From: a virus
DNA length: 56,953 nt
IMG/VR virus record: IMGVR_UViG_3300031746_000022
Location: 1-56,953 of that record
Reading direction: 5' to 3' (one strand)
The stretch's first letter is position 1, and the number at the start of each line of letters is the position of its first letter. Under the pieces are notes generated by a model. The model saw nothing but the letters and a program-made list of their open reading frames with translations. It did not search any database and had not been told where the DNA came from. This document shows, piece by piece, positions 1 through 56,953 of the stretch. Position numbers and translations under genes: made by a program.

Positions 1-492
1 AAAATTTTTATATGGAGCATTTACTGCTATTTGATATAAAGACGTTTTAGTATAAAGAGTGCTTGGATCTGTGTAAGAAATATCAACCAAATAACTTCCA
101 ACTGCGACAGCGCCTGTTGGTAATACAAATTGATAATAATATAATCCTACATCTAATTTAACCATACGTGCTGGATATCCTGTAGCTAAATCAAGATCTG
201 GAAATACCAGTCGAGTTACTGTGGGGTAATGACTACTAGTAATATACCCATCTATATTGGCATTAACATATCCATCTATATTTTGAGATATAAAAGTATT
301 AACAACGGTATCAACAAGATAACCATCTATATATGCCGCAACGTATCCGTCGATGGCTCCAAATGCATAACCGTCGGACCCATTAAAATAACCATCTAAA
401 AATGTATTATCTGCTCGTTCGCCGTTAATATCTAATATTTCTAAAAATATAGTCGCAGTTTGACCGGGCGAATAAGATAAAGTTTGCAACAT
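1..492 (-). CDS. Partial DGY-repeat fibre-like protein (3' end off window)
   Basis: The frame is open from an ATG at 492 to the left edge, giving the first 164 residues; the C-terminus lies outside the window. The N-terminal 40 residues look like an extracellular beta-sandwich (SPGQTATIFLEILD), followed by at least five spaced DGY triplets (as in LDGYFNGSDGY, IDGYVAAYIDGY, NIDGYVNANIDGY) and then a second beta-rich stretch ending near TLYTKTSLYQIAV. It is the last visible gene of the leftward fibre cluster and follows the 20-residue-repeat protein by 26 bases. A tail-fibre or adhesin role is inferred from composition and position only; I do not recognise a named family. Confidence 0.7.
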   Translation of the reverse strand, partial: MLQTLSYSPGQTATIFLEILDINGERADNTFLDGYFNGSDGYAFGAIDGYVAAYIDGYLVDTVVNTFISQNIDGYVNANIDGYITSSHYPTVTRLVFPDLDLATGYPARMVKLDVGLYYYQFVLPTGAVAVGSYLVDISYTDPSTLYTKTSLYQIAVNAPYKNF

Positions 493-518
493 ATCTAAAT
501 GCTTAATTATCACATATT

Positions 519-2351
519 TTAGTTAGCTGATTGTCCAGAATTTATTATTTTAATAGGTTTTATAGGTGTTGTTAATTTTGTTCCAGATTTTCCAATGGCG
601 GGCGAGGTCGTCACTTCAGGTATGGGTTCTGGTTCGGGAGGCGGCGGAACGATTGCTTGTATTAAAACTGGCACAATTGCGCTGGCGATTTGATTACCAG
701 ATCTCATAATAGCGGGATGAATGAATATTTCGGACGGTATAACAAGAGGAAGTTCTTCTGGCAATATAGGAATATTAGAGTCCGTTATTAATTTTGGTCG
801 TATCGGTTCGGCAAGCCCTATGCCGGAATCCATTAAATGCGGAGGATTAACTATTAACTTATCTCCTAAATAATTTACGATATAAGCATTTGTTATAGAT
901 ATTCCGTTTATGGTGGCTGAAATAGTAAGAAAACCATTAAGATTAGCCATCATATTTGCTTCGCCATTGGATATGGAGAATAATGGACCATTACCTCCTA
1001 ATAATCCAAACGCGGTTGCTGCAGAAGATATTTGTGCCGTAATGAATGCGTCACCAGTTATAGATGCATTTGAAATAGATGTATTCTCTACCGTTGCGCT
1101 TATATCAATGAAACCTGTTATTGATACCGATGTAGTTGCAGCATTTGTCACTTGAGCTGCAAGATCACCTATACCTACTAATGTTGCGCTAATGGTTGAA
1201 CTTCCAGATGATAATGATGATGTGCTTATACTTATAATAAACGAAGCGTCTGAGGTACCATTTATTGTGCTTGCGATGTCGCCTGTACCATAAACATTAG
1301 CTTCGATAGCAGAAGCGCTTGCAATAATACTTGCAACTGCGCCAGCGCCAAATAAATTAGCAGATACGGTTGATGATGATGTAACTATAGCGGTTGAAGC
1401 CGGTGTAGCGAGGACAGTTGATGTACCTGTGATCGTGCTTGCAATCGCTCCGGCTCCAAGAATATTTGCGGCGACAGTTGCGGTACCAGCAATTGAGCTG
1501 GAGAAAATTCCGTTGCCAAGAAGAGTCGCGGCAGTCGTAGCAGTTCCAGGAATGGTTGAAGCAAAAGAGCCAGATCCTAATAAGGCTGCGGCGACAGTTG
1601 TAACACCACTTATCGTAGCATTAATAGCATTGGTAAGATCGGCTGTAGTCGTAGAGATACCGGCGATAGTACTAGCAATGTTTCCAGTACCAAGAAGATT
1701 TTCTGTTGTAGTAGAAGTGCCAGCAATGGTGCTTGTGACAAGACCTCTGCCAAGTAAATTAGCGGTAGTCGTAGCTGCGGACGCGGACGTTGCCGATATT
1801 GCTCCAGCTCCCAAGGCAGCCGCAGTAATTGTTGATACTCCAGAAATAGTGCTAGTAATATTTCCGGTTGCAAGTAAGTTAGCGGTAATGGTCGCAGAAC
1901 TATTTATTGTAGCCGCAATACTTCCTGGATCAGCAACATCAGCAAGATCTGCTGTTATTATGGCTGATCCGGAAATTATACTTGTTATAGCGCCATTACC
2001 AAATAGATCGGCAGAGATAGAAGCCGCGCTCGCAATAGTACTTGCAAAGGTGCCGGAGCCAAGTAAATTGGCGGTTGTAGCGGATGCGTTAGCAACAACG
2101 CTTGCGACATCGCCTGCTCCCAATAAATTTGCGGAGGCTGTCGAAACGTTTGTAATTGTTGAGGCAACTGAACCAGATCCATTTATATTGGCGGTAATCG
2201 TAGATGAACCGGCGATGACACACGCCATCGCACCAGTACCTTTTATGCTGGTGGCATCAGAAGTAGCAATACCATTGATTGTAGCGCTTATTTGCGTTAC
2301 ATCATTATTAAGAAAGGTATATAAGCTAAACGAACCAAGACCACCCGGCAT
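519..2351 (-). CDS. Repetitive tail-fibre/adhesin-like protein (about 20-residue repeats)
   Basis: 610 residues. Residues about 20-475 are roughly 22 imperfect copies of a 20-residue unit whose core reads ANLLGxGxIASTIxGxST, with alternating small/hydroxyl and hydrophobic residues, the pattern of a beta-solenoid or fibrous shaft. The C-terminal 120 residues are different: three copies of a motif like PAIxxSGxxLxxPIxP separated by Pro-rich linkers (PPPPEPEPIPE). No signal peptide is visible. The ATG at 2351 has AGGAG four bases upstream. It sits among virion fibre genes in the same direction, so a virion-surface shaft or receptor-binding role is likely, but no enzymatic or binding domain can be named. 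Internal repeats make copy number prone to slippage. Confidence 0.75.
   Translation of the reverse strand: MPGGLGSFSLYTFLNNDVTQISATINGIATSDATSIKGTGAMACVIAGSSTITANINGSGSVASTITNVSTASANLLGAGDVASVVANASATTANLLGSGTFASTIASAASISADLFGNGAITSIISGSAIITADLADVADPGSIAATINSSATITANLLATGNITSTISGVSTITAAALGAGAISATSASAATTTANLLGRGLVTSTIAGTSTTTENLLGTGNIASTIAGISTTTADLTNAINATISGVTTVAAALLGSGSFASTIPGTATTAATLLGNGIFSSSIAGTATVAANILGAGAIASTITGTSTVLATPASTAIVTSSSTVSANLFGAGAVASIIASASAIEANVYGTGDIASTINGTSDASFIISISTSSLSSGSSTISATLVGIGDLAAQVTNAATTSVSITGFIDISATVENTSISNASITGDAFITAQISSAATAFGLLGGNGPLFSISNGEANMMANLNGFLTISATINGISITNAYIVNYLGDKLIVNPPHLMDSGIGLAEPIRPKLITDSNIPILPEELPLVIPSEIFIHPAIMRSGNQIASAIVPVLIQAIVPPPPEPEPIPEVTTSPAIGKSGTKLTTPIKPIKIINSGQSAN
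929..2296 (-). repeat. Array of ~60-bp coding repeats
   Basis: The segment encoding residues ~20-475 of the fibre-like protein is built of about 22 diverged units of nearly 60 bp, each giving one 20-residue protein repeat. Several units are 3-6 bases shorter or longer, so the array is in frame but not perfectly periodic. On the opposite strand the same periodicity creates a long meaningless open frame. Confidence 0.75.
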
Positions 2352-2401
2352 ACTACTCCTTTATTATTGTTTAAGAAGCCAATCGTACCCCAGGCATCTC
2401 C

Positions 2402-3061
2402 TTACTCTAAATCCAATTCTATTTCATTCCAACAAGCATATGGCGTAAATAATGGTGCTGTTCCAATAGCATAAACAACTATTCCTAATCCCTGTCCTGG
2501 TGGTAATATAATACGACCCCTTACATCATAATTAATTGCTGCACAATTAAGTGCGGTTATATTTGCTCCATCAAATTGAGCAACCTGAAACCACCTAGCA
2601 TTAGTTGCTGGAGTTGTAATTGCAGCGCCGGTCTTAACGATAGCCTTACTATTAGGTCCGCCATTTGATGCATTTGTAACGACCATACCTGCATTATTTG
2701 CTCCGGTTAAAGCTGGAGATTGAAAAATACATGCCGCAACAGTAAATCCACGAGAGGCTGTTAAGACTCCGGAAACAAGAACGGCTCCAAGATGATCGAA
2801 CACATAAGATTTGGTTGCATCGCCATTCCATATTGTCCAATTTGGAGTTAAAACTGCCAAAGCTCCAAGAGGAGCTAATCCGGTAACTGCCGCGTTGCGT
2901 CCTAAAAAGAATCTTTTTCCTGCTCGGGTCATTTCTGTACCTTCAGATTCAACGCAAGTCACAGCTAAACTTTCAAGTCCAGTAGCTCTGATATTGATTG
3001 CAGATAATCCAGATTTACCAATTATAAACCTGCGAACTTTTGCTAAAATTTCCATTCCCAT
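2402..3061 (-). CDS. Tandem structural paralogue 4 of 4
   Basis: 219 residues, the most downstream of four adjacent homologous genes. The shared framework is an N-terminus MGMEILAKVRRF, a central RATGLESLAV and EMTRAGKRFFLGRNAA stretch, a WTIWN/SYVFDHLGA core, and a C-terminal ILPPGQGLGIVVY followed by WNEIELDLE. It is beta-rich, has no signal peptide or membrane segment, and its only Cys residues are in variable positions. The start at 3061 has AAAGGAA upstream and lies 12 bases after the preceding copy. The position in a fibre cluster suggests a virion protein, possibly alternative subunits of a head or tail surface structure. The family is not one I can name. Confidence 0.75.
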   Translation of the reverse strand: MGMEILAKVRRFIIGKSGLSAINIRATGLESLAVTCVESEGTEMTRAGKRFFLGRNAAVTGLAPLGALAVLTPNWTIWNGDATKSYVFDHLGAVLVSGVLTASRGFTVAACIFQSPALTGANNAGMVVTNASNGGPNSKAIVKTGAAITTPATNARWFQVAQFDGANITALNCAAINYDVRGRIILPPGQGLGIVVYAIGTAPLFTPYACWNEIELDLE

Positions 3062-3072
3062 AGTTTATTCCT

Positions 3073-3738
3073 TTATTCTAAATCTAGATCCAATTCGGAC
3101 CACATTGCTACTGGTGTAAATAATGGAGTTGCCGTTGGCGTTGCATAAACAACTATTCCAAGACCTTGACCTGGTGGAACGATTATGCGACCTCTAAGAT
3201 CATAATTGATACAAGCGATTGTAAAAGCAACCGTATTTGTAGTTTCACTTCTAGCAACTGTAAACCAAGTTGGAGCGGCTGGAGTCGTAATAGTTACGCC
3301 AGTTTTAATTATTGCTTTGCTTGTATAACTTCCGGCGGAACAACTTTGCACGACCGTGCCTGCAACGCTTGGAGCACCAACTTGTGCGGGCGCCTGAAAG
3401 ATGCAGGCATCTACTATAATACCACCAGGAGCCGTTAAAGCGCCGGTACTTGTCATTATAGCTCCGATATGATCAAAAACATATGATCTGCTCGTATCAT
3501 TATTCCAAATAACCCACTGTGGCGCAGTTGTTACTTGAGTTGCTGTAGAAACAATTCCGGTCGTCGCGGCATTTTGTCCTAAAAAGAATCTTCTTCCAGC
3601 TCTAGTTATTTCTGTATGCTCTGGTTCAACGACCGCGATAGCAAGACTTTCTGTACCGGTTGCACGAAGTGAAGTTAAAGATAGTCCGGCTTTGCTTATC
3701 ACAAATCTCCGAACTTTTGCTAACATTTCTATTGCCAT
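3073..3738 (-). CDS. Tandem structural paralogue 3 of 4
   Basis: 221 residues, homologous along its full length to its three neighbours. It begins MAIEMLAKVRRFVISKAGL, keeps the RATGTESLAI and EITRAGRRFFLGQNAA blocks and ends in a W-S-E-L-D-L-D-L-E tail where the sister genes have WNEIELDLE. It differs mostly in the middle third (residues 90-150), where the sisters also diverge, suggesting an exposed variable region on a common scaffold. GGAG upstream supports the ATG at 3738. Three bases separate it from the gene upstream, so the four are probably translated from one message. Function is not assignable beyond probable virion protein. Confidence 0.75.
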   Translation of the reverse strand: MAIEMLAKVRRFVISKAGLSLTSLRATGTESLAIAVVEPEHTEITRAGRRFFLGQNAATTGIVSTATQVTTAPQWVIWNNDTSRSYVFDHIGAIMTSTGALTAPGGIIVDACIFQAPAQVGAPSVAGTVVQSCSAGSYTSKAIIKTGVTITTPAAPTWFTVARSETTNTVAFTIACINYDLRGRIIVPPGQGLGIVVYATPTATPLFTPVAMWSELDLDLE

Positions 3739-3741
3739 TGA

Positions 3742-4419
3742 TTACTCCAAATCCAATTCTATTTCTTGCCAGACTGCATGTGGAACAAATAATGGAGTAC
3801 CAGTCGCAGTAGTATAAACATTAATTGCAAGCCCCCATTGAGGAGGAAGAATTAAACATCCCTCCAAATCTTCATTTATAGCGGCAATAGTTGGATTTGT
3901 GGTAACGCCAATATTAGCCCCATCACTCTTGGTGACGGTATAATAAACTGGCGCTGCGGGAGTAGTTATTGTCAATGCTGTAGCTTGTGATTGTACAATT
4001 GCTTTGCTTGCCGGACCACCATTTGACAATGATGTAACTACCATATTTGCTGTATTAGCTCCAACACGAGCGGGCGCTTGAAAAAATGCAGCCTGAACTA
4101 TAATTCCAGATCCTGCCGTAAGAACGCCTGAAGTAATCATTGCTCCAAGCTCAGAAAAAACATATGCTTTTGATGAATCATTATTCCAAATTGACCATTG
4201 TGGCACCGTAGTAACTTGGGCAACAACAGAAACGCGTCCGGTGGTCGCTCCGGCAACAGATACGGTATAGCTTCTTCCGGCTCTAGTAATTTCACTATGA
4301 TATAGATCTACTTGCGCGACAGCTAAACTTTCTGCTCCAGTTGCACGAGCAACGATTGGTGACATTCCGGCTTTACCTGCCACGAAACGTCTAATTTTTG
4401 CGATTATTTCTACGCCCAT
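3742..4419 (-). CDS. Tandem structural paralogue 2 of 4
   Basis: 225 residues and the most divergent of the four copies. The N-terminal AKIRRFVAGKAGM and RATGAESLAV blocks are kept, but the strongly conserved RRFFLGxNAA becomes RSYTVSVAGA and the C-terminal RGRIxxPPGQGLG becomes EGCLILPPQWGLA. The terminal WQEIELDLE is preserved, so that end is likely structural or an interaction tail. GGAG precedes the ATG at 4419, with four bases between it and the preceding gene. It could be a specialised member, for example occupying a different symmetry position; that is inference. Confidence 0.75.
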   Translation of the reverse strand: MGVEIIAKIRRFVAGKAGMSPIVARATGAESLAVAQVDLYHSEITRAGRSYTVSVAGATTGRVSVVAQVTTVPQWSIWNNDSSKAYVFSELGAMITSGVLTAGSGIIVQAAFFQAPARVGANTANMVVTSLSNGGPASKAIVQSQATALTITTPAAPVYYTVTKSDGANIGVTTNPTIAAINEDLEGCLILPPQWGLAINVYTTATGTPLFVPHAVWQEIELDLE

Positions 4420-4423
4420 TGTA

Positions 4424-5077
4424 TTACTCCAAATCCAATTCTATTTCATTCCAACAAGCGGTTGGAGCGAATAATGGAGATGTGCCAGTTCCTGAATATA
4501 CGGCTAAGCCTAATCCTTGTCCTGGTGGAATGACGATACGACCTCTAAGATCATAGTTTGCCATAGAAACTGAAAGTGCTGCGGTGTTAGTAGAATCTGT
4601 TTTGGCTACCGTAAACCATACCGGAGCCGTAGGTCCAGTTATGGTAACGTTCGTTGTAACGATGGCGCGGCTCGAAGGTCCTCCGTTAGAGGCAGATGCC
4701 ACGCTCATGCCCGTCGCGCTCGACCCAGAACTTACTGGAGCTTGAAATAGGCAGGCATCAAGTATCGCGCCGGCAGCTGCCACTCCTGAAACGAGAACGG
4801 CTCCAAGATGGTCAATGACATATGATTTATTTGAATCGGCATTCCAAATAACCCATTGAGCGGCAGTTGTTACTTGAGCGGCAACAGGGGCAATTCCAGT
4901 GACAGCCGCATTTCTTCCTAAAAAGAATCGTCTTCCAGCACGAGTCATTTCTGTGCCCTCAGATTCTACCATAGCAACGGCAAGACTTTCTGTTGCGGTA
5001 GCACGAACTGTAATTGGAGATACTCCCGCTTTGCCAACAACAAAACGACGTATCTTTGCGATCATTTCCATTCCCAT
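4424..5077 (-). CDS. Tandem structural paralogue 1 of 4
   Basis: 217 residues, the first translated copy of the array. It is closest to paralogue 4: both have GTEMTRAGxRFFLGRNAA, the DHLGAVLVSG core and the full WNEIELDLE tail. The start at 5077 has AGGAG well placed. The close similarity of the two outer copies, with more divergent copies between them, suggests successive duplications and not one simple event. It follows a small acidic-tailed protein by 15 bases. Predicted all-beta virion component; no catalytic motif is visible. Confidence 0.75.
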   Translation of the reverse strand: MGMEMIAKIRRFVVGKAGVSPITVRATATESLAVAMVESEGTEMTRAGRRFFLGRNAAVTGIAPVAAQVTTAAQWVIWNADSNKSYVIDHLGAVLVSGVAAAGAILDACLFQAPVSSGSSATGMSVASASNGGPSSRAIVTTNVTITGPTAPVWFTVAKTDSTNTAALSVSMANYDLRGRIVIPPGQGLGLAVYSGTGTSPLFAPTACWNEIELDLE

Positions 5078-5092
5078 AGTATTCTCCTAAGA

Positions 5093-5383
5093 TTACGAAT
5101 CTTCTAATTCGTCTAAGTCGTCTTCATTAACTGTATTATCTAATGCCATCAAGATCATTACTAAAATCTTATTTTGTTTAACAAACAGTTCTTCAAGTCT
5201 TTGAGCATAAACTGGAAATGGATTTTCTTGAGAAACCGGACCATCAGATCTGTCAAGCGAACCAATATATATTTTGGAAACTGGAACTTTAGTTCCACCA
5301 CCAACGCCCTGACCGGTGCGAATATCTTCATCTTGAATAAGATCGCCGCCGATACCGGTATTTAATCTAGTTCCGTCAGCCAT
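5093..5383 (-). CDS. Small virion-cluster protein with acidic tail
   Basis: 96 residues. The N-terminal half is Gly-rich and probably extended (TGQGVGGGTKVPVSKIYIG, then SLDRSDGPVSQENPFPV). The second half is a predicted helix (RLEELFVKQNKILVMILMAL) followed by an acidic end (NEDDLDELEDS). GGAGAGG before the ATG at 5383 is one of the strongest ribosome sites of the window, hinting at high expression. It directly precedes the four-paralogue array and may be an adaptor or chaperone for it, but that rests only on position. Not recognised as a named family. Confidence 0.7.
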   Translation of the reverse strand: MADGTRLNTGIGGDLIQDEDIRTGQGVGGGTKVPVSKIYIGSLDRSDGPVSQENPFPVYAQRLEELFVKQNKILVMILMALDNTVNEDDLDELEDS

Positions 5384-5439
5384 TACCTCTCCATTAGATT
5401 ACAAGATAATAGCAAAATATTCACCGAATATTACTAATT

Positions 5440-5712
5440 TTAGAGCTGTATTTTAAATTCTAAATTATCAGATTCATCACAATTATCACGAGCACAATAA
5501 ACGAAGACAAGCTTTGTTATCTCATCTTGCATTCTGATAATTGACACGGTTTTACTTTTTTTAATTTCTTTATGAGGCGGCGGAGTCTCTAAATGTGCCC
5601 AAATAACTTTAGCCATATTAATAAAGGCGGTTATACCTTCCATTTTATCTTGAAATTTAAGAGAGGTGACAGCTGTTTTACGTCTAGGTCCTGACATAAC
5701 GTGATAATGCAT
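5440..5712 (-). CDS. Uncharacterised 90-residue protein
   Basis: A compact, mixed alpha/beta-looking protein with a basic start (SGPRRKTAVTSLKF) and a C-terminal strand pair around SIIRMQDEITKLVFVYC and CARDNCDES. Two Cys lie eight residues from the end of the core but no zinc-binding set is complete. It sits between a tail protein and the acidic-tailed protein in the same direction, with a gap of about 56 bases downstream. I do not recognise it; codon composition and intact frame favour a real gene. Confidence 0.55.
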   Translation of the reverse strand: MHYHVMSGPRRKTAVTSLKFQDKMEGITAFINMAKVIWAHLETPPPHKEIKKSKTVSIIRMQDEITKLVFVYCARDNCDESDNLEFKIQL

Positions 5713-5722
5713 AATGATCTCT

Positions 5723-5878
5723 TTATGATTTAGTTATCATTCGTTTAACGGTCGGTGCCGAACAATTATATTTTAATGCTATTGTTTGCATAGATACGCC
5801 TTGTCTAGCTAACTCTTTCCAAAATTTTAATATATCGGCTAAGTATATGATATTGCTGTTAATCTTCCGTGAAGGCAA
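5723..5878 (-). CDS. Very small helix-turn-helix ORF (TTG start)
   Basis: A 51-residue reading frame, starting at a TTG inside the 3' end of the upstream tail gene. Its last 35 residues (FWKELARQGVSMQTIALKYN then CSAPTVKRMITKS) are a clear helix-turn-helix of the Hin/resolvase or homing-endonuclease tail type. There is no ATG early enough, so either it is translated from the TTG by coupling to the upstream gene, or it is the surviving DNA-binding tail of a lost homing endonuclease. No strong ribosome site is visible. I favour a decayed or minimal element. Confidence 0.4.
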   Translation of the reverse strand: MPSRKINSNIIYLADILKFWKELARQGVSMQTIALKYNCSAPTVKRMITKS

Positions 5879-6311
5879 GTTGATTTATAGCAAATGATGG
5901 CGTAATATTCGCGCTAACAATCAACTGGCTCGATAAAGCTCCAGAATAAAGTAATTTACCGGCTCCGCCAGATGAATCTGTTCCTGCTCCAACATACGTT
6001 ATTGTGGCTCCTGTAATGCCACATTGTGCGAATGTGACGGCAGCAGCATTAGCCGCTTGGGTTGGAGCGGTACCTGAAATAGTCCAACCGGCGCCAGAAC
6101 GAGCCACTCCAACACGAACATAATTGGTATAAGCCGTTTCGCTAGTTGTTTGAATGCCAGTTTCACCCGGATCGGCAGTATGCAAACTAATAAAAATGGA
6201 ACCTGCGGTAGTAGTTGCTCTTAAGCCTGCCGCATCTCCGATTAATGTGGATGCTGTGTTATTAAATACTAATAAAAGTAAATCTGATTCCCAGGTATTG
6301 GTTTTAGACAT
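5859..6311 (-). CDS. Tail/virion protein, gp80-like small beta protein
   Basis: 150 residues. The pattern is one I know from many tailed-phage tail clusters: an N-terminal LLLLVFNNTAS, a central SLHTADPG, TAYTNYVRVGVARSGAGW, and a C-terminal GKLLYSGALSS followed by ITPSF. These proteins are short, all-beta, and usually annotated as tail or minor structural proteins. The ATG at 6311 has GGAG eight bases upstream. The upstream region is the divergent gap shared with the rightward gene at 6446. Family assignment is from memory of the pattern and not from a search. Confidence 0.65.
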   Translation of the reverse strand: MSKTNTWESDLLLLVFNNTASTLIGDAAGLRATTTAGSIFISLHTADPGETGIQTTSETAYTNYVRVGVARSGAGWTISGTAPTQAANAAAVTFAQCGITGATITYVGAGTDSSGGAGKLLYSGALSSQLIVSANITPSFAINQLAFTED

Positions 6312-6396
6312 TAGTGCTCCATCAATCTTCTATGATATACAATTATATGATAGAATCGCTGCAAAAATCAAAATTTACTGTAATTTTATCATATTA

Positions 6397-6405
6397 TGAT
6401 ATAAT
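6397..6405 (+). promoter_or_regulatory. Extended -10 promoter for rightward cassette
   Basis: In the divergent gap 6312-6445 the plus strand reads TGATATAAT, a perfect extended -10 (TGnTATAAT), 40 bases before the start of the rightward gene at 6446. The matching -35 region is poor, as is usual for extended -10 promoters. A second TATAAT on the minus strand (6347-6342) could serve the leftward tail gene. Both are sequence matches only. Confidence 0.4.
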
Positions 6406-6445
6406 TTGAGAGGTAAGAAATATTTATTTCTAAATTATTAATAAT

Positions 6446-6835
6446 ATGACAAAATCAAGATTTTCTGAACAATTTTGGATATCTAATATATCTAATATGA
6501 ACGTTAGCCTAACAGATTTGGGGCTAACTATACCTGCTCATAAAACTGTAAATTTATTAGATAAAAGACACTATTCATTTAGTAAAGACGAATTGATTCT
6601 CTCCGCTACTTCTGGCTCACTTTTTAAGAAAAATAGTAAATTAAAGGTAAGAAAAGTTCCACCCATTATAGAAAGAAGACAAATAATAGAAGTGGATTTT
6701 AATGCGGTCGTACCTTCTCGAAGACGTTCTATTGTGCAAATAGAAAATATACGCTATGAAGAATTAGATTTATCTGATGATTTATTTGCCGAACAATCGG
6801 CTGACTTAACTGATGAAAATTATCCACCCAAATAA
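6446..6835 (+). CDS. Uncharacterised protein heading rightward cassette
   Basis: 129 residues. The first half looks like a small beta domain (FWISNISNMNVSLTDLGLTI, then IPAHKTVNLLD), reminiscent of virion proteins that sense or cap beta structures. The second half is basic (KLKVRKVPPIIERRQ and VPSRRRSI) and ends acidic (LDLSDDLFAEQSADLTDEN). It starts a three-gene rightward group inside an otherwise leftward fibre region and is followed 12 bases later by a 53-residue gene. No Shine-Dalgarno is obvious at its ATG. Family unknown. Confidence 0.6.
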   Translation: MTKSRFSEQFWISNISNMNVSLTDLGLTIPAHKTVNLLDKRHYSFSKDELILSATSGSLFKKNSKLKVRKVPPIIERRQIIEVDFNAVVPSRRRSIVQIENIRYEELDLSDDLFAEQSADLTDENYPPK

Positions 6836-6844
6836 GGTAAAGTG

Positions 6845-7006
6845 ATGACACAAGCTAAAGTAACAGAAGAAATATCGAATACTGATGAGCCTGATGTGGA
6901 GGTTCCAGAACAGCTGCTCAAGGACTATCAGGAATTAAATAAAAAACTTGAACAAACAATTATTAAAATTCATAAACGAAAAGCGCTCGTTAAACTTGTA
7001 AAATAA
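6845..7006 (+). CDS. Small coiled-coil protein (53 residues)
   Basis: MTQAKVTEEISNTDEP starts a 53-residue protein that becomes a charged amphipathic helix (LLKDYQELNKKLEQTIIKIH) and ends very basic (KRKALVKLVK). AAGG lies upstream of its ATG and the neighbours are 9 and 5 bases away, so it is placed exactly like an operon member. It may partner the coiled-coil membrane protein encoded just downstream. Function unknown. Confidence 0.55.
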   Translation: MTQAKVTEEISNTDEPDVEVPEQLLKDYQELNKKLEQTIIKIHKRKALVKLVK

Positions 7007-7011
7007 TCCTT

Positions 7012-7281
7012 ATGGCTACTGATAAAAATAAAGATTACGATACATCGTCTGCTAAACTTACATCAGCAGATTTGCAAGCTATTTTAGAAGTAAATAAAAA
7101 GGCTATTGAAATTCACCTTGAAGTTGAAAAACAATATGAAGAAATTTTAGAGCATCTCGTTCATTGTAAAACTAAAATAGATGAGATAGATAGGTATCTC
7201 TTTAAATTAGTAATTGCCTTAAGCAGTATTGGTATCAGCGCAATAGTTGGTATTATACAGTTATTTTTAAGTCATAAATAA
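7012..7281 (+). CDS. XhlA/holin-like coiled-coil membrane protein
   Basis: 89 residues: a polar N-terminus, a long amphipathic coiled-coil helix (about residues 17-60, ending TKIDEIDRYLFK) and a single C-terminal membrane segment (about 63-87, LVIALSSIGISAIVGIIQLF). This length and topology match XhlA-type hemolysin/holin partners of phage lysis cassettes, and also some spanin-like or membrane-tether proteins. No endolysin gene is adjacent, so a lysis role is a hypothesis. It ends one base before the convergent cold-shock gene. Confidence 0.5.
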   Translation: MATDKNKDYDTSSAKLTSADLQAILEVNKKAIEIHLEVEKQYEEILEHLVHCKTKIDEIDRYLFKLVIALSSIGISAIVGIIQLFLSHK

Positions 7282-7524
7282 TTATTTTTGTTGCTCTAAA
7301 ACTTTAACATTAGTGGCTTTTGGCTGCCCCTTATGATTGGTGCCAATTTCAAAAGATACTACTTGCCCCTTATGTAACATTTTAAAGCCTTCCATACTTA
7401 AATCTGAATAGTGGCAAAAAAGATCAACTTGTTTGATATCATCTTTACTCCAATCAATAAAGCCTATTCCCAGCTTGTTGAACCATATCACTATACCCTG
7501 ATACACTTTTTTATTATCTTCCAT
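7282..7524 (-). CDS. Cold-shock domain protein (CspA-like)
   Basis: 80 residues, full length for a single cold-shock domain. It has the diagnostic start GIVIWFNKLGIGFIDW (RNP1 region; usual form GxVKWFNxxKGFGFI), the RNP2-like LFCHYSDL (usual VFVHxS) and a final GQPKATNVKVLE strand. Such five-stranded OB-fold proteins bind single-stranded RNA or DNA and act as RNA chaperones or antiterminators in the cytoplasm. The RNP1 Lys-Gly is replaced by Lys-Leu-Gly and Phe by Ile, a mild divergence. AAAGGAAA lies upstream. It may help late transcription or translation of the phage. Confidence 0.85.
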   Translation of the reverse strand: MEDNKKVYQGIVIWFNKLGIGFIDWSKDDIKQVDLFCHYSDLSMEGFKMLHKGQVVSFEIGTNHKGQPKATNVKVLEQQK

Positions 7525-7525
7525 T

Positions 7526-8260
7526 TTATTTATTTCCTTTTAATAAATTTGCTTTTGATGAAAGTGGTTGTAAATTACTTAACTTCCAACATTCTATAAA
7601 TTTAGAATCACTCATAGAGTTATATATAAATCTTGATTGTGGTATAATATGATCTAACTGCCAAGTCCAAGTGGCCGGCTCGCTATCATTCCATTTATGA
7701 AGTCTATATGACCCGTAATTATCCCAATTCATCCACGGCTCAAATAATAATTCTAAATGTTTACATAATTCAATAAAAGAATATGGCAAATATCTAAAAA
7801 TAGATTGATTATTTTTTCTTGCGCCATTTTTATGTAATGCTTTATTAATCCCGCCAGATATTTGATTTCGTAACCTAAATACAGGATCTATTATATATCT
7901 ATTAGCAGCATATTTATTATTATTTTCTATAATAATTTCTTTATTATTAATATACCATTGTTGAGATTGCTGACTTTTCTTATCTTTATTAAGAATATAA
8001 TATTCTTTATCATATTCTTTTTTATGAATTGTATTTTTAATATACCAAGATTTGGCTCTTTCTAAATTTGGGAGTGGATTATTTTTATAATTTTTTTTTG
8101 TTTTATTTAAAATTTCTTGTCGATGTAATATATAATATTGTTTTTTGTATTCTTTAATACAAGGCTTACATCTATTCATTTTACCATCTTTTGATGATTT
8201 ATCGCAACTAAATTGAATAATTAATTTTTCTTGCTGACAAGAGCTGCAAATCTTACTCAT
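7526..8260 (-). CDS. HNH homing endonuclease with N-terminal zinc finger
   Basis: 244 residues. The N-terminus holds a four-Cys zinc-binding set (CSSCQQEK about residues 5-8 and CKPCIKEY about 32-35). The middle is a Lys/Tyr/Asn-rich repetitive linker (repeats like YKKQYYILHRQE, IKNTIHKKEYDKEYYI). The C-terminus carries the HNH nuclease: WQLDHIIPQSRF and later LSNLQPLSSKANLLKG, with His-Asp-His and Asn in the usual places. Free-standing genes of this type spread by cutting phage DNA lacking them. It is more AT-rich than the fibre genes around it, which fits recent insertion between them. Confidence 0.85.
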   Translation of the reverse strand: MSKICSSCQQEKLIIQFSCDKSSKDGKMNRCKPCIKEYKKQYYILHRQEILNKTKKNYKNNPLPNLERAKSWYIKNTIHKKEYDKEYYILNKDKKSQQSQQWYINNKEIIIENNNKYAANRYIIDPVFRLRNQISGGINKALHKNGARKNNQSIFRYLPYSFIELCKHLELLFEPWMNWDNYGSYRLHKWNDSEPATWTWQLDHIIPQSRFIYNSMSDSKFIECWKLSNLQPLSSKANLLKGNK

Positions 8261-8270
8261 TCTCTTACCT

Positions 8271-8507
8271 TTATTTTATTATTTTATTACCAACAATTAA
8301 TTCACCAGGATCACTACTTAATAAGCGATGTATTTCTATATTACCCATTACACTAATAGCTTGTAATTCTTGCACATTGGTGCAATTATTCATTAATTTA
8401 TCATATTTAGCAAATAGCTCTATGACATCACCCTCGCAGCCTAAACTACGGGCGATTTCTAACATATTTTTACGCGTTTCGTATTCTGATAAAATTTTCT
8501 TTGACAT
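8271..8507 (-). CDS. Small helical protein (78 residues)
   Basis: 78 residues, mostly alpha-helical, with the run NMLEIARSLGCEGDVIELFA and later LQAISVMGNIEIHRLL. The start and end are compatible with a small cytoplasmic helical bundle. It lies 10 bases after the fibre-region gene gap and just before the HNH endonuclease. I have seen similar short helical proteins beside phage tail genes but cannot give a function. No metal site or membrane helix is visible. Confidence 0.55.
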   Translation of the reverse strand: MSKKILSEYETRKNMLEIARSLGCEGDVIELFAKYDKLMNNCTNVQELQAISVMGNIEIHRLLSSDPGELIVGNKIIK

Positions 8508-8549
8508 TCTTACCCTATATCTTATATATCACCGAATTGTATTTTATTA

Positions 8550-8873
8550 TTAACGTATTTGCCAGGCTCTAACAGAAACTACCGCAGAGCTAGAACCTAC
8601 TTTAAGCCAAATTTTAGATAACACCCTATTTAAATAAGTCACTTGGGATAGTCCAATTGCTGTGGAAAGCTCTTCATGAACGTTAAATCCATCATAACTT
8701 AATTGAACAGCTACAGAAGGACCTTCATTAATTATGATAAGTCCATATGTAGAAAATGGAATTAAAATATCTTGACGATAACCGTCATTTGGATTTCCAA
8801 ATGCAGTACTAGATACTGTAACTTTTTTATAAAAATCTGGGGGCAATTGATTAGTAATGCGATAATCTACCAT
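8550..8873 (-). CDS. Small beta-rich virion protein
   Basis: 107 residues, predicted all-beta: alternating hydrophobic strands in LIIINEGPSVAVQLSYDG and SKIWLKVGSSSAVVSVRAW. No signal peptide or Cys. It follows the beta-helix protein at 10106-8901 by 27 bases, with GAGAG before the ATG at 8873. Such short beta-sandwich proteins are common near tail-fibre genes, where they can be caps, collars or trimerisation modules. I do not recognise a specific family. Confidence 0.6.
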   Translation of the reverse strand: MVDYRITNQLPPDFYKKVTVSSTAFGNPNDGYRQDILIPFSTYGLIIINEGPSVAVQLSYDGFNVHEELSTAIGLSQVTYLNRVLSKIWLKVGSSSAVVSVRAWQIR

Positions 8874-8900
8874 TTAACTCTCAAAATCTATACGAAAATA

Positions 8901-10106
8901 TTATTTACCAAATACTATAGCTGTTGAGATAATGTCTTTTTTAGTAGCCATATCGTTGCCTATTGTGCCGGGGGTTGTGTGATTTGTTTTGGGCTCATCT
9001 AATACAGATGTAGCAATCATTGATGGACGAATAAGGTGAGTGGCATCTATGGTCGCACCAGCTGAGTTATCGGTAAGTTTTCCAATACCTCTAATAAGTA
9101 TAGATCCAGCCGTAATGGTGCTGTCAAGAATAATTTGCCCACTATTACAATCAATAGATACATAACCATCCATAGTTTTATTTTTAAGAGTAATTCCGCC
9201 GTTATAATTACGAAGAGAAAGGGCAGCCGCAACATTATTAAAATCTATAATGGGCGTGCTTGCTCCGGGGATCCCGCTCCAACAATTTAAAATATGAGCG
9301 TCGCCTCCTAAAACAATTGTTCCGGCAAGAACACAATCTTCGATAAATCCATCAACATAATTGAGATTAGTAATAAGGCAATTTTTGATATGCGATCCTC
9401 CATCCAACGTACCGCTAATACTTGCATCATTAAATTCACAATTTAACACACTAGCCGCAGGATCAATTATTAAAGTGCTTTTTGTTTGACTTTCTCCAAC
9501 AAAATTAATTCCATTATAATTTAAACCGGAGTCGATAGTTGCATTGCCCATAATATTAAATTCTGTAAATCCTCTTTCATTTGCAATAGCTATAGCATCA
9601 GCAAAATTATTAACTGGTTGTCGAGGCGTTCCAACAGGAAAGGTTGATCCAGAATAAGATGATGATAAGCTTAAATGTACGGCACCGCCAAAAGAAGCAT
9701 ATTGAATATCTGCTTGCTCTTGAATGGTGGCAGAGCTAGAGGCGGTAGTTACTACCTGCGTAAATGCAGTAGGATAAATTGGAGAAATATCTGCACCAAC
9801 CCCATCTACTGCGACAAGATTGCCTCCAGAGACGCGACATTGCACGTAGGTAGGTCCCGGACGAGCTTCAAAGGCTAAAACGGCATTTAAAAGAGTCAGC
9901 GTTATTCCTACTTTAACGCCGCCGCCTAAATTTTCTTTTCCTGCGGCAGATGCCAAAGTAGCATACTGTAAATTAGTCATATCATCTTCTAATTCACGAC
10001 AAGTATCTAATAAATCTTGAATAGTAATTTCGACAGAAGGAGACAGAACTGTTAAAATGCGTGGGGATGTCGCCCAATTTATCGTAACGTCTGCTCTTAC
10101 TGTCAT
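8901..10106 (-). CDS. Tail spike/fibre-like protein with beta-helix segment
   Basis: 401 residues. Residues 1-140 form a distinct N-terminal head-proximal domain (starts MTVRADVTINWATSPRILTV). From about 165 to 350 there is a right-handed parallel beta-helix pattern of short strands and turns (FVGESQTKSTLIID, SHIKNCLITNLNYVDGFIED, GDAHILNCW, GQIILDSTITAGSILIRG). The helix is probably the receptor- or polysaccharide-facing part, but no catalytic acidic cluster can be asserted. It is translated three bases after a coiled-coil gene. A shared N-terminal style with other phage structural proteins suggests a trimeric spike. Confidence 0.65.
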   Translation of the reverse strand: MTVRADVTINWATSPRILTVLSPSVEITIQDLLDTCRELEDDMTNLQYATLASAAGKENLGGGVKVGITLTLLNAVLAFEARPGPTYVQCRVSGGNLVAVDGVGADISPIYPTAFTQVVTTASSSATIQEQADIQYASFGGAVHLSLSSSYSGSTFPVGTPRQPVNNFADAIAIANERGFTEFNIMGNATIDSGLNYNGINFVGESQTKSTLIIDPAASVLNCEFNDASISGTLDGGSHIKNCLITNLNYVDGFIEDCVLAGTIVLGGDAHILNCWSGIPGASTPIIDFNNVAAALSLRNYNGGITLKNKTMDGYVSIDCNSGQIILDSTITAGSILIRGIGKLTDNSAGATIDATHLIRPSMIATSVLDEPKTNHTTPGTIGNDMATKKDIISTAIVFGK

Positions 10107-10109
10107 AAC

Positions 10110-10481
10110 TTACTCTTTTACATTTGTTTTAGATTTAAGAAACATAATCATGCTGGATTCATGATCCATTTTATCATACTCTTCAAGAATTGCTTTTTTT
10201 AAAAGAGTAATTGTTGCATTACGACTCTCCCTTGTCGATTTAATCTTTGGAAGATCTGAAAGTATCCACTCGCGCTCTGTATCAGATAACTTTGCGATGT
10301 TTAAATCATGATTTCTTATTTTATTTTCAAGAGTAGATTGCATGAACTCCTCTTGTTGAGAAGCTACGCGTTCATTTTTAATTGATTGCTCAAAAATATC
10401 AATATTTTCTTTTCTCTTATTTTGCAAATTTATAAGAGAGGATAAATCATATTTTTTTGCTTCTTGCTCTAAATTAATCAT
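10110..10481 (-). CDS. Coiled-coil protein in fibre cluster
   Basis: 123 residues, almost entirely charged alpha-helix (for example NKRKENIDIFEQSIKNERVA and the following EFMQSTLENKIRNHDLN), with no glycine-rich or beta stretches. It is flanked at three bases by the spike-like gene and overlaps the upstream small gene's stop region by design (TAATATG). It could be a tail-fibre assembly chaperone or an internal spacer; composition alone cannot decide. Confidence 0.6.
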   Translation of the reverse strand: MINLEQEAKKYDLSSLINLQNKRKENIDIFEQSIKNERVASQQEEFMQSTLENKIRNHDLNIAKLSDTEREWILSDLPKIKSTRESRNATITLLKKAILEEYDKMDHESSMIMFLKSKTNVKE

Positions 10482-10482
10482 A

Positions 10483-10641
10483 TTATTTCTTCAATAAAGA
10501 CTCTTCATCAGATGATATAACCTCTTCGAAAGATTTTTCTTCATTAATTTTGATTAACCTGGTATCGCCATGTTTAAATGGCGTTTCAATGGGACTTCCA
10601 GGACCTTTGGTGTTAGTATATTTCTTCTTCTCTTTATCCAT
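10483..10641 (-). CDS. Small protein (52 residues)
   Basis: A 52-residue frame between the 809-residue structural gene and the coiled-coil gene: MDKEKKKYTNTKGPGSPIET, then a strand (DTRLIKIN) and an acidic end (EEVISSDEESLLKK). It fills the gap of about 180 bases exactly and its stop TAA is one base before the next ATG, as in an operon. No clear ribosome site. Function unknown; existence supported by tight packing and sensible composition. Confidence 0.55.
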   Translation of the reverse strand: MDKEKKKYTNTKGPGSPIETPFKHGDTRLIKINEEKSFEEVISSDEESLLKK

Positions 10642-10660
10642 TTTGCGCTCACATTAAATA

Positions 10661-13090
10661 TTAGGTGAAGATTGGATCGGCTGTTCTAATAACCGATACG
10701 TTCATTCCAGCGGTAGTAATTGTCGATTCTGTTTCGAAAGGAAGAATTGTTCCTGCTTTTCGCGCACGAACAACAACCGGCACGTTGGCAAGATATGTAA
10801 CGCTTGCCGATTCGCTACCAGGAGAACCGCCAGTACCAACAGTTTCATAAGAGTCAAGAATTGGCACATAGATTGTATCTGATGTCGTAGTTGCGACCGG
10901 CAATGTATTTATTTCATATGAATCGCCAGTCCAATCGACAATTGGCGTAGTAGTAAGTGTCGTCTCAGAAACAACTACAGTTACATATGCTATAACAGCT
11001 TCAGTAGTATTTCTAATAAGATCTCCCACTTTAATTCCCCAGGTAACGAATGTTGCCGCAGCATCAAAAAGTGATGTGCTGGTTGATGTTGCGTCTGCAG
11101 TTAAAGCAGTTCGTGAAGATAGTGTAAATGTAGCGGTTGCATAACTATCATATCTTAAACGATATTCCGTGGTTGCGCTAGTATCAACGATTCGAACTAT
11201 GCCTCCAGCAGTTTTTCCAGGAGTATCATTTGTGATCGAAGATCCGGCAATAAGCGAGGTAGCTCCAGCAGATTGCACCGTTCCAAAATACTCTGCTTTG
11301 TTAATGATTCCACCAGCAGCAACTAATCTGAAAACGGCGACACGATCAGCGACTCTAGTGTTCGATACCTGCACAGTAACTTTGGTAGGTGCGACGACCG
11401 TAGTTCCAGTATCATCGGTAAGCTGGAACTTATTAACGTCTCCGACAAGATAATTCTTAAGAACAACGCCAGGCGCTGCGAACCAAGTTCCTCCGGCGAA
11501 AGCTCCAAATGGAGCGGCGCTGATAGGAGTAATAGATGTTGGAACGGCTGCTGAAACTTCATTAGATGCGATGCGTCTAACTATTTCACCGCTAGAAAAT
11601 GTTCCTCTTGAATTACGAAGAACTAAAATCTTTAAACCGGTATGATGTGCTACGACAGTTCCAGTAGCTCCGCTGGTTACTCCGGTTACGACGGTTCCTT
11701 CTGCAATAGATCCTGTTAATGCAGTGTAAGTCATACGGTAGTCAGAACCAATATAACGCTCACCCTCAATACCATCTGTGGCAGTTGTTGTAGTTCCGCC
11801 TCGACGAGTTAAAAACTGCGACCATTGATAGCCTTGAAGAACCGAATAGGTAGATACAAGATCGATTGCGATTGAATAAGGCTCAACTGTACCGTTTTCT
11901 GTCACGTCTTGCGTTACGTCCGCGGCATGGGTTATGGTTGATGTATATGTTACGATTGCCGTGCTTGTTGGAGCGGCAGAAGTACAAGTACCTAATGATG
12001 TATTACCTTTAATAGTATTCGTATTAATGAAATCGGTAAGGTCCCCTATCAAATAATAGGTAAGCGTTGGTGTTGTTCCTGGAGAGCCCGTAACTGCCGT
12101 AAGAACGGCTTTTGCCGTTGCGGCTGATAGGGCGCCAGCTGCTGGTGTATAAATAATTTCACCGACGACGAACGTTCCAGTTCCTGCCGTAGATGTAAAG
12201 GTTCTATAGCCTTGAAGACTATTGTTAAGGTCTGATCCTGTTTGAAGAGGGATAGGGTTACGACCTCCAGCAGAAAGACCAGAAGTGAAGTGCGCATATG
12301 ATTGATCGGCTTGACGAGCGAACACGGTAACGAAACCGCCATCGATAGATGTACCCATTTCTGTTACAGGAATAAGAACGTCAAGAGTGCCGCTTGGCCA
12401 CCAAGAGAACGTTCCTTTATATGCTGTAAGTTTAACTGCATTTTGATAAACGTATTGTTCGGTATTAGAAACTAAGGTAGCGATACCTGTGTTATAAATA
12501 TTAGCCCAAAGCATTTCTCCAGAAACCGCGGCTGTTGCTTGAGTTACGGAGGCAGCAGAACCGCCGGTTACAGTAATTGTTCCTACTGTTCCTGACCAAT
12601 CATTACCGGCAGCAAAAGTTGCTGGACGAATCCAAGCATACTTTACGCCACTGTAAGTAGCAAAGTCAAGAAGAGTACCAGTAGAGGTGCTGGTTGCATT
12701 TGTAACTGTTTTACCAATATCGCCCGTAATAAAATCAGTACCAATAGTATAGGTAATTCTTACAATTCCGGTGTTCGTTCCAGTTGCACGAAGCCATCCG
12801 CTTGATTTAAGCGCACCGCCATAAAGATGTTCTACCGACGTTTTATCAATAAACCAAGGATCTTTATCGGAAGGATCGATAATACCAATAGTATATTCGG
12901 TAGGCGTTTGAGCGCTGATAGCCGAACCATCGTCCATTTGATTAAGTTCATCTAAAAGATCGGCTAAAGCAGAATATAATTGATTGGTTGTTCTGGTTCC
13001 AGTGGCAGATCCGGTCCAAACAACGCGTTTTTGACGGGTTTCTGCTAAATAATAAACTGTAAAGTCGCCGCCAAGGATGGTATCACTCAT
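10661..13090 (-). CDS. Large tail/fibre structural protein (809 residues)
   Basis: 809 residues, Thr/Gly/Ala-rich and predicted beta throughout. The N-terminal 90 residues (GGDFTVYYLAETRQKRVVW then LYSALADLLDELNQMDDG) form a conserved-looking attachment domain that I associate with phage structural proteins. Later parts contain repeated beta-sandwich segments with the pattern GTVxTxTGGxA and long loops. No enzymatic motif was seen. It is followed by small genes and preceded by a 853-residue structural gene of similar style, with which it may assemble. Base composition is visibly less AT-rich than the endonuclease genes. Confidence 0.7.
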   Translation of the reverse strand: MSDTILGGDFTVYYLAETRQKRVVWTGSATGTRTTNQLYSALADLLDELNQMDDGSAISAQTPTEYTIGIIDPSDKDPWFIDKTSVEHLYGGALKSSGWLRATGTNTGIVRITYTIGTDFITGDIGKTVTNATSTSTGTLLDFATYSGVKYAWIRPATFAAGNDWSGTVGTITVTGGSAASVTQATAAVSGEMLWANIYNTGIATLVSNTEQYVYQNAVKLTAYKGTFSWWPSGTLDVLIPVTEMGTSIDGGFVTVFARQADQSYAHFTSGLSAGGRNPIPLQTGSDLNNSLQGYRTFTSTAGTGTFVVGEIIYTPAAGALSAATAKAVLTAVTGSPGTTPTLTYYLIGDLTDFINTNTIKGNTSLGTCTSAAPTSTAIVTYTSTITHAADVTQDVTENGTVEPYSIAIDLVSTYSVLQGYQWSQFLTRRGGTTTTATDGIEGERYIGSDYRMTYTALTGSIAEGTVVTGVTSGATGTVVAHHTGLKILVLRNSRGTFSSGEIVRRIASNEVSAAVPTSITPISAAPFGAFAGGTWFAAPGVVLKNYLVGDVNKFQLTDDTGTTVVAPTKVTVQVSNTRVADRVAVFRLVAAGGIINKAEYFGTVQSAGATSLIAGSSITNDTPGKTAGGIVRIVDTSATTEYRLRYDSYATATFTLSSRTALTADATSTSTSLFDAAATFVTWGIKVGDLIRNTTEAVIAYVTVVVSETTLTTTPIVDWTGDSYEINTLPVATTTSDTIYVPILDSYETVGTGGSPGSESASVTYLANVPVVVRARKAGTILPFETESTITTAGMNVSVIRTADPIFT

Positions 13091-13163
13091 TATTTATCTC
13101 TCCAGTAATTTAACAGATCTCTAATATAATAGGTAAAAAGTAGTAGTAGTTTAATTAATTTAA

Positions 13164-15725
13164 TTAAACAGATGCTATCGTATCAGTTAATAATGTATAA
13201 GTTGCGGTTAATCCGGCTGAAGTAATTGTTCCTGATGCATCATTATTAATATATCGCGTTGTCCCTGTACTAGTTTTACGAATGCGAATATAAACGTCAG
13301 TATTTGAAGCGAAAGCAAATGTATTTGTAACTATTCCGCTCGCATCAGTTAATGAATTAATCAATTCAGTATTATCAGAAGATTTATAAACGGCTACGCG
13401 GGCATTTTGAATTGCGACTCCAACGCTATTTTTAACCGTTATAGTAATGGTAACTGAGGCGCTAATGGTGGTAACCGCATCATCAACCTCTTCACTTGAT
13501 GTTAGAAGTGGTGCTCCGCCCGTACCAGTAACGTTTACTGTAGTTGCTCCGCTAGAATCATCGCGAATATCAACTAAATTACCAGAAAAATTATTATTTG
13601 TCGAACTGTATGTGCCGGTTGTTTGCAAACCCAGCGCACGAGCATTATTGATAAAATTGCTAGTGCCAAAACTATCCGTTGCGGATAGTACAACAAGCGC
13701 GCCTAGCTTATCTGTAATTGGTCCGGCAGCAAAAGAGCGAAGACGCGGCAATTCTCCTGTAGCGCCTACTTGATCGTTCCTCGCGTCTCCACGAATACCA
13801 ACGCGACGATTTGTTTGATGTGTGGCAGAGGTTGTTGCCATCTTGTAACCATCAACAAATCCCTCGATAATAGTACCTCGTCCAATAAGTTGAACCATAT
13901 AATCAGTATCTTCTGCAAACGTATATGTAGTTGGACCTACCACGGTCGTATCGGTTCCAGTCGTAGTGCTAATCAATGTAATTTGATTATTTCTAAGATC
14001 ACACTTTAGATACCAATAGCTTGCTGTTGTTGCTGCGGCGCCGCGAATAGTTGGTCCCATTGCTCCTTGCAATGATCCGGCACTTGGCCATCTAAGAATA
14101 CATTCCGCATAATGATCATCAGAGCCGACGCCAGACGAATCGATAACGCGCTCATCGCCATTACCAGTTTCATTTATAAGACCGGTTGTACTCGTAGTCA
14201 TAACCGTAGCCGATAGGGCAAGAATAACTTTTGTGGCGTTATTGCCAGCATTGGTAAATCCAGACCACGTAACAGTCTGTCCAACACGGAATAAATCTGT
14301 AATATATGAGCCAGCAGAACGAGTATAGGTGCCTCCCGCTGCCGCCACTGTTACTGTTAATGCTGCAGAATCAATAGCTTCTAATTGAACTACTTCTTTT
14401 GTGTCCGCGCCTCCAGGGTCCTGAAGTTCTACATAATTAACTTTTACAGGACAATTCCAAAATGTACCTGCTGCAACGTTTAGCCAAGACTTCATTGGAT
14501 CAGCAACCGCTAATGCCTCGGCGGCGGCAGCGTCATTAATAAAATCTTCAAATATTTTATTAGCTCCACCCGTATTGGCGATAAAATTGCAAGCTAAAAC
14601 TGTGACAGGTCCTGCTTGAAAAGAGCCACAACCAACCAGCGTATTTCCAATAAATTCATCACCGGCGGCGTTGGCGGACATATCTATTCCACCTCTAATT
14701 TGTTTAAATGTAGTTCCATATATTTTTGTTGCTTCAACCGAGCCGTCATCGAAGTCAAATGCGACGGTCCCTCGATGACCAGTAAATAATGGACCATTAC
14801 GTCCTGAGGCTGTTGTGCCAGTGCCTACCTTTTGTCCAAAGGTTATGATTGTGTCTCCAGTACCATTACCACGAAAATCAAGTCCATGATACGGTAATCC
14901 AGTATTTGGATTTAGATCTTTAACGCTCGCGCGCTCACCCGTTCCATCGTAATATGTTCGACGTTCCCAAACAAGAATTTCATCTTCACTTGTAAAAGTA
15001 GTAGCGTTTGTTGATACGCCGTCGCCAATAACCAATTTGCCATTAACATAAAGAATTCCTGCGCGATCGGAGAGAACACCATAACGATTTCCTACGGTAC
15101 CATAATCGGCAGTATTCATTTCTGTAAAACCGGCGCCGGAGGTGGTGTTCGTTCCTCTACAACGTAATTCACCGAGACCATAAGATATTTGATCGATTCC
15201 GAAATTTTGACCTTTAGCAGTAGCTGTGGTCTTCATAGTTCCACCGAACCAGCGCAAAGATGTCATATCAACGCCGCCTCCGAATGTTGAAGTTGGAAGA
15301 AGAGTAGGATCAATAACATAACATTTCCAGCCAGTTTCACCAGTAATGGTGTCAGATCCATCTACGTTCCATGCACTCCATACTCCAGCAGCTGCAGCGG
15401 GCGCCGTTGCGCCGGAACCAATTACAATGCGCATTCCTCCGTTTGCACGAGTATCACAAAGTTGAACTACATTAGTTCTCATCCAAATATAAATTAATTT
15501 TCCGGCATGAGTTGTTGTAAAATTAAGACCGGTAGTAGCATCGAAACACATTCCTTTTTCAGTGCCAACACCCGTAACACCACGTGAAATACAGCCGGTT
15601 CCTTGAATAAAAAAGTCCGTTTCTAATGCTTCAGTTCCAGTACCACCTGCACCAAAATTTGTCCAACCAGTAAGAGTGTCGGCACTGGCTATGACCGTTA
15701 AATCTGTTGTTATTGTTAATGCCAT
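13164..15725 (-). CDS. Large structural protein with lectin-like and Ig-like regions
   Basis: 853 residues. The N-terminal third (starts MALTITTDLTVIASADTLTG) and the stretch at about 525-650 (WYLKCDLRNNQITLIS, DTDYMVQLIGRGTIIEGF, VDGYKMATTS) resemble concanavalin-A/LamG-like jelly rolls that bind sugars. The last 110 residues (ITVKNSVGVAIQNARVAV then TDASGIVTNTF) resemble a carboxypeptidase-regulatory/Ig-like beta-sandwich, often the tip of phage adhesins. This supports a host-surface binding fibre or baseplate-periphery protein. No signal peptide. Domain names are by pattern only. Confidence 0.65.
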   Translation of the reverse strand: MALTITTDLTVIASADTLTGWTNFGAGGTGTEALETDFFIQGTGCISRGVTGVGTEKGMCFDATTGLNFTTTHAGKLIYIWMRTNVVQLCDTRANGGMRIVIGSGATAPAAAAGVWSAWNVDGSDTITGETGWKCYVIDPTLLPTSTFGGGVDMTSLRWFGGTMKTTATAKGQNFGIDQISYGLGELRCRGTNTTSGAGFTEMNTADYGTVGNRYGVLSDRAGILYVNGKLVIGDGVSTNATTFTSEDEILVWERRTYYDGTGERASVKDLNPNTGLPYHGLDFRGNGTGDTIITFGQKVGTGTTASGRNGPLFTGHRGTVAFDFDDGSVEATKIYGTTFKQIRGGIDMSANAAGDEFIGNTLVGCGSFQAGPVTVLACNFIANTGGANKIFEDFINDAAAAEALAVADPMKSWLNVAAGTFWNCPVKVNYVELQDPGGADTKEVVQLEAIDSAALTVTVAAAGGTYTRSAGSYITDLFRVGQTVTWSGFTNAGNNATKVILALSATVMTTSTTGLINETGNGDERVIDSSGVGSDDHYAECILRWPSAGSLQGAMGPTIRGAAATTASYWYLKCDLRNNQITLISTTTGTDTTVVGPTTYTFAEDTDYMVQLIGRGTIIEGFVDGYKMATTSATHQTNRRVGIRGDARNDQVGATGELPRLRSFAAGPITDKLGALVVLSATDSFGTSNFINNARALGLQTTGTYSSTNNNFSGNLVDIRDDSSGATTVNVTGTGGAPLLTSSEEVDDAVTTISASVTITITVKNSVGVAIQNARVAVYKSSDNTELINSLTDASGIVTNTFAFASNTDVYIRIRKTSTGTTRYINNDASGTITSAGLTATYTLLTDTIASV

Positions 15726-15734
15726 TTACTTGTC

Positions 15735-16202
15735 TTAAGTGTATAATTCTGTCAAACGATCATTCCATATTGCTTTTTTAGATGACCATTGGGTGCTAAC
15801 CGGTGTTCCCGAAGATAATATAACTTTTTTTATAGTCCATACGGCTGCACTAGTTAATGAATCGATGGGCGCGGTGCCTATATAATATGTATTATTATCG
15901 CTTAAATCGTATAATTCTTTATATCCACCATCTTTAAAAATACTCTTAGAGTAAGATGCTGAAATTGCTAAAGCTAATGCTGCATTTTTGCTGCTTGCTA
16001 CAAAAGAAACCTCGCTTAAATTAGTTAAAAAATCAGTAATATCGCCACCTGCCGTAATTAAAGTGGTAAAAATATCCGAATTTAAAACTAAAACTAAATA
16101 ATATGAATCTGGACCTACGGTATCTTGAAAATAATATATGGTGCCATTTATATTTGATCTAACAGTTTTAAAAGTAGTATAATCTATTTGAAGTTCTTCC
16201 AT
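15735..16202 (-). CDS. Small structural protein, translationally coupled
   Basis: 155 residues counted from the ATG at 16202, which overlaps the stop of the upstream gene as TAATG and has AAGGAG six bases upstream; an ATG five codons earlier (16217) lies within the upstream gene and lacks a ribosome site. The protein is beta/alpha mixed (YYLVLVLNSDIFTTLI; later SSKNAALALAISASYSKSI) and ends WSSKKAIWNDRLTELYT. It belongs to a run of tail proteins linked by stop-start overlaps. Family unknown. Confidence 0.65.
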   Translation of the reverse strand: MEELQIDYTTFKTVRSNINGTIYYFQDTVGPDSYYLVLVLNSDIFTTLITAGGDITDFLTNLSEVSFVASSKNAALALAISASYSKSIFKDGGYKELYDLSDNNTYYIGTAPIDSLTSAAVWTIKKVILSSGTPVSTQWSSKKAIWNDRLTELYT

Positions 16203-16864
16203 TATATCTCCTTCCAAAAAAATGAAGTTTTTATATTAACCCCAGTTACTATTGTAGAAGCTACAGTAGAATATATCTCAAACCCTTCATTAATTGAAGA
16301 TCTTAATCTAATTGGTTTCATATTTATATTAGATTCAAAAATAACTATATCATTAGTAGTAACCGCAGGTAAAATATTAAATCCAAATAAATTTCCAGCC
16401 GATCTTGTTGGAGCATTCGCTCCCGTTCTAAATGTTAGTGTGCTTGCCGTATCGGCATTATCTAACGCCTTAATAGTTTGACTTATTCCTCCTGGAGTTC
16501 CATTTTCAGCGGTAATAAAATTACCACCAATAGCCAATTCTCCATTTTTACCATTGCTCCATGAAATTATTATTTTAATAATTTCAATCGTTTTAGTATT
16601 AGCGCTTGGATGCCATAAATAAGCTAAAGAACTCGTGGATGCTACGACGGTGCTCGTTGTAACATGCACCGGATTGCTTGATGAATAAGTTAAATTATTG
16701 CTATTAGTAATTCTTAAATTACCCAAATTATCTGATTGCAATGTTCTAGCATTGGTACCATCAGATCCGGATATAAGAACCGGATTATAATTAATTGATG
16801 AGCCGCTAGCGCCAGCGCCGGCGATCACTTGTGTTTCAAGAATTCCATTTCTACGGATTTTCAT
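16202..16864 (-). CDS. Structural protein, translationally coupled
   Basis: 220 residues from the ATG at 16864, which overlaps the upstream stop (TAATG) with GAGAGG upstream; the frame is open six codons further but that TTG start has no support. N-terminal MKIRRNGILETQVIAG, then a beta-rich body with SSSNPVHVTT, WHPSANTKTIEIIKIIISW and a final FEIYSTVASTIVTG. Predicted tail or fibre protein with jelly-roll-like strands. Not a named family. Confidence 0.65.
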   Translation of the reverse strand: MKIRRNGILETQVIAGAGASGSSINYNPVLISGSDGTNARTLQSDNLGNLRITNSNNLTYSSSNPVHVTTSTVVASTSSLAYLWHPSANTKTIEIIKIIISWSNGKNGELAIGGNFITAENGTPGGISQTIKALDNADTASTLTFRTGANAPTRSAGNLFGFNILPAVTTNDIVIFESNINMKPIRLRSSINEGFEIYSTVASTIVTGVNIKTSFFWKEI

Positions 16865-18624
16865 TAATGCACCTCTCGCCAATTAAATCCGGCAAAACAG
16901 TCAGCATTATTATTTCCAATTCTAGTAACGCAAATGGTAACATTATCTTGCGTTCCATCGGCATTTAATGTTAGCGGTAATGTTTTTAAATTAATTTGCC
17001 CCGCAACACTTAATGGTCCTCGTGTCGTTGATGATACATAATCTTGATATATTGCCCGCCCGCCTGTAATGGCTGTAGCCGCCTGATCAAACTCGGAATG
17101 ACTATCAACATCTACCGATGTCCAAGATGCCCCTGTAAGTGTTCCTCCCATAATTATTTCAATAAAAAGATTATCTGCGGTTGTTGCTAAAAATGATATA
17201 TTATTCCATATTAAATGAACGTTATTAACCAATGCATTAAAAGTTAATTTTGGTCTTAATGAAATTAATGGAGTTCTGGTTCCTAAACCTAATGTAGTTT
17301 TTGCTGTCGTTCTAGCAGCAGAATATGTAATTCCTAATGGATCGTGTCCGCCTTCGGAAGACACAGACGCACAAATGCACTGCATAGAGGCTACCGACCC
17401 GGTGCTTTCTAGATACCATCGAATTGGTAAGCTCCCAGCTCGCATATAAGCGGTTGTTACGACATTTGAAAATATAAATTGATGCACATATATAAGTGTT
17501 CCGCCAATATCTAAACCAACACGAATTCTACCTACACCAAGCCACGATAAATCAATAACCAAATGATAAGCTACAGATGTTGCCAATGTGTAACCACTAG
17601 TGCCATATCCGTCAAGCTTATCTATATTCCAATTTGCTTGAGTTACTGTTTGATTTGCAATTGTAGATGATAAAAATATAAGCCGCATTGTGCCGCTATT
17701 ATTTTCTAAGAAAATGCCATCATAACCATCACCATACCCCATGCCAGCAATAGCTGATGCGCCATCAAGCGTACCCGTCATACGGATAAAATGACTTTTA
17801 CCTGAAAGATAAATTATATGTTGGTGTGACTGATAAACTATTTTTCTTCCAGCAGTGGCGGGTACCGAAAGCGTCGCGACAGGGGAGTTGTGCGTAATAC
17901 TTGTGCTAGCATCTTGTCGCTGCAACCCCATTAGCCTTGGAGCCAAATCATATTGATGTGTAACCTCAAAAAGAGATTGTGAATTTGAAATGCGTAATCT
18001 TCCAAAAGCATCAGTGGATCCAGAGTTATTTGAATCTATAGAGATGGATCCTATATGACTTGTTCCAGAGCCTAATATTGGATTAACTCCAGATACTGGC
18101 GTTGAAACTTTTGAAGTTAATGTAATATCAGCAAGGCACGCCGCTCCGGCTTGTGATATTGTTAATGTTACTATTGTTCCAGTATCAATAGCATAATCCT
18201 CAAAATCCAGTTCTAAAAGTAGCGATGTATTTGCTGTTTCAGAAAAAAGTATAGTTACACCATCTATAGACACAGAAATATTACGAGATGCCGTTGTTGA
18301 GAATCTTAATTCTAATGCCGCCAATAAAGCGTCATTTGTAAATGTTACGCTTGCAGAATATATACCGGCATTAATATTATAACCATCTACTGCCAAATTA
18401 GTTTCGATTGATAGGTTTTGAATATTTGGCATCGTAGCATTTTGAATGCTAACTGGCCAAGCGTTTATGCTGGAATTTGGTGCGCCTTGATCAACTTTAC
18501 CTATGGTGCTCGTGCCCGGTGCTAATTTTGCTTCAACCTGAAGACGATAAAATACACCATCAATGACGGTTCCAACTGGATTGCCATTTACATCAAACAG
18601 AATTGCCGCAGGTGAATCTGCCAT
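16864..18624 (-). CDS. Tail structural protein with DAFGRLR-type domain
   Basis: 586 residues. Around residue 205-290 it has TDAFGRLRISNSQSLFE followed by an aromatic/His-rich jelly roll (GRKIVYQSHQHIIYLSGKSH). This motif order marks a structural-protein family widespread in marine and other tailed phages. The N-terminal 180 residues form a separate beta domain with predicted ligand-like sandwiches, and the C-terminus (CFAGFNWREVH) closes another. It starts by stop-start overlap (TAATG) with the adaptor-like gene upstream. Probable virion fibre or baseplate component; the exact position in the particle is unknown. Confidence 0.7.
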   Translation of the reverse strand: MADSPAAILFDVNGNPVGTVIDGVFYRLQVEAKLAPGTSTIGKVDQGAPNSSINAWPVSIQNATMPNIQNLSIETNLAVDGYNINAGIYSASVTFTNDALLAALELRFSTTASRNISVSIDGVTILFSETANTSLLLELDFEDYAIDTGTIVTLTISQAGAACLADITLTSKVSTPVSGVNPILGSGTSHIGSISIDSNNSGSTDAFGRLRISNSQSLFEVTHQYDLAPRLMGLQRQDASTSITHNSPVATLSVPATAGRKIVYQSHQHIIYLSGKSHFIRMTGTLDGASAIAGMGYGDGYDGIFLENNSGTMRLIFLSSTIANQTVTQANWNIDKLDGYGTSGYTLATSVAYHLVIDLSWLGVGRIRVGLDIGGTLIYVHQFIFSNVVTTAYMRAGSLPIRWYLESTGSVASMQCICASVSSEGGHDPLGITYSAARTTAKTTLGLGTRTPLISLRPKLTFNALVNNVHLIWNNISFLATTADNLFIEIIMGGTLTGASWTSVDVDSHSEFDQAATAITGGRAIYQDYVSSTTRGPLSVAGQINLKTLPLTLNADGTQDNVTICVTRIGNNNADCFAGFNWREVH

Positions 18625-19289
18625 TAGGTAATTACTCTCGTTCTAGATGATTCAAATGGAGAGCTTCCATTATAAGCAAATGTATCCGTTACCGTCGCCA
18701 ATAAAATACCGCCTTCGTCATAAACTTTCCAGACAGTTACGGTTATTCTTTTATTAGCATCATATGATAAGTTCTTCTCCACAATTTTAAGTGATTTAGA
18801 GCTTGAATCCCACCAGGTAATAGATGTCGGAAAAGGATTATCTAATGGCAATGTTTCCCTGTAGGCTCCAGAAGCAAAACCCTCTAGTGGTCCGCCAACT
18901 CCATCTGCTAAATGGATCAGCTGTCTCAACGTTTCGTGTTGAGTTTCTGTTATTCCAGATCCTATTGCAGTTACTTCAAGACCATCTGTAATTCCGGCTT
19001 GCATTAAAAATGTTTTTTGAGTATCATTAAATTGTAATAGATCGATATCGCTACAAATAACTCTAATTTCTTGTGCTCTCAATTTATTTCTTAATGTTCC
19101 TTTAAGAAGGGAAGCTCTAATTTCCGCTTCATCAATGCCTGGGATACGTAACAAATCTCTTGTCGTGCCAACGGGGATTGGATAATCAAATATACGAATT
19201 GTTTTATTACTATTTGTAATCACATTCATCACAATAAAACAACCATTAATTGGATCATTAAAAGGATATTGTGTAGCTGAGTCGGTCAT
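18624..19289 (-). CDS. Adaptor/connector-like virion protein
   Basis: 221 residues. The first half contains RIFDYPIPVGTTRDLLRIPG and a helical EAEIRASLLKGTLRNKLRA stretch. The second half has the pattern PFPTSITWWDSSSKSLKIVE, then WKVYDEGGILLATVTDTF and ends FESSRTRVIT. This two-part pattern is common at the start of tail-fibre operons in several phages, usually annotated as a virion structural protein. Its ATG overlaps the stop of the HNH gene (ATGA), which suggests the endonuclease inserted cleanly in front of it. Confidence 0.6.
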   Translation of the reverse strand: MTDSATQYPFNDPINGCFIVMNVITNSNKTIRIFDYPIPVGTTRDLLRIPGIDEAEIRASLLKGTLRNKLRAQEIRVICSDIDLLQFNDTQKTFLMQAGITDGLEVTAIGSGITETQHETLRQLIHLADGVGGPLEGFASGAYRETLPLDNPFPTSITWWDSSSKSLKIVEKNLSYDANKRITVTVWKVYDEGGILLATVTDTFAYNGSSPFESSRTRVIT

Positions 19290-19918
19290 TTGTTACCTAA
19301 TAATCTAATAAAATCTTCTGGTAATTTATCACTTTTACGCATATTACACGAGGCGCAAGAAGGTCTTACATTTGCTAACGAATGCATTCCGCCTTTTGAT
19401 AAAGGAATGTAATGATCTATATGTTCGAATTTTCCGAATTCACAATAAAAACAACTACTACCATATCTATTAATAATATCTATTTTTTCAAATTTTTCTA
19501 CTGTAACACCTTTTTTTAATAATTTTCGCCTTTTAACAGCCATTAATTTGCTATCTTTATTATTTACTTGATATTCTTTTACTCTATTTTTTATTTCTTC
19601 TTTATTTTTTTGATAATATATAGCGGATCGAATTGCATGTGCTTCTTTATTATCATCATAATATTGTTTTTGTTCAATTGATAATTCTTCTTTGTTATTT
19701 TGATAATATTTAGCTTTATTTAATTTTAATTCTTCTTTATTTATTGTTCTGTATTCTTTTTGATATTTTTTATATTCAATAATTTTATTGTCTTGTTTTT
19801 TTTTAGCACATACTTTACAATACACGGCGCGGCCGCATTTTGTTGCGTTATTTTTATGAAATTCACTAAATTCTTTAATGTTACCACAATCCGGACATTT
19901 TTTAACTAAATTAGTCAT
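19286..19918 (-). CDS. HNH endonuclease with N-terminal zinc ribbon
   Basis: 210 residues. N-terminal zinc set CPDCGNIKEF and CKVCAKKK; a Lys/Tyr/Asn-rich linker built of repeats like YYQNNKEELSIEQKQYYDDN; and a C-terminal HNH nuclease domain with FYCEFGKFEHIDHYIPLSKG then ANVRPSCASCNMRKSDK, i.e. paired CxxC and the His-Asp-His...Asn core of the McrA-type fold. Free-standing homing endonuclease or restriction-like nuclease. AAGGCAG upstream supports the ATG. Architecture parallels the gene at 8260-7526, but the HNH cores are of different subtypes. Confidence 0.87.
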   Translation of the reverse strand: MTNLVKKCPDCGNIKEFSEFHKNNATKCGRAVYCKVCAKKKQDNKIIEYKKYQKEYRTINKEELKLNKAKYYQNNKEELSIEQKQYYDDNKEAHAIRSAIYYQKNKEEIKNRVKEYQVNNKDSKLMAVKRRKLLKKGVTVEKFEKIDIINRYGSSCFYCEFGKFEHIDHYIPLSKGGMHSLANVRPSCASCNMRKSDKLPEDFIRLLGNK

Positions 19919-19926
19919 AACTGCCT

Positions 19927-20625
19927 TTAGTTTTTTATATCATCAATAATTTTATCTTTAATTGTAATAGTCACAGAACGTTCCACTTCTTTATTTTCTT
20001 TATTTGCTTTAACATCTCCAAATAATTTGTCTGCCAAAGAATCATTTTGCACAACATTTTGTTTATAAAAATTACTATTTTTTTGTAAGTCATCTTTATA
20101 ATTTACGAAAATTCCTCTTCGTAATAATTTTTCATCTTTATTCAAAAATGTTTGGCGTAGTATTGTTGGTGAAGCATTTAAAATATCGGATGGCTCTAAT
20201 CTATATCTGACATATAATAGTTCTGATAAATAATCTAATTGTGTTCCAGAATAATCGCAATCTTTCTGATCTATACGCAATGTTTGATCTACAGCATTAC
20301 ATAAAATACGCGTATATGAATCGAGCCAATCTGGTTCTCCAATAAATTCATTACGAATATCATCTGTTGCTACTTTGACTTTAAAAAATAATTTAATTTT
20401 CTCGGCTGTTTTATCATCAATATATGGTTCACTACGTTGATAATATTGTAAGTTTCTACGTGGATTAAATTCGGTATTTTGATTAATGCGCCTTGTATCA
20501 AAAGCGTTTTTAACCAATATTGGAGTAAGATATTTGTGTCTAAACTGTGAATATATAGTACGCATATTACTATTTGCATTAAATTCGCAAATAATCGCAT
20601 AAATATCAAATAAAGAGTTTTGCAA
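19927..20625 (-). CDS. Uncharacterised protein at head of leftward tail operon
   Basis: 232 residues with a TTG start at 20625 supported by GGAG nine bases upstream and an extended -10 just before it. Largely helical with a basic middle (RRINQNTEFNPRRNLQYYQR) and a long acidic/lysine C-terminus ending VTITIKDKIIDDIKN. The helical bundle around TRILCNAVDQTLRIDQKDC resembles small structural or chaperone proteins near tail genes but no family can be named. It is the first gene of the leftward run that extends to the fibre genes. Confidence 0.65.
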   Translation of the reverse strand: MQNSLFDIYAIICEFNANSNMRTIYSQFRHKYLTPILVKNAFDTRRINQNTEFNPRRNLQYYQRSEPYIDDKTAEKIKLFFKVKVATDDIRNEFIGEPDWLDSYTRILCNAVDQTLRIDQKDCDYSGTQLDYLSELLYVRYRLEPSDILNASPTILRQTFLNKDEKLLRRGIFVNYKDDLQKNSNFYKQNVVQNDSLADKLFGDVKANKENKEVERSVTITIKDKIIDDIKN

Positions 20626-20640
20626 AATAAAATCTCCACT

Positions 20641-20649
20641 ATTATACCA
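20641..20649 (-). promoter_or_regulatory. Extended -10 promoter for leftward tail operon
   Basis: In the short divergent gap 20626-20660 the minus strand reads TGGTATAAT, an extended -10, ending 15 bases before the TTG start at 20625 with GGAG between. The -35 region upstream is not well conserved. It would drive the HNH gene and the tail operon leftwards. Sequence evidence only. Confidence 0.45.
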
Positions 20650-20660
20650 TTAAAGTATAT

Positions 20661-21155
20661 ATGAAATTTCTTGATTTAATTCTCAATTCTTTCAAAATAC
20701 AAGTAAAATGTCCTATTTGTAATGAAAAATTGATACGAAAATTTCAAACATCTTTCAAAGGAGCGCAATCATCGTCGGTATTTGCGAACTTTCCCGATAA
20801 ACCAGAATATGATTCTATGATTTTTACTAAAGAAATTGGTTCTAATATGAATACTATTGCTGTACCGTCGATATGCGACTTGTTGCAACAATCTCCTCCC
20901 AGCATTCATTTTATGGAAATCGATCATACTTATGTCATTTGTCCCAAAACACATTATTATTTATGGTTTGACGGTAATACATTTGCACCTTCTTCGGAAC
21001 GTTTTATCGTACAAAATCTTGATATTATAATAAAATCTGCAGAAATTCAAGAATTAGGAACTCAATTGCGAATGCCAACTTCTCGTAATTATATATTGGC
21101 TTGTACGCCAGAAGAGATTATAAATAAAGTTCAGAAAGTGATAATGTTACAATGA
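20661..21155 (+). CDS. Zinc-ribbon-start protein of rightward cassette
   Basis: 164 residues. A single N-terminal CPICNEKL pair could be half of a zinc site; a second pair is not obvious later (one C at CPKTHYYLWF). The rest is mixed alpha/beta with a strand-rich centre (FMEIDHTYVICP) and helical C-terminus. It overlaps the RNase HII start by four bases (ATGA), so the two are co-translated. Role unknown; it may be a cassette-specific adaptor. Confidence 0.55.
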   Translation: MKFLDLILNSFKIQVKCPICNEKLIRKFQTSFKGAQSSSVFANFPDKPEYDSMIFTKEIGSNMNTIAVPSICDLLQQSPPSIHFMEIDHTYVICPKTHYYLWFDGNTFAPSSERFIVQNLDIIIKSAEIQELGTQLRMPTSRNYILACTPEEIINKVQKVIMLQ

Positions 21156-21745
21156 CACATATAATAGGTATAGATGAGGTCGGAACGGGCGCTTGGGCTG
21201 GACCAATTATTATAGGTGGCGTACGTGCTCCTATTAATTGGACTATGCCTGGCTTAAAAGATTCTAAAAAACTTACCAGAGAAACACGAGCCGAACTAAC
21301 CCAACAACTTCACCAACAGCGAGACCAAGGTATTATAGATTTTACAACCTCTATGTCACCTAATGATGAAATAGATAAGTTAGGATTAGGCGTTGTAGCA
21401 AAAATGTGCTATACTACGGCTATTTCTCGTTTATATAAAGATACAGATCAAGTTATTTTGGATGGTAATCTTAATCCTAAACATTTATTAAAATATGGAT
21501 TAAGTATTAATATGGAAAATATGAAGTCTGTAGTTAAAGCAGATGATAAATATCCGGTTGTAATGGCAGCTTCAATTATTGCTAAATATTATCGTGATGA
21601 ATTAATGATTACTTTGGGGCACGGATTTAACCCAGAATATGGTTGGGATAAAAACGTAGGCTATATTGTACCAGATCATAAAGATGCTGTTAGAAAATAT
21701 GGACTATCTTCAATGCATCGTAAAAGCTATAATGTAAAACTATAA
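21152..21745 (+). CDS. rnhB: Ribonuclease HII
   Basis: 197 residues, the normal length of this enzyme. The N-terminal IGIDEVGTGAWAGP carries the catalytic Asp8-Glu9 pair; DSKKLT follows at about 37-42; VILDGN gives Asp104; and KADDKYPVVMAASIIAKYYRD ends in the fourth acidic residue (Asp149). RNase HII cuts the RNA strand of RNA-DNA hybrids and single ribonucleotides in DNA, in the cytoplasm with Mg2+ or Mn2+. In a phage it may remove replication primers or R-loops. It overlaps the gene before it (ATGA) and precedes a small frameshifted gene. Confidence 0.92.
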   Translation: MTHIIGIDEVGTGAWAGPIIIGGVRAPINWTMPGLKDSKKLTRETRAELTQQLHQQRDQGIIDFTTSMSPNDEIDKLGLGVVAKMCYTTAISRLYKDTDQVILDGNLNPKHLLKYGLSINMENMKSVVKADDKYPVVMAASIIAKYYRDELMITLGHGFNPEYGWDKNVGYIVPDHKDAVRKYGLSSMHRKSYNVKL

Positions 21746-21768
21746 TTATCGTATAATGATAGGTAATA

Positions 21769-21940
21769 ATGTTTAATAAATTAATTTACATTTGAAGAAT
21801 TACGTACTCATTCTAAAAGATTTTGGATTAAAATTCATCATCTTATAAGAGATGGTAAATCTGAACAATATCGAAAATTACAATTGGCTGGAGTTAGAGC
21901 GCGTTATATATTAGAACCTTTAGCGATACTAGAAAAATAA
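21769..21940 (+). pseudogene. Small gene broken by +1 frameshift
   Basis: An ATG at 21769 gives MFNKLIYI and stops, but one base out of frame a coherent frame runs to a TAA at 21940, reading FEELRTHSKRFWIKIHHL, then IRDGKSEQYRKLQL and ending LAILEK. Removing one T in the run near 21788-21792 joins them as MFNKLI + T + FEELRTHSKR. The product would be about 56 residues, helical and basic. It is either a real frameshift, a programmed slip, or a sequencing/assembly error. It lies in the rightward cassette between RNase HII and the methyltransferase. Confidence 0.5.
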
Positions 21941-21967
21941 ATCAATTAAATTGCATAATTTAGAGTT

Positions 21968-22825
21968 ATGCGTTCATTACTTTTATCAATACTAGCGGAT
22001 AGCTTTTTATTTAAAACGGCCAAACCATCGTTTAAATATCAAGAATTTGATGATGGTCTCGTTATTAATGGTGATTGTACCGACCCGGATGTTTTTGCTT
22101 TTGTACAAAAATACTTAAAAGGTAAAAGTAAAAAAATACAATTGATGCATACCGATCCTCCTTATTTTGTGCTTGATAAAACATTTCAAGGCAAAGATAC
22201 TTCGTGGGATCAAACAAAAATGTCACAAGAACAAACGTCTGATTGGATGAAGTCTTGGGTCAAATTATGGCTTCCATTAATGTATCCGGGTGCCGCTCTT
22301 TATATTTGGGGTGGAACGGGTGTACCGGCATTCAGACCTTTCTTTGTATTTTGCTCTGATATCGAACACGAGCCAGATGTACAGCTAACTATTGCAAACT
22401 ATATTACTTGGAATAAAAGACGAGCGTTTGGTACAAAGAAAAATTACCTCTATACAAGAGAAGAATGTGTTTATCTTGTTAATGCGCCCGATAATAGTCC
22501 GAGAGTATTTAATATTCCACTAACAGATAAATTGCGTGGCTACGAGGGATTTAATGCTAAATATAAAGCAAAAAGCCCATATCTTCGTAGAACGAATGTA
22601 TGGACAGTTACAGAATTGTTTCAAGGTAAAATACATCCAACAGAAAAGCCCGTAACACTATTAAAAATTCCAATTAATACTTCTTCTAAAAAGAATGATT
22701 ATGTATTGGATTTATTTGGCGGTTCGGGATCGACGGCTTCAGCTGCACGCGAATGTGGTAGAAATTTTATCTTGATTGAAAAAGATCCTACTTATTACAA
22801 AAATATATTAAAAAGATTAAAATGA
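21968..22825 (+). CDS. DNA methyltransferase (beta-class, N4-cytosine/N6-adenine)
   Basis: 285 residues. The catalytic motif IV TDPPYF lies at residues 62-67 and the AdoMet-binding motif I DLFGGSGST at about 248-256, after it, which is the order of beta-class amino-methyltransferases (N6_N4_Mtase family). HPTEKPVTLL is the typical motif just before motif I. It transfers a methyl group from S-adenosylmethionine to adenine N6 or cytosine N4 in DNA. No restriction gene is adjacent, so it is an orphan, probably for protecting phage DNA. Target sequence cannot be read from here. The 3' end overlaps the next gene by ATGA. Confidence 0.9.
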   Translation: MRSLLLSILADSFLFKTAKPSFKYQEFDDGLVINGDCTDPDVFAFVQKYLKGKSKKIQLMHTDPPYFVLDKTFQGKDTSWDQTKMSQEQTSDWMKSWVKLWLPLMYPGAALYIWGGTGVPAFRPFFVFCSDIEHEPDVQLTIANYITWNKRRAFGTKKNYLYTREECVYLVNAPDNSPRVFNIPLTDKLRGYEGFNAKYKAKSPYLRRTNVWTVTELFQGKIHPTEKPVTLLKIPINTSSKKNDYVLDLFGGSGSTASAARECGRNFILIEKDPTYYKNILKRLK

Positions 22826-23217
22826 ATGACTTAATTAAATTAGCTAATAAATTTTCTAATATTATTGACGAATACGAATCAACCGAAGAAGAAGTTGAAG
22901 CGCTTGAAAATTATGTTAGAAAAACTCCAGAATTTGAAAAATGGAAAAAAGAAAATATTGATTTGCCAAGTTGGGCACAAAAATGGATAGACGAAAATAA
23001 AGAATATAGTAAAATAGTATTTAGAAATTCTAATAGAGAAGAAATGATAGCTAAAATTCAAGATGAAATTAATGAAGATCATAAATTTCAACAATATAAA
23101 AAACATCAAGAAGAAGACAAAGCTATATCATTAAAACATAAACACGCTCCTAATTATACGCCAAACGTAGTAATACAAGATCCTCTTACGCTTGATGAAG
23201 AAGATTTTGATTTTTAA
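22822..23217 (+). CDS. Acidic helical protein with LIKLANKF tag
   Basis: 131 residues starting MNDLIKLANKFSNIIDEYES, then acidic/lysine-rich helices (EEEVEALENYVRKTPEFEKW; later EEDKAISLKHKHAPNY). The first 15 residues closely match the start of the gene at 25052 and resemble motifs in many virion-block proteins of the window (see findings). Stop overlaps the convergent gene at 23214. Coupled to the methyltransferase by ATGA. Function unknown; may be an internal virion protein or regulator. Confidence 0.6.
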   Translation: MNDLIKLANKFSNIIDEYESTEEEVEALENYVRKTPEFEKWKKENIDLPSWAQKWIDENKEYSKIVFRNSNREEMIAKIQDEINEDHKFQQYKKHQEEDKAISLKHKHAPNYTPNVVIQDPLTLDEEDFDF

Positions 23218-23459
23218 ATTAAACGATATGTTAATGGTGTAGGTTCTTGACTTCCTTCCCAATATAAATCTTCAAAACAATCGTAGTCACTACAACCATA
23301 ACGACGCTCATCTTCTTCTATAGAAGTTAGGAGCTTATCTTCTTCCATCTCTTCAAGACTTTCTTCGATGATAATTTTATTTTCTCGACGAGCGGCGGCA
23401 ATACAGGCTTCGTTATCATCCCAATCTAAATAATTTTTATTCGTTCCATATGGAAGCAT
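23214..23459 (-). CDS. Small acidic protein
   Basis: 81 residues, strongly acidic in the middle (IIIEESLEEMEEDKLLTSIE) with two Cys at YGCSDYDC. Convergent to the acidic gene at 22822-23217, overlapping by four bases at the stops. Predicted alpha/beta, no membrane segment or domain recognised. Could be an anti-restriction DNA mimic by charge, but nothing else supports that. Confidence 0.5.
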   Translation of the reverse strand: MLPYGTNKNYLDWDDNEACIAAARRENKIIIEESLEEMEEDKLLTSIEEDERRYGCSDYDCFEDLYWEGSQEPTPLTYRLI

Positions 23460-23511
23460 TTTAATCTCAACATTTATTCAATAAAATGTTTATATATTCG
23501 TGTAATCCAAA

Positions 23512-23838
23512 TTATTTTCTTGTTCGAGTATTTGATTTCATATTACATAATAGCTCCTGATATAGCTTATATTTACGATCTAAATGAATTGTAGAATCTA
23601 CATATATCCAATCAAGAAATTTTTTGACTTGTTGGTTGCCGCTAATAGTTATTCTAATCATATCGTGTTTATGATAAGTATTATGTGATTTGATCTGTAA
23701 GAGTTCATAAATAATGCGAGACATCTTATTGGAAAAATCATTTGAACTAATGATTCGGGCTTGTGCACTTGAACCTCCAGTTGTTTGAAAGCGAACCCCA
23801 CCATCTCCGTCATAATAACCTCTAACGAAATGTCGTAA
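23512..23838 (-). pseudogene. Truncated LAGLIDADG homing endonuclease fragment
   Basis: The frame ending at 23512 continues upstream of its first ATG (23724) through LRHFVRGYYDGDGGVRF, which is the second LAGLIDADG helix and catalytic Asp of that endonuclease family, followed by GSSAQARIISSND and the family's C-terminal pattern ISGNQQVKKFLDWIYVDSTI (LDRKYKLYQELL). Upstream of it an in-frame TAG stops translation at 23839-23841 and then comes the capsid terminator, so the first half of the endonuclease is gone. Internal start codons would remove the catalytic helix, so this is a remnant, not an active enzyme. Confidence 0.8.
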
Positions 23839-23850
23839 CTATAAATACAA

Positions 23851-23878
23851 AAAGAGCCAAGATTTCTCTTGGCTCTTT
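23851..23878 (-). terminator. Rho-independent terminator of the major capsid gene
   Basis: On the minus strand the major capsid stop is followed by AAAGAGCCAAGA-GAAA-UCUUGGCUCUUU, a 12-bp stem with a GAAA loop, then a run of five U. This is a textbook intrinsic terminator 34 bases after the capsid stop. The sequence is nearly symmetric, so it may also act on plus-strand transcripts arriving from the left. Confidence 0.85.
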
Positions 23879-23911
23879 TGCTAAACTACTTAAATATCAG
23901 TAGATTATGTA

Positions 23912-24916
23912 TTAGGCTACGCTAACGCTTTTACGCCCAGCAGAAACTCCGCGAGCATTCACTATACCAATTCCGATTATTTCCGACACAACCCAACCGA
24001 GCTTCAATTGCTTGGGCTCATCTGCTGGAAGGACTTCGATATCTTGACGAACTGGCATCACGCCGACGAACTCGGGGTCAGCTGCTGCATACACCGTTCC
24101 GGGTGGAACGATTTTGCTGACGAGGATGTCTGCGCCCCAGATACGAGCATAAAGTCCCGTTTGGAGAACTTCGCGTTGTGTAACGGGATCAACTTCGCCC
24201 GCAGTACCACCACCAGAGCCCCACTTGAGGATATCTGTAAATTCAGAGATGTTCATAAAGTACTTGGTCGTAACCAAGTCCCATTGATCAACCTGTTGTT
24301 TGAGATTGATGAGATCGCGTTTTAAGAGACCTGCATCTGCAATGTCCTGTAGAACGTTATCAACGCCGGCTGCTGCATCAAGAGCGGCGAACACGTTCGC
24401 ATCTTCTTGTGCCATAATTTCCTGACGAGCCTTTTGGACTGCGCGGTCGATGACATTGAATCTACGACGTTTGACTTCTGAAATACGGACCGTGGGATTT
24501 GAAAAGATTTCAAATTCTGGAACCGTAATACGCTCACCGAAAACGCGTGATTCTGGACCTGAGCCGTTGCTTGAGATAACGACGGCTGAAACGTCGATAT
24601 CGCGGTCATATGTTGGCAATGCACCTTGAGCCAAGGGATCAACAACAAGTGCACGACGTGCAATTCCGTGATAATCTAAATTTCGGCGAATTGGATTTGC
24701 CATTGCCTGGGCAAGAGCAATTTTACCCTCTGGGGTCATCATTGCGCGTGAGATAAGCTCATCACGGCGACCGTCAGATGTAACTGAAGAGGTTAATCCC
24801 GTATTAGCGGGAGTATTCTCTTGAAGAGTAGCTGCAAGCTTTGCAATCGTTGAAAGAGCATCTTTAACGCTTGATGCGTTAAGTTCTCCCGAGTTACTAA
24901 ACATTAAATTAGACAT
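23912..24916 (-). CDS. Major capsid protein (HK97-like fold)
   Basis: 334 residues. After a flexible N-terminus (residues ~1-55) comes EGKIALAQAMANPIRRNLDY, the P-domain-like NPTVRISEVKRRRFNVIDR, a long helix with RAVQKARQEIMAQED and a beta-rich C-terminal domain ending in GWVVSEIIGIGIVNARGVSA. This order and the final EIIGIGIVNARGV motif are typical of large-phage HK97-fold capsid proteins. It forms the icosahedral shell. It has its own hairpin leader and strong terminator, consistent with the highest expression of the region. No delta-like domain of its own is visible; scaffolding is probably supplied by the 1126-residue protein. Confidence 0.88.
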   Translation of the reverse strand: MSNLMFSNSGELNASSVKDALSTIAKLAATLQENTPANTGLTSSVTSDGRRDELISRAMMTPEGKIALAQAMANPIRRNLDYHGIARRALVVDPLAQGALPTYDRDIDVSAVVISSNGSGPESRVFGERITVPEFEIFSNPTVRISEVKRRRFNVIDRAVQKARQEIMAQEDANVFAALDAAAGVDNVLQDIADAGLLKRDLINLKQQVDQWDLVTTKYFMNISEFTDILKWGSGGGTAGEVDPVTQREVLQTGLYARIWGADILVSKIVPPGTVYAAADPEFVGVMPVRQDIEVLPADEPKQLKLGWVVSEIIGIGIVNARGVSAGRKSVSVA

Positions 24917-24953
24917 TGTTGGTTCCTATGAATTAATTGCCAGTATTACCAGC

Positions 24954-24967
24954 ACCCTCGAAAGGGT
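24954..24967 (-). promoter_or_regulatory. 5' leader hairpin of the capsid gene (UUCG loop)
   Basis: About 38 bases before the capsid ATG the minus strand reads ACCCU-UUCG-AGGGU, a short stable hairpin with a UUCG tetraloop, upstream of the AGGA ribosome site. Such hairpins can protect a highly expressed mRNA from decay. The promoter is probably further out in the 24968-25051 gap, where TGTTATAAT (extended -10) and TTGGCA-18-TATAAC are candidates. Confidence 0.45.
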
Positions 24968-25051
24968 ATTCTTGAAACTATATCTGAATATTAGTTATAT
25001 TTATAATAAATCGTATTTGCCAATTATAACACATTTATAAGAGAGAGAAAT

Positions 25052-25891
25052 ATGTCCCACCTTATTCGCATTGCTCATAAATTTGCATCAATTTTAAAAA
25101 AGAGCGATGAGCACGATCCATTACTTAAACATCCGGGTCAAGTTGAACAATATATTGACCCTGAAATGACCGAAGAATTAGATGAAATAGTTAAAGATAG
25201 CTTGCATTTAGTTATTCTAATGCAACGTGTTTTTATGGATTTTGGGCAAACCTGTGAAATGGCTGCAGGTGAAAAAAGAGAGTTGGGTTGTAAGCTAGCC
25301 GAACAAGTTTTATTTGAACTTCAAGACATTGAAACAAATTTACAAGATCCCCATTTACTTGAATTTGTATTAAATACTGAAAGCGGCATTTTAGATACCA
25401 TTGCCGAAAGTGTCGCAATGATTGCAATGGTACTCAATCTTGTTAGACCCGCAACAGAAAAAATGCCAGAAGCATTTAAAGATTTAGATCAGCGTGTATT
25501 TAAATGGTTGGATGAATTAAAAGAAAACATTACCAAAATAGCCGATCAATCTATGGGGCAATCCGAATTTATGGAACGTCATTTTGCAGTAGAACCAATG
25601 GGAATGAAAGAACAGGTAGATACTGATGTTGATCAAATTCTTGAAGAAGATATACATCCAGACCATCCAAGCTTTCAGCCAGAATTAGAAACTTGGCATA
25701 GAGAAAATGAGCAAGATGAGGATGATGAGCTTGAAATTAATCCGGCTGGCACTGGTTATGGTCCATTAAGTAGAGATTGGACAGAAGATAAAGAAAGTAA
25801 AAAATATGATGATGATAGTTTTAACTGGAAAGAAAAGAAGAGCATTTCTTCACAGTTCTATAATGCTAATATGTTAATAAAGAAAAAATAA
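25052..25891 (+). CDS. Acidic helical protein with LIRIAHKF tag
   Basis: 279 residues, the only rightward gene between the capsid gene and the next leftward block. It begins MSHLIRIAHKFASILKK, nearly the same as the gene at 22822. Then a predicted long helical body (residues 45-180, for example VILMQRVFMDFGQTCEMAAG and the later ESVAMIAMVLNLV) and an acidic, extended C-terminus (WHRENEQDEDDELEINPAG) with a final WKEKKSISSQFYNAN. Likely a scaffolding-like or internal protein by charge and placement; no known domain seen. Confidence 0.6.
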   Translation: MSHLIRIAHKFASILKKSDEHDPLLKHPGQVEQYIDPEMTEELDEIVKDSLHLVILMQRVFMDFGQTCEMAAGEKRELGCKLAEQVLFELQDIETNLQDPHLLEFVLNTESGILDTIAESVAMIAMVLNLVRPATEKMPEAFKDLDQRVFKWLDELKENITKIADQSMGQSEFMERHFAVEPMGMKEQVDTDVDQILEEDIHPDHPSFQPELETWHRENEQDEDDELEINPAGTGYGPLSRDWTEDKESKKYDDDSFNWKEKKSISSQFYNANMLIKKK

Positions 25892-25900
25892 ATAAATTAT

Positions 25901-27244
25901 CTAAAACAGAATTCCATCATCTTCTTCTGGGGGCAAACGTGCCTTTTCTAATCGGTGCCTTTGATTCATGATTTCTCGTTCGGAGGCGCCTCCGGCGATT
26001 TCCTCCAATCTTCTGTTTTTAGGGATTTTATTTTTTCTTTCCTGTTTTAGTCTTTGTAGTTCGTCGGCCATTTCATCTGAAAATGCTCCAGGATTATTTT
26101 CTACCATCGTATTAAATGAATGACGATCTTGTTCATATTCTTTTTCAAATACTTCAAAATCTTCTTCGGTCCACCAAAAGCTTTCATTAGGAAATAAGTC
26201 TTTCCAGGTAATGCCATCAATAGTAACTTTCGTCTGCCCATCTTCGCTTACAGCATATGGTCTGCCAAAATTACCAAAATCTGCAGGAGGATCTCCTACA
26301 TATTCTATAATAAAATTACGAGCCTCTACCGGATTAGTAAATGATTTGCTAAATCCTGTCATCCTATGATCGCGCGCGGACGGATCGCTTTGATTAATAT
26401 TAACAAGAATACCATCCAAATTTTTTCTTTCAGGATTTGTTAATAAAATGATCTTATAAGCTTCATTAATTTTGGATTGTATAGCAGGATCGCCTCCCAC
26501 ATCTGGATGGTGTTTTTTACTTAATGCTTTATATTTCTGTCTAATATCTTCTAATTTATCATTCTCTTCTATTCCAAGAATTTTTCGTGCTTCTAAAGAT
26601 GATAATTCAGAGGCTAATTTATAAAATGTATTAGACCATTTTAATAAATTACTTATCATATTACTATTGGCTTTTTTTATTTCTTTAAGATATTCTGGCG
26701 GAATAATACCATTTTTAGTATGAATGCTGATATGTGGAACGTCTGGAGCATACAGCCCCCGATCATCAATATCATTGTATAATTTCCATAATTCTTTAGC
26801 TGACATTGCTAAATATTGTTTTAATTCCTTATTAGATAAATAATGATGCCTTTCACCATCTTGCATACCTTCTTGATATGGTTTTAATTCCATTCCAAAA
26901 ATGGAAATATCTGGATGATCTGCTAATAGTTGGGTAAGATTAATTTTTATAGGAATTAATTTATTTTTAAAAACTGGATGTTTTTTTGATACCATATTTA
27001 AATTTGGTATTAATTGAAATACTGCATTGGGTCCAAGTACGGCTGGACGAGAAAAATTATCTTTGAGAGCTTTATTTATTTTATTTTTTAATTTCGTAGA
27101 AGATATGTTTCTACTTTTAGCGGCTAATTCTAATAAATCAGGACGATTTAAAAGAGCCTTGCCGCTATATAATCCGTCATCCATAATGGATTGTATGGCA
27201 TCACGAGATACATAACTATAAACAAAAATATCCCATTTAGCCAT
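25901..27244 (-). CDS. Possible ADP-ribosyltransferase-like domain fused to a DnaJ J-domain
   Basis: 447 residues in three parts. Residues ~1-190 have the pattern FVYSYVSRDAIQSIMDDGLY at the start and HISIHTKNGIIPPEYLKEI at the end, the N- and C-terminal marks I associate with ADP-ribosyltransferase/RNA 2'-phosphotransferase folds (h-Y-s, sI..GL, then IPPEYI). Residues ~203-215 carry a NLLKWSNTFYKLAS tag. Residues ~217-268 are a J-domain with the HPD tripeptide (KHHPDVGGD), which stimulates Hsp70/DnaK ATPase. The rest is acidic and helical. The J-domain is reasonably firm; the ART assignment is tentative. Possibly a virion-delivered effector acting on host chaperones or targets. Confidence 0.7.
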   Translation of the reverse strand: MAKWDIFVYSYVSRDAIQSIMDDGLYSGKALLNRPDLLELAAKSRNISSTKLKNKINKALKDNFSRPAVLGPNAVFQLIPNLNMVSKKHPVFKNKLIPIKINLTQLLADHPDISIFGMELKPYQEGMQDGERHHYLSNKELKQYLAMSAKELWKLYNDIDDRGLYAPDVPHISIHTKNGIIPPEYLKEIKKANSNMISNLLKWSNTFYKLASELSSLEARKILGIEENDKLEDIRQKYKALSKKHHPDVGGDPAIQSKINEAYKIILLTNPERKNLDGILVNINQSDPSARDHRMTGFSKSFTNPVEARNFIIEYVGDPPADFGNFGRPYAVSEDGQTKVTIDGITWKDLFPNESFWWTEEDFEVFEKEYEQDRHSFNTMVENNPGAFSDEMADELQRLKQERKNKIPKNRRLEEIAGGASEREIMNQRHRLEKARLPPEEDDGILF

Positions 27245-27247
27245 ATA

Positions 27248-28984
27248 TTACCTATAAGTTTTAAGTTCAGCAACCATCTCTTCGTCACCCGGAGTCCAAA
27301 CCGTATTGGGTCCAAATGCTCCTAATATGCGATGAGATAGCTCTGATGAATGGTGTTTGCTAAAAGCATCTCCTTTAGCTACCGCTGCTCGAATTTTTTG
27401 TATAATGTTATTATCTTTAACGAATTTTAATAACTTTTCATTTCTTCCAAATGTTGTTTTACGCTGTTCGCTCTTTCCATATTCCCTATCAATAGCTCCT
27501 AATAAACTATTAACCACCTCTAAATCATCTGTATGTTTAGTAAGCTCTGATAAGGCCACATCTCCTTCGCCTTGCTCATATAGGTAAGATAAAGTATATC
27601 TAATATTATCAGAATTTTGTAATTTACTTGCGGCTAATTTTAGCCCATCAATATCATCTATTAGATTAAAAAACTTAATAATATGCTCATTGGTAATATA
27701 ATCTGGGGAACCTCCCAAATTAATAATATCATGCAAATATTTTAAATAACTTATATCTTCTTTGCACATTTCAATTAACTGTAAAATATTACGATTTGAT
27801 ACGCGTCGTTCTTTAGAGAACACATTTCTCATAATACTACTTAACTCGGGCGTTTCGCCTTCTGTTAAATATTCTAATGCTTCATTACGCGTCTTCTCTT
27901 GGTTACGCACCGCCCTCTCATACATTGATGATATTGTTTCAATATTTTTTGTATAGTAAGGATATTTAAGATCCCACTCTTCTTTAGAAAGTTTTGTCAC
28001 ATCTTGTAATATGGTTTCAAAATATGCTTCTAATTTAGCGGGATCATATTTGCGATACATTTCCTCAAGTGAGGCTTCATCCATACGCCATTTGCCGCGC
28101 TGGGACATTTGGCGAGAAAAATCAACATATTTATCAAGATCTTTTGGATAATAGCCGTGCTCTGAGCCCGAACCACCTACCCACTTATCCCAATCATATA
28201 CATCCATACTGCCATTTAAAGCTTTTAAGGGAGCCGGAATGCCGTGGTCTTGAAGGGTTTTAGCATCTGCTATCATAATATCTTTAGCACTTAATCCCTT
28301 ATTTCCACCACGATTTGAACGAGTATCGGATGCACTATACCAGCCGCCCTCCGCTCCATTAGGTCCAAAACGCAACGGCACGGTGCCCAATAAAATATAC
28401 TTAATTTTATCTACATCTACATTGCCAGCTTCAATAGATTGGTTAATTCTTTCAACTGCCTTGCGCTCATTCTCTCCCGTATAAACATCCACATCGTGTT
28501 TTGTAATTTTAGCTCCACCAGCACCAATGCCAGTTTTAAAAGGATTACTATTAATTGGTTCTAAATTAATGCGGTGATCGACAATAGCAATTACTTTCCA
28601 GTAAGGCGTCATATTCATAGCATAATCGGCTAATTGATCTCCCAGGTGCATTTTATTACCTGCAGGATTATCAGCTTTTAAAATATAAAATCCTTGACTA
28701 TCACGTCTTACATCAGAAAAACGATGCATCCAAACGCCAGCCTCTTGCGCTACATCTTGTAAGAATTTTTGTTCTCGCTTTTCGCTTAACTGATCTTTGC
28801 TTGTAGGTATATTGGTCGTAGGTAAAGAGTGAGTAAGCTCTTCTTTAATTTTATCTTGTTCGCGCTGTTCTTTTTTTTCTTGTAATTTTTGACTTAAATC
28901 AATGACTTTTTTTTCTGCTGGTGCGGCAAGAATGGTCCGACAAGCCATAAAATATAAATAAGCTTTTTTAAAAGAACTTAACAT
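27248..28984 (-). CDS. Large uncharacterised virion-block protein
   Basis: 578 residues from the ATG at 28984; an earlier in-frame TTG (29017) is inside the upstream terminator, so I reject it. N-terminal SSFKKAYLYFMACRTILA is the tag-like segment, then a charged coiled coil, then a globular-looking domain rich in aromatic residues (SQGFYILKADNPAG, TPYWKVIAIVDHRINLEP, KYILLGTVPLRFGPNGA) and a helical C-terminal half (residues ~350-560). No enzymatic motif recognised. It is 4 bases upstream of the J-domain gene, so the two are co-translated. Confidence 0.6.
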   Translation of the reverse strand: MLSSFKKAYLYFMACRTILAAPAEKKVIDLSQKLQEKKEQREQDKIKEELTHSLPTTNIPTSKDQLSEKREQKFLQDVAQEAGVWMHRFSDVRRDSQGFYILKADNPAGNKMHLGDQLADYAMNMTPYWKVIAIVDHRINLEPINSNPFKTGIGAGGAKITKHDVDVYTGENERKAVERINQSIEAGNVDVDKIKYILLGTVPLRFGPNGAEGGWYSASDTRSNRGGNKGLSAKDIMIADAKTLQDHGIPAPLKALNGSMDVYDWDKWVGGSGSEHGYYPKDLDKYVDFSRQMSQRGKWRMDEASLEEMYRKYDPAKLEAYFETILQDVTKLSKEEWDLKYPYYTKNIETISSMYERAVRNQEKTRNEALEYLTEGETPELSSIMRNVFSKERRVSNRNILQLIEMCKEDISYLKYLHDIINLGGSPDYITNEHIIKFFNLIDDIDGLKLAASKLQNSDNIRYTLSYLYEQGEGDVALSELTKHTDDLEVVNSLLGAIDREYGKSEQRKTTFGRNEKLLKFVKDNNIIQKIRAAVAKGDAFSKHHSSELSHRILGAFGPNTVWTPGDEEMVAELKTYR

Positions 28985-29016
28985 ACAAGAATGGGAAATA
29001 ATTGATAATAAAAGCA

Positions 29017-29046
29017 AAAAGCCCGAACATTTCTGCTCGAGCTTTT
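29017..29046 (-). terminator. Rho-independent terminator downstream of decoration-like gene
   Basis: On the minus strand AAAAGCUCGAGCA-GAAA-UGUUCGGGCUUUU forms a 13-bp stem (two G-U pairs) with a GAAA loop followed by UUUUUGC. It closes the gene at 29740-29081, 35 bases after its stop. Its architecture (12-13 bp, GAAA loop) is the same as the capsid terminator, though the sequence differs. Confidence 0.8.
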
Positions 29047-29080
29047 AGCTAACTATTTAGTCTTTCGACTATTCAGTTAA

Positions 29081-29740
29081 TTATGAAACGGGTGGGTTCC
29101 AAGTAATAACGAGATGCTTGAATTGTAGAGTTCCACCAGCAACGCCAACTCTGGTTAGAGAGCGGGGCGTATTTACTAACGTATTGCCTGTTGAGAATTC
29201 AACTACGCGACCAACGCAAGGGGCTGAACCAACTTTTTGAGCAGTTAAGCAGAGTTTGCCGGCTGACGTGAAGAATAGTTGAGCTCCGACAGTTAATGTT
29301 ATTGAGGCAGCAAGTGTTGCATCAAGCGCATCAACCGTAACACCGTATAGCCCTGGGTTCATCCAGAGTGTTACTTTGCCAGAACCAGCCATTGAGCTGG
29401 GTCCAAGAGAAGTGCCACCAGAAACAACCTGACCAACTGATCCACCAACTACTGAACCAAAAAGAGTTCCGTAATTATCCGTACCATCATCGGTAAGGAA
29501 GAGTGGCAATTCGGTGCCACCTAATGTAGTTGTGACGATTGGGCGTAATTTCTGTGCGCCGCCGCCAAGATTGGCTTTGACATAACCGTCATTAACATCT
29601 GATGCTTTTTTATCAGAGCCGGTAATATCATAACCAACTAGGGTTGCAACTTCGCCACCAAGCATCGTTGTGAGTAACGCATCATAACCGTCGAACTGTC
29701 CAAAAGGTTGTCCGGTATTTCCTAAAAGTACTAAAGCCAT
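29081..29740 (-). CDS. Probable head decoration/structural protein
   Basis: 219 residues, Gly/Ala/Thr-rich, all-beta pattern: MALVLLGNTGQPFGQFDGYD, GGEVATLVGYDITG, then strands such as TLWMNPGLYGVTVDAL and LFFTSAGKLCLTAQKVGSA. No membrane or enzyme motif. Strong AGGA site and a dedicated terminator suggest high expression, as for capsid decoration or tail-tube proteins. It sits between large internal proteins and the capsid gene. Decoration is the best guess; tail-tube is the alternative. Confidence 0.55.
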   Translation of the reverse strand: MALVLLGNTGQPFGQFDGYDALLTTMLGGEVATLVGYDITGSDKKASDVNDGYVKANLGGGAQKLRPIVTTTLGGTELPLFLTDDGTDNYGTLFGSVVGGSVGQVVSGGTSLGPSSMAGSGKVTLWMNPGLYGVTVDALDATLAASITLTVGAQLFFTSAGKLCLTAQKVGSAPCVGRVVEFSTGNTLVNTPRSLTRVGVAGGTLQFKHLVITWNPPVS

Positions 29741-29813
29741 TTTATTATCCTAAATTATTTTCTTGCATCTGGGTCTTACTAAAGTCTAATTACATATTAT
29801 ATTATTAGTTAAT

Positions 29814-31121
29814 TTATTTAAAATTCAATAAGTGTTTGAAAAAACCCTCTTCTTTATCAGAATCAAAGGGAGACTTGTCAGACTTGTCAGACTTGTCAGA
29901 CTTATCAGACTTATCAGACTTATCAGACTTATCAGACTTATCAGACTTATTTGCGGGACCTTCTGCCACAGCTTCTTCTGTATGCTTTTTAGTAGATAAT
30001 TGTAATTTTACGATAGCATCTTCTAATGAGGTTAATGCTTTGCTTACATCTTCAACATTATTATCCATAAACCAATAAAGAGGAGTTAATATTTTAGCCG
30101 GATCTGCTTTTGCAAACGCTCCACTTTTAGCACGACGATCAAATTCTTGATGGAATTTTTTAATTGTATCTGTATCTTTTAAGAATTTCTTTGCAATATC
30201 GCCAGCTTGATGTAATTCTGAATCTTCCGTTGCCCGAGCAGCACCTTGAATGGCGTGTTGATTTATACTGTTCAAGATCTCTTGATATTGTCGCGAAGAG
30301 GCGATTAAATCTTGCAAAGCTTTTTCAATTTCATCAAAAAAACTCTTTTGCTCTGTAATAGAATGTAAGTCTTGTAATTGCGTCGAAACTATATGCGCAT
30401 TATCTTCGACATTTTTAACTTGTGGAGCTGTTTTAGTAAAAGCAGCCACCAAACCTCCAACAAGGGCTCCGGCAGGAATAAAGCCAATTTCTCCGGGACC
30501 GCTCCAAGCTCCCAATAATGCGGCAGTAGCCGCTCCAGCAGCGGCTCCCCCAAGCACACCTTCACTAATTGCTCCGGTATCTCTGGCTTTTTCTTTAAGC
30601 CATTGTGTAATCTCATCTATAGAGCCGGGAAAAGCTTGCTTTACACGGGTTTGCTGTTTAAAGGCAGATAGGTCAATGAGACAGCTATCTGCAAGTTTGA
30701 ACAATTCATCTTTGTTCTTATTATCCATCTCATTAGCAATTCTTACCAACTCTAATACCAACTCTTGCTCTGCATATTTGGGATTCGTATGATTTCCAAC
30801 ATTTTGTTTCAAAACAAGATTGTGCATAATATTAGCACGCTCTATATTATTTTCAACAAGACCATTTATTTTATCATAAGATGGAGCAATGATTACGGAA
30901 TTAGGGTGAGCTTGTTCCATAATATTAAATTTATAATCTTGCCCATCAGGCTTGACGCCATATAGCGCTTCAATAGTAGAAATACTGTCACTACCTGCGC
31001 GAGCTTCGGCATCATCTTTGTATTTTTTTATTTCAGCGCTGTCTTCAGCTAATTTGGTTAGCCCACTTTTATCAGCAATTTTACTGAAATTTTCCAACAT
31101 TTCTGATTTAAAACGTGCCAT
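29814..31121 (-). CDS. Internal virion/ejection-type protein with Lys-Ser-Asp repeats
   Basis: 435 residues. N-terminus RFKSEMLENFSKIADKSGLT carries a tag-like motif (NFSKIA). The middle has a Gly/Ala-rich hydrophobic hairpin (GVLGGAAAGAATAALLGAW and IPAGALVGGLVAAFT, residues ~192-230), able to enter membranes. A helical part follows and the C-terminus has eight Lys-Ser-Asp triplets, then FDSDKEEGFFKHLLNFK. The charged repeat may act as a flexible spacer. Proteins of this type near the head genes are candidates for ejection through host membranes. Confidence 0.6.
   Translation of the reverse strand: MARFKSEMLENFSKIADKSGLTKLAEDSAEIKKYKDDAEARAGSDSISTIEALYGVKPDGQDYKFNIMEQAHPNSVIIAPSYDKINGLVENNIERANIMHNLVLKQNVGNHTNPKYAEQELVLELVRIANEMDNKNKDELFKLADSCLIDLSAFKQQTRVKQAFPGSIDEITQWLKEKARDTGAISEGVLGGAAAGAATAALLGAWSGPGEIGFIPAGALVGGLVAAFTKTAPQVKNVEDNAHIVSTQLQDLHSITEQKSFFDEIEKALQDLIASSRQYQEILNSINQHAIQGAARATEDSELHQAGDIAKKFLKDTDTIKKFHQEFDRRAKSGAFAKADPAKILTPLYWFMDNNVEDVSKALTSLEDAIVKLQLSTKKHTEEAVAEGPANKSDKSDKSDKSDKSDKSDKSDKSDKSPFDSDKEEGFFKHLLNFK
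29872..29943 (-). repeat. Nine-base tandem repeat encoding (Lys-Ser-Asp)8
   Basis: Eight copies of the nine-base unit GACTTGTCA/GACTTATCA on the plus strand. The first three copies have GTCA and the next five ATCA, a block pattern expected from slippage or gene conversion. A likely length-variable microsatellite within the C-terminal spacer. Confidence 0.85.
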
Positions 31122-31132
31122 TATAGTTTCCT

Positions 31133-32245
31133 TTATACATTGCGTGAGTCTGAAGTTTTTTTCATATGTGTAGCCACATCATAAGCGAAGCTTAATACAA
31201 TTTCATTTATAGAATGATATTTTGCTGGCACCGCTAATATGTCAATTTGTCCAGTATCTTTATTACGATCTGTAAATGCCCGTAAAGTCTGCGCAAAAGC
31301 GTCACTAGCATCAAATGCACTTTCATCGGTTAATTGAGGATAAAGATCTTGTGCCCATTTAATTAAATTTTTACGAATATCTGCAATATTCATATGTAAT
31401 AACCATATATGATCTTTATCATTAAAAGTGGTGGTAAAAAGTTCAGGACTTGCATTTGGGTTACGATATAATTTAATATTTAAATCTTCTGGCGGAGGAG
31501 CGGGTTTAGGAGTTGCAACAGATTTCGTATCACTGCCGCTATCACTGGGAGTCTCGCTATCTTCTGGTGTATCTTTTTTAATTCCTAAAATATGAGAAAC
31601 GCCTTTGCCAATAATTTTAAATCCGGCGGCAATAACAACTGCTGTAATTAACCAGCCTACTAATCTTACAATAAACCCTAACATACCCTTACGTATAGTA
31701 TTACCGCCAACAGAGCCTAACATTGTTTGTAGCATTTTAGTTACAGCCGGATCTTGCTTATATCTATCGGCTAACTTTTGTATAAATAACATATTATTTA
31801 AAGAACCATATGTTTCAACGGCGTCCTGTAACGCTTTGGGATCTCCTTGTCCCGAAAAAGCTTCCTCACCACTTTGTTGAACGATAGCTTGAACTTCAGA
31901 ACTATCTCTATGTTTACCTTCATGCATGTCGGTCAGCAATGGCTTAAGCTTTTCTTTAATCGATTCAAAAAAATGTTCCCAATTAAATCCAAGCGCTTCT
32001 GCTAAAGCAAAAGCTGCGGAGATTTTTTTAAATCCCAATATCCACAATAATCCCGGACCAATAAATGCCAATATACTTTCAACAGGATGTTCTTTACTTT
32101 TGGCTAATAATTGTGAAACTTCGCTTTGCACTTTCCCAAATGCTCCTCCCGTATTATCTTGCGCTAACTTATAGAATGGATCTCCGCCAAGGAAGCGTTC
32201 CATTATTAAAGTGCTTTGGAGAAATTTGAGATCTGCTTTATTCAT
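31133..32245 (-). CDS. Internal virion protein with two membrane-like segments
   Basis: 370 residues. The tag-like GGDPFYKLAQDN is at residues ~20-31. Two hydrophobic stretches occur: SILAFIGPGLLWILGF (~57-72) and MLGFIVRLVGWLITAVVIAAG (~188-208). A Pro-rich linker (SVATPKPAPPPED) separates a C-terminal domain that ends YDVATHMKKTSDSRNV. This suits an ejection or pore protein packaged in the capsid. It is the fourth of five large genes packed end to end. Confidence 0.6.
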   Translation of the reverse strand: MNKADLKFLQSTLIMERFLGGDPFYKLAQDNTGGAFGKVQSEVSQLLAKSKEHPVESILAFIGPGLLWILGFKKISAAFALAEALGFNWEHFFESIKEKLKPLLTDMHEGKHRDSSEVQAIVQQSGEEAFSGQGDPKALQDAVETYGSLNNMLFIQKLADRYKQDPAVTKMLQTMLGSVGGNTIRKGMLGFIVRLVGWLITAVVIAAGFKIIGKGVSHILGIKKDTPEDSETPSDSGSDTKSVATPKPAPPPEDLNIKLYRNPNASPELFTTTFNDKDHIWLLHMNIADIRKNLIKWAQDLYPQLTDESAFDASDAFAQTLRAFTDRNKDTGQIDILAVPAKYHSINEIVLSFAYDVATHMKKTSDSRNV

Positions 32246-32247
32246 AA

Positions 32248-33546
32248 TTATTTAATTCGTTCTAATTCGTCTGAACGCTCGCGAGCTTTGGCGCTTTGAC
32301 TAGATACAAAATCTTTACCTAATAAATTCATTAATTGAGGAGATTGTGCAATAGTTACTAGGGACGCCTGTATTACATCAACCATTTGACGCAATCTGGC
32401 TGCAGCCTGTATGGCGTGCCCGCGAGGTGCGCTACCACGCGGTAGTGACGGATCTTGTGCGCCGCCCGGAAAATTAGCCTCCAAACTATTCCAGGGTCTG
32501 GCGGCATTATAAGTAACAACATCACGAAATATTCGAACATTTGGATGCTCTGTGGCTACGTCATTAATAAAACTTTGCCAAGCATTAAAATTACCACTTA
32601 TAGCGTCTTTAAATTGAGCAAATTGCTGAAGTAAAAATGTAGAATCATCAGCAAAACGCTGTAATGATGCGGTAGAGGGCTTTAGCCAAGGATCTGTAAG
32701 TTGTGGTTCGGGCAAAGTTGAGCGGGAGGCGGACCCGGCAGATAATATATTATACATATTTAAAATAAAATCATGCATATGAAGAGGACTAATAGATAAG
32801 CTGCTTGGATCGAGCGGAGGATTTGCTTTAATACCCTGTAAGCTAGCCTGTAAGGAAGCGTCAGATTTAGCTTTATCAGCTTTTGCTTTATCGGCTTTAT
32901 CGGTCGCACCTCCTACTGCCGGCGAAGTTGTTTTATTCGATATTAAGCCTGCAGATTCTACAGCTGATTGGTATCGTTTTACGGCTTTAGCCGCAGCATC
33001 GACCGCATCATCGTATCCGGCGCCGCCGGATTGTTCGACTGGACTAATATGTACGGCAGGTAATTTAGAATTAATTTCTGCTATAAGACGATCGACGGTT
33101 TTTACAGTAAGTAGTTTGCCAGACTGTGCAGCAAAATTTTTCACATATTCCATAATGTGAAGTAACCCATCTTTATAAATATGATATTCGCCATATTGAA
33201 GATATTCTTTAGATGCGCCGAGGCTTGGCTGTTTAGTAATAACAGGTATTCTATTAACTTTTGTAACATTTTGCACTAAATATGCAACAAAACTATCCAT
33301 ATCAACTAAATCTTGTAAAAATAATTGTCCTGTAAAAATTTGACCATCTTCGCCTTCTGGTAGGCTTGCATCTGGCACAGTTGTAATAAGTTGCTCGTGT
33401 AATCGATCTGTTAATTTATTAACTAAATTATTAATTTGCGCAAGAACAAGGGAATCATATTGCGCAAATTTAACTAAATCTTTATCTAAAATTTTAGAAC
33501 CTAAAATTAAATTAAGAAGAGTATAATCTTCGTGTAAAAAAGTCAT
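32248..33546 (-). CDS. Large internal virion-block protein
   Basis: 432 residues. Near the N-terminus KILDKDLVKFAQYDSLV is tag-like (VKFA). Mixed helical body with several alanine-rich stretches (DDAVDAAAKAVKRYQSAVES), a Lys/Ala/Ser-rich linker (TDKADKAKADKAKSDAS) and a helical C-terminus (AIQAAARLRQMVDVIQASL; ending AKARERSDELERIK). No enzymatic domain. Cotranscribed with neighbours within 1-2 bases. Confidence 0.6.
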   Translation of the reverse strand: MTFLHEDYTLLNLILGSKILDKDLVKFAQYDSLVLAQINNLVNKLTDRLHEQLITTVPDASLPEGEDGQIFTGQLFLQDLVDMDSFVAYLVQNVTKVNRIPVITKQPSLGASKEYLQYGEYHIYKDGLLHIMEYVKNFAAQSGKLLTVKTVDRLIAEINSKLPAVHISPVEQSGGAGYDDAVDAAAKAVKRYQSAVESAGLISNKTTSPAVGGATDKADKAKADKAKSDASLQASLQGIKANPPLDPSSLSISPLHMHDFILNMYNILSAGSASRSTLPEPQLTDPWLKPSTASLQRFADDSTFLLQQFAQFKDAISGNFNAWQSFINDVATEHPNVRIFRDVVTYNAARPWNSLEANFPGGAQDPSLPRGSAPRGHAIQAAARLRQMVDVIQASLVTIAQSPQLMNLLGKDFVSSQSAKARERSDELERIK

Positions 33547-33547
33547 C

Positions 33548-34579
33548 TTATATGCTCTCTGGTTGAGGTGATACGGGAACTGGCGTAACAGCTGTATTTG
33601 CGGTAGCTTTTATTTTATTAATAGCTTCTTTAACTTTTGCCACATCAGTAATATCAATACCCGCTGCTTTTAATTTTTCATTTAATTTATTTGGATGTTC
33701 TAAATCGCCAAGCGTAATATCTACTTTATTAAGCGTTGATATAACTTCTTTATTATAAGTTTGAAGAAATTTTTTCTCTTGCTCATTTAATGTTTTAATA
33801 GAGCGAAAATCTATCATTGATTCATTTTGATTAAGTAAATCTTTATTTTTATCTAAAAATTCTGTTTTAAATTCATTTACTAGCTCTGCCATTTTCTTTA
33901 ACTGTAAAGTAATTTTTGTAGCTAAATCTATTTTTTGATTAATATGTAATTTTGCGTGTTCGGCGGGAATTAACTCGCCAAATTGTTTTAATTCGGTTTC
34001 ATATTTAGTGGTGGGAGTGCCCATATCAGATTGTATTTTAGTTACAGCGATAGCCGTATCATATATATTACGCAATCCTTGATTAGTTTTATCGCCCCAT
34101 ATACCGTCAGGTGTTGATGGTTTATTGGCTGATCCAATATTTGTAATTTCGTTTATAATATTTTCATAAGATTTCTTTTTATCTTTTTGTGAGGAGGAGA
34201 GGTTATTAAAAAATAATTTTTCAAAAAACTTTTTATCTGTTTTTCTCCCAATACCTTCATTAATACTTTGAGGACGATTCATAGTATCGTCTAAAATATG
34301 CACAAGAATATTTGCAAAATTAATCATTTCTTGTTGCATTGTTTTAATGGGAACAGTGCCTTGCTGAAAGAGTGCTCCGGCGGCTGGGGCATCTGGTAAT
34401 GATGATGGTGTAATCGGGGACGCAATGCCAACTGGCGCAGGCGAGGGCGATGCTGGTTTTGCTGATACCGGAGCAGGCGCGGCTGGCGCAGCCGGCGCGG
34501 GTATATCTGCTTTTGGCATCGGTATATCCGCTTCTGGCATCGGTATTTCAGCCGTAGGCTTTTGTGCGCGCTTTAACAT
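33548..34579 (-). CDS. Pro/Ala-rich plus coiled-coil protein
   Basis: 343 residues. N-terminus MLKRAQKPTAEIPMPEADIP continues as repeats of the type (A/E)DIPMP and an Ala/Pro-rich 60-residue segment, likely extended. The remaining residues form a long coiled coil (KEVISTLNKVDITLGDLEHP; FFNNLSSSQKDKKKSYEN). Starts on the stop of the previous gene (TAATG). Could be a tether or scaffolding-like virion protein. Confidence 0.6.
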   Translation of the reverse strand: MLKRAQKPTAEIPMPEADIPMPKADIPAPAAPAAPAPVSAKPASPSPAPVGIASPITPSSLPDAPAAGALFQQGTVPIKTMQQEMINFANILVHILDDTMNRPQSINEGIGRKTDKKFFEKLFFNNLSSSQKDKKKSYENIINEITNIGSANKPSTPDGIWGDKTNQGLRNIYDTAIAVTKIQSDMGTPTTKYETELKQFGELIPAEHAKLHINQKIDLATKITLQLKKMAELVNEFKTEFLDKNKDLLNQNESMIDFRSIKTLNEQEKKFLQTYNKEVISTLNKVDITLGDLEHPNKLNEKLKAAGIDITDVAKVKEAINKIKATANTAVTPVPVSPQPESI

Positions 34580-36231
34580 TACTTCAATCCCATTCGAGTT
34601 TTGACAACTTCATTTTCTGCTAATAATGCTTTAATTTTTTCTGGATTATTTGCATTATCTTTAAATTTCTTAATTTGCTGTTGAATCCACGGTTCCCATT
34701 TTTGTTTTTGTGGTTCGGATGCCATAGCGAGAAAGCCATTTAATTGCGCGATGCCAGCATCAGCTGTTTGAGATGTGGCACCTTCCGTACCTCCATTAAA
34801 TAATGGTTTTAATAAAGTATTAGTTTGTGTGGGACCGACGGCGCCGGCTGTTTGAGAATCTGTTTCTGCTTGTCCAAGTAAAAGAAGTGCGTCGGCTAAT
34901 ACAGAATATAATGCAGTGGCTGCACCTTTTACTTTGTTGGCATTACTCATAATAAAAACATTATAAACTGCATTATATGCTTTAGATGATGCGCTCTGTT
35001 GTGCTTTAAATAAAGCTTGATCTTTTTCAATTTCAGCTTTTAATTCAACAATATGAGATTGTAAAGCAGTATAGAAATCTTTATATTGTGTAATTTGTGG
35101 TAATTTATTTTTAGTATTAAGTTCTAAATCTTTAACTAATTGACTACTACTAATAGCTATATTTAAATTAGGCAGAGTTGTATTTTGCAACATTTGTTTT
35201 AATGCTGTAAATCTTTGTATATCTTTATCTTTAAGAAATTCTGCTACAGCATCTCTCATTATTTCAGCACTATCTGCAACATCACCAAATACTGATTTAA
35301 GTGATTGCCATATTTTATAAATAGCTTCTGCGCCGGCGCCAATAGGACCAGCAACCCAACCTATTTGTGCATTTTTTAATATTTCTGCACAATTTAATAT
35401 TTCTGCACAATCACCAACATAAGTTAAAAGCTTGCTTGCAAATTTATTTGGATTTTTATCTGTGACACGTGATAAAACATTACTAATTAATTGATCAATA
35501 TCAGCTATAGAATTTACTTGTCCGGCGTGTTGATTAATAACAACACTTGGATCATTTTGTAATCTATTTTTAACTAACTGTACAACTTCTCTTTCCGGCA
35601 ATGATGCTGGTGAATTTAATTCAGTAGCGATTAAAGTAGCAGCTTGATGCCATAATGAAGCGGCAGCATAAAAGCGTCTTTGTTCTGGTTTCAACGAATC
35701 ACCTTCTGGTACATTCGTTAAAGCGTTAGTTTGTATATAGTCAGCCATATACTTAAATTTTTTGCCTATTTCAGCAATAACTACGTCAGCTTTTTTAATT
35801 AGTTTAGAAGCTGATCGTGAAGCTAATTTACCTTTGGGTTCTTTAGTTATTACATCAACCATTTTTTTATGACGAGAGAGTACGGTTTCTACAGTACCCA
35901 AACTATCTTCCGCATCACAGATAGCGTTATCTCCATCGGGATGAGCGGCATTTACTAAATCTTCGCCATCTTCATCTATAACTCGATAGAGATGTGTAGC
36001 GGCAGATTTATAGGTAAGAAATTTTGATTCTAACCCATCGGCTTGTTTGGCAAATCCCTCTTGTCTTAATTTGGCACAAAGAGAAAGAATTTTTTCATTA
36101 ACTCCCATTTCTTGGCTCACATTGGAGGCAAGTAAGGATTTAATATTAATTTTAGAGGGTGGCGCTGGCGTGGCGTTTGCCAAATCAGCCATTACTTCTA
36201 AATGCCGAATATCTTTAAGTGTAAAGGTCAT
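34579..36231 (-). CDS. Large internal protein, first of the five-gene block
   Basis: 550 residues. N-terminal MTFTLKDIRHLEVMADLANA, then a tag-like EGFAKQADGLES around residue 55 and a conserved-looking THLYRVIDEDGEDLVNAAHP segment. The rest is helical with a short hydrophobic segment (GWVAGPIGAGAEAIYKIW). An exact 18-base tandem duplication at 35375-35410 encodes the repeated residues CAEILN-CAEILK. It heads the block and has the TTTGCAT element and GGAG in its leader, so its promoter is probably here. No domain named. Confidence 0.65.
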   Translation of the reverse strand: MTFTLKDIRHLEVMADLANATPAPPSKINIKSLLASNVSQEMGVNEKILSLCAKLRQEGFAKQADGLESKFLTYKSAATHLYRVIDEDGEDLVNAAHPDGDNAICDAEDSLGTVETVLSRHKKMVDVITKEPKGKLASRSASKLIKKADVVIAEIGKKFKYMADYIQTNALTNVPEGDSLKPEQRRFYAAASLWHQAATLIATELNSPASLPEREVVQLVKNRLQNDPSVVINQHAGQVNSIADIDQLISNVLSRVTDKNPNKFASKLLTYVGDCAEILNCAEILKNAQIGWVAGPIGAGAEAIYKIWQSLKSVFGDVADSAEIMRDAVAEFLKDKDIQRFTALKQMLQNTTLPNLNIAISSSQLVKDLELNTKNKLPQITQYKDFYTALQSHIVELKAEIEKDQALFKAQQSASSKAYNAVYNVFIMSNANKVKGAATALYSVLADALLLLGQAETDSQTAGAVGPTQTNTLLKPLFNGGTEGATSQTADAGIAQLNGFLAMASEPQKQKWEPWIQQQIKKFKDNANNPEKIKALLAENEVVKTRMGLK

Positions 36232-36252
36232 TAATTAACTCCGGAGACAGAC

Positions 36253-36269
36253 TTCGAAGGAATGCAAAA
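36253..36269 (-). promoter_or_regulatory. TTTGCAT-N6-GAA element 21 bases before start
   Basis: Minus strand TTTTGCATTCCTTCGAA, with its 3' end 21 bases before the ATG at 36231. The same layout occurs before 48554 and 54870. Candidate phage-specific promoter or initiator element; described in findings. Confidence 0.5.
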
Positions 36270-36288
36270 ATAATGCTAAATGATGGGA

Positions 36289-36747
36289 TTATAGTTTATT
36301 TTCTTTACGAACTCGTAAGATTACTTTATCGGTTACATCGAACTCTCGTGCTATTTTAGCAATTGGTTTTTTATCATTCAATATAGAATAAATTTCTTCT
36401 TTTGTGAATTCGTGTCTATTATGAGCTTTTTTTCCAATGTTAGCAATTCCACATTTTTTTCTTACATCTTCTGGCATAGGATTACTTTCACTATATTTAA
36501 ATGCTGGTTTGGTTTCTAAAGTTCCGTTTCTTTTAATACGTGATCCGTGTTTAGCACAATATCTAATATCATTTACAATAAGATAATCTCTATAAATTCC
36601 AATTATTTTACATCCGGGAGCGTTACATTTAAGTTCGCCAGATTGTAGCTTTTCGGCGATTTTAGCATCGTTGGTTAATTTAAGAGATGCTTTACGTTTT
36701 TCGACAACTTCTGCGGGATGTTTTTGACCTATATGAGATAGGGACAT
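36289..36747 (-). CDS. Homing-endonuclease-like protein (NUMOD3 motif, zinc pair, HTH)
   Basis: 152 residues from the ATG at 36747; a TTG ten codons earlier is possible but without a ribosome site. It begins SLSHIGQKHPAEVVEKRKAS, a NUMOD3-like DNA-binding motif. The middle has CNAPGCKIIGIYRDYLIVND and RYCAKHGSRIKRNG, a CxxxxC...CxxH zinc motif of the HNH-associated type. The C-terminus is a helix-turn-helix (EEIYSILNDKKPIAKIAREF then VTDKVILRVRKENK). The catalytic domain is not visible, so it may be a minimal or degenerate homing element. Confidence 0.7.
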   Translation of the reverse strand: MSLSHIGQKHPAEVVEKRKASLKLTNDAKIAEKLQSGELKCNAPGCKIIGIYRDYLIVNDIRYCAKHGSRIKRNGTLETKPAFKYSESNPMPEDVRKKCGIANIGKKAHNRHEFTKEEIYSILNDKKPIAKIAREFDVTDKVILRVRKENKL

Positions 36748-36789
36748 TTGTAGGCCATACACTACTATATCACTCAAAATATTGTATAG

Positions 36790-37482
36790 TCACAAATAAA
36801 GGAACTCCAACCACGAAAAAAGCGGGGTCGGAGGACTTGTAACCAATCCAACTGAAGGGTGATTCGGCGTAGGTTGCGTCGTTGTCAACATTCCTTTTTC
36901 ATTCACAAACAAATTTGCATTTAGTGGATATGAGGCGGCAGTATCAAATACATCTGTTTGATAGATGCCACGCTGAAACCATACAGTAACTCTATGCGAT
37001 CCTTGCGTAGAATCATCGCCTATAATATTTGGAATTTGATATGTATATCTAACGTTAGTCTTAATGGAGTTAAAAGTGCCGGTGCCGCCGTCGTCAAGAT
37101 TTAATGTGGTGCCAACTGGGAAAATAACTACACCATTTCGGGGAATTAATTGAACGCTAACCGGAATAGAGACAAAGCTATCCGGAGAGATGTTAGGATT
37201 GCGTAATTCTGCTTTAATTTCAACATCTGTAATTAATGTGCCACCGGGTCCAGGAACGCCTACGGCGGGCACAACAACCAATTCATCCCAAGATACGGAG
37301 GTAAAAGCCTTGGTTTTGATATCATCTATAATACCAATAGGAGCCGTTCCATTAGAAACGGTAGCTACAACTGCATTGCCTGATGCTGTTAATTGAGCCA
37401 CGTTCCCAGGCGTAAACGTTGCACTAATATCAACTGGCCAACTATATGGAAGACTATTGCCAACACTAATTAAACGAAGCAT
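36790..37482 (-). CDS. Probable head-surface/decoration protein
   Basis: 230 residues, all-beta. The N-terminus reads SWPVDISATFTPGNVAQLTA then SNGTAPIGIIDDIKTKAFTS, and the C-terminus YPLNANLFVNEKGMLTTTQP ending LFSWLEFLYL. These Gly/Thr-rich strands and the final aromatic stretch fit decoration or capsid-surface proteins. AAGGAA upstream of the ATG at 37482, and TATAAT-like sequence 40 bases further up may serve as a promoter. It sits between the internal protein block and the HTH gene. Confidence 0.55.
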   Translation of the reverse strand: MLRLISVGNSLPYSWPVDISATFTPGNVAQLTASGNAVVATVSNGTAPIGIIDDIKTKAFTSVSWDELVVVPAVGVPGPGGTLITDVEIKAELRNPNISPDSFVSIPVSVQLIPRNGVVIFPVGTTLNLDDGGTGTFNSIKTNVRYTYQIPNIIGDDSTQGSHRVTVWFQRGIYQTDVFDTAASYPLNANLFVNEKGMLTTTQPTPNHPSVGLVTSPPTPLFSWLEFLYL

Positions 37483-37531
37483 ATAATTCCTTACTTTACA
37501 ATACCACTATACTACTTATTATATATCACAT

Positions 37532-37720
37532 ATGAGTGTAAAATTTTCACAAAAACAAGAACAAATTGTAATAACTATCTATCATTCTTGTCAAAATTTG
37601 AATGAAACTGCGCGAAAATGTGGTTTTCTTTCTAATGTATCAGTTAAAAATATTTTAAAAAGAAATAAAATCGATGCAGTTTCTTTGGTCCTTAAACAAT
37701 TTATAAATGAAAAATATTGA
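37532..37720 (+). CDS. Small HTH protein
   Basis: 62 residues, a small rightward gene on its own, with a helix-turn-helix-like core (QIVITIYHSCQNLNETARKC then VSVKNILKRNKIDAVSLVL). Its start codon has no strong ribosome site. It converges on the gene at 38751-37723. Probably a regulator or degenerate homing element tail, similar in style to the small HTH at 5878-5723. Confidence 0.45.
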   Translation: MSVKFSQKQEQIVITIYHSCQNLNETARKCGFLSNVSVKNILKRNKIDAVSLVLKQFINEKY

Positions 37721-37722
37721 AT

Positions 37723-38751
37723 TTATTCAGTATCCCAGCCGCGCGGGCCGGATGGGCGGGGAGCCAAAGGTAACCCCATAGATTTGCGTCGATCTTGTCT
37801 TAATTGATGCGTTAGCGCGCCGCCAAGATCGTCGAGTTCAGCATCTTCATCATCCAACATACGACGATATTCTTCATTTTGTTTTTGTTGAATAGGATCG
37901 CGTCTTACATTGAATTGCATAGGTTCTTCGTGTAAATCTGGATATGCTGCATCTTCTAAATCAACTTTATTCAATTTAAAATCTGGATGATATGCTTCTT
38001 CTGAAAACGTATCTGGATCGTTTAAATCCTCATCTTCAAAATCCTCGTCTCCTGAACGAGTTTTAAAATCATCTAACATAGACAGTAATTCTGATTCATC
38101 TACCGGTTCGTCGGTGTCTTTAGCATCAGAATCATCATATATTTTTATTGACCCATCGCCTTTAAACCAATTTGGATAATGTTTTTTTTCCAACTCATCG
38201 TGAGATTCATATGGTCCGTGAGTATTCCATTTACCACTAAATGGTTCTGTAACGTGTAAACGTTTATCTAACTCTTCTTTAGAACCAGTAAATCTAGAGG
38301 TATGATTAGGATCATTTGGCTTATCTAGATGCCAGTGTTCTCTTTTTTTATCTTTAGAATATGAAATATCGCCACATAAGGCGCAGTTATCATCTATGAA
38401 GTTTGCATCATTTGCATCAGATTCGTCAAAAACCCAGCCTTTTTCTTTTAAATTTTTAACCATCTTCTCGCTGGAAGGGGCTTTTTTTGCTTTGGGGGCT
38501 GACTTGGCTTTTGGTTTATCTTTTTTCTTCTTTTTAGATTTTTTAGCAGCTAATGACTCTAATACTGCAGTGATTAGCTCGGCGTGAACGCCCAATCCAG
38601 ATTCATCAAAAATCTCCGCTGCAGCATTTAAATAATTTGCCGCCTTAACAAGCTGCTCTTCTTGTGCAGCCCGTTTATTTATAACGCCATCAACTAATTG
38701 ACGTTCCATAGAATTAGCAATTTCATCAACAAAAGATTTTTTAATAAACAT
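37723..38751 (-). CDS. Basic/acidic segmented protein with tag and CxxC
   Basis: 342 residues from ATG at 38751, which overlaps the upstream stop (TAATG). N-terminal KKSFVDEIANSMERQ and EEQLVKAANYLNAAAEIFDE are tag-like. A strongly basic linker follows (AKKSKKKKKDKPKAKSAP), then a CALCGD pair and acidic C-terminal half (SGDEDFEDEDLNDPDTF). A zinc site with the one CxxC and nearby His (REHWHLDK) is possible. Probably an internal or scaffold-like virion protein. Confidence 0.6.
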   Translation of the reverse strand: MFIKKSFVDEIANSMERQLVDGVINKRAAQEEQLVKAANYLNAAAEIFDESGLGVHAELITAVLESLAAKKSKKKKKDKPKAKSAPKAKKAPSSEKMVKNLKEKGWVFDESDANDANFIDDNCALCGDISYSKDKKREHWHLDKPNDPNHTSRFTGSKEELDKRLHVTEPFSGKWNTHGPYESHDELEKKHYPNWFKGDGSIKIYDDSDAKDTDEPVDESELLSMLDDFKTRSGDEDFEDEDLNDPDTFSEEAYHPDFKLNKVDLEDAAYPDLHEEPMQFNVRRDPIQQKQNEEYRRMLDDEDAELDDLGGALTHQLRQDRRKSMGLPLAPRPSGPRGWDTE

Positions 38752-38987
38752 TAAATTTCCTGAGCTCTTAAGCATTGTAGCAAAAATTTCAACTGTTTGT
38801 GCGTCCAGCCTGGATAATATTGTTTTTTTGTAACTTCATCTCTACCTTCAGATTCAAGTTCCAATTGTTCTAACATACAAGTTTCGAACATCCCTGTTTC
38901 GCCAGTAAGCTCTTCTGCTCGCTTAAATGATTTTTTCTCCCTTAAAAAAGCTTCAAATATTTCATTAAAATTTGCTGGCAATTTCAT
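38751..38987 (-). CDS. Small helical protein
   Basis: 78 residues, helical and amphipathic (NEIFEAFLREKKSFKRAEEL; ending HKQLKFLLQCLRAQEI). It lies between the Cys-cluster protein and the segmented protein and is coupled to the latter by stop-start overlap. No known domain. Confidence 0.55.
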   Translation of the reverse strand: MKLPANFNEIFEAFLREKKSFKRAEELTGETGMFETCMLEQLELESEGRDEVTKKQYYPGWTHKQLKFLLQCLRAQEI

Positions 38988-39013
38988 TTTGGTGGCATCA
39001 CCAGCAGCATTAC

Positions 39014-39685
39014 TTACTTTTTTTTTGAATCTTTAAGTGCCCGCAAAGCTTCCATCTTTGCTTTGGCTTTTGCTTTCGCATCTTTGGCATCATTCATATC
39101 TTTTTTAGCCTTGGCATCCGCTTTCATTTTCTTGGCTTTTTCTGCTTCAGCTTTTGCCTTTACTTTGGCTTTTGCTTCATCAGCTTTTGCTTTTGCTTTT
39201 GCCTTATCTTCTTTGCTCATTTTGGCTTTTTTAGCCTCAACGATAAGATGATTCATAAGAATGAGAGTATTAGCTGATAAGTTTTCCAAACCAGCTTCTT
39301 CTAAATCAGAAGAGGCGCTTAATAAAGAATCAAATGCAGATTTAATTAACATATCATTCATTTCAACCCCAGCCTTTTTTGTTTTACATCCGCAAGTGCA
39401 GCCTTTTTTGCAACTACCCTCACAGCCACTTTTAGCGCATTTGCAAGTGCCTTTAATCGGCTTATCGCATACTTTACATTTTTTAGCAGCTGTAACCTCT
39501 AATGGCTCTCCCATTAATTCGGCAGAAAGTTCAACTTCGATTTCGGTAGGTTGATCTTCATCTGCAACTCTTTTAAAAGCTAACTTTTCAAGAACAGCAG
39601 ACGATGAAAACATACTTTTGTATTCAGGATCTTTTAATATTGCGTCCATATTAGAAGCAATATCATACATATTATTCTGTTTCAT
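39014..39685 (-). CDS. Cys-cluster protein with Lys/Ala-rich tail
   Basis: 223 residues. N-terminal part has a tag-like AVLEKLAFKRVADE. At residues ~68-103 there is a dense cysteine cluster: CKVCDKPIKGTCKCAKSGCE then CKKGCTCGC, nine or so Cys in 36 residues, like metallothionein or a metal-binding ribbon. The C-terminal 70 residues are low-complexity Lys/Ala (KAKAKADEAKAKVKAKAEAE), like histone-H1 or bacterial AlgP-type tails, suited to bind DNA. It follows the protease/scaffold gene and may be an internal, DNA-binding or metal-buffering protein. Confidence 0.65.
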   Translation of the reverse strand: MKQNNMYDIASNMDAILKDPEYKSMFSSSAVLEKLAFKRVADEDQPTEIEVELSAELMGEPLEVTAAKKCKVCDKPIKGTCKCAKSGCEGSCKKGCTCGCKTKKAGVEMNDMLIKSAFDSLLSASSDLEEAGLENLSANTLILMNHLIVEAKKAKMSKEDKAKAKAKADEAKAKVKAKAEAEKAKKMKADAKAKKDMNDAKDAKAKAKAKMEALRALKDSKKK

Positions 39686-39707
39686 AGTTTTCCTATTATT
39701 TACTTTA

Positions 39708-42700
39708 TTAGTATCTACGATTACCGAATGCCTGGTCTAAAGCATCTTGAAGAGTTGCTTCAGGCTGAAGCTGCGACACTGTATCGCCGGAACCAATCAT
39801 TCCAACTTGTGGAAAGGATGCAGACTTACGAAGTGGGTGTTTTGTAACAACGCGTTTCATTGCTTCAAAACCCTCATCATTCCAAGACATCATATCTTCT
39901 ACGTGTGCTGTAATGGCTGAGCGCTCATCGGCAACGAGACCACGACGAACCATTTCATTGGTTAATTCGTATGCGCGGGCAATCTTGACTTTGAAGGTAT
40001 TAACTTCTTCTTCAATTTGAGCCTTTGCGTGTTCTTTGAGAAGATCGGTGGCAAATTCTGCACCCTCTTTACCCATCTCGCCATAAAATGACTTCCAGTA
40101 TTTGGCTACTGCAGCATCGAGCCCTTGTGCAACAAGCTGATCAAGATCAGATGCGGCAACTTTGCCCTCTACAATAAGCTCATTAAGGCGAGCCGCCTCT
40201 TTACGAACTTTTGGTCCGGCTTCGGCAACATCTAACATAGCCTTGTGTCGTTCTTCAATTGTTTCAACATACCCAAGATCACCGGAGGGCTTGACATCTA
40301 ATTGTGTCTGACCGTCAGATAATTTATGTGCATCATTGAGAACTGGATTAAAGTTAACCGATTGAGCGGCTAATTTGGCTCGCGTTTCAGCGCGGGCTTC
40401 TTTAGTAGATACGTCAAATGCAAGCAATTTATTCAATTTCTCTGGATCGACATTTACATCATTCATATCTTCGTCCTCTTCGCCCTCTTCGCCCTCTTCG
40501 CCTTCGCCAACTTCGCCACTACCATCTTCGTCATCTCCGTCTGATGGATCTGAATCTGACGGATCTGAATCAGCAGCCATCATTTCCTCAAATGCTGCAT
40601 CATTTTCATCGTCAGCTGCATTTGATGGTCCTGGAGCCGGAAGTCCGGGATTAACTGGAGCAAGTTGCGCTTGTTTTGCAAGTTGTTCTGAACCGCGGGC
40701 ATATTTAACAAATGCGCCCATCAGGTTATGAACATCGGCAAGTGCACTCTTGGCATCAACAAAAGCCTCTTCAACAACGGTATTGGTATAATCGTTGCTT
40801 ACTGTGCCCTCATCAAGAATGTCAGAGATGAGACTTAACTCTTCACGATGTTCATTAAGTTCGGCGATAGCTTTCTTCATACCGACAATTAATGATGCGT
40901 TAAGAGTGCGTTTCATTTTAACAAGAGGCTTAAGTTCGGTAGAAGCTGCTTTTTCAGTTAAGCCTTCTAATTCGCCCATTTCAGCTTGTTCACCGGTTAA
41001 TACGCGAACAGCCTCTAATAGATCAGAGGCGCGATCACGCATTTCTGTAGCAAGTTTAAGAGCAATTTCTTTAGGATCGCCTTCTGCGTCTTCTGGCATT
41101 CCAGGAGCGGCAGCGGGAGCGCCCATATCAGGCATTGCGCCCATCATTGGAGGGGCTGGGGCAGCTCCACCGGCGTCAGGTGGCATTTCGGGCATTGCGC
41201 CCATACCAGCGACAGCTTGTGAGCTTTTATAAAGTGAAGCTGCTTTTTCGGCGCCGACTTTATAGACTTTTTCTAAAAGTTTAGTAGCAAATTCTTTAGT
41301 TGCCACTACTTCGTAGAGTCCGTCAACATTACCACCGGTAATTTCGTCAACCGTAGCTGTAAAGAGAGCCTCACCATCACGTGAAACCTCCCAACCACTT
41401 TGACCTAAATCTTGTGTGCCATCTTCATTCGCCACGCGAACAAATCTAGCTTTGAGAGATGCACGGCTGTGCAACTCTTTCACTTTTAGATCGTCGCCAT
41501 AAAGACCGTCTACGGCGCCAACACCTGGGAACGGCTTTGCGCCGACCATTTGTTTATCTTCTTTATTACGATCCTTCTCATTAAGTGGATCTTTTGTATA
41601 TTTAACTTTTCCTGGGGTAGGCTCATTACCTTCGCCACCGCCCTGAAAATATGCCTCTTTAGATTTCATCAGGTTCTCCTTGGCTCTTTGTAGAGCGGAC
41701 GTACGACGAAACGTACGTTCTTCTATCTCAGCTCGTTGCACCATTTCTTTACGTTCTTTATCGCCGGGATGCATTCCATCAACTGGTCCCATACTATCGG
41801 CACCAAGCATATGCTTGTCCTCTGTGTTACGATCCTTTTCGTTCTTTGGATCTTTGGGATATTTGACTTGGTGTGGGGTGGGTTCGTTTACGCCACCAGC
41901 ACCTTGGAAGTAGCCCTCTTTGTTCATCCCATTATTTGAATTAACAGACATAATTTCCTCTTTGATTTTATGCGATAAAGTTATTAAACTCTTTTCCATA
42001 TCTTGAAACTTTGAATTGATAGAATTTCTCAAATCTTGCAATTCACTTCTTAATGCATTATTATTAGATGCAAATCGTGCCGGAGTATTCAGAGCTGCAT
42101 CAGTATTAGGCAGATCCGTCTCTTTTACGGCTAAATCACCGGTCTGACCGTAGGCGGCAGTATCTGCTTCACTAACGTCAGTTTTCTCTAAATTAGCCTT
42201 TAAATTGGCTAATTTTTCGGATATGGATTTTAAATCATCTTCTAATTCTTTGAATTTAGAAACAGATGTTTCATCCATTGATAATTTTTTTAATTCTTGT
42301 TCTTTTACTTCAAGATTATGTCGTAAATTATTAGCAGCGGCTAATATTGTGCGAATTTTAGCTTGTGGATCTGCGCCATTTACAACAATAGAAAGTTCGA
42401 TTGGATCAAGATCAATATTGATTTCGCCGTAGCAAGATTTATTACGCATATGTTGACAAAATTCACGCTCTGTGGTGGCAATTTGTCCGCAATCATAACA
42501 GATAGCTTTACCTACTCTTGTGCCCATCGATACGGAGGTCTTATAGCCGCTTGTAACGCCTCTGGCTAATTCTGGATATGAAACCTTATCTAAAGCACAA
42601 AGTGCGATTACACGCTTATTTAGACGATCATAGTAGGTATCAAGAATAATACCACGAATAGAGTCTACCTGATCGGACTTATGATCGACGCATAATGGCT

Positions 42701-43088
42701 TACCAACCCATTTTTTATAAGCTTTAAGCAATTCTGCTTCGGCAAAAATATCACCATTATGATTTTTATATGCTTTAATAGACGAATCATTAGAAACCCA
42801 CTTCCAAGAGCCGTTAGCAGAGATATCCCAACTGACCGCAACAGGAGAACCGTCTTTAGTTAATTTAGTCGTACCATCTGTATTAAGCGACGACGCTTCT
42901 GCGGCAGTCATCATAACGGCAGAAAAATAAAGAAAATCTTCTGCTTTGGGAGCAATACGCTTTAATTGCGTAGCAAATTTTCTAAAATGCTCGTTAATTT
43001 CCGTATCATTTAGCTCTGCCAATACTGACTCAACTGTTTGAACATTATTAGAAGTAATCTCTGATAACTCGCCTATTTTGATAAACAT
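39708..43088 (-). CDS. Prohead protease-scaffold fusion (probable)
   Basis: 1126 residues. Residues ~85-215 look like a prohead protease: PLCVDHKSDQVDSIRG with His136, then VTSGYKTSVSMGTRVGK with Ser185/Ser187, then a zinc-like set C197-x2-C200...C211-x-H213. SMGxxV followed by a Cys/His knot is the mark of this protease type in large phages. Residues ~240-400 are coiled coil; ~395-545 contain a duplicated EA/EGYFQGxGGxNEPTP...VKYxKDPxNEKDRN segment; then a proline-rich and acidic region (GEGEEGEEGEEDED) and a helical end. It probably processes and organises the prohead; catalytic assignment is by pattern. Confidence 0.65.
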   Translation of the reverse strand: MFIKIGELSEITSNNVQTVESVLAELNDTEINEHFRKFATQLKRIAPKAEDFLYFSAVMMTAAEASSLNTDGTTKLTKDGSPVAVSWDISANGSWKWVSNDSSIKAYKNHNGDIFAEAELLKAYKKWVGKPLCVDHKSDQVDSIRGIILDTYYDRLNKRVIALCALDKVSYPELARGVTSGYKTSVSMGTRVGKAICYDCGQIATTEREFCQHMRNKSCYGEINIDLDPIELSIVVNGADPQAKIRTILAAANNLRHNLEVKEQELKKLSMDETSVSKFKELEDDLKSISEKLANLKANLEKTDVSEADTAAYGQTGDLAVKETDLPNTDAALNTPARFASNNNALRSELQDLRNSINSKFQDMEKSLITLSHKIKEEIMSVNSNNGMNKEGYFQGAGGVNEPTPHQVKYPKDPKNEKDRNTEDKHMLGADSMGPVDGMHPGDKERKEMVQRAEIEERTFRRTSALQRAKENLMKSKEAYFQGGGEGNEPTPGKVKYTKDPLNEKDRNKEDKQMVGAKPFPGVGAVDGLYGDDLKVKELHSRASLKARFVRVANEDGTQDLGQSGWEVSRDGEALFTATVDEITGGNVDGLYEVVATKEFATKLLEKVYKVGAEKAASLYKSSQAVAGMGAMPEMPPDAGGAAPAPPMMGAMPDMGAPAAAPGMPEDAEGDPKEIALKLATEMRDRASDLLEAVRVLTGEQAEMGELEGLTEKAASTELKPLVKMKRTLNASLIVGMKKAIAELNEHREELSLISDILDEGTVSNDYTNTVVEEAFVDAKSALADVHNLMGAFVKYARGSEQLAKQAQLAPVNPGLPAPGPSNAADDENDAAFEEMMAADSDPSDSDPSDGDDEDGSGEVGEGEEGEEGEEDEDMNDVNVDPEKLNKLLAFDVSTKEARAETRAKLAAQSVNFNPVLNDAHKLSDGQTQLDVKPSGDLGYVETIEERHKAMLDVAEAGPKVRKEAARLNELIVEGKVAASDLDQLVAQGLDAAVAKYWKSFYGEMGKEGAEFATDLLKEHAKAQIEEEVNTFKVKIARAYELTNEMVRRGLVADERSAITAHVEDMMSWNDEGFEAMKRVVTKHPLRKSASFPQVGMIGSGDTVSQLQPEATLQDALDQAFGNRRY

Positions 43089-43091
43089 TAG

Positions 43092-43238
43092 TTATCCTTG
43101 TTCCTGGTTAACTTGCTGTGGTTGTTCTTTATTCATTTCGCCTTTAAGATCTTCTAATTTCTTTAGAGTCTCTTCATCCGTTAGATCAAGAGGTTGTATA
43201 ACATTAATATTTTCAACATCGCCATATTTAATTATCAT
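43092..43238 (-). CDS. Small acidic protein ahead of protease-scaffold gene
   Basis: 48 residues, MIIKYGDVENINVIQPLDLT and a helical end with EEETLKKLEDLKGEMNKE-like charge (exact: DEETLKKLEDLKGEMNKEQ). AGGAG lies seven bases before its ATG. It is 3 bases upstream of the protease/scaffold gene, so they are coupled. Possibly a small assembly protein. Confidence 0.6.
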   Translation of the reverse strand: MIIKYGDVENINVIQPLDLTDEETLKKLEDLKGEMNKEQPQQVNQEQG

Positions 43239-43269
43239 AATGTCTCTCCTAAAATAGGTAAATATTACC

Positions 43270-43902
43270 TTAATGCCTTGACTCGTCTCGCATTTTCACA
43301 CGATCTTCAACTAATTGCATTACAAGTGGCGATTTTTTTTCTACTTTTTCTTGTAATTCATTACTTATACTATCAACCCAATTTCTTGCCAAAATGTTAG
43401 TTTGTAAATGGTTTTTAACTCTTTCATTAACAATTTGTTCTAATTGAACTATTTCTTTTTTAATATTATCAATGGCTGTAATTACGCCTTTAGAGAAATC
43501 TTCTGATTGTAAATTGTCAAACAAATCTACAAATCTATTTACCTGAATTTCAATATCTTCAATAGAAGCAACAAATGATTTTAATAATTTTTCAGTTTGT
43601 GTATCAGATGTAAAAGGCTGCATTATAACATAGGCTTTAAAGGCTGCTTTTTTAAATTTATTAAAATTATTAACAACCTTATCTCTATAACGACGTAACA
43701 TAGCACGATGTTTAAAAATTACTTCTGGAGTAGTATCTGGGCTTTTCTTAAATGGATTATAAATAAGATTTAAATGTTTATCGCATTGTTCTACAATCTT
43801 TAAACAATGATTAAACCATCGCATAGCTTTTTCGGCTCGCTCTTTTTCACTATCAGAAATCTGATACGTCAGCATTGAATTATAGGCTTGTTTTTTAAAC
43901 AT
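43270..43902 (-). CDS. Coiled-coil protein
   Basis: 210 residues, almost all helix: EKERAEKAMRWFNHCLKIVE, KHRAMLRRYRDKVVNNFNKF, VITAIDNIKKEIVQLEQIV. Starts by stop-start overlap with the phosphatase-like gene (GGAGGA site). Could be a scaffold helper or adaptor. No family recognised. Confidence 0.6.
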   Translation of the reverse strand: MFKKQAYNSMLTYQISDSEKERAEKAMRWFNHCLKIVEQCDKHLNLIYNPFKKSPDTTPEVIFKHRAMLRRYRDKVVNNFNKFKKAAFKAYVIMQPFTSDTQTEKLLKSFVASIEDIEIQVNRFVDLFDNLQSEDFSKGVITAIDNIKKEIVQLEQIVNERVKNHLQTNILARNWVDSISNELQEKVEKKSPLVMQLVEDRVKMRDESRH

Positions 43903-44663
43903 TATACAAATCCTCCGCCTATTACCGATGGTCCAACCATATTAGTTATTTGCGTATTCTGATCAAAAACGCCAACTGCTGGAATTTGAGTAGATTTCAT
44001 CTCTTCATCATTAATGTCTTTTAAGCCGTAATTCTCTCTGGTCTGTTCTGGATTATCAGTATAATAAGTATCGGTAAAAGCTAATGGATATGTTCTAATA
44101 GTGGGGTCCGCATAAGGAGCCCAAGACCCTCTTTCTTGCGTATCAAGAGTATAATCTCTTGATGTTTCATTTCCATCGTGCGTATTAGTTACAATATCAT
44201 AAGCATTATTGGTATCAATATTTTTATCTGCTTGACAAATAAGTTTTATAAAAAATTTTTCCATCTTGTTATCAATACGCATTCCAAAACCCAAATGTTT
44301 GGCTTCTTTAATTGCTTTTTTACAATTCCATTTATCTAATAAGCATCTCACTAATCCAATAAATAAGCCAGTACGATCTTTGCCGTGAAGACAATGCACA
44401 AAAGTTGGAACTTTCTCATCTATTAAATTATAGATATTATGTTTTAATAAATATTTAACACTATTTTTATCGTGACAATTAAGTGGAATTATTATTTGCT
44501 CAATATCTAATTTTTTACAAAGTGGTTTAATAAATTCTCCCGCTTGCTCGTCAAGTGAAATAATTTTTTTAATATTAAACTTTTTCTTCAAGGCAACAAT
44601 ATCCGATAAAGAGGGCTTGCCCCCTCTAAAAAGATTAGTTTTAACTTGATGAAAATTTTTCAT
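43902..44663 (-). CDS. Tyrosine/dual-specificity phosphatase-like protein
   Basis: 253 residues. Residues ~1-125 are a compact phosphatase fold: NLFRGGKPSLSDIVALKKK, IKKIISLDEQAG and the P-loop FVHCLHGKDRTGLFIG, in which Cys91, Arg97 and Thr98 match the HCxxGxxR(S/T)G signature. The remaining 125 residues are unrelated and end in Gly-rich VGPSVIGGGFV, like a virion tail. These enzymes hydrolyse phosphate esters of tyrosine, serine or RNA/nucleotide substrates. Placed between portal and protease genes; a virion-carried effector role is possible. Confidence 0.82.
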   Translation of the reverse strand: MKNFHQVKTNLFRGGKPSLSDIVALKKKFNIKKIISLDEQAGEFIKPLCKKLDIEQIIIPLNCHDKNSVKYLLKHNIYNLIDEKVPTFVHCLHGKDRTGLFIGLVRCLLDKWNCKKAIKEAKHLGFGMRIDNKMEKFFIKLICQADKNIDTNNAYDIVTNTHDGNETSRDYTLDTQERGSWAPYADPTIRTYPLAFTDTYYTDNPEQTRENYGLKDINDEEMKSTQIPAVGVFDQNTQITNMVGPSVIGGGFV

Positions 44664-44664
44664 T

Positions 44665-45363
44665 TTATAAATTTCTTACTATACTATTTAATACAGCTCT
44701 TACATAATTTGGAGAATGCATCATTAAAATATTTTTAGTTAATGATATTGCTTGTCCAATACTGGCAGAAGCTGGGATTTTTTTATTAGAAATATTATAT
44801 TCATTTAACATATATATTTTTTTCTTTAGCCCATTAATAGATTTTTCTCGACGTTCTCGAGATATGCGTCTCATAAGAAATTTGATAATTTCGGCTATAT
44901 ATTTTCCAGCATAAGACGGATCTCCCATTTCTATGGCTGATGCTACTTTAGCTAAATTATCTTCTAAACTATCTATAAATTTTAATGCTTCTTGTAATGC
45001 TAATTCCTCTGGATTACTTTCTTCCTCTATTAATGCATTATCAAATACATTTTTATAAATTTGTTTAAATTGTTTTAATATTTCTGGTGGAAATTTAGCA
45101 GTTATTTGTCTAATAAGTGAAGAATAAGTAATCTCTTCATTAGTAATATTGGCTTTTTTATGTTTAAAAAATTCAATTTGACGCAATCGTTTAACGGCTT
45201 GCGCTTTAGTTTTAAATTTACCTAAAAGCTTACCTTTTTTAGAATATACTCCCCAATAGCCTTTGGGTATTTTTTTAATAATAGCTATTTTAGATAAACC
45301 TATGGCGTCTGTTTTGCACAGCTCTTCAAATAATGAGCTATGGATTAACAGTGTATTAATCAT
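44665..45363 (-). CDS. Virion-cluster protein with KKGKLLG/RLRQIEFFKHK motif
   Basis: 232 residues. Residues ~25-72 contain KKIPKGYWGVYSKKGKLLGK then TKAQAVKRLRQIEFFKHKKA, a short module I know from many phage proteins of unknown role. The rest is helical (KQFKQIYKNVFDNALIEEES; VASAIEMGDPSYAGKYIAEI). Starts within the end of the upstream gene (8-base overlap). Structural or assembly role is likely from location; not further assignable. Confidence 0.6.
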   Translation of the reverse strand: MINTLLIHSSLFEELCKTDAIGLSKIAIIKKIPKGYWGVYSKKGKLLGKFKTKAQAVKRLRQIEFFKHKKANITNEEITYSSLIRQITAKFPPEILKQFKQIYKNVFDNALIEEESNPEELALQEALKFIDSLEDNLAKVASAIEMGDPSYAGKYIAEIIKFLMRRISRERREKSINGLKKKIYMLNEYNISNKKIPASASIGQAISLTKNILMMHSPNYVRAVLNSIVRNL

Positions 45364-45691
45364 TAAACCCTAACATTGCTTTAATTTTTCTTGTATGCCC
45401 AGAACCCAACAATACATCATTCAAACTACCACTACTATTTACTTCTGTAAAGGCTTTAATAGCCCAAGTATTTATATAAATAATATTACCAGATTTTATC
45501 TCATTTTGTTTATTAATATAAAAACAATCAAGAATTATAAAGTCATCTACTATATCTTTTAAAAACCCATAAATTACACCGTTAACTTTTTTTACGTGAT
45601 CGCTCATTACCAGCTCTTCGTAATCATCGCCAATGGAAATTTCTAATAATTTTTCTTTTAAGGTTGGTAATAATGCGTTTATTTTACTCAT
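45356..45691 (-). CDS. Small uncharacterised virion-cluster protein
   Basis: 111 residues, alpha/beta: LLPTLKEKLLEISIGDDYEE then KKVNGVIYGFLKDIVDDFII and INKQNEIKSGNIIYINTWAI. ATGA overlap with the transglycosylase-like gene before it. No domain recognised; possible head-to-tail or tail-completion protein. Confidence 0.55.
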   Translation of the reverse strand: MSKINALLPTLKEKLLEISIGDDYEELVMSDHVKKVNGVIYGFLKDIVDDFIILDCFYINKQNEIKSGNIIYINTWAIKAFTEVNSSGSLNDVLLGSGHTRKIKAMLGFND

Positions 45692-46542
45692 TTTTTATCT
45701 CGTAAATGTAAATCAAACCGCGAGGCGACGCGCATCAGCTCTTTTGAAGTATAAGGATATGAAGAGTTCTTTAATATTGAATAATTATTACTTTCAGATG
45801 CAGAAATAAATTTACTCATTAGTGCCATTAATTTGTTCATAAAAGATGCCCAATATGATTGTTGGGGTTGTAATTGCGTTGGCACTGCTGCCGATGGCGC
45901 ATGGGTATCACTAACTTGTACGCCGGTAGCATTATGCATGGCTTTTATAGCATTTTGATAAGTAGATCTTGATTTGGTTCGATCGACTTGAGCTTGCATA
46001 TCTCTTAATCGAATAACTCCGGGCATTGAGCCGTGAAATAAGCTATTTTCTTTATATGCTTTTGATTCAAAATTAGGATCAAGTTTAACACCAATATCAT
46101 AATACTTTTTACTCCATACGCGATTACCAACTCTAATCGTTTCTGGATGTTCTTCAACAAATATTGCATCAGGATCATTGCGCTGTATGCCTGGTAATCG
46201 TAATCCAACTGGCAAATATGTGGCAATATAAAATTTTGCTGCGGATTCAAGTGGTCTGCCATTAAAGTTTGCTTGAGCTTGAATATATTTTTTTACATAA
46301 TCTAATTGCTCTATGGCTGATACATTTCCAAATTCTTTCCAATTTTTATCATATCCTAAGCCTTTTAGAGTTCCCTCTGAAAATTGAATTAATCCAATTA
46401 CGTGGGCTCCGGCTTGATTGGGAATATTAGGATTAATTCCTGATTCGGAAGCCATAATTGCAATTATATCTTCCGGCTTCATGCCTACTTCAGAGGCAAT
46501 CTGCACCAATTTGGGATAAAAATTTGCACCTAGGTTTGCCAT
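45688..46542 (-). CDS. Lytic transglycosylase-like virion protein
   Basis: 284 residues. N-terminal 110 residues resemble an SLT/lysozyme-like domain: IIAIMASESGINPNIPNQAG with catalytic Glu33, then HVIGLIQFSEGTLKGLGY, matching the usual ESGxNP...xGLxQ pattern. Such virion enzymes cut peptidoglycan locally during DNA delivery. The C-terminal part has KLMALMSKFISASES and ends SKELMRVASRFDLHLRDKK. The start overlaps the upstream stop (TAATG). Confidence 0.75.
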   Translation of the reverse strand: MANLGANFYPKLVQIASEVGMKPEDIIAIMASESGINPNIPNQAGAHVIGLIQFSEGTLKGLGYDKNWKEFGNVSAIEQLDYVKKYIQAQANFNGRPLESAAKFYIATYLPVGLRLPGIQRNDPDAIFVEEHPETIRVGNRVWSKKYYDIGVKLDPNFESKAYKENSLFHGSMPGVIRLRDMQAQVDRTKSRSTYQNAIKAMHNATGVQVSDTHAPSAAVPTQLQPQQSYWASFMNKLMALMSKFISASESNNYSILKNSSYPYTSKELMRVASRFDLHLRDKK

Positions 46543-48554
46543 TAGTCTTCATTATATTGGTCGATTTGATCTGAAAAATCTTCATCGCCAACACCCTCGG
46601 GTTGTTCTAATTCTTCATCTGTTTGTGGAATTTTAGCTGCCTCTATTCCAAATTGTCTTTTTATACTTCGAATAGTTAACATACCTTTTGTAGCCGAAAC
46701 TCTGCATTTAATATGCAATTTAGCGACACCAGATAAATATGTATTAATATCAGCTAAATTAATTCTTGTATATATTTCTATAGACTTATCTCGTGGATTA
46801 AATTCATCCATTACAGGATCGGAGTGCGTAACCCAACCATTATATATGGCTTGTTTCATTAGTGGAATTAAATTTTGTTCTATAGATTCTATGTAGGGTT
46901 CTAAACTAGTAAATCTCTGAACAATACCCAAACGTGTTGCAAAATCTTTTATGACCGTTCTTGTTGTCTCTGGTGTAATTCTCATTTTATCAGGAGTAAT
47001 AGCTCTTAATAAACCAAGATCAGTATATGATCTATCTATGCGCCCTTCAGGCAAATCAAGCGTAGGTGGGCGTAAAAAATTTTGCCTTTCCTCAACTAAT
47101 TCTTGTGGCTTTGGTGCAACATATTGTAATCCGGATCGCATCGGTTGCTGAACTTGAGGAGTGCCTGTTGGAGGCGTCTTTCCCAATTCAGCTTCTTCTG
47201 CCGGACTAGTTACAGCCGGCTTTGATTTTAAAAAATCAAAAATGCCCGCAGTCTTATAATTATTTATAACGTTATGGGCTATGGTGAGTAATTTGGCACT
47301 TGCCTCCGAATTAGTATCTTCTAGTTGTGCAGAATATTTTAATAATTCATTAACAAATAATGATGAATTATTTTGATTTGCATAAATAGAAATTTGATCA
47401 AGAAATGCCATATGTGTTTTTTTAGTAACCGGATGAGGCAGATCCATTGTAGTGAATTCATCCACTGGACCTTGCGTTTTTTCAAATTCGTCTAATTTTT
47501 TAGTTTTTTCTTCATTCTCCGGCGGTTTCGGCTGTTGCTTTTTCCACTCTTCAAAAGACAATTCATTTATTTGGTTTTTTGGCACTACAGGTTGTCCTGG
47601 TAGCGGTGGAGCAACAAAAGGTGTTGGAGGCGTTGGAGGAGTTTTTTCTTTAATACTTTGCTCATATCGATCATTTTCCTCAACTTGTTTGATATTAAAA
47701 TCATCATATGTTTGAGGTGTGCGCGTATTATAGTCTTGTTGTTTTTGCTGTTGTTCTTGTAAGGCTTGTGCCGCTTTAGCCGCCTTATGTTGTTTCAACG
47801 GTTCAATAACTTCTGCACGATAATGTGTATAAACCTTATGATATGCTTTAAATTTTGCCACAAAGTCTTTGGATTTAGCAATATAAAGCGTTGAATTGCG
47901 TCGAGATACGCCACTCTCTAATTCGCTAAATATTGATAAAAGATCTCTTAACATTTTATCTGATTTTTGCACTAAATTTGTCGTTAAATTTTTAATTTTT
48001 TTAACGAAATCAGTATTGAATCTTTTTTCTAACAACCGACGTGAGAGACCTTTGCCAGTTAAAATATTAGCCGCCGTATCTGTAACTATATCTTTGCCTG
48101 ATAAAAATTTCTCTTTCGTCCAATCAAGAATACCGGCTTCTTTAACTAAAGCGTCAAACTCTTCACAAGCCTCTTTAATAGCGGCATCAGGATCGTATTG
48201 AAATAATTCTTCTTGCTCCGGACCTTCAAAATCACTTAAAAAGTAATCATAATTGCCTATTTCAATATTTTTATAAAATTGTTCTAAAATATGAGCAATG
48301 GTTCTTACGCGGGCATGAAATCCGGTAATTTGATGAGCTGCATTTAAATAATCACGTTGACGTACGTTGGATTTTGCAAATCTAATAAGAGGTCTAACAT
48401 CTGCAGCTATATCTCTAATTTCTTTATCAACATCTCTCATCTTTTGCATTATTGCTGCAAATTCATCGTTACGATACTCTAACGCTTTACCTGAAAGGTT
48501 AGCCGTTTCCCAAACCCTACTACGTAATGATCGTTTTTGAGCGAACTTATCCAT
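46542..48554 (-). CDS. Large coiled-coil/linker protein between portal and lytic enzyme
   Basis: 670 residues. It begins MDKFAQKRSLRSRVWETANL, a tag-like motif (DKFAQ) at the very start, then an N-terminal helical half, a Pro/Gln-rich linker (TPPTPPTPFVAPPLPGQPVV), and a C-terminal globular half (ITPETTRTVIKDFATRLGIV; later KGMLTIRSIKRQFGIEAAKI). GAGG precedes the start, and the TTTGCAT element lies 23 bases upstream, so it probably heads a transcription unit. Function unknown; virion connector or internal protein likely. Confidence 0.6.
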   Translation of the reverse strand: MDKFAQKRSLRSRVWETANLSGKALEYRNDEFAAIMQKMRDVDKEIRDIAADVRPLIRFAKSNVRQRDYLNAAHQITGFHARVRTIAHILEQFYKNIEIGNYDYFLSDFEGPEQEELFQYDPDAAIKEACEEFDALVKEAGILDWTKEKFLSGKDIVTDTAANILTGKGLSRRLLEKRFNTDFVKKIKNLTTNLVQKSDKMLRDLLSIFSELESGVSRRNSTLYIAKSKDFVAKFKAYHKVYTHYRAEVIEPLKQHKAAKAAQALQEQQQKQQDYNTRTPQTYDDFNIKQVEENDRYEQSIKEKTPPTPPTPFVAPPLPGQPVVPKNQINELSFEEWKKQQPKPPENEEKTKKLDEFEKTQGPVDEFTTMDLPHPVTKKTHMAFLDQISIYANQNNSSLFVNELLKYSAQLEDTNSEASAKLLTIAHNVINNYKTAGIFDFLKSKPAVTSPAEEAELGKTPPTGTPQVQQPMRSGLQYVAPKPQELVEERQNFLRPPTLDLPEGRIDRSYTDLGLLRAITPDKMRITPETTRTVIKDFATRLGIVQRFTSLEPYIESIEQNLIPLMKQAIYNGWVTHSDPVMDEFNPRDKSIEIYTRINLADINTYLSGVAKLHIKCRVSATKGMLTIRSIKRQFGIEAAKIPQTDEELEQPEGVGDEDFSDQIDQYNED

Positions 48555-48577
48555 TTAAAAACCTCAAGAGACTATAA

Positions 48578-48594
48578 TTCAGAAGAATGCAAAA
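48578..48594 (-). promoter_or_regulatory. TTTGCAT-N6-GAA element 23 bases before start
   Basis: Minus strand TTTTGCATTCTTCTGAA ends 23 bases before the ATG at 48554, within the 65-base gap after the portal gene. It shares 14 of 17 positions with the copy at 36253-36269. Candidate promoter element of the virion block. Confidence 0.5.
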
Positions 48595-48619
48595 TTATGG
48601 AGTATTGAAGCTTAAATAA

Positions 48620-50374
48620 TTATGGTGCGGGCGGAGATGCGGGACCGCCAGCTTCAGGGGGAGGAGGTAATCCTGGGGGCGCTTCAAGTCCAGGCATTCC
48701 ACCACCACCACCACCATCACCACCGCCGCCAGAGGGCTCATCGTAAGGACTCATGCCTGGAAGAGGAGCGTCTAAGGTTTCCGGAATTTCATCCTCTTCA
48801 TTAAGAGTGCGCAATTCATTTAAATTCATTTGTTTTAGAGATGCTTGTTCTTTTTCACGAATAGCATCCGCTATGTCTTCTTTACGAATTTTACGGCGCT
48901 CTTCCTCCCATTCTAAGCCTAATGAGCGATATAAAGTATGAACCGAGACTCTCTTTTGTTCGCCGGTTAAATCTTTTAGACTCTGAACATATGATTCAAG
49001 ATCAAATAAACTCATATGATTCCAATCAATTTCTGGAATAATTAAAGTTTTTTCACCATCCACATAATCATAAAATTCATTTAGTTTAGCAATGGGTTGA
49101 AAAATCTTTTTTCGCAACCAGGCTGACATCATATTTCTAAATTGCATATAGCGTTGACGCAAAACATCCAATGATATTCCACCGTTAGCATAGCTAATAT
49201 CACCGCCACCCTCAATAACAATTTGAGGAATCATAAGACCGGCATACATTTCTTTTAACAACTGCGCAAAGTCATTAGTTGTATCGTATATGCCGGCTCC
49301 GGCGCCTACTGTTTCAACAGTTACAGCATCGTGAGTAAAAATTTTGAAATTTTTATCTGAAGTTGCGGCTGACCACACTTCACGCCAAGCGTCTAAATCT
49401 ACCGGACTAGCGCGATAATCAGATGTGCCGCCGCCTATTTTAACAATTCTCATAGGATTGATCATATCTTGCGCTTGTGCAAATTTACACTCTTTGATCA
49501 TATCAAATAACATTAAAGAGCGAAAAATACTTACCGGCAATCCGGTTCCTCTCACTTCATAAGGACTAATACGACGAGCCAAATGAGAGACATATAAATT
49601 ATCTAATGGAATATTTTGTCCGCGGCGCACATAATTAATAATAGTATCATTTAATTGTTTGCGTTGTTCAATATCGGCAGGCAAATTGGACATACAAATA
49701 CGACGCAAACTCTCATCTGGTCGTAACATTATAACCGGTTCGCTTGCTATAACCGAACGTTTAATTACGATATAATCTGGATTTTGAATATGCAGCCGAG
49801 ACCATTTGGCATTTCTCTCATCTAATTCGCCATAGATAACCGCTTCGCCTAATAGCCAATATTCTTGAGCTGCCTGCGAACAAATATTCATTAAGTCAAT
49901 TTCTTCAATCATATTACTAAAGAATTTTTCTACTTTTTTATTTGGACATTTAATATTAAGCTTACTTATAGGATAAGTGCTGTGCAAATTAATTGCATTT
50001 TGCACAATGGGATTTAAAGCATAAAAGCTGCGACACCAAGCATTCATTGTAGCTCGATCGCGAGGTAAATTTAAATTACTTGTTAGCCATAACGGTGAAT
50101 AAACTTCTGGATTTTGATAAGTAGAGTTATTAACACTTCCTTTAAAGGAATTTGCCGCAGAATCTCCTGCAGATTGTGCGTATTTTTGGAATTCACTTAC
50201 GCCACTAACAGCGTAAGATGCTGGTCCTAATGCAGTACCTCGAGAATTGCTCGCCGTACCATCGCGAAAAGTTCCCTGCTGCACCTCACCTTCTAGTTGT
50301 TCTCTGCGATATTGAGAAACAGCTTTATACATTTGGGGAGTTACAGGTGGTGCTAATTTATTATTGTCTGCCAT
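48620..50374 (-). CDS. Portal protein
   Basis: 584 residues. Features of portal proteins: DLMNICSQAAQEYWLLGEAV in the clip/wing region, ISPYEVRGTGLPVSIFRSLM, then a SYANGGISLDVLRQRYMQFR segment, and a C-terminal helical crown with EKTLIIPEIDWNHMSLFD. The dodecameric portal forms the DNA entry/exit vertex and binds the terminase encoded immediately upstream. The last 60 residues are Gly/Pro low complexity (GGGGDGGGGGGMPG), probably disordered. Near residue 63 FQKYAQSAG is tag-like. Confidence 0.87.
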   Translation of the reverse strand: MADNNKLAPPVTPQMYKAVSQYRREQLEGEVQQGTFRDGTASNSRGTALGPASYAVSGVSEFQKYAQSAGDSAANSFKGSVNNSTYQNPEVYSPLWLTSNLNLPRDRATMNAWCRSFYALNPIVQNAINLHSTYPISKLNIKCPNKKVEKFFSNMIEEIDLMNICSQAAQEYWLLGEAVIYGELDERNAKWSRLHIQNPDYIVIKRSVIASEPVIMLRPDESLRRICMSNLPADIEQRKQLNDTIINYVRRGQNIPLDNLYVSHLARRISPYEVRGTGLPVSIFRSLMLFDMIKECKFAQAQDMINPMRIVKIGGGTSDYRASPVDLDAWREVWSAATSDKNFKIFTHDAVTVETVGAGAGIYDTTNDFAQLLKEMYAGLMIPQIVIEGGGDISYANGGISLDVLRQRYMQFRNMMSAWLRKKIFQPIAKLNEFYDYVDGEKTLIIPEIDWNHMSLFDLESYVQSLKDLTGEQKRVSVHTLYRSLGLEWEEERRKIRKEDIADAIREKEQASLKQMNLNELRTLNEEDEIPETLDAPLPGMSPYDEPSGGGGDGGGGGGMPGLEAPPGLPPPPEAGGPASPPAP

Positions 50375-50411
50375 TTAAAACCTATGTCATTTAATATATA
50401 TCATACAAATA

Positions 50412-53318
50412 TTATCTAGAAGAATAAACAGCCATCACTGATGCTTGTTTTTTCTTTCCAATATCATTTTGTAATAAAGAATTTCTTACTTGAAAACCTT
50501 GAGATAAAAAGAACTTATATGCTATATAAGCATTTAATAAAGCCATAAATCCATCATTTACGCCTGCTTTAATATAGTGAGGAGTCACTTCTCCGGTTCG
50601 CGAAAGGCTTGGTTTAATTTCCATATTAGCACAATGCTGAATGAGCCAAGCTATTTGTTCATAACTGCCCAGCGGAAATCTAATTAAACCTTGCTTCATC
50701 TGCTCATATAATTCCATAATCCAAAAATCTCTTTCAAATGTAATAACTTTAGGAAAGATATCTGCATTATATTTAACTTTTTCTGTAACTCTACCTGCTG
50801 CCTGAGAGGCAAGAAATTTATCACCATATTCTGTTTGCATAATTTCATTAAAATCGTGCGCATATCCAATATCGCAAACTGCTAATTTGCATTTATATCT
50901 TTTCATTTCTTCATCTAAAACGCTTTTTTTACTCGCTAAATCATTTCTTTTAAATTTAAAAGCGTGTTCAATAGATAATTTTCCGGGACCCGTAAGGGAT
51001 AAAACTACCGCAGTGCTATAACTTTGTCCCTGTCCTCTAATTTTATCAGAATTAACCAACTGTTCCAGATCGGCTTTAGCGCCGATATCTATTCCAAGAA
51101 ATGTGATAACTTCTTCGCCTGGAGCGACAGCCCCTCTAAATTTTCTTTCTGGATCGCCACATTTGATGCGAATTTCTTCTGGAGTAATAATTCCAGCTTC
51201 ACCTTGAAAAAATTCTCCCAAAATTTCATTTTGATACGATCGCTCGGTGTTAATTGCCGAATTACCTGGCTTCTTATCCATAATCTGTTCTTTGGTAAAT
51301 TCTGGCAAATATAATTGATTTAAATGAAATCCAACGAATTTTGCCTCTGCTGGATCTTTTAATGGAATCCATTTGCCGCGATCAATGGCTTGTAACCGAT
51401 CTTGTTCATAATTACAATGAGTGCATTTAACTATATTTCCATAAATCCAAATAGATTCCCAATCATTAGATCCAGGCGTATAAAGGGGGAAAGTTTTTTT
51501 ACATTGCTCGCAGCCTAAATGATAAAATTGTTGCGAAGACTGTTGCCATAAATGCCAAAATTCAGAGCCCCGTTGCAATGGTGTGCCAAAAAATACCTGC
51601 ACGCCTTCGCCAAGCATTCCATATTGTGCTTTAGTTAAAACTTTTGTTGAATTAGATAATGCCGCTGGCGGCATTTCTTGACAATTATGAACTATTGGTC
51701 CGCCACTATTCTTACTTCTTCTCGAAGGAGCAATAACAAAATTATGATTATCTGCAATTTCAATATCATAAACATTTTCCAATGTATTACATAGTTCAAT
51801 ACTATCTACTACTGTAAAATTATATGATTTATAATCATTATTCCATATATAGTCACTATTAATATAGTTACTTACTTTATATGATAAATTTTTATGAATA
51901 TATGGTCGTATAATATTGCATAATTCGCTAAATCCTTTTTTATTAAAAAATAGTGAAAAATATTTTTTATTATTTGAAGCCTTATATAATTTATAATGAC
52001 ACTCAATACCTAATGATCTAAATTTTTCAACAAATCTTATGTGACTATCTTCATCAAAGGAGTTTGTAGATATGCATCCGCTAGACCCAGTATTCCAAGT
52101 ATTTCTATTACCATCATCCATAAACCATATTGCTATCCCGCGAGCGTCTAAATTATCTAAAATCCATTGAGGACAAGTAGTTTTAGTAAGAGGTAATTCT
52201 TCTTGTAATCCAAATGTTTTGGTGCAAAATTTAATTGCTTCTTTATTAGAATAACCATTTTTTTGTATTTTTATAGTTTTACAATTAAATTGTTCAGCTT
52301 TCCATTGACAATATTCTGTTTGTTTTATATCATGTATAATATTTAATCTATATCTATTATTTTTATAGGTGGATAAATGACCATCTCCAAGAAATGATCC
52401 TAAAATAATTTGCATTTGATCATCATTAACCGCTCGAATACAAAGATTAGTTCCATTTGATGTTTTTAATAAAGTTCCGACAGTTAAATTATTAGCTTCT
52501 TTCCAACCATTTTCAGTTAGAAACCTATGATTTGGAGTACATTTAATTATTTTATTACCACATATTATTTTTAATAATTGCCTTTCTCCCTTGTTCCAAG
52601 CATTTGTTATTTTTTTATATTCAAAAAGTTCAGTATTTTCATTAAATGATTTAATAAGGGGGGTTGTTTTTCCTAAAAGGAAATTATCATATAATTTTCC
52701 TATTTTTTCTTTTCCATCAGTAGTTTCAACATACTGATCATATGGAAAACATTCATCAAAGAACATAACATCAGCCGTTTTTCCACGTAATCTGGAACCC
52801 TCTAAACCAACCGACTCAATCCATAAATGATTACCACCAATAAATTGTTTAAATCCCATATTATCATTTGCTTGTGATGAAGTATCAATCAATGACTTCA
52901 TATATGGTTTTTGTCCTTTTTTACCATTAGTAAGATTAACTAAAATGGAGGACTCAATCATAGAGGCTAATTTTGTTTTTGAATATGCTGCTGCACGATC
53001 CAAAGTGGGCCAATTATGAATAATTCTCATAGGAGGATTATTAGCCGTGCCAAATAATCCAGAACCCATAAAATACATCTCTAATGCAGATGCAGTCGTT
53101 GTTCCGGCAACCTGGCGCGCCTTAACCCATACTACTGGCTTACCATCTCTATCTAACGCTTTAACACCTATGTATCTAAAAATATCAACTAACGGCTTAT
53201 AGCCGCTGGCGGTTAATCTAAATGGCTTACCATCAAGAGTTAAATATTTTTCTGACCACGCAACTGGATCCATAGCTAATAATGAATCTCGTATCTTATT
53301 GAATATTTGGTCTGACAT
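50412..53318 (-). CDS. terL: Terminase large subunit with intein
   Basis: 968 residues as translated from the ATG at 53318; an upstream in-frame GTG (53348) lacks support. The extein (612 residues) has a Walker A-like KARQVAGTTTAS, Walker B VMFFDE, a zinc-ribbon set (HLGCEQCKKTF, then KCTHCNYEQ) like GpA-type terminases, and nuclease Asp residues in FLGIDIGAKAD and AVCDIGYAHDF. It translocates DNA into proheads and cuts it. The sequence is interrupted between FFDE and CQEM by a 356-residue intein. Splicing must occur for packaging function. Confidence 0.93.
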   Translation of the reverse strand: MSDQIFNKIRDSLLAMDPVAWSEKYLTLDGKPFRLTASGYKPLVDIFRYIGVKALDRDGKPVVWVKARQVAGTTTASALEMYFMGSGLFGTANNPPMRIIHNWPTLDRAAAYSKTKLASMIESSILVNLTNGKKGQKPYMKSLIDTSSQANDNMGFKQFIGGNHLWIESVGLEGSRLRGKTADVMFFDECFPYDQYVETTDGKEKIGKLYDNFLLGKTTPLIKSFNENTELFEYKKITNAWNKGERQLLKIICGNKIIKCTPNHRFLTENGWKEANNLTVGTLLKTSNGTNLCIRAVNDDQMQIILGSFLGDGHLSTYKNNRYRLNIIHDIKQTEYCQWKAEQFNCKTIKIQKNGYSNKEAIKFCTKTFGLQEELPLTKTTCPQWILDNLDARGIAIWFMDDGNRNTWNTGSSGCISTNSFDEDSHIRFVEKFRSLGIECHYKLYKASNNKKYFSLFFNKKGFSELCNIIRPYIHKNLSYKVSNYINSDYIWNNDYKSYNFTVVDSIELCNTLENVYDIEIADNHNFVIAPSRRSKNSGGPIVHNCQEMPPAALSNSTKVLTKAQYGMLGEGVQVFFGTPLQRGSEFWHLWQQSSQQFYHLGCEQCKKTFPLYTPGSNDWESIWIYGNIVKCTHCNYEQDRLQAIDRGKWIPLKDPAEAKFVGFHLNQLYLPEFTKEQIMDKKPGNSAINTERSYQNEILGEFFQGEAGIITPEEIRIKCGDPERKFRGAVAPGEEVITFLGIDIGAKADLEQLVNSDKIRGQGQSYSTAVVLSLTGPGKLSIEHAFKFKRNDLASKKSVLDEEMKRYKCKLAVCDIGYAHDFNEIMQTEYGDKFLASQAAGRVTEKVKYNADIFPKVITFERDFWIMELYEQMKQGLIRFPLGSYEQIAWLIQHCANMEIKPSLSRTGEVTPHYIKAGVNDGFMALLNAYIAYKFFLSQGFQVRNSLLQNDIGKKKQASVMAVYSSR
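51684..52751 (-). mobile_element. LAGLIDADG intein in terminase
   Basis: A 356-residue in-frame insert. It begins with Cys (CFPYDQYVETTDGKEK, block A), has a block B-like CTPNHRFLTENGW, two LAGLIDADG-type helices (GSFLGDGHLS and AIWFMDDGNRN), and ends with block F/G VYDIEIADNHNFVIA then PIVHN followed by extein Cys. His-Asn plus Cys+1 are the residues needed for splicing. It is inserted directly after the catalytic Glu of Walker B, a highly conserved site. Confidence 0.9.
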
Positions 53319-53395
53319 ATAATGGCTTATTAAAAATAATTTTCTCACAAATTTAGGTTTGCAAGTTTTATGTTATAACTGTAATTGTAGTAAAA

Positions 53396-53992
53396 TTACT
53401 GCTGCTTAAAAGGCTCACAAATAGATAACGGGTCATCTGTTGTTGCTGGCGCCGACTGATCGACTTTGCCAAGATGTAAATCTACTTTATTATGATCGGC
53501 TTGCTGCATTGTAGCTTCACCAATTCTTTTACTTATATAAGCCTTTACACCGTCATCTACATCGCTTCTATCTGGTAATTTATTGCGCACATCATCTAAT
53601 TTCATTAATTCATGACATACGGATTCAACCGAAGTTCCGGGACGATCTGCAACATAATTATCAATAAAAACTTTCATTTCTGGAATAGTTTTAAAACTCT
53701 CTGGCTCACTATCTAGTGAAGCTTTTACTCGCAATAATGCATTTAATCCGGTGCGCTCTTTTAGATCTTTAACAGCTTCATCTACATTTGAAAATTTAGA
53801 TTTGGTATTACCTATGATAGCCGAAATATCATCATAAATGGATCGTTGTGCCTGCGATTGAGATTGGACGGATGTTTTTTCTAAATTACCAATAAAATCA
53901 TCAATCCAAGAAGGATTATTGGCAGATTTTTCTGCAGAAGAATCATCTCTACTTACACTGGGTAATGCTCTTCGTGAATATTTATTAGACAT
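53396..53992 (-). CDS. Uncharacterised gene directly before terminase
   Basis: 198 residues. Acidic/helical with Ser/Asp-rich N-terminus (SVSRDDSSAEKSANNPSWID then DFIGNLEKTS). AGGAG before ATG at 53992. Positioned where a small terminase subunit often lies, but no helix-turn-helix or typical TerS ring helices are evident, so I only note the possibility. Ends in an unstructured polar tail. Confidence 0.6.
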   Translation of the reverse strand: MSNKYSRRALPSVSRDDSSAEKSANNPSWIDDFIGNLEKTSVQSQSQAQRSIYDDISAIIGNTKSKFSNVDEAVKDLKERTGLNALLRVKASLDSEPESFKTIPEMKVFIDNYVADRPGTSVESVCHELMKLDDVRNKLPDRSDVDDGVKAYISKRIGEATMQQADHNKVDLHLGKVDQSAPATTDDPLSICEPFKQQ

Positions 53993-54003
53993 TAAGCTCC
54001 TAA

Positions 54004-54870
54004 TTAGGCGTTATAATTGGGTGGATAATCAAAATTATTTTCAGAAGAACGTTGGTATGGCTCTTTATCATCAACCATAAACCCTCTATCTGAACGGGGC
54101 ATTGGGTAACCCATATCTTGTATTAATTGAATAACTTCTACTTTTTCTCTATCTGTTAATTTCCACTTATCTGCTTGACGTCGAAATAAATCCTCTATAT
54201 CTTTACCACCAGATATTGTGCCATTGATGCATACTCTTGCAATACGTGAAATAAAAATAGGCACAGTTACAATAATTCCACCAATACTAGCAATTTTTTG
54301 AGCTTCTTTGGTAATTCCAGAATTTAGAGCGGCTTTCTTTTTACGTCTCACTAATTCTTTATCTAAACGCCCCATACCATCTTCCATTGAAATGCGGGCA
54401 TCTTCGGCGTGTGATATATCTATTTTACCTTCGTGATCGTCTTGTAGCATTTTAGATAAAAGACCTAATCCCTTACCCAAATATGATTTAGCTCTTTCAA
54501 TGCCAAGCGTTTCGCCTTTATGTTTGGGTATTTTATTTAAATAATCTTTTACCCAATGCAAATCTTTGGGTTGATCGGCGGCTTTAGACTTATCCTCTTC
54601 TTTTTTATCTTCCTTATCACCTTTTGTTTCTACCACCAAATCATCGCCCAGAACTTCGACCAAATCATCGGCTCCTGGCAAAAAAGGTAAAGTAAAAGAT
54701 AATTCGGCTTTGATGCCTGCTTCGCCTTCTGGCGCGTGCATTTCTACAACTTGTTCGGCGCTTGGCATATTATCATAGAGAACGACCTCATTATCATCTT
54801 CCGCCTCTACTGGAAGAGCAACTATCATATCCTTGGCTAAATTAAGTTGAGCACCCTTATACATTGACAT
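54004..54870 (-). CDS. Uncharacterised acidic/helical protein
   Basis: 288 residues. Acidic beta-start (VALPVEAEDDNEVVLYDN), charged linker (TKGDKEDKKEEDKSKAADQP), then a helical domain (ERAKSYLGKGLGLLSKMLQD) with the SGITKEAQKIASIGGIIV and VPIFISRIARVCINGTISGG stretches and a C-terminal Tyr-Asn-rich end. AGGA ahead of the start, with the TTTGCAT element 19 bases upstream. I recognise the ISRIARVCINGTISG part as recurrent in phage proteins but cannot name a function. Confidence 0.6.
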   Translation of the reverse strand: MSMYKGAQLNLAKDMIVALPVEAEDDNEVVLYDNMPSAEQVVEMHAPEGEAGIKAELSFTLPFLPGADDLVEVLGDDLVVETKGDKEDKKEEDKSKAADQPKDLHWVKDYLNKIPKHKGETLGIERAKSYLGKGLGLLSKMLQDDHEGKIDISHAEDARISMEDGMGRLDKELVRRKKKAALNSGITKEAQKIASIGGIIVTVPIFISRIARVCINGTISGGKDIEDLFRRQADKWKLTDREKVEVIQLIQDMGYPMPRSDRGFMVDDKEPYQRSSENNFDYPPNYNA

Positions 54871-54889
54871 TTAAATCCTATTGATAAAA

Positions 54890-54906
54890 TTCAAAAATAT
54901 GCAAAA
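54890..54906 (-). promoter_or_regulatory. TTTGCAT-N6-GAA element 19 bases before start
   Basis: Minus strand TTTTGCATATTTTTGAA ends 19 bases before the ATG at 54870. The rest of the 110-base gap is AT-rich and holds GATATAAATC further upstream, resembling a T4-like late box. Third copy of the shared element. Confidence 0.45.
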
Positions 54907-54980
54907 ATATCACTTTTGTAATATTAAAATTTGATTTATATCTATCTTTTCCCCAGATATTAGTATTTAGCATACCTATT

Positions 54981-55466
54981 TTATATCGACAAAGTGCCAA
55001 CTATTTGATTTAAAATAACTTTTCTTTTCAATAGTCTTTCTTTTCTTGTTGCCCAATTAGTCATCCCATAGTAAAGGTTACGATATTCTTGACCATCAGT
55101 ATAGTAAGTAATAGGATAAGAATTTGTTCCACCCATACCAAGCCCTTCTCCCACTTGTGAGTAATATGGAGATCCGTTGAAACTTATCTGTTGTGCAATT
55201 CCGGCATCCGACTGTCCGTAGTTGCAATCCACTACTTTAGAACGTTTCTTGAACAAATGAGCTGCATATTTGCATTTTTTAGGCTCTACATTCTTGTCTA
55301 AAATATCCATATTGTGTGCAACAATATCATTGTTATTATCAGCGTCTGGATCAATTTCTTGCATTTCATCCATTGCATCACCAGCTGTATGGCAAGCTGA
55401 CGCAATGCTTAAACCAAATGGACACTTTGCATCTTCATTGTTTCTAATGACCGATAATTTAAACAT
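54981..55466 (-). CDS. Cysteine-motif phage protein of unknown role
   Basis: 161 residues. Conserved-looking CPFGLSIASACHTAGDAMDE then KKCKYAAHLFKKRSKVVDCN-type spacing, giving four or more Cys that could bind zinc or iron. The C-terminal half has a Tyr/Gly-rich part (YYSQVGEGLGMGGTNSYP). A similar Cys pattern is common in phage clusters near head genes. The exact role is unknown. Confidence 0.6.
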   Translation of the reverse strand: MFKLSVIRNNEDAKCPFGLSIASACHTAGDAMDEMQEIDPDADNNNDIVAHNMDILDKNVEPKKCKYAAHLFKKRSKVVDCNYGQSDAGIAQQISFNGSPYYSQVGEGLGMGGTNSYPITYYTDGQEYRNLYYGMTNWATRKERLLKRKVILNQIVGTLSI

Positions 55467-55471
55467 TTGCT

Positions 55472-55888
55472 TTATTTAGCCTTATATTTATCTGGACGAG
55501 AATTAAGTATATTATCTATGTCTTTTTTTCGCTTCTTTCTTCTTTTTGCTCGAAAATCAGATACGCTTTTATATTTATCTAAATTTTGATAAAGACCCTC
55601 GCCATAATCATAGTTCTTGCGGATTTGAGCTTTTTTATCAATATCTATTTTACGAAAATCTCCATTTTCATCTTTGAAGTAACCTAACTCACTCATTGCA
55701 TCAACCACTGCTTCGTAAGCAACCACGCTATAATAATAACTATCTCCGATATTCATCCTATCATCGCGCTGATTGGATAAATAATCTCCAACACAAGATT
55801 GCACCTTATCTTCTGATAAAAAATCAGGACCTATAATAGACTTCAGTAATGTAATTAGATGATTACGCGGTTTCTTTTTGTCTGTCAT
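55472..55888 (-). CDS. Small alpha/beta phage protein
   Basis: 138 residues, starts by ATGA overlap with the nucleotidyltransferase gene, GAGGA site. Helical with basic C-terminus (SDFRAKRRKKRKKDIDNILN). Body includes SEDKVQSCVGDYLSNQRDDR. Could be a DNA-binding helper; not recognised. Confidence 0.55.
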   Translation of the reverse strand: MTDKKKPRNHLITLLKSIIGPDFLSEDKVQSCVGDYLSNQRDDRMNIGDSYYYSVVAYEAVVDAMSELGYFKDENGDFRKIDIDKKAQIRKNYDYGEGLYQNLDKYKSVSDFRAKRRKKRKKDIDNILNSRPDKYKAK

Positions 55889-56676
55889 AAAATCCTCTTT
55901 GACATAATTTTAGAATAATATGGCACTAATGCTTCGGTAATAGGTATAAATTTCCACATATTCATTTTATTTATTAAATAAACAGCCCTATCTGCATCAA
56001 GGGAAAGAGCTTTATTAATATTTTTAGATAGATAAGACTTTTCTGATTGCATAATATATTCTGGATTATGTTTAATCCATTCAATAATTTTAGGATCAAC
56101 ATCAAAACCTAATTTAGCTGCTAAATATACTACTCTAATAATGCGGTTAGTATTATATTTAAATGTTAAATTTGGAGTTAAACAAGTTCTTATAATTTTA
56201 TTTTCTAAATCTTTAATACCCTGACCAGTTATATCTTTAACCCTTTTAAAATCTAATGACATTAATAACGTATTACAAAAGAAATCCCTACTATATAATT
56301 CTTGCTTCATTTCAGTTGGGTTTTCAATTCCCATTATTTGCAATATTTGAACTATATTAGGTGTTCTAAAATTACTGGAAAAATCTATTTTAAAATCTTT
56401 TAAATAAATAGATATATGTCCAGGATCTTCCGGAGCATGATCACGCGGGCGCGTATTCTTAACCAAGATTGGCATTTGCTTGCGCAATTCCATCGCATAT
56501 GATGCCGCTAAATTAAAAACAGTCTTATCACCAGTAGTAATATCAATATCATTAAATGATTTTTGTAAATTCCCTAAAACTCGATCGCGGACGAGCCCTC
56601 CCACAATCAGGGGTTGTGAGGTGCCGCTTTCGGTGGCAACATCATCCAGTAAGGTAAGGAGTAATTTAAGTGACAT
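55885..56676 (-). CDS. CCA-adding/poly(A) polymerase-like nucleotidyltransferase
   Basis: 263 residues. Head domain: PLIVGGLVRDRVLG with Gly26-Gly27, then NDIDI with catalytic Asp43 and Asp45, and RDFFCNTLLMS (usual RRDFTINAL) at 130-140, followed by ITGQGIKDLENKIIRT. A RIIRVVYLAAKLGF segment is the neck. It lacks the long body/tail of full tRNA nucleotidyltransferases (usual about 370-430 residues). It would add nucleotides to tRNA 3' ends or to other RNAs. Start ATG at 56676; ends overlapping the next gene. Confidence 0.85.
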   Translation of the reverse strand: MSLKLLLTLLDDVATESGTSQPLIVGGLVRDRVLGNLQKSFNDIDITTGDKTVFNLAASYAMELRKQMPILVKNTRPRDHAPEDPGHISIYLKDFKIDFSSNFRTPNIVQILQIMGIENPTEMKQELYSRDFFCNTLLMSLDFKRVKDITGQGIKDLENKIIRTCLTPNLTFKYNTNRIIRVVYLAAKLGFDVDPKIIEWIKHNPEYIMQSEKSYLSKNINKALSLDADRAVYLINKMNMWKFIPITEALVPYYSKIMSKRIL

Positions 56677-56679
56677 TGG

Positions 56680-56953
56680 TTATGGTATTAATTGTGTTGG
56701 AACTTGAGATACTTCTTCGGCAGGCTCTGTCGGAGGGGTTAGCATTGCGGATTGTGCCGTAGGAGTCGGTTGCGATGGAAGAGTTGGCTCCTTTGTTTGA
56801 TCTTGTAATTCCTCACTTAAGGCATTGTCCTGTATTTGCTTACGCATTTCTTTGCGATTTTCATCTTTATCTTTATCGAGCTGCAATTTATGCTGTAATT
56901 GCTGTACATCCGATCTTGTTTCAGGCTGTTCTGTAAGATCTATTTCAGCCGAT
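56680..56953 (-). CDS. Partial Pro/Gln-rich protein (5' end off window)
   Basis: The frame is open to the right edge, so the start lies outside. The visible 90 residues are charged and helical first (LQLDKDKDENRKEMRKQIQD), then Pro/Thr-rich (PTLPSQPTPTAQSAMLTPPT), ending VSQVPTQLIP. A TTG inside could mimic a start but the frame continues. It lies three bases before the nucleotidyltransferase gene. Function unknown. Confidence 0.6.
   Translation of the reverse strand, partial: SAEIDLTEQPETRSDVQQLQHKLQLDKDKDENRKEMRKQIQDNALSEELQDQTKEPTLPSQPTPTAQSAMLTPPTEPAEEVSQVPTQLIP

Follow-up and report, generated by a model that had tools for sequence, protein, structure and literature searches.

Inteins are usually regarded as bound to one codon position of one gene. 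In the viral DNA analysed here (the window: positions 1 to 56,953 of IMG/VR virus record IMGVR_UViG_3300031746_000022, 56,953 bases), the gene for the large terminase carries an insert directly behind the catalytic Walker B glutamate, which a sequence-only reading had taken for an intein. What is this insert, and how might it have come to sit at the active site of a DNA-packaging enzyme?

The interrupted terminase gene and its surroundings

The ORF finder reports a single minus-strand frame with a GTG start (50412-53348), which encodes a large terminase (TerL) split by an insert and which stays open across the whole precursor, insert included (Table 1). In this one ORF, Pfam recognises GpA_ATPase (PF05876, 5e-9), Intein_splicing (2.8e-13) and LAGLIDADG_2 (PF03161, 4.6e-17), and for the C-extein the PHROG match is terminase large subunit (PHROG 675, 7.1e-35). 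Because a PDB sequence search with an intein-free TerL gave nothing meaningful, a fold search was used. The model of the terminase of relative L005 (pLDDT 84) matches the terminases of T4 (gp17), D6E, HK97, Sf6 and P74-26 as well as TerL nuclease domains. Thus, PF05876, PHROG 675 and the TerL fold, including the nuclease domain in the L005 model, place the enzyme among the GpA-type large terminases.

A start at the GTG at 53348 was judged unlikely, since in relative L002 an in-frame stop lies shortly upstream of the ATG matching 53318. Provided that translation starts at this ATG, the spliced product of 612 residues given in the sequence-only reading is correct.

A portal protein gene lies downstream of terL. 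Many TerL relatives are on contigs of 200–450 kb, and the window is therefore likely a piece of a large phage; one relative, L113, is on a 383-kb contig binned as Chitinophagales. The phage collection, searched for a near DNA relative of the window, held none.

Elsewhere in the window, two free-standing HNH-type genes, at 19286-19918 (minus strand; HNH, 3.7e-9) and 7526-8260 (minus strand; weak), are possible stand-alone homing endonucleases. At 2402-5077 (minus strand), four paralogues of about 220 aa lie in tandem, with whole-length similarity by eye, and a tyrosine phosphatase family protein (5.8e-14) is encoded at 43902-44663 (minus strand), near the head genes. A DnaJ-domain protein is encoded at 25901-27244 (minus strand); an RNase HII gene and, after it, a DNA methylase lie on the opposite strand, at 21152-22825 (plus strand).

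Table 1. Coordinates of terL, its intein and the associated motifs in the window (the caret marks an insertion point or splice junction)
Feature	Position	Strand	Basis or remark
terL, large terminase precursor	50412..53318	-	968 aa from ATG; 978 aa with GTG at 53348
N-extein, ATPase domain as far as the Walker B Glu	52752..53318	-	
Empty RGK^TADV site	52778..52779	-	class 3 intein here in relatives
Walker B, VMFFDE; intein directly behind Glu	52752..52769	-	D188/E189 invariant in 31 empty TerLs
Class 1 intein, 356 aa	51684..52751	-	motifs, AlphaFold, Foldseek
Splicing block A, Cys1 first	52713..52751	-	C1 invariant
Splicing block B, TPNH	52518..52559	-	T72, H75 invariant
LAGLIDADG endonuclease domain	51837..52454	-	about intein residues 100-305; PF03161 4.6e-17, Foldseek
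First LAGLIDADG motif, LGSFLGDG (Asp123)	52380..52409	-	alignment, AlphaFold
Second LAGLIDADG motif, IAIWFMDDG (Asp212/213)	52110..52136	-	alignment, AlphaFold
Splicing block F, VYDIEIADNHNFVI	51732..51773	-	D329, H336, N337, F338 invariant
Splicing block G, GGPIVHN	51684..51704	-	H355 (penultimate) and N356 (terminal) invariant
C-extein: Cys+1 (CQEM...) first, remaining ATPase and nuclease domain	50412..51683	-	

Splicing motifs and fold of the insert

The boundaries, which had been placed after FFDE and before CQEM, are exact to the codon: on the minus strand the Cys1 codon starts at 52751, the Asn356 codon ends at 51684 and the Cys+1 codon starts at 51683, and TerL reads FFDE^C...VHN^CQEM across the insert. 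The motifs listed in the earlier reading are likewise all in place, namely block A (CFPYDQYVETTDG), block B (CTPNHRFL, in which T72-P-N-H75 fits TxxH), block F (VYDIEIADNHNF), block G (GGPIVHN^C at the junction) and two LAGLIDADG helices. Across 32 relatives the catalytic residues of these blocks and of both LAGLIDADG motifs are invariant or nearly so, the junction residues Cys1, His355 and Asn356 being invariant.

The insert thus carries the full set of class 1 features: Cys1, TxxH, Asp329 and His336 of block F, His355, Asn356, Cys+1, a HINT fold and homologues that lack the intein. Class 3 was ruled out, as Cys1 is present and the WCT set is absent; no Trp follows the block B His, and an Asp stands where class 3 inteins have the block F Cys. 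The AlphaFold model (mean pLDDT 94.1, pTM 0.90) finds its best PDB matches by Foldseek in the endonuclease-bearing inteins TliVMA, PI-PfuI and PI-SceI, and its splicing part superposes on mini-inteins with an rmsd of about 1.6–2.5 across about 100 residues. By its motifs and predicted fold, the insert belongs to the canonical class 1 inteins and contains a two-motif LAGLIDADG endonuclease, and Pfam, the fold comparison and the class 1 residues agree in this with the identity first proposed.

The Walker B site in intein-free relatives

Asp188, Glu189 and Gln191 are invariant in 31 intein-free TerLs. In the L005 model the Asp ends the beta strand of residues 184–188 and the Glu comes next, which bears out the earlier placement of the insert directly behind the catalytic Glu; Walker B is thus cut off from the remainder of the ATPase domain. 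The +1 residue is variable, being Val at 42, Cys at 6, Ile at 5 and Ser at 1 of 54 non-redundant empty sites.

Most of the 80 TerLs scanned are exactly empty at the Walker B codon, as are L004 (DEVQEI), L005 (DECQEI), L006 (DEIQEM) and L008 (DEIQDM). The empty junction is DEC in L005 and in five more TerLs, and these six DECQ sites show that the predicted spliced junction occurs naturally. Other relatives hold an insert of 43–57% identity at the identical codon. Comparison with relatives had been suggested as a way to recognise an ordinary structural domain; with relatives this exactly empty, the intein reading stands. Judged from the sequences, a complete motif set combined with filled and empty relatives at one codon is far beyond chance.

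Judged by its position alone, the insert would, as the sequence-only reading proposed, leave the unspliced precursor unable to hydrolyse ATP, and it is plausible on the same ground that packaging would depend on splicing and might be controlled by it.

Endonuclease domain and predicted activity

The two LAGLIDADG helices span intein residues 110–121 and 203–213; Asp123 is nearly invariant and Asp212 invariant. The middle part of the model superposes on I-SceI and I-WcaI (Foldseek), and the second motif reads WFMDDG, as in I-SceI. Three close pairs of the lineage have dN/dS of about 0.10–0.16, the splicing and endonuclease parts behaving alike, which speaks for retention of both functions in the lineage; these pairs are other members of it, the sole close relative of the window copy being an identical intein in a second record, L001. 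The catalytic residues, the fold, the intein-free relatives and the purifying selection in close pairs suggest, in line with the earlier expectation, that the window intein is probably active, and it is probably mobile still.

Distribution among terminases

Of the 80 nearest TerLs by C-extein, a set picked without regard to the insert, seven have a Walker B intein and seven an insert at RGK^T (several being near-duplicates), with both in a single TerL, about the chance expectation. The tree of 96 TerLs places the window in a supported group of 17 with no other Walker B carrier; L002, its neighbour with a 90% identical terminase, lacks the Walker B intein. The Walker B label requires at least 5 changes on this tree and the class 3 label 9 changes for 9 carriers; shuffled labels do no worse. 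Many of the distant carriers were retrieved using the intein as query, which inflates the apparent prevalence among distant TerLs and accounts for the clustering of these carriers near the root. Of 323 pairs, 213 are more alike in the intein than in the extein, and the two identities are weakly correlated (r = 0.35).

The Walker B site is found in empty, mini and full forms. Mini-inteins of 141–157 aa without an endonuclease occupy it in the TerLs L034, L043, L107, L108, L245 and L251-L256, and the penultimate residue is Ser in the inteins of L196, L198, L199 and L222.

Nine residues upstream of the Walker B intein site, the RGK^T site holds an insert in L002, L007, L012, L024, L043, L077, L107, L195 and L230. 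These inserts carry the class 3 signature, that is, Gln1 or Met1, Trp after the block B His, a block F Cys, a block G Thr and Thr at +1 (W67, C313, T332 and Gln1 at this neighbouring site). Both inteins reside in one TerL, with nine extein residues between them, in L012 (3918-6071), L043, L107, L195 and L230. The class 3 inteins of L002 (1480-2481), L007 (3918-4970), L024 and L077 use GK^T or GR^T ahead of Walker B, and related class 3 inteins in other phages (L263, L264) sit at GK^T-like Walker A sites. Walker A is degenerate in these terminases (for example KARQVAGTT), and the class 3 element at RGK^T may therefore have settled on a Walker A look-alike.

Between the window and L002, identity around 51684/52751 is 0.68 in the 60 bases at the insertion and about 0.8–0.9 nearby. 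The dip could stem from co-conversion or from the class 3 site of L002; since L002 carries an intein itself, at −27, it is not assignable to either.

The same lineage in PhoH, SF1 and SF2 genes

Carriers were collected by an intein-alignment scan, a genome scan and a phage search, and their host families were confirmed by Pfam. Homologous inteins of about 26–56% identity sit directly behind the Walker B or motif II Glu not only of TerLs, but also of PhoH proteins (nine loci: L106, L114, L115, L210, L218, L220, L228, L233, L239), UvrD-like SF1 helicases (six: L017, L234, L235, L237, L240, L243) and SF2 helicases (five: L216, L232, L236, L247, L258). Every copy in the latter three families has DE before it and Cys after it (Ser in L115), followed by Gln or His, and in most PhoH carriers the match to the PhoH profile breaks at position 128. 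Within the lineage, copies from the four host families are 32–56% identical over the whole length, endonuclease included; remote matches below about 30% identity include other sites, such as those in RecA-like proteins and an HTH protein.

In a tree of 43 inteins, the PhoH copy L228 is nested inside the TerL inteins with supports of 99/98 and 100/97, which argues that copies crossed between genes. Supported branches force at least two changes involving PhoH; the deep branches are poorly resolved, and host-gene labels cluster overall (6 changes, against 15.7 for shuffles). L228 and the TerL copy L230 are on one 353,765-base contig and are 51% identical, so that a single virus has the lineage in its PhoH as well as its TerL gene.

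The DNA common to 45 filled sites is GAtGAa^TG.CA. As the TerL and PhoH sites share only about 12 bases with third positions free, which is short for the target of a LAGLIDADG enzyme, moves between genes would be rare or need further similarity. Most intein-free TerLs, having Val at +1, are possibly poor targets. A wider scheme can be offered tentatively, at somewhat less than even odds: a distinct class 1 LAGLIDADG lineage, mainly of large phages, whose endonuclease would read GAY GAR^TGY CAR/CAY, one element being able to invade P-loop NTPase genes of several unrelated kinds, two of them even in the same genome, with Val or Ile at +1 of empty terminases as a resistant allele.

Some further arrangements were seen along the way. 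The PhoH gene of L106 has a class 3-like intein at PG^TKEEK in addition to the Walker B class 1 intein (2262-3296 and 3501-4583). A short helix-turn-helix protein (sigma region 4-like) of L109-L111 (3501-3923) has a mini-intein of the same family at SINGN^CDYRNG, which is not a P-loop site. Of the two Hint-type inserts in a terminase-like protein of L014 (4311-8354), one is at GDE^C; no endonuclease family was recognised.

Discussion

The explanation that we favour, with a probability of about 0.86 on the sequence evidence, is a bifunctional class 1 intein, which would splice itself out to leave FFDE-CQEM, home into Walker B DNA and occasionally land in another gene at the same motif. After translation, Cys1 would attack the Glu-Cys bond, Cys+1 would then accept the chain and Asn356 would cyclise, the TerL halves being ligated as FFDE-CQEM into the 612-aa terminase. 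In co-infecting phages, the LAGLIDADG domain would cut Walker B coding DNA that has no intein, and the repair of the cut would copy the intein into the empty gene. Because GAY GAR^TGY CAR recurs in many P-loop NTPases, copies may occasionally have landed in another gene; because precise excision is needed at a catalytic site to restore function, the intein would be hard to lose.

Sitting at the catalytic Glu, the intein could instead be retained as a switch, slow or conditional splicing delaying DNA packaging until late infection. Proposals of this kind exist for cyanophage Mic1 with its two TerL inteins (PMC7156551) and for mycobacteriophage TerL (PMC5050341), and the persistence of mini-inteins without an endonuclease at the Walker B site of TerLs would fit a switch. 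However, endonuclease decay predicts mini-inteins equally well, most relatives do without the intein, the 90% identical one included, no conserved regulatory feature was found, and mobility alone explains the distribution. We therefore consider a switch unlikely. We are equally doubtful that similar inteins arrived independently at DE^C, under convergent constraints of the host genes and with no movement between them. Unrelated-looking inteins do occur at DE^C, in a helicase of Xanthomonas phage FoX3 and in the L014 TerL, and the labels do cluster by host gene, but the well-supported position of a PhoH copy inside the TerL inteins and the full-length similarity of copies across the four families, endonuclease included, speak against this.

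It is still less probable that the window copy is decaying, splicing poorly or carrying a dead endonuclease. Decayed relatives are known (the mini-inteins and the four with a penultimate Ser), but in the window copy the catalytic residues are all intact and the model is confident throughout; moreover, persistence of the virus needs a working TerL, and an identical copy exists in L001. That the insert is simply a structural domain of the terminase fits the open frame and nothing else; exactly empty relatives, the intein fold and the full splicing motifs led us to rule this out, and we give it next to no weight.

As a single element, the window intein is an ordinary member of its kind, TerL inteins, one of them in Walker B, having already been published. 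Mycobacteriophage TerL has seven intein sites, and TerL1-a to -f (Kelley et al. 2016, PMC5050341) are, like the window intein, located in the ATPase domain of a large terminase; some mycobacteriophage TerL inteins were shown to splice and cut, and horizontal movement between genes was proposed (PMC5050341). TerL1-e, the one in Walker B, is grouped with class 3 (WCT), near DnaB-b (PMC5050341), whereas the window intein is of class 1 with Cys1, the two sites being compared at the level of the motif. Mic1, too, has two inteins in its TerL, one with a homing endonuclease (PMC7156551), as some relatives of the window have two. Those of Mic1 lie in the ATPase and nuclease domains, while in the relatives both are around Walker B, nine extein residues apart. 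TerL inteins are further reported from Campylobacter phage IBB_35, together with PhoH inteins (PMC3322345), from Salmonella phage Marshall (PMC3853055) and from Rak2-like phages (PMC5259590), and a haloarchaeal MCM has an intein four residues past Walker B (PMC3972481).

With the inteins PI-SceI, PI-PfuI and TliVMA and the intron enzyme I-SceI, the window intein shares the two-motif LAGLIDADG endonuclease and, with the inteins among them, the HINT splicing fold; it differs in its host gene, in an identity of just 12–22% and in its smaller size (356 aa). Closer is the intein of a UvrD-like helicase in the gut phage record MT835601.1 (L017), which belongs to the same lineage (33–35% identity at full length; VDE^C...HN^CQD) but sits in an SF1 helicase, in a record that is unannotated. 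The P-loop (GK^T) inteins of many ATPases also target a nucleotide-binding motif common to many proteins; they are, however, in Walker A and mostly of other lineages. For a class 1 intein site at Walker B, only the terminase and MCM papers were found in the openly readable literature. No description of a class 1 lineage common to the Walker B sites of different NTPases was found in openly readable papers, and within these a Walker B-specific class 1 lineage across NTPase families appears to be undescribed.

Recurrence at one catalytic motif in terminases, PhoH, SF1 and SF2 proteins, twice in one virus, makes the entry of inteins into new genes directly testable via two defined target sites. 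Furthermore, with empty, mini and full versions and two intein classes side by side, the site is useful for studying how elements compete at one active site.
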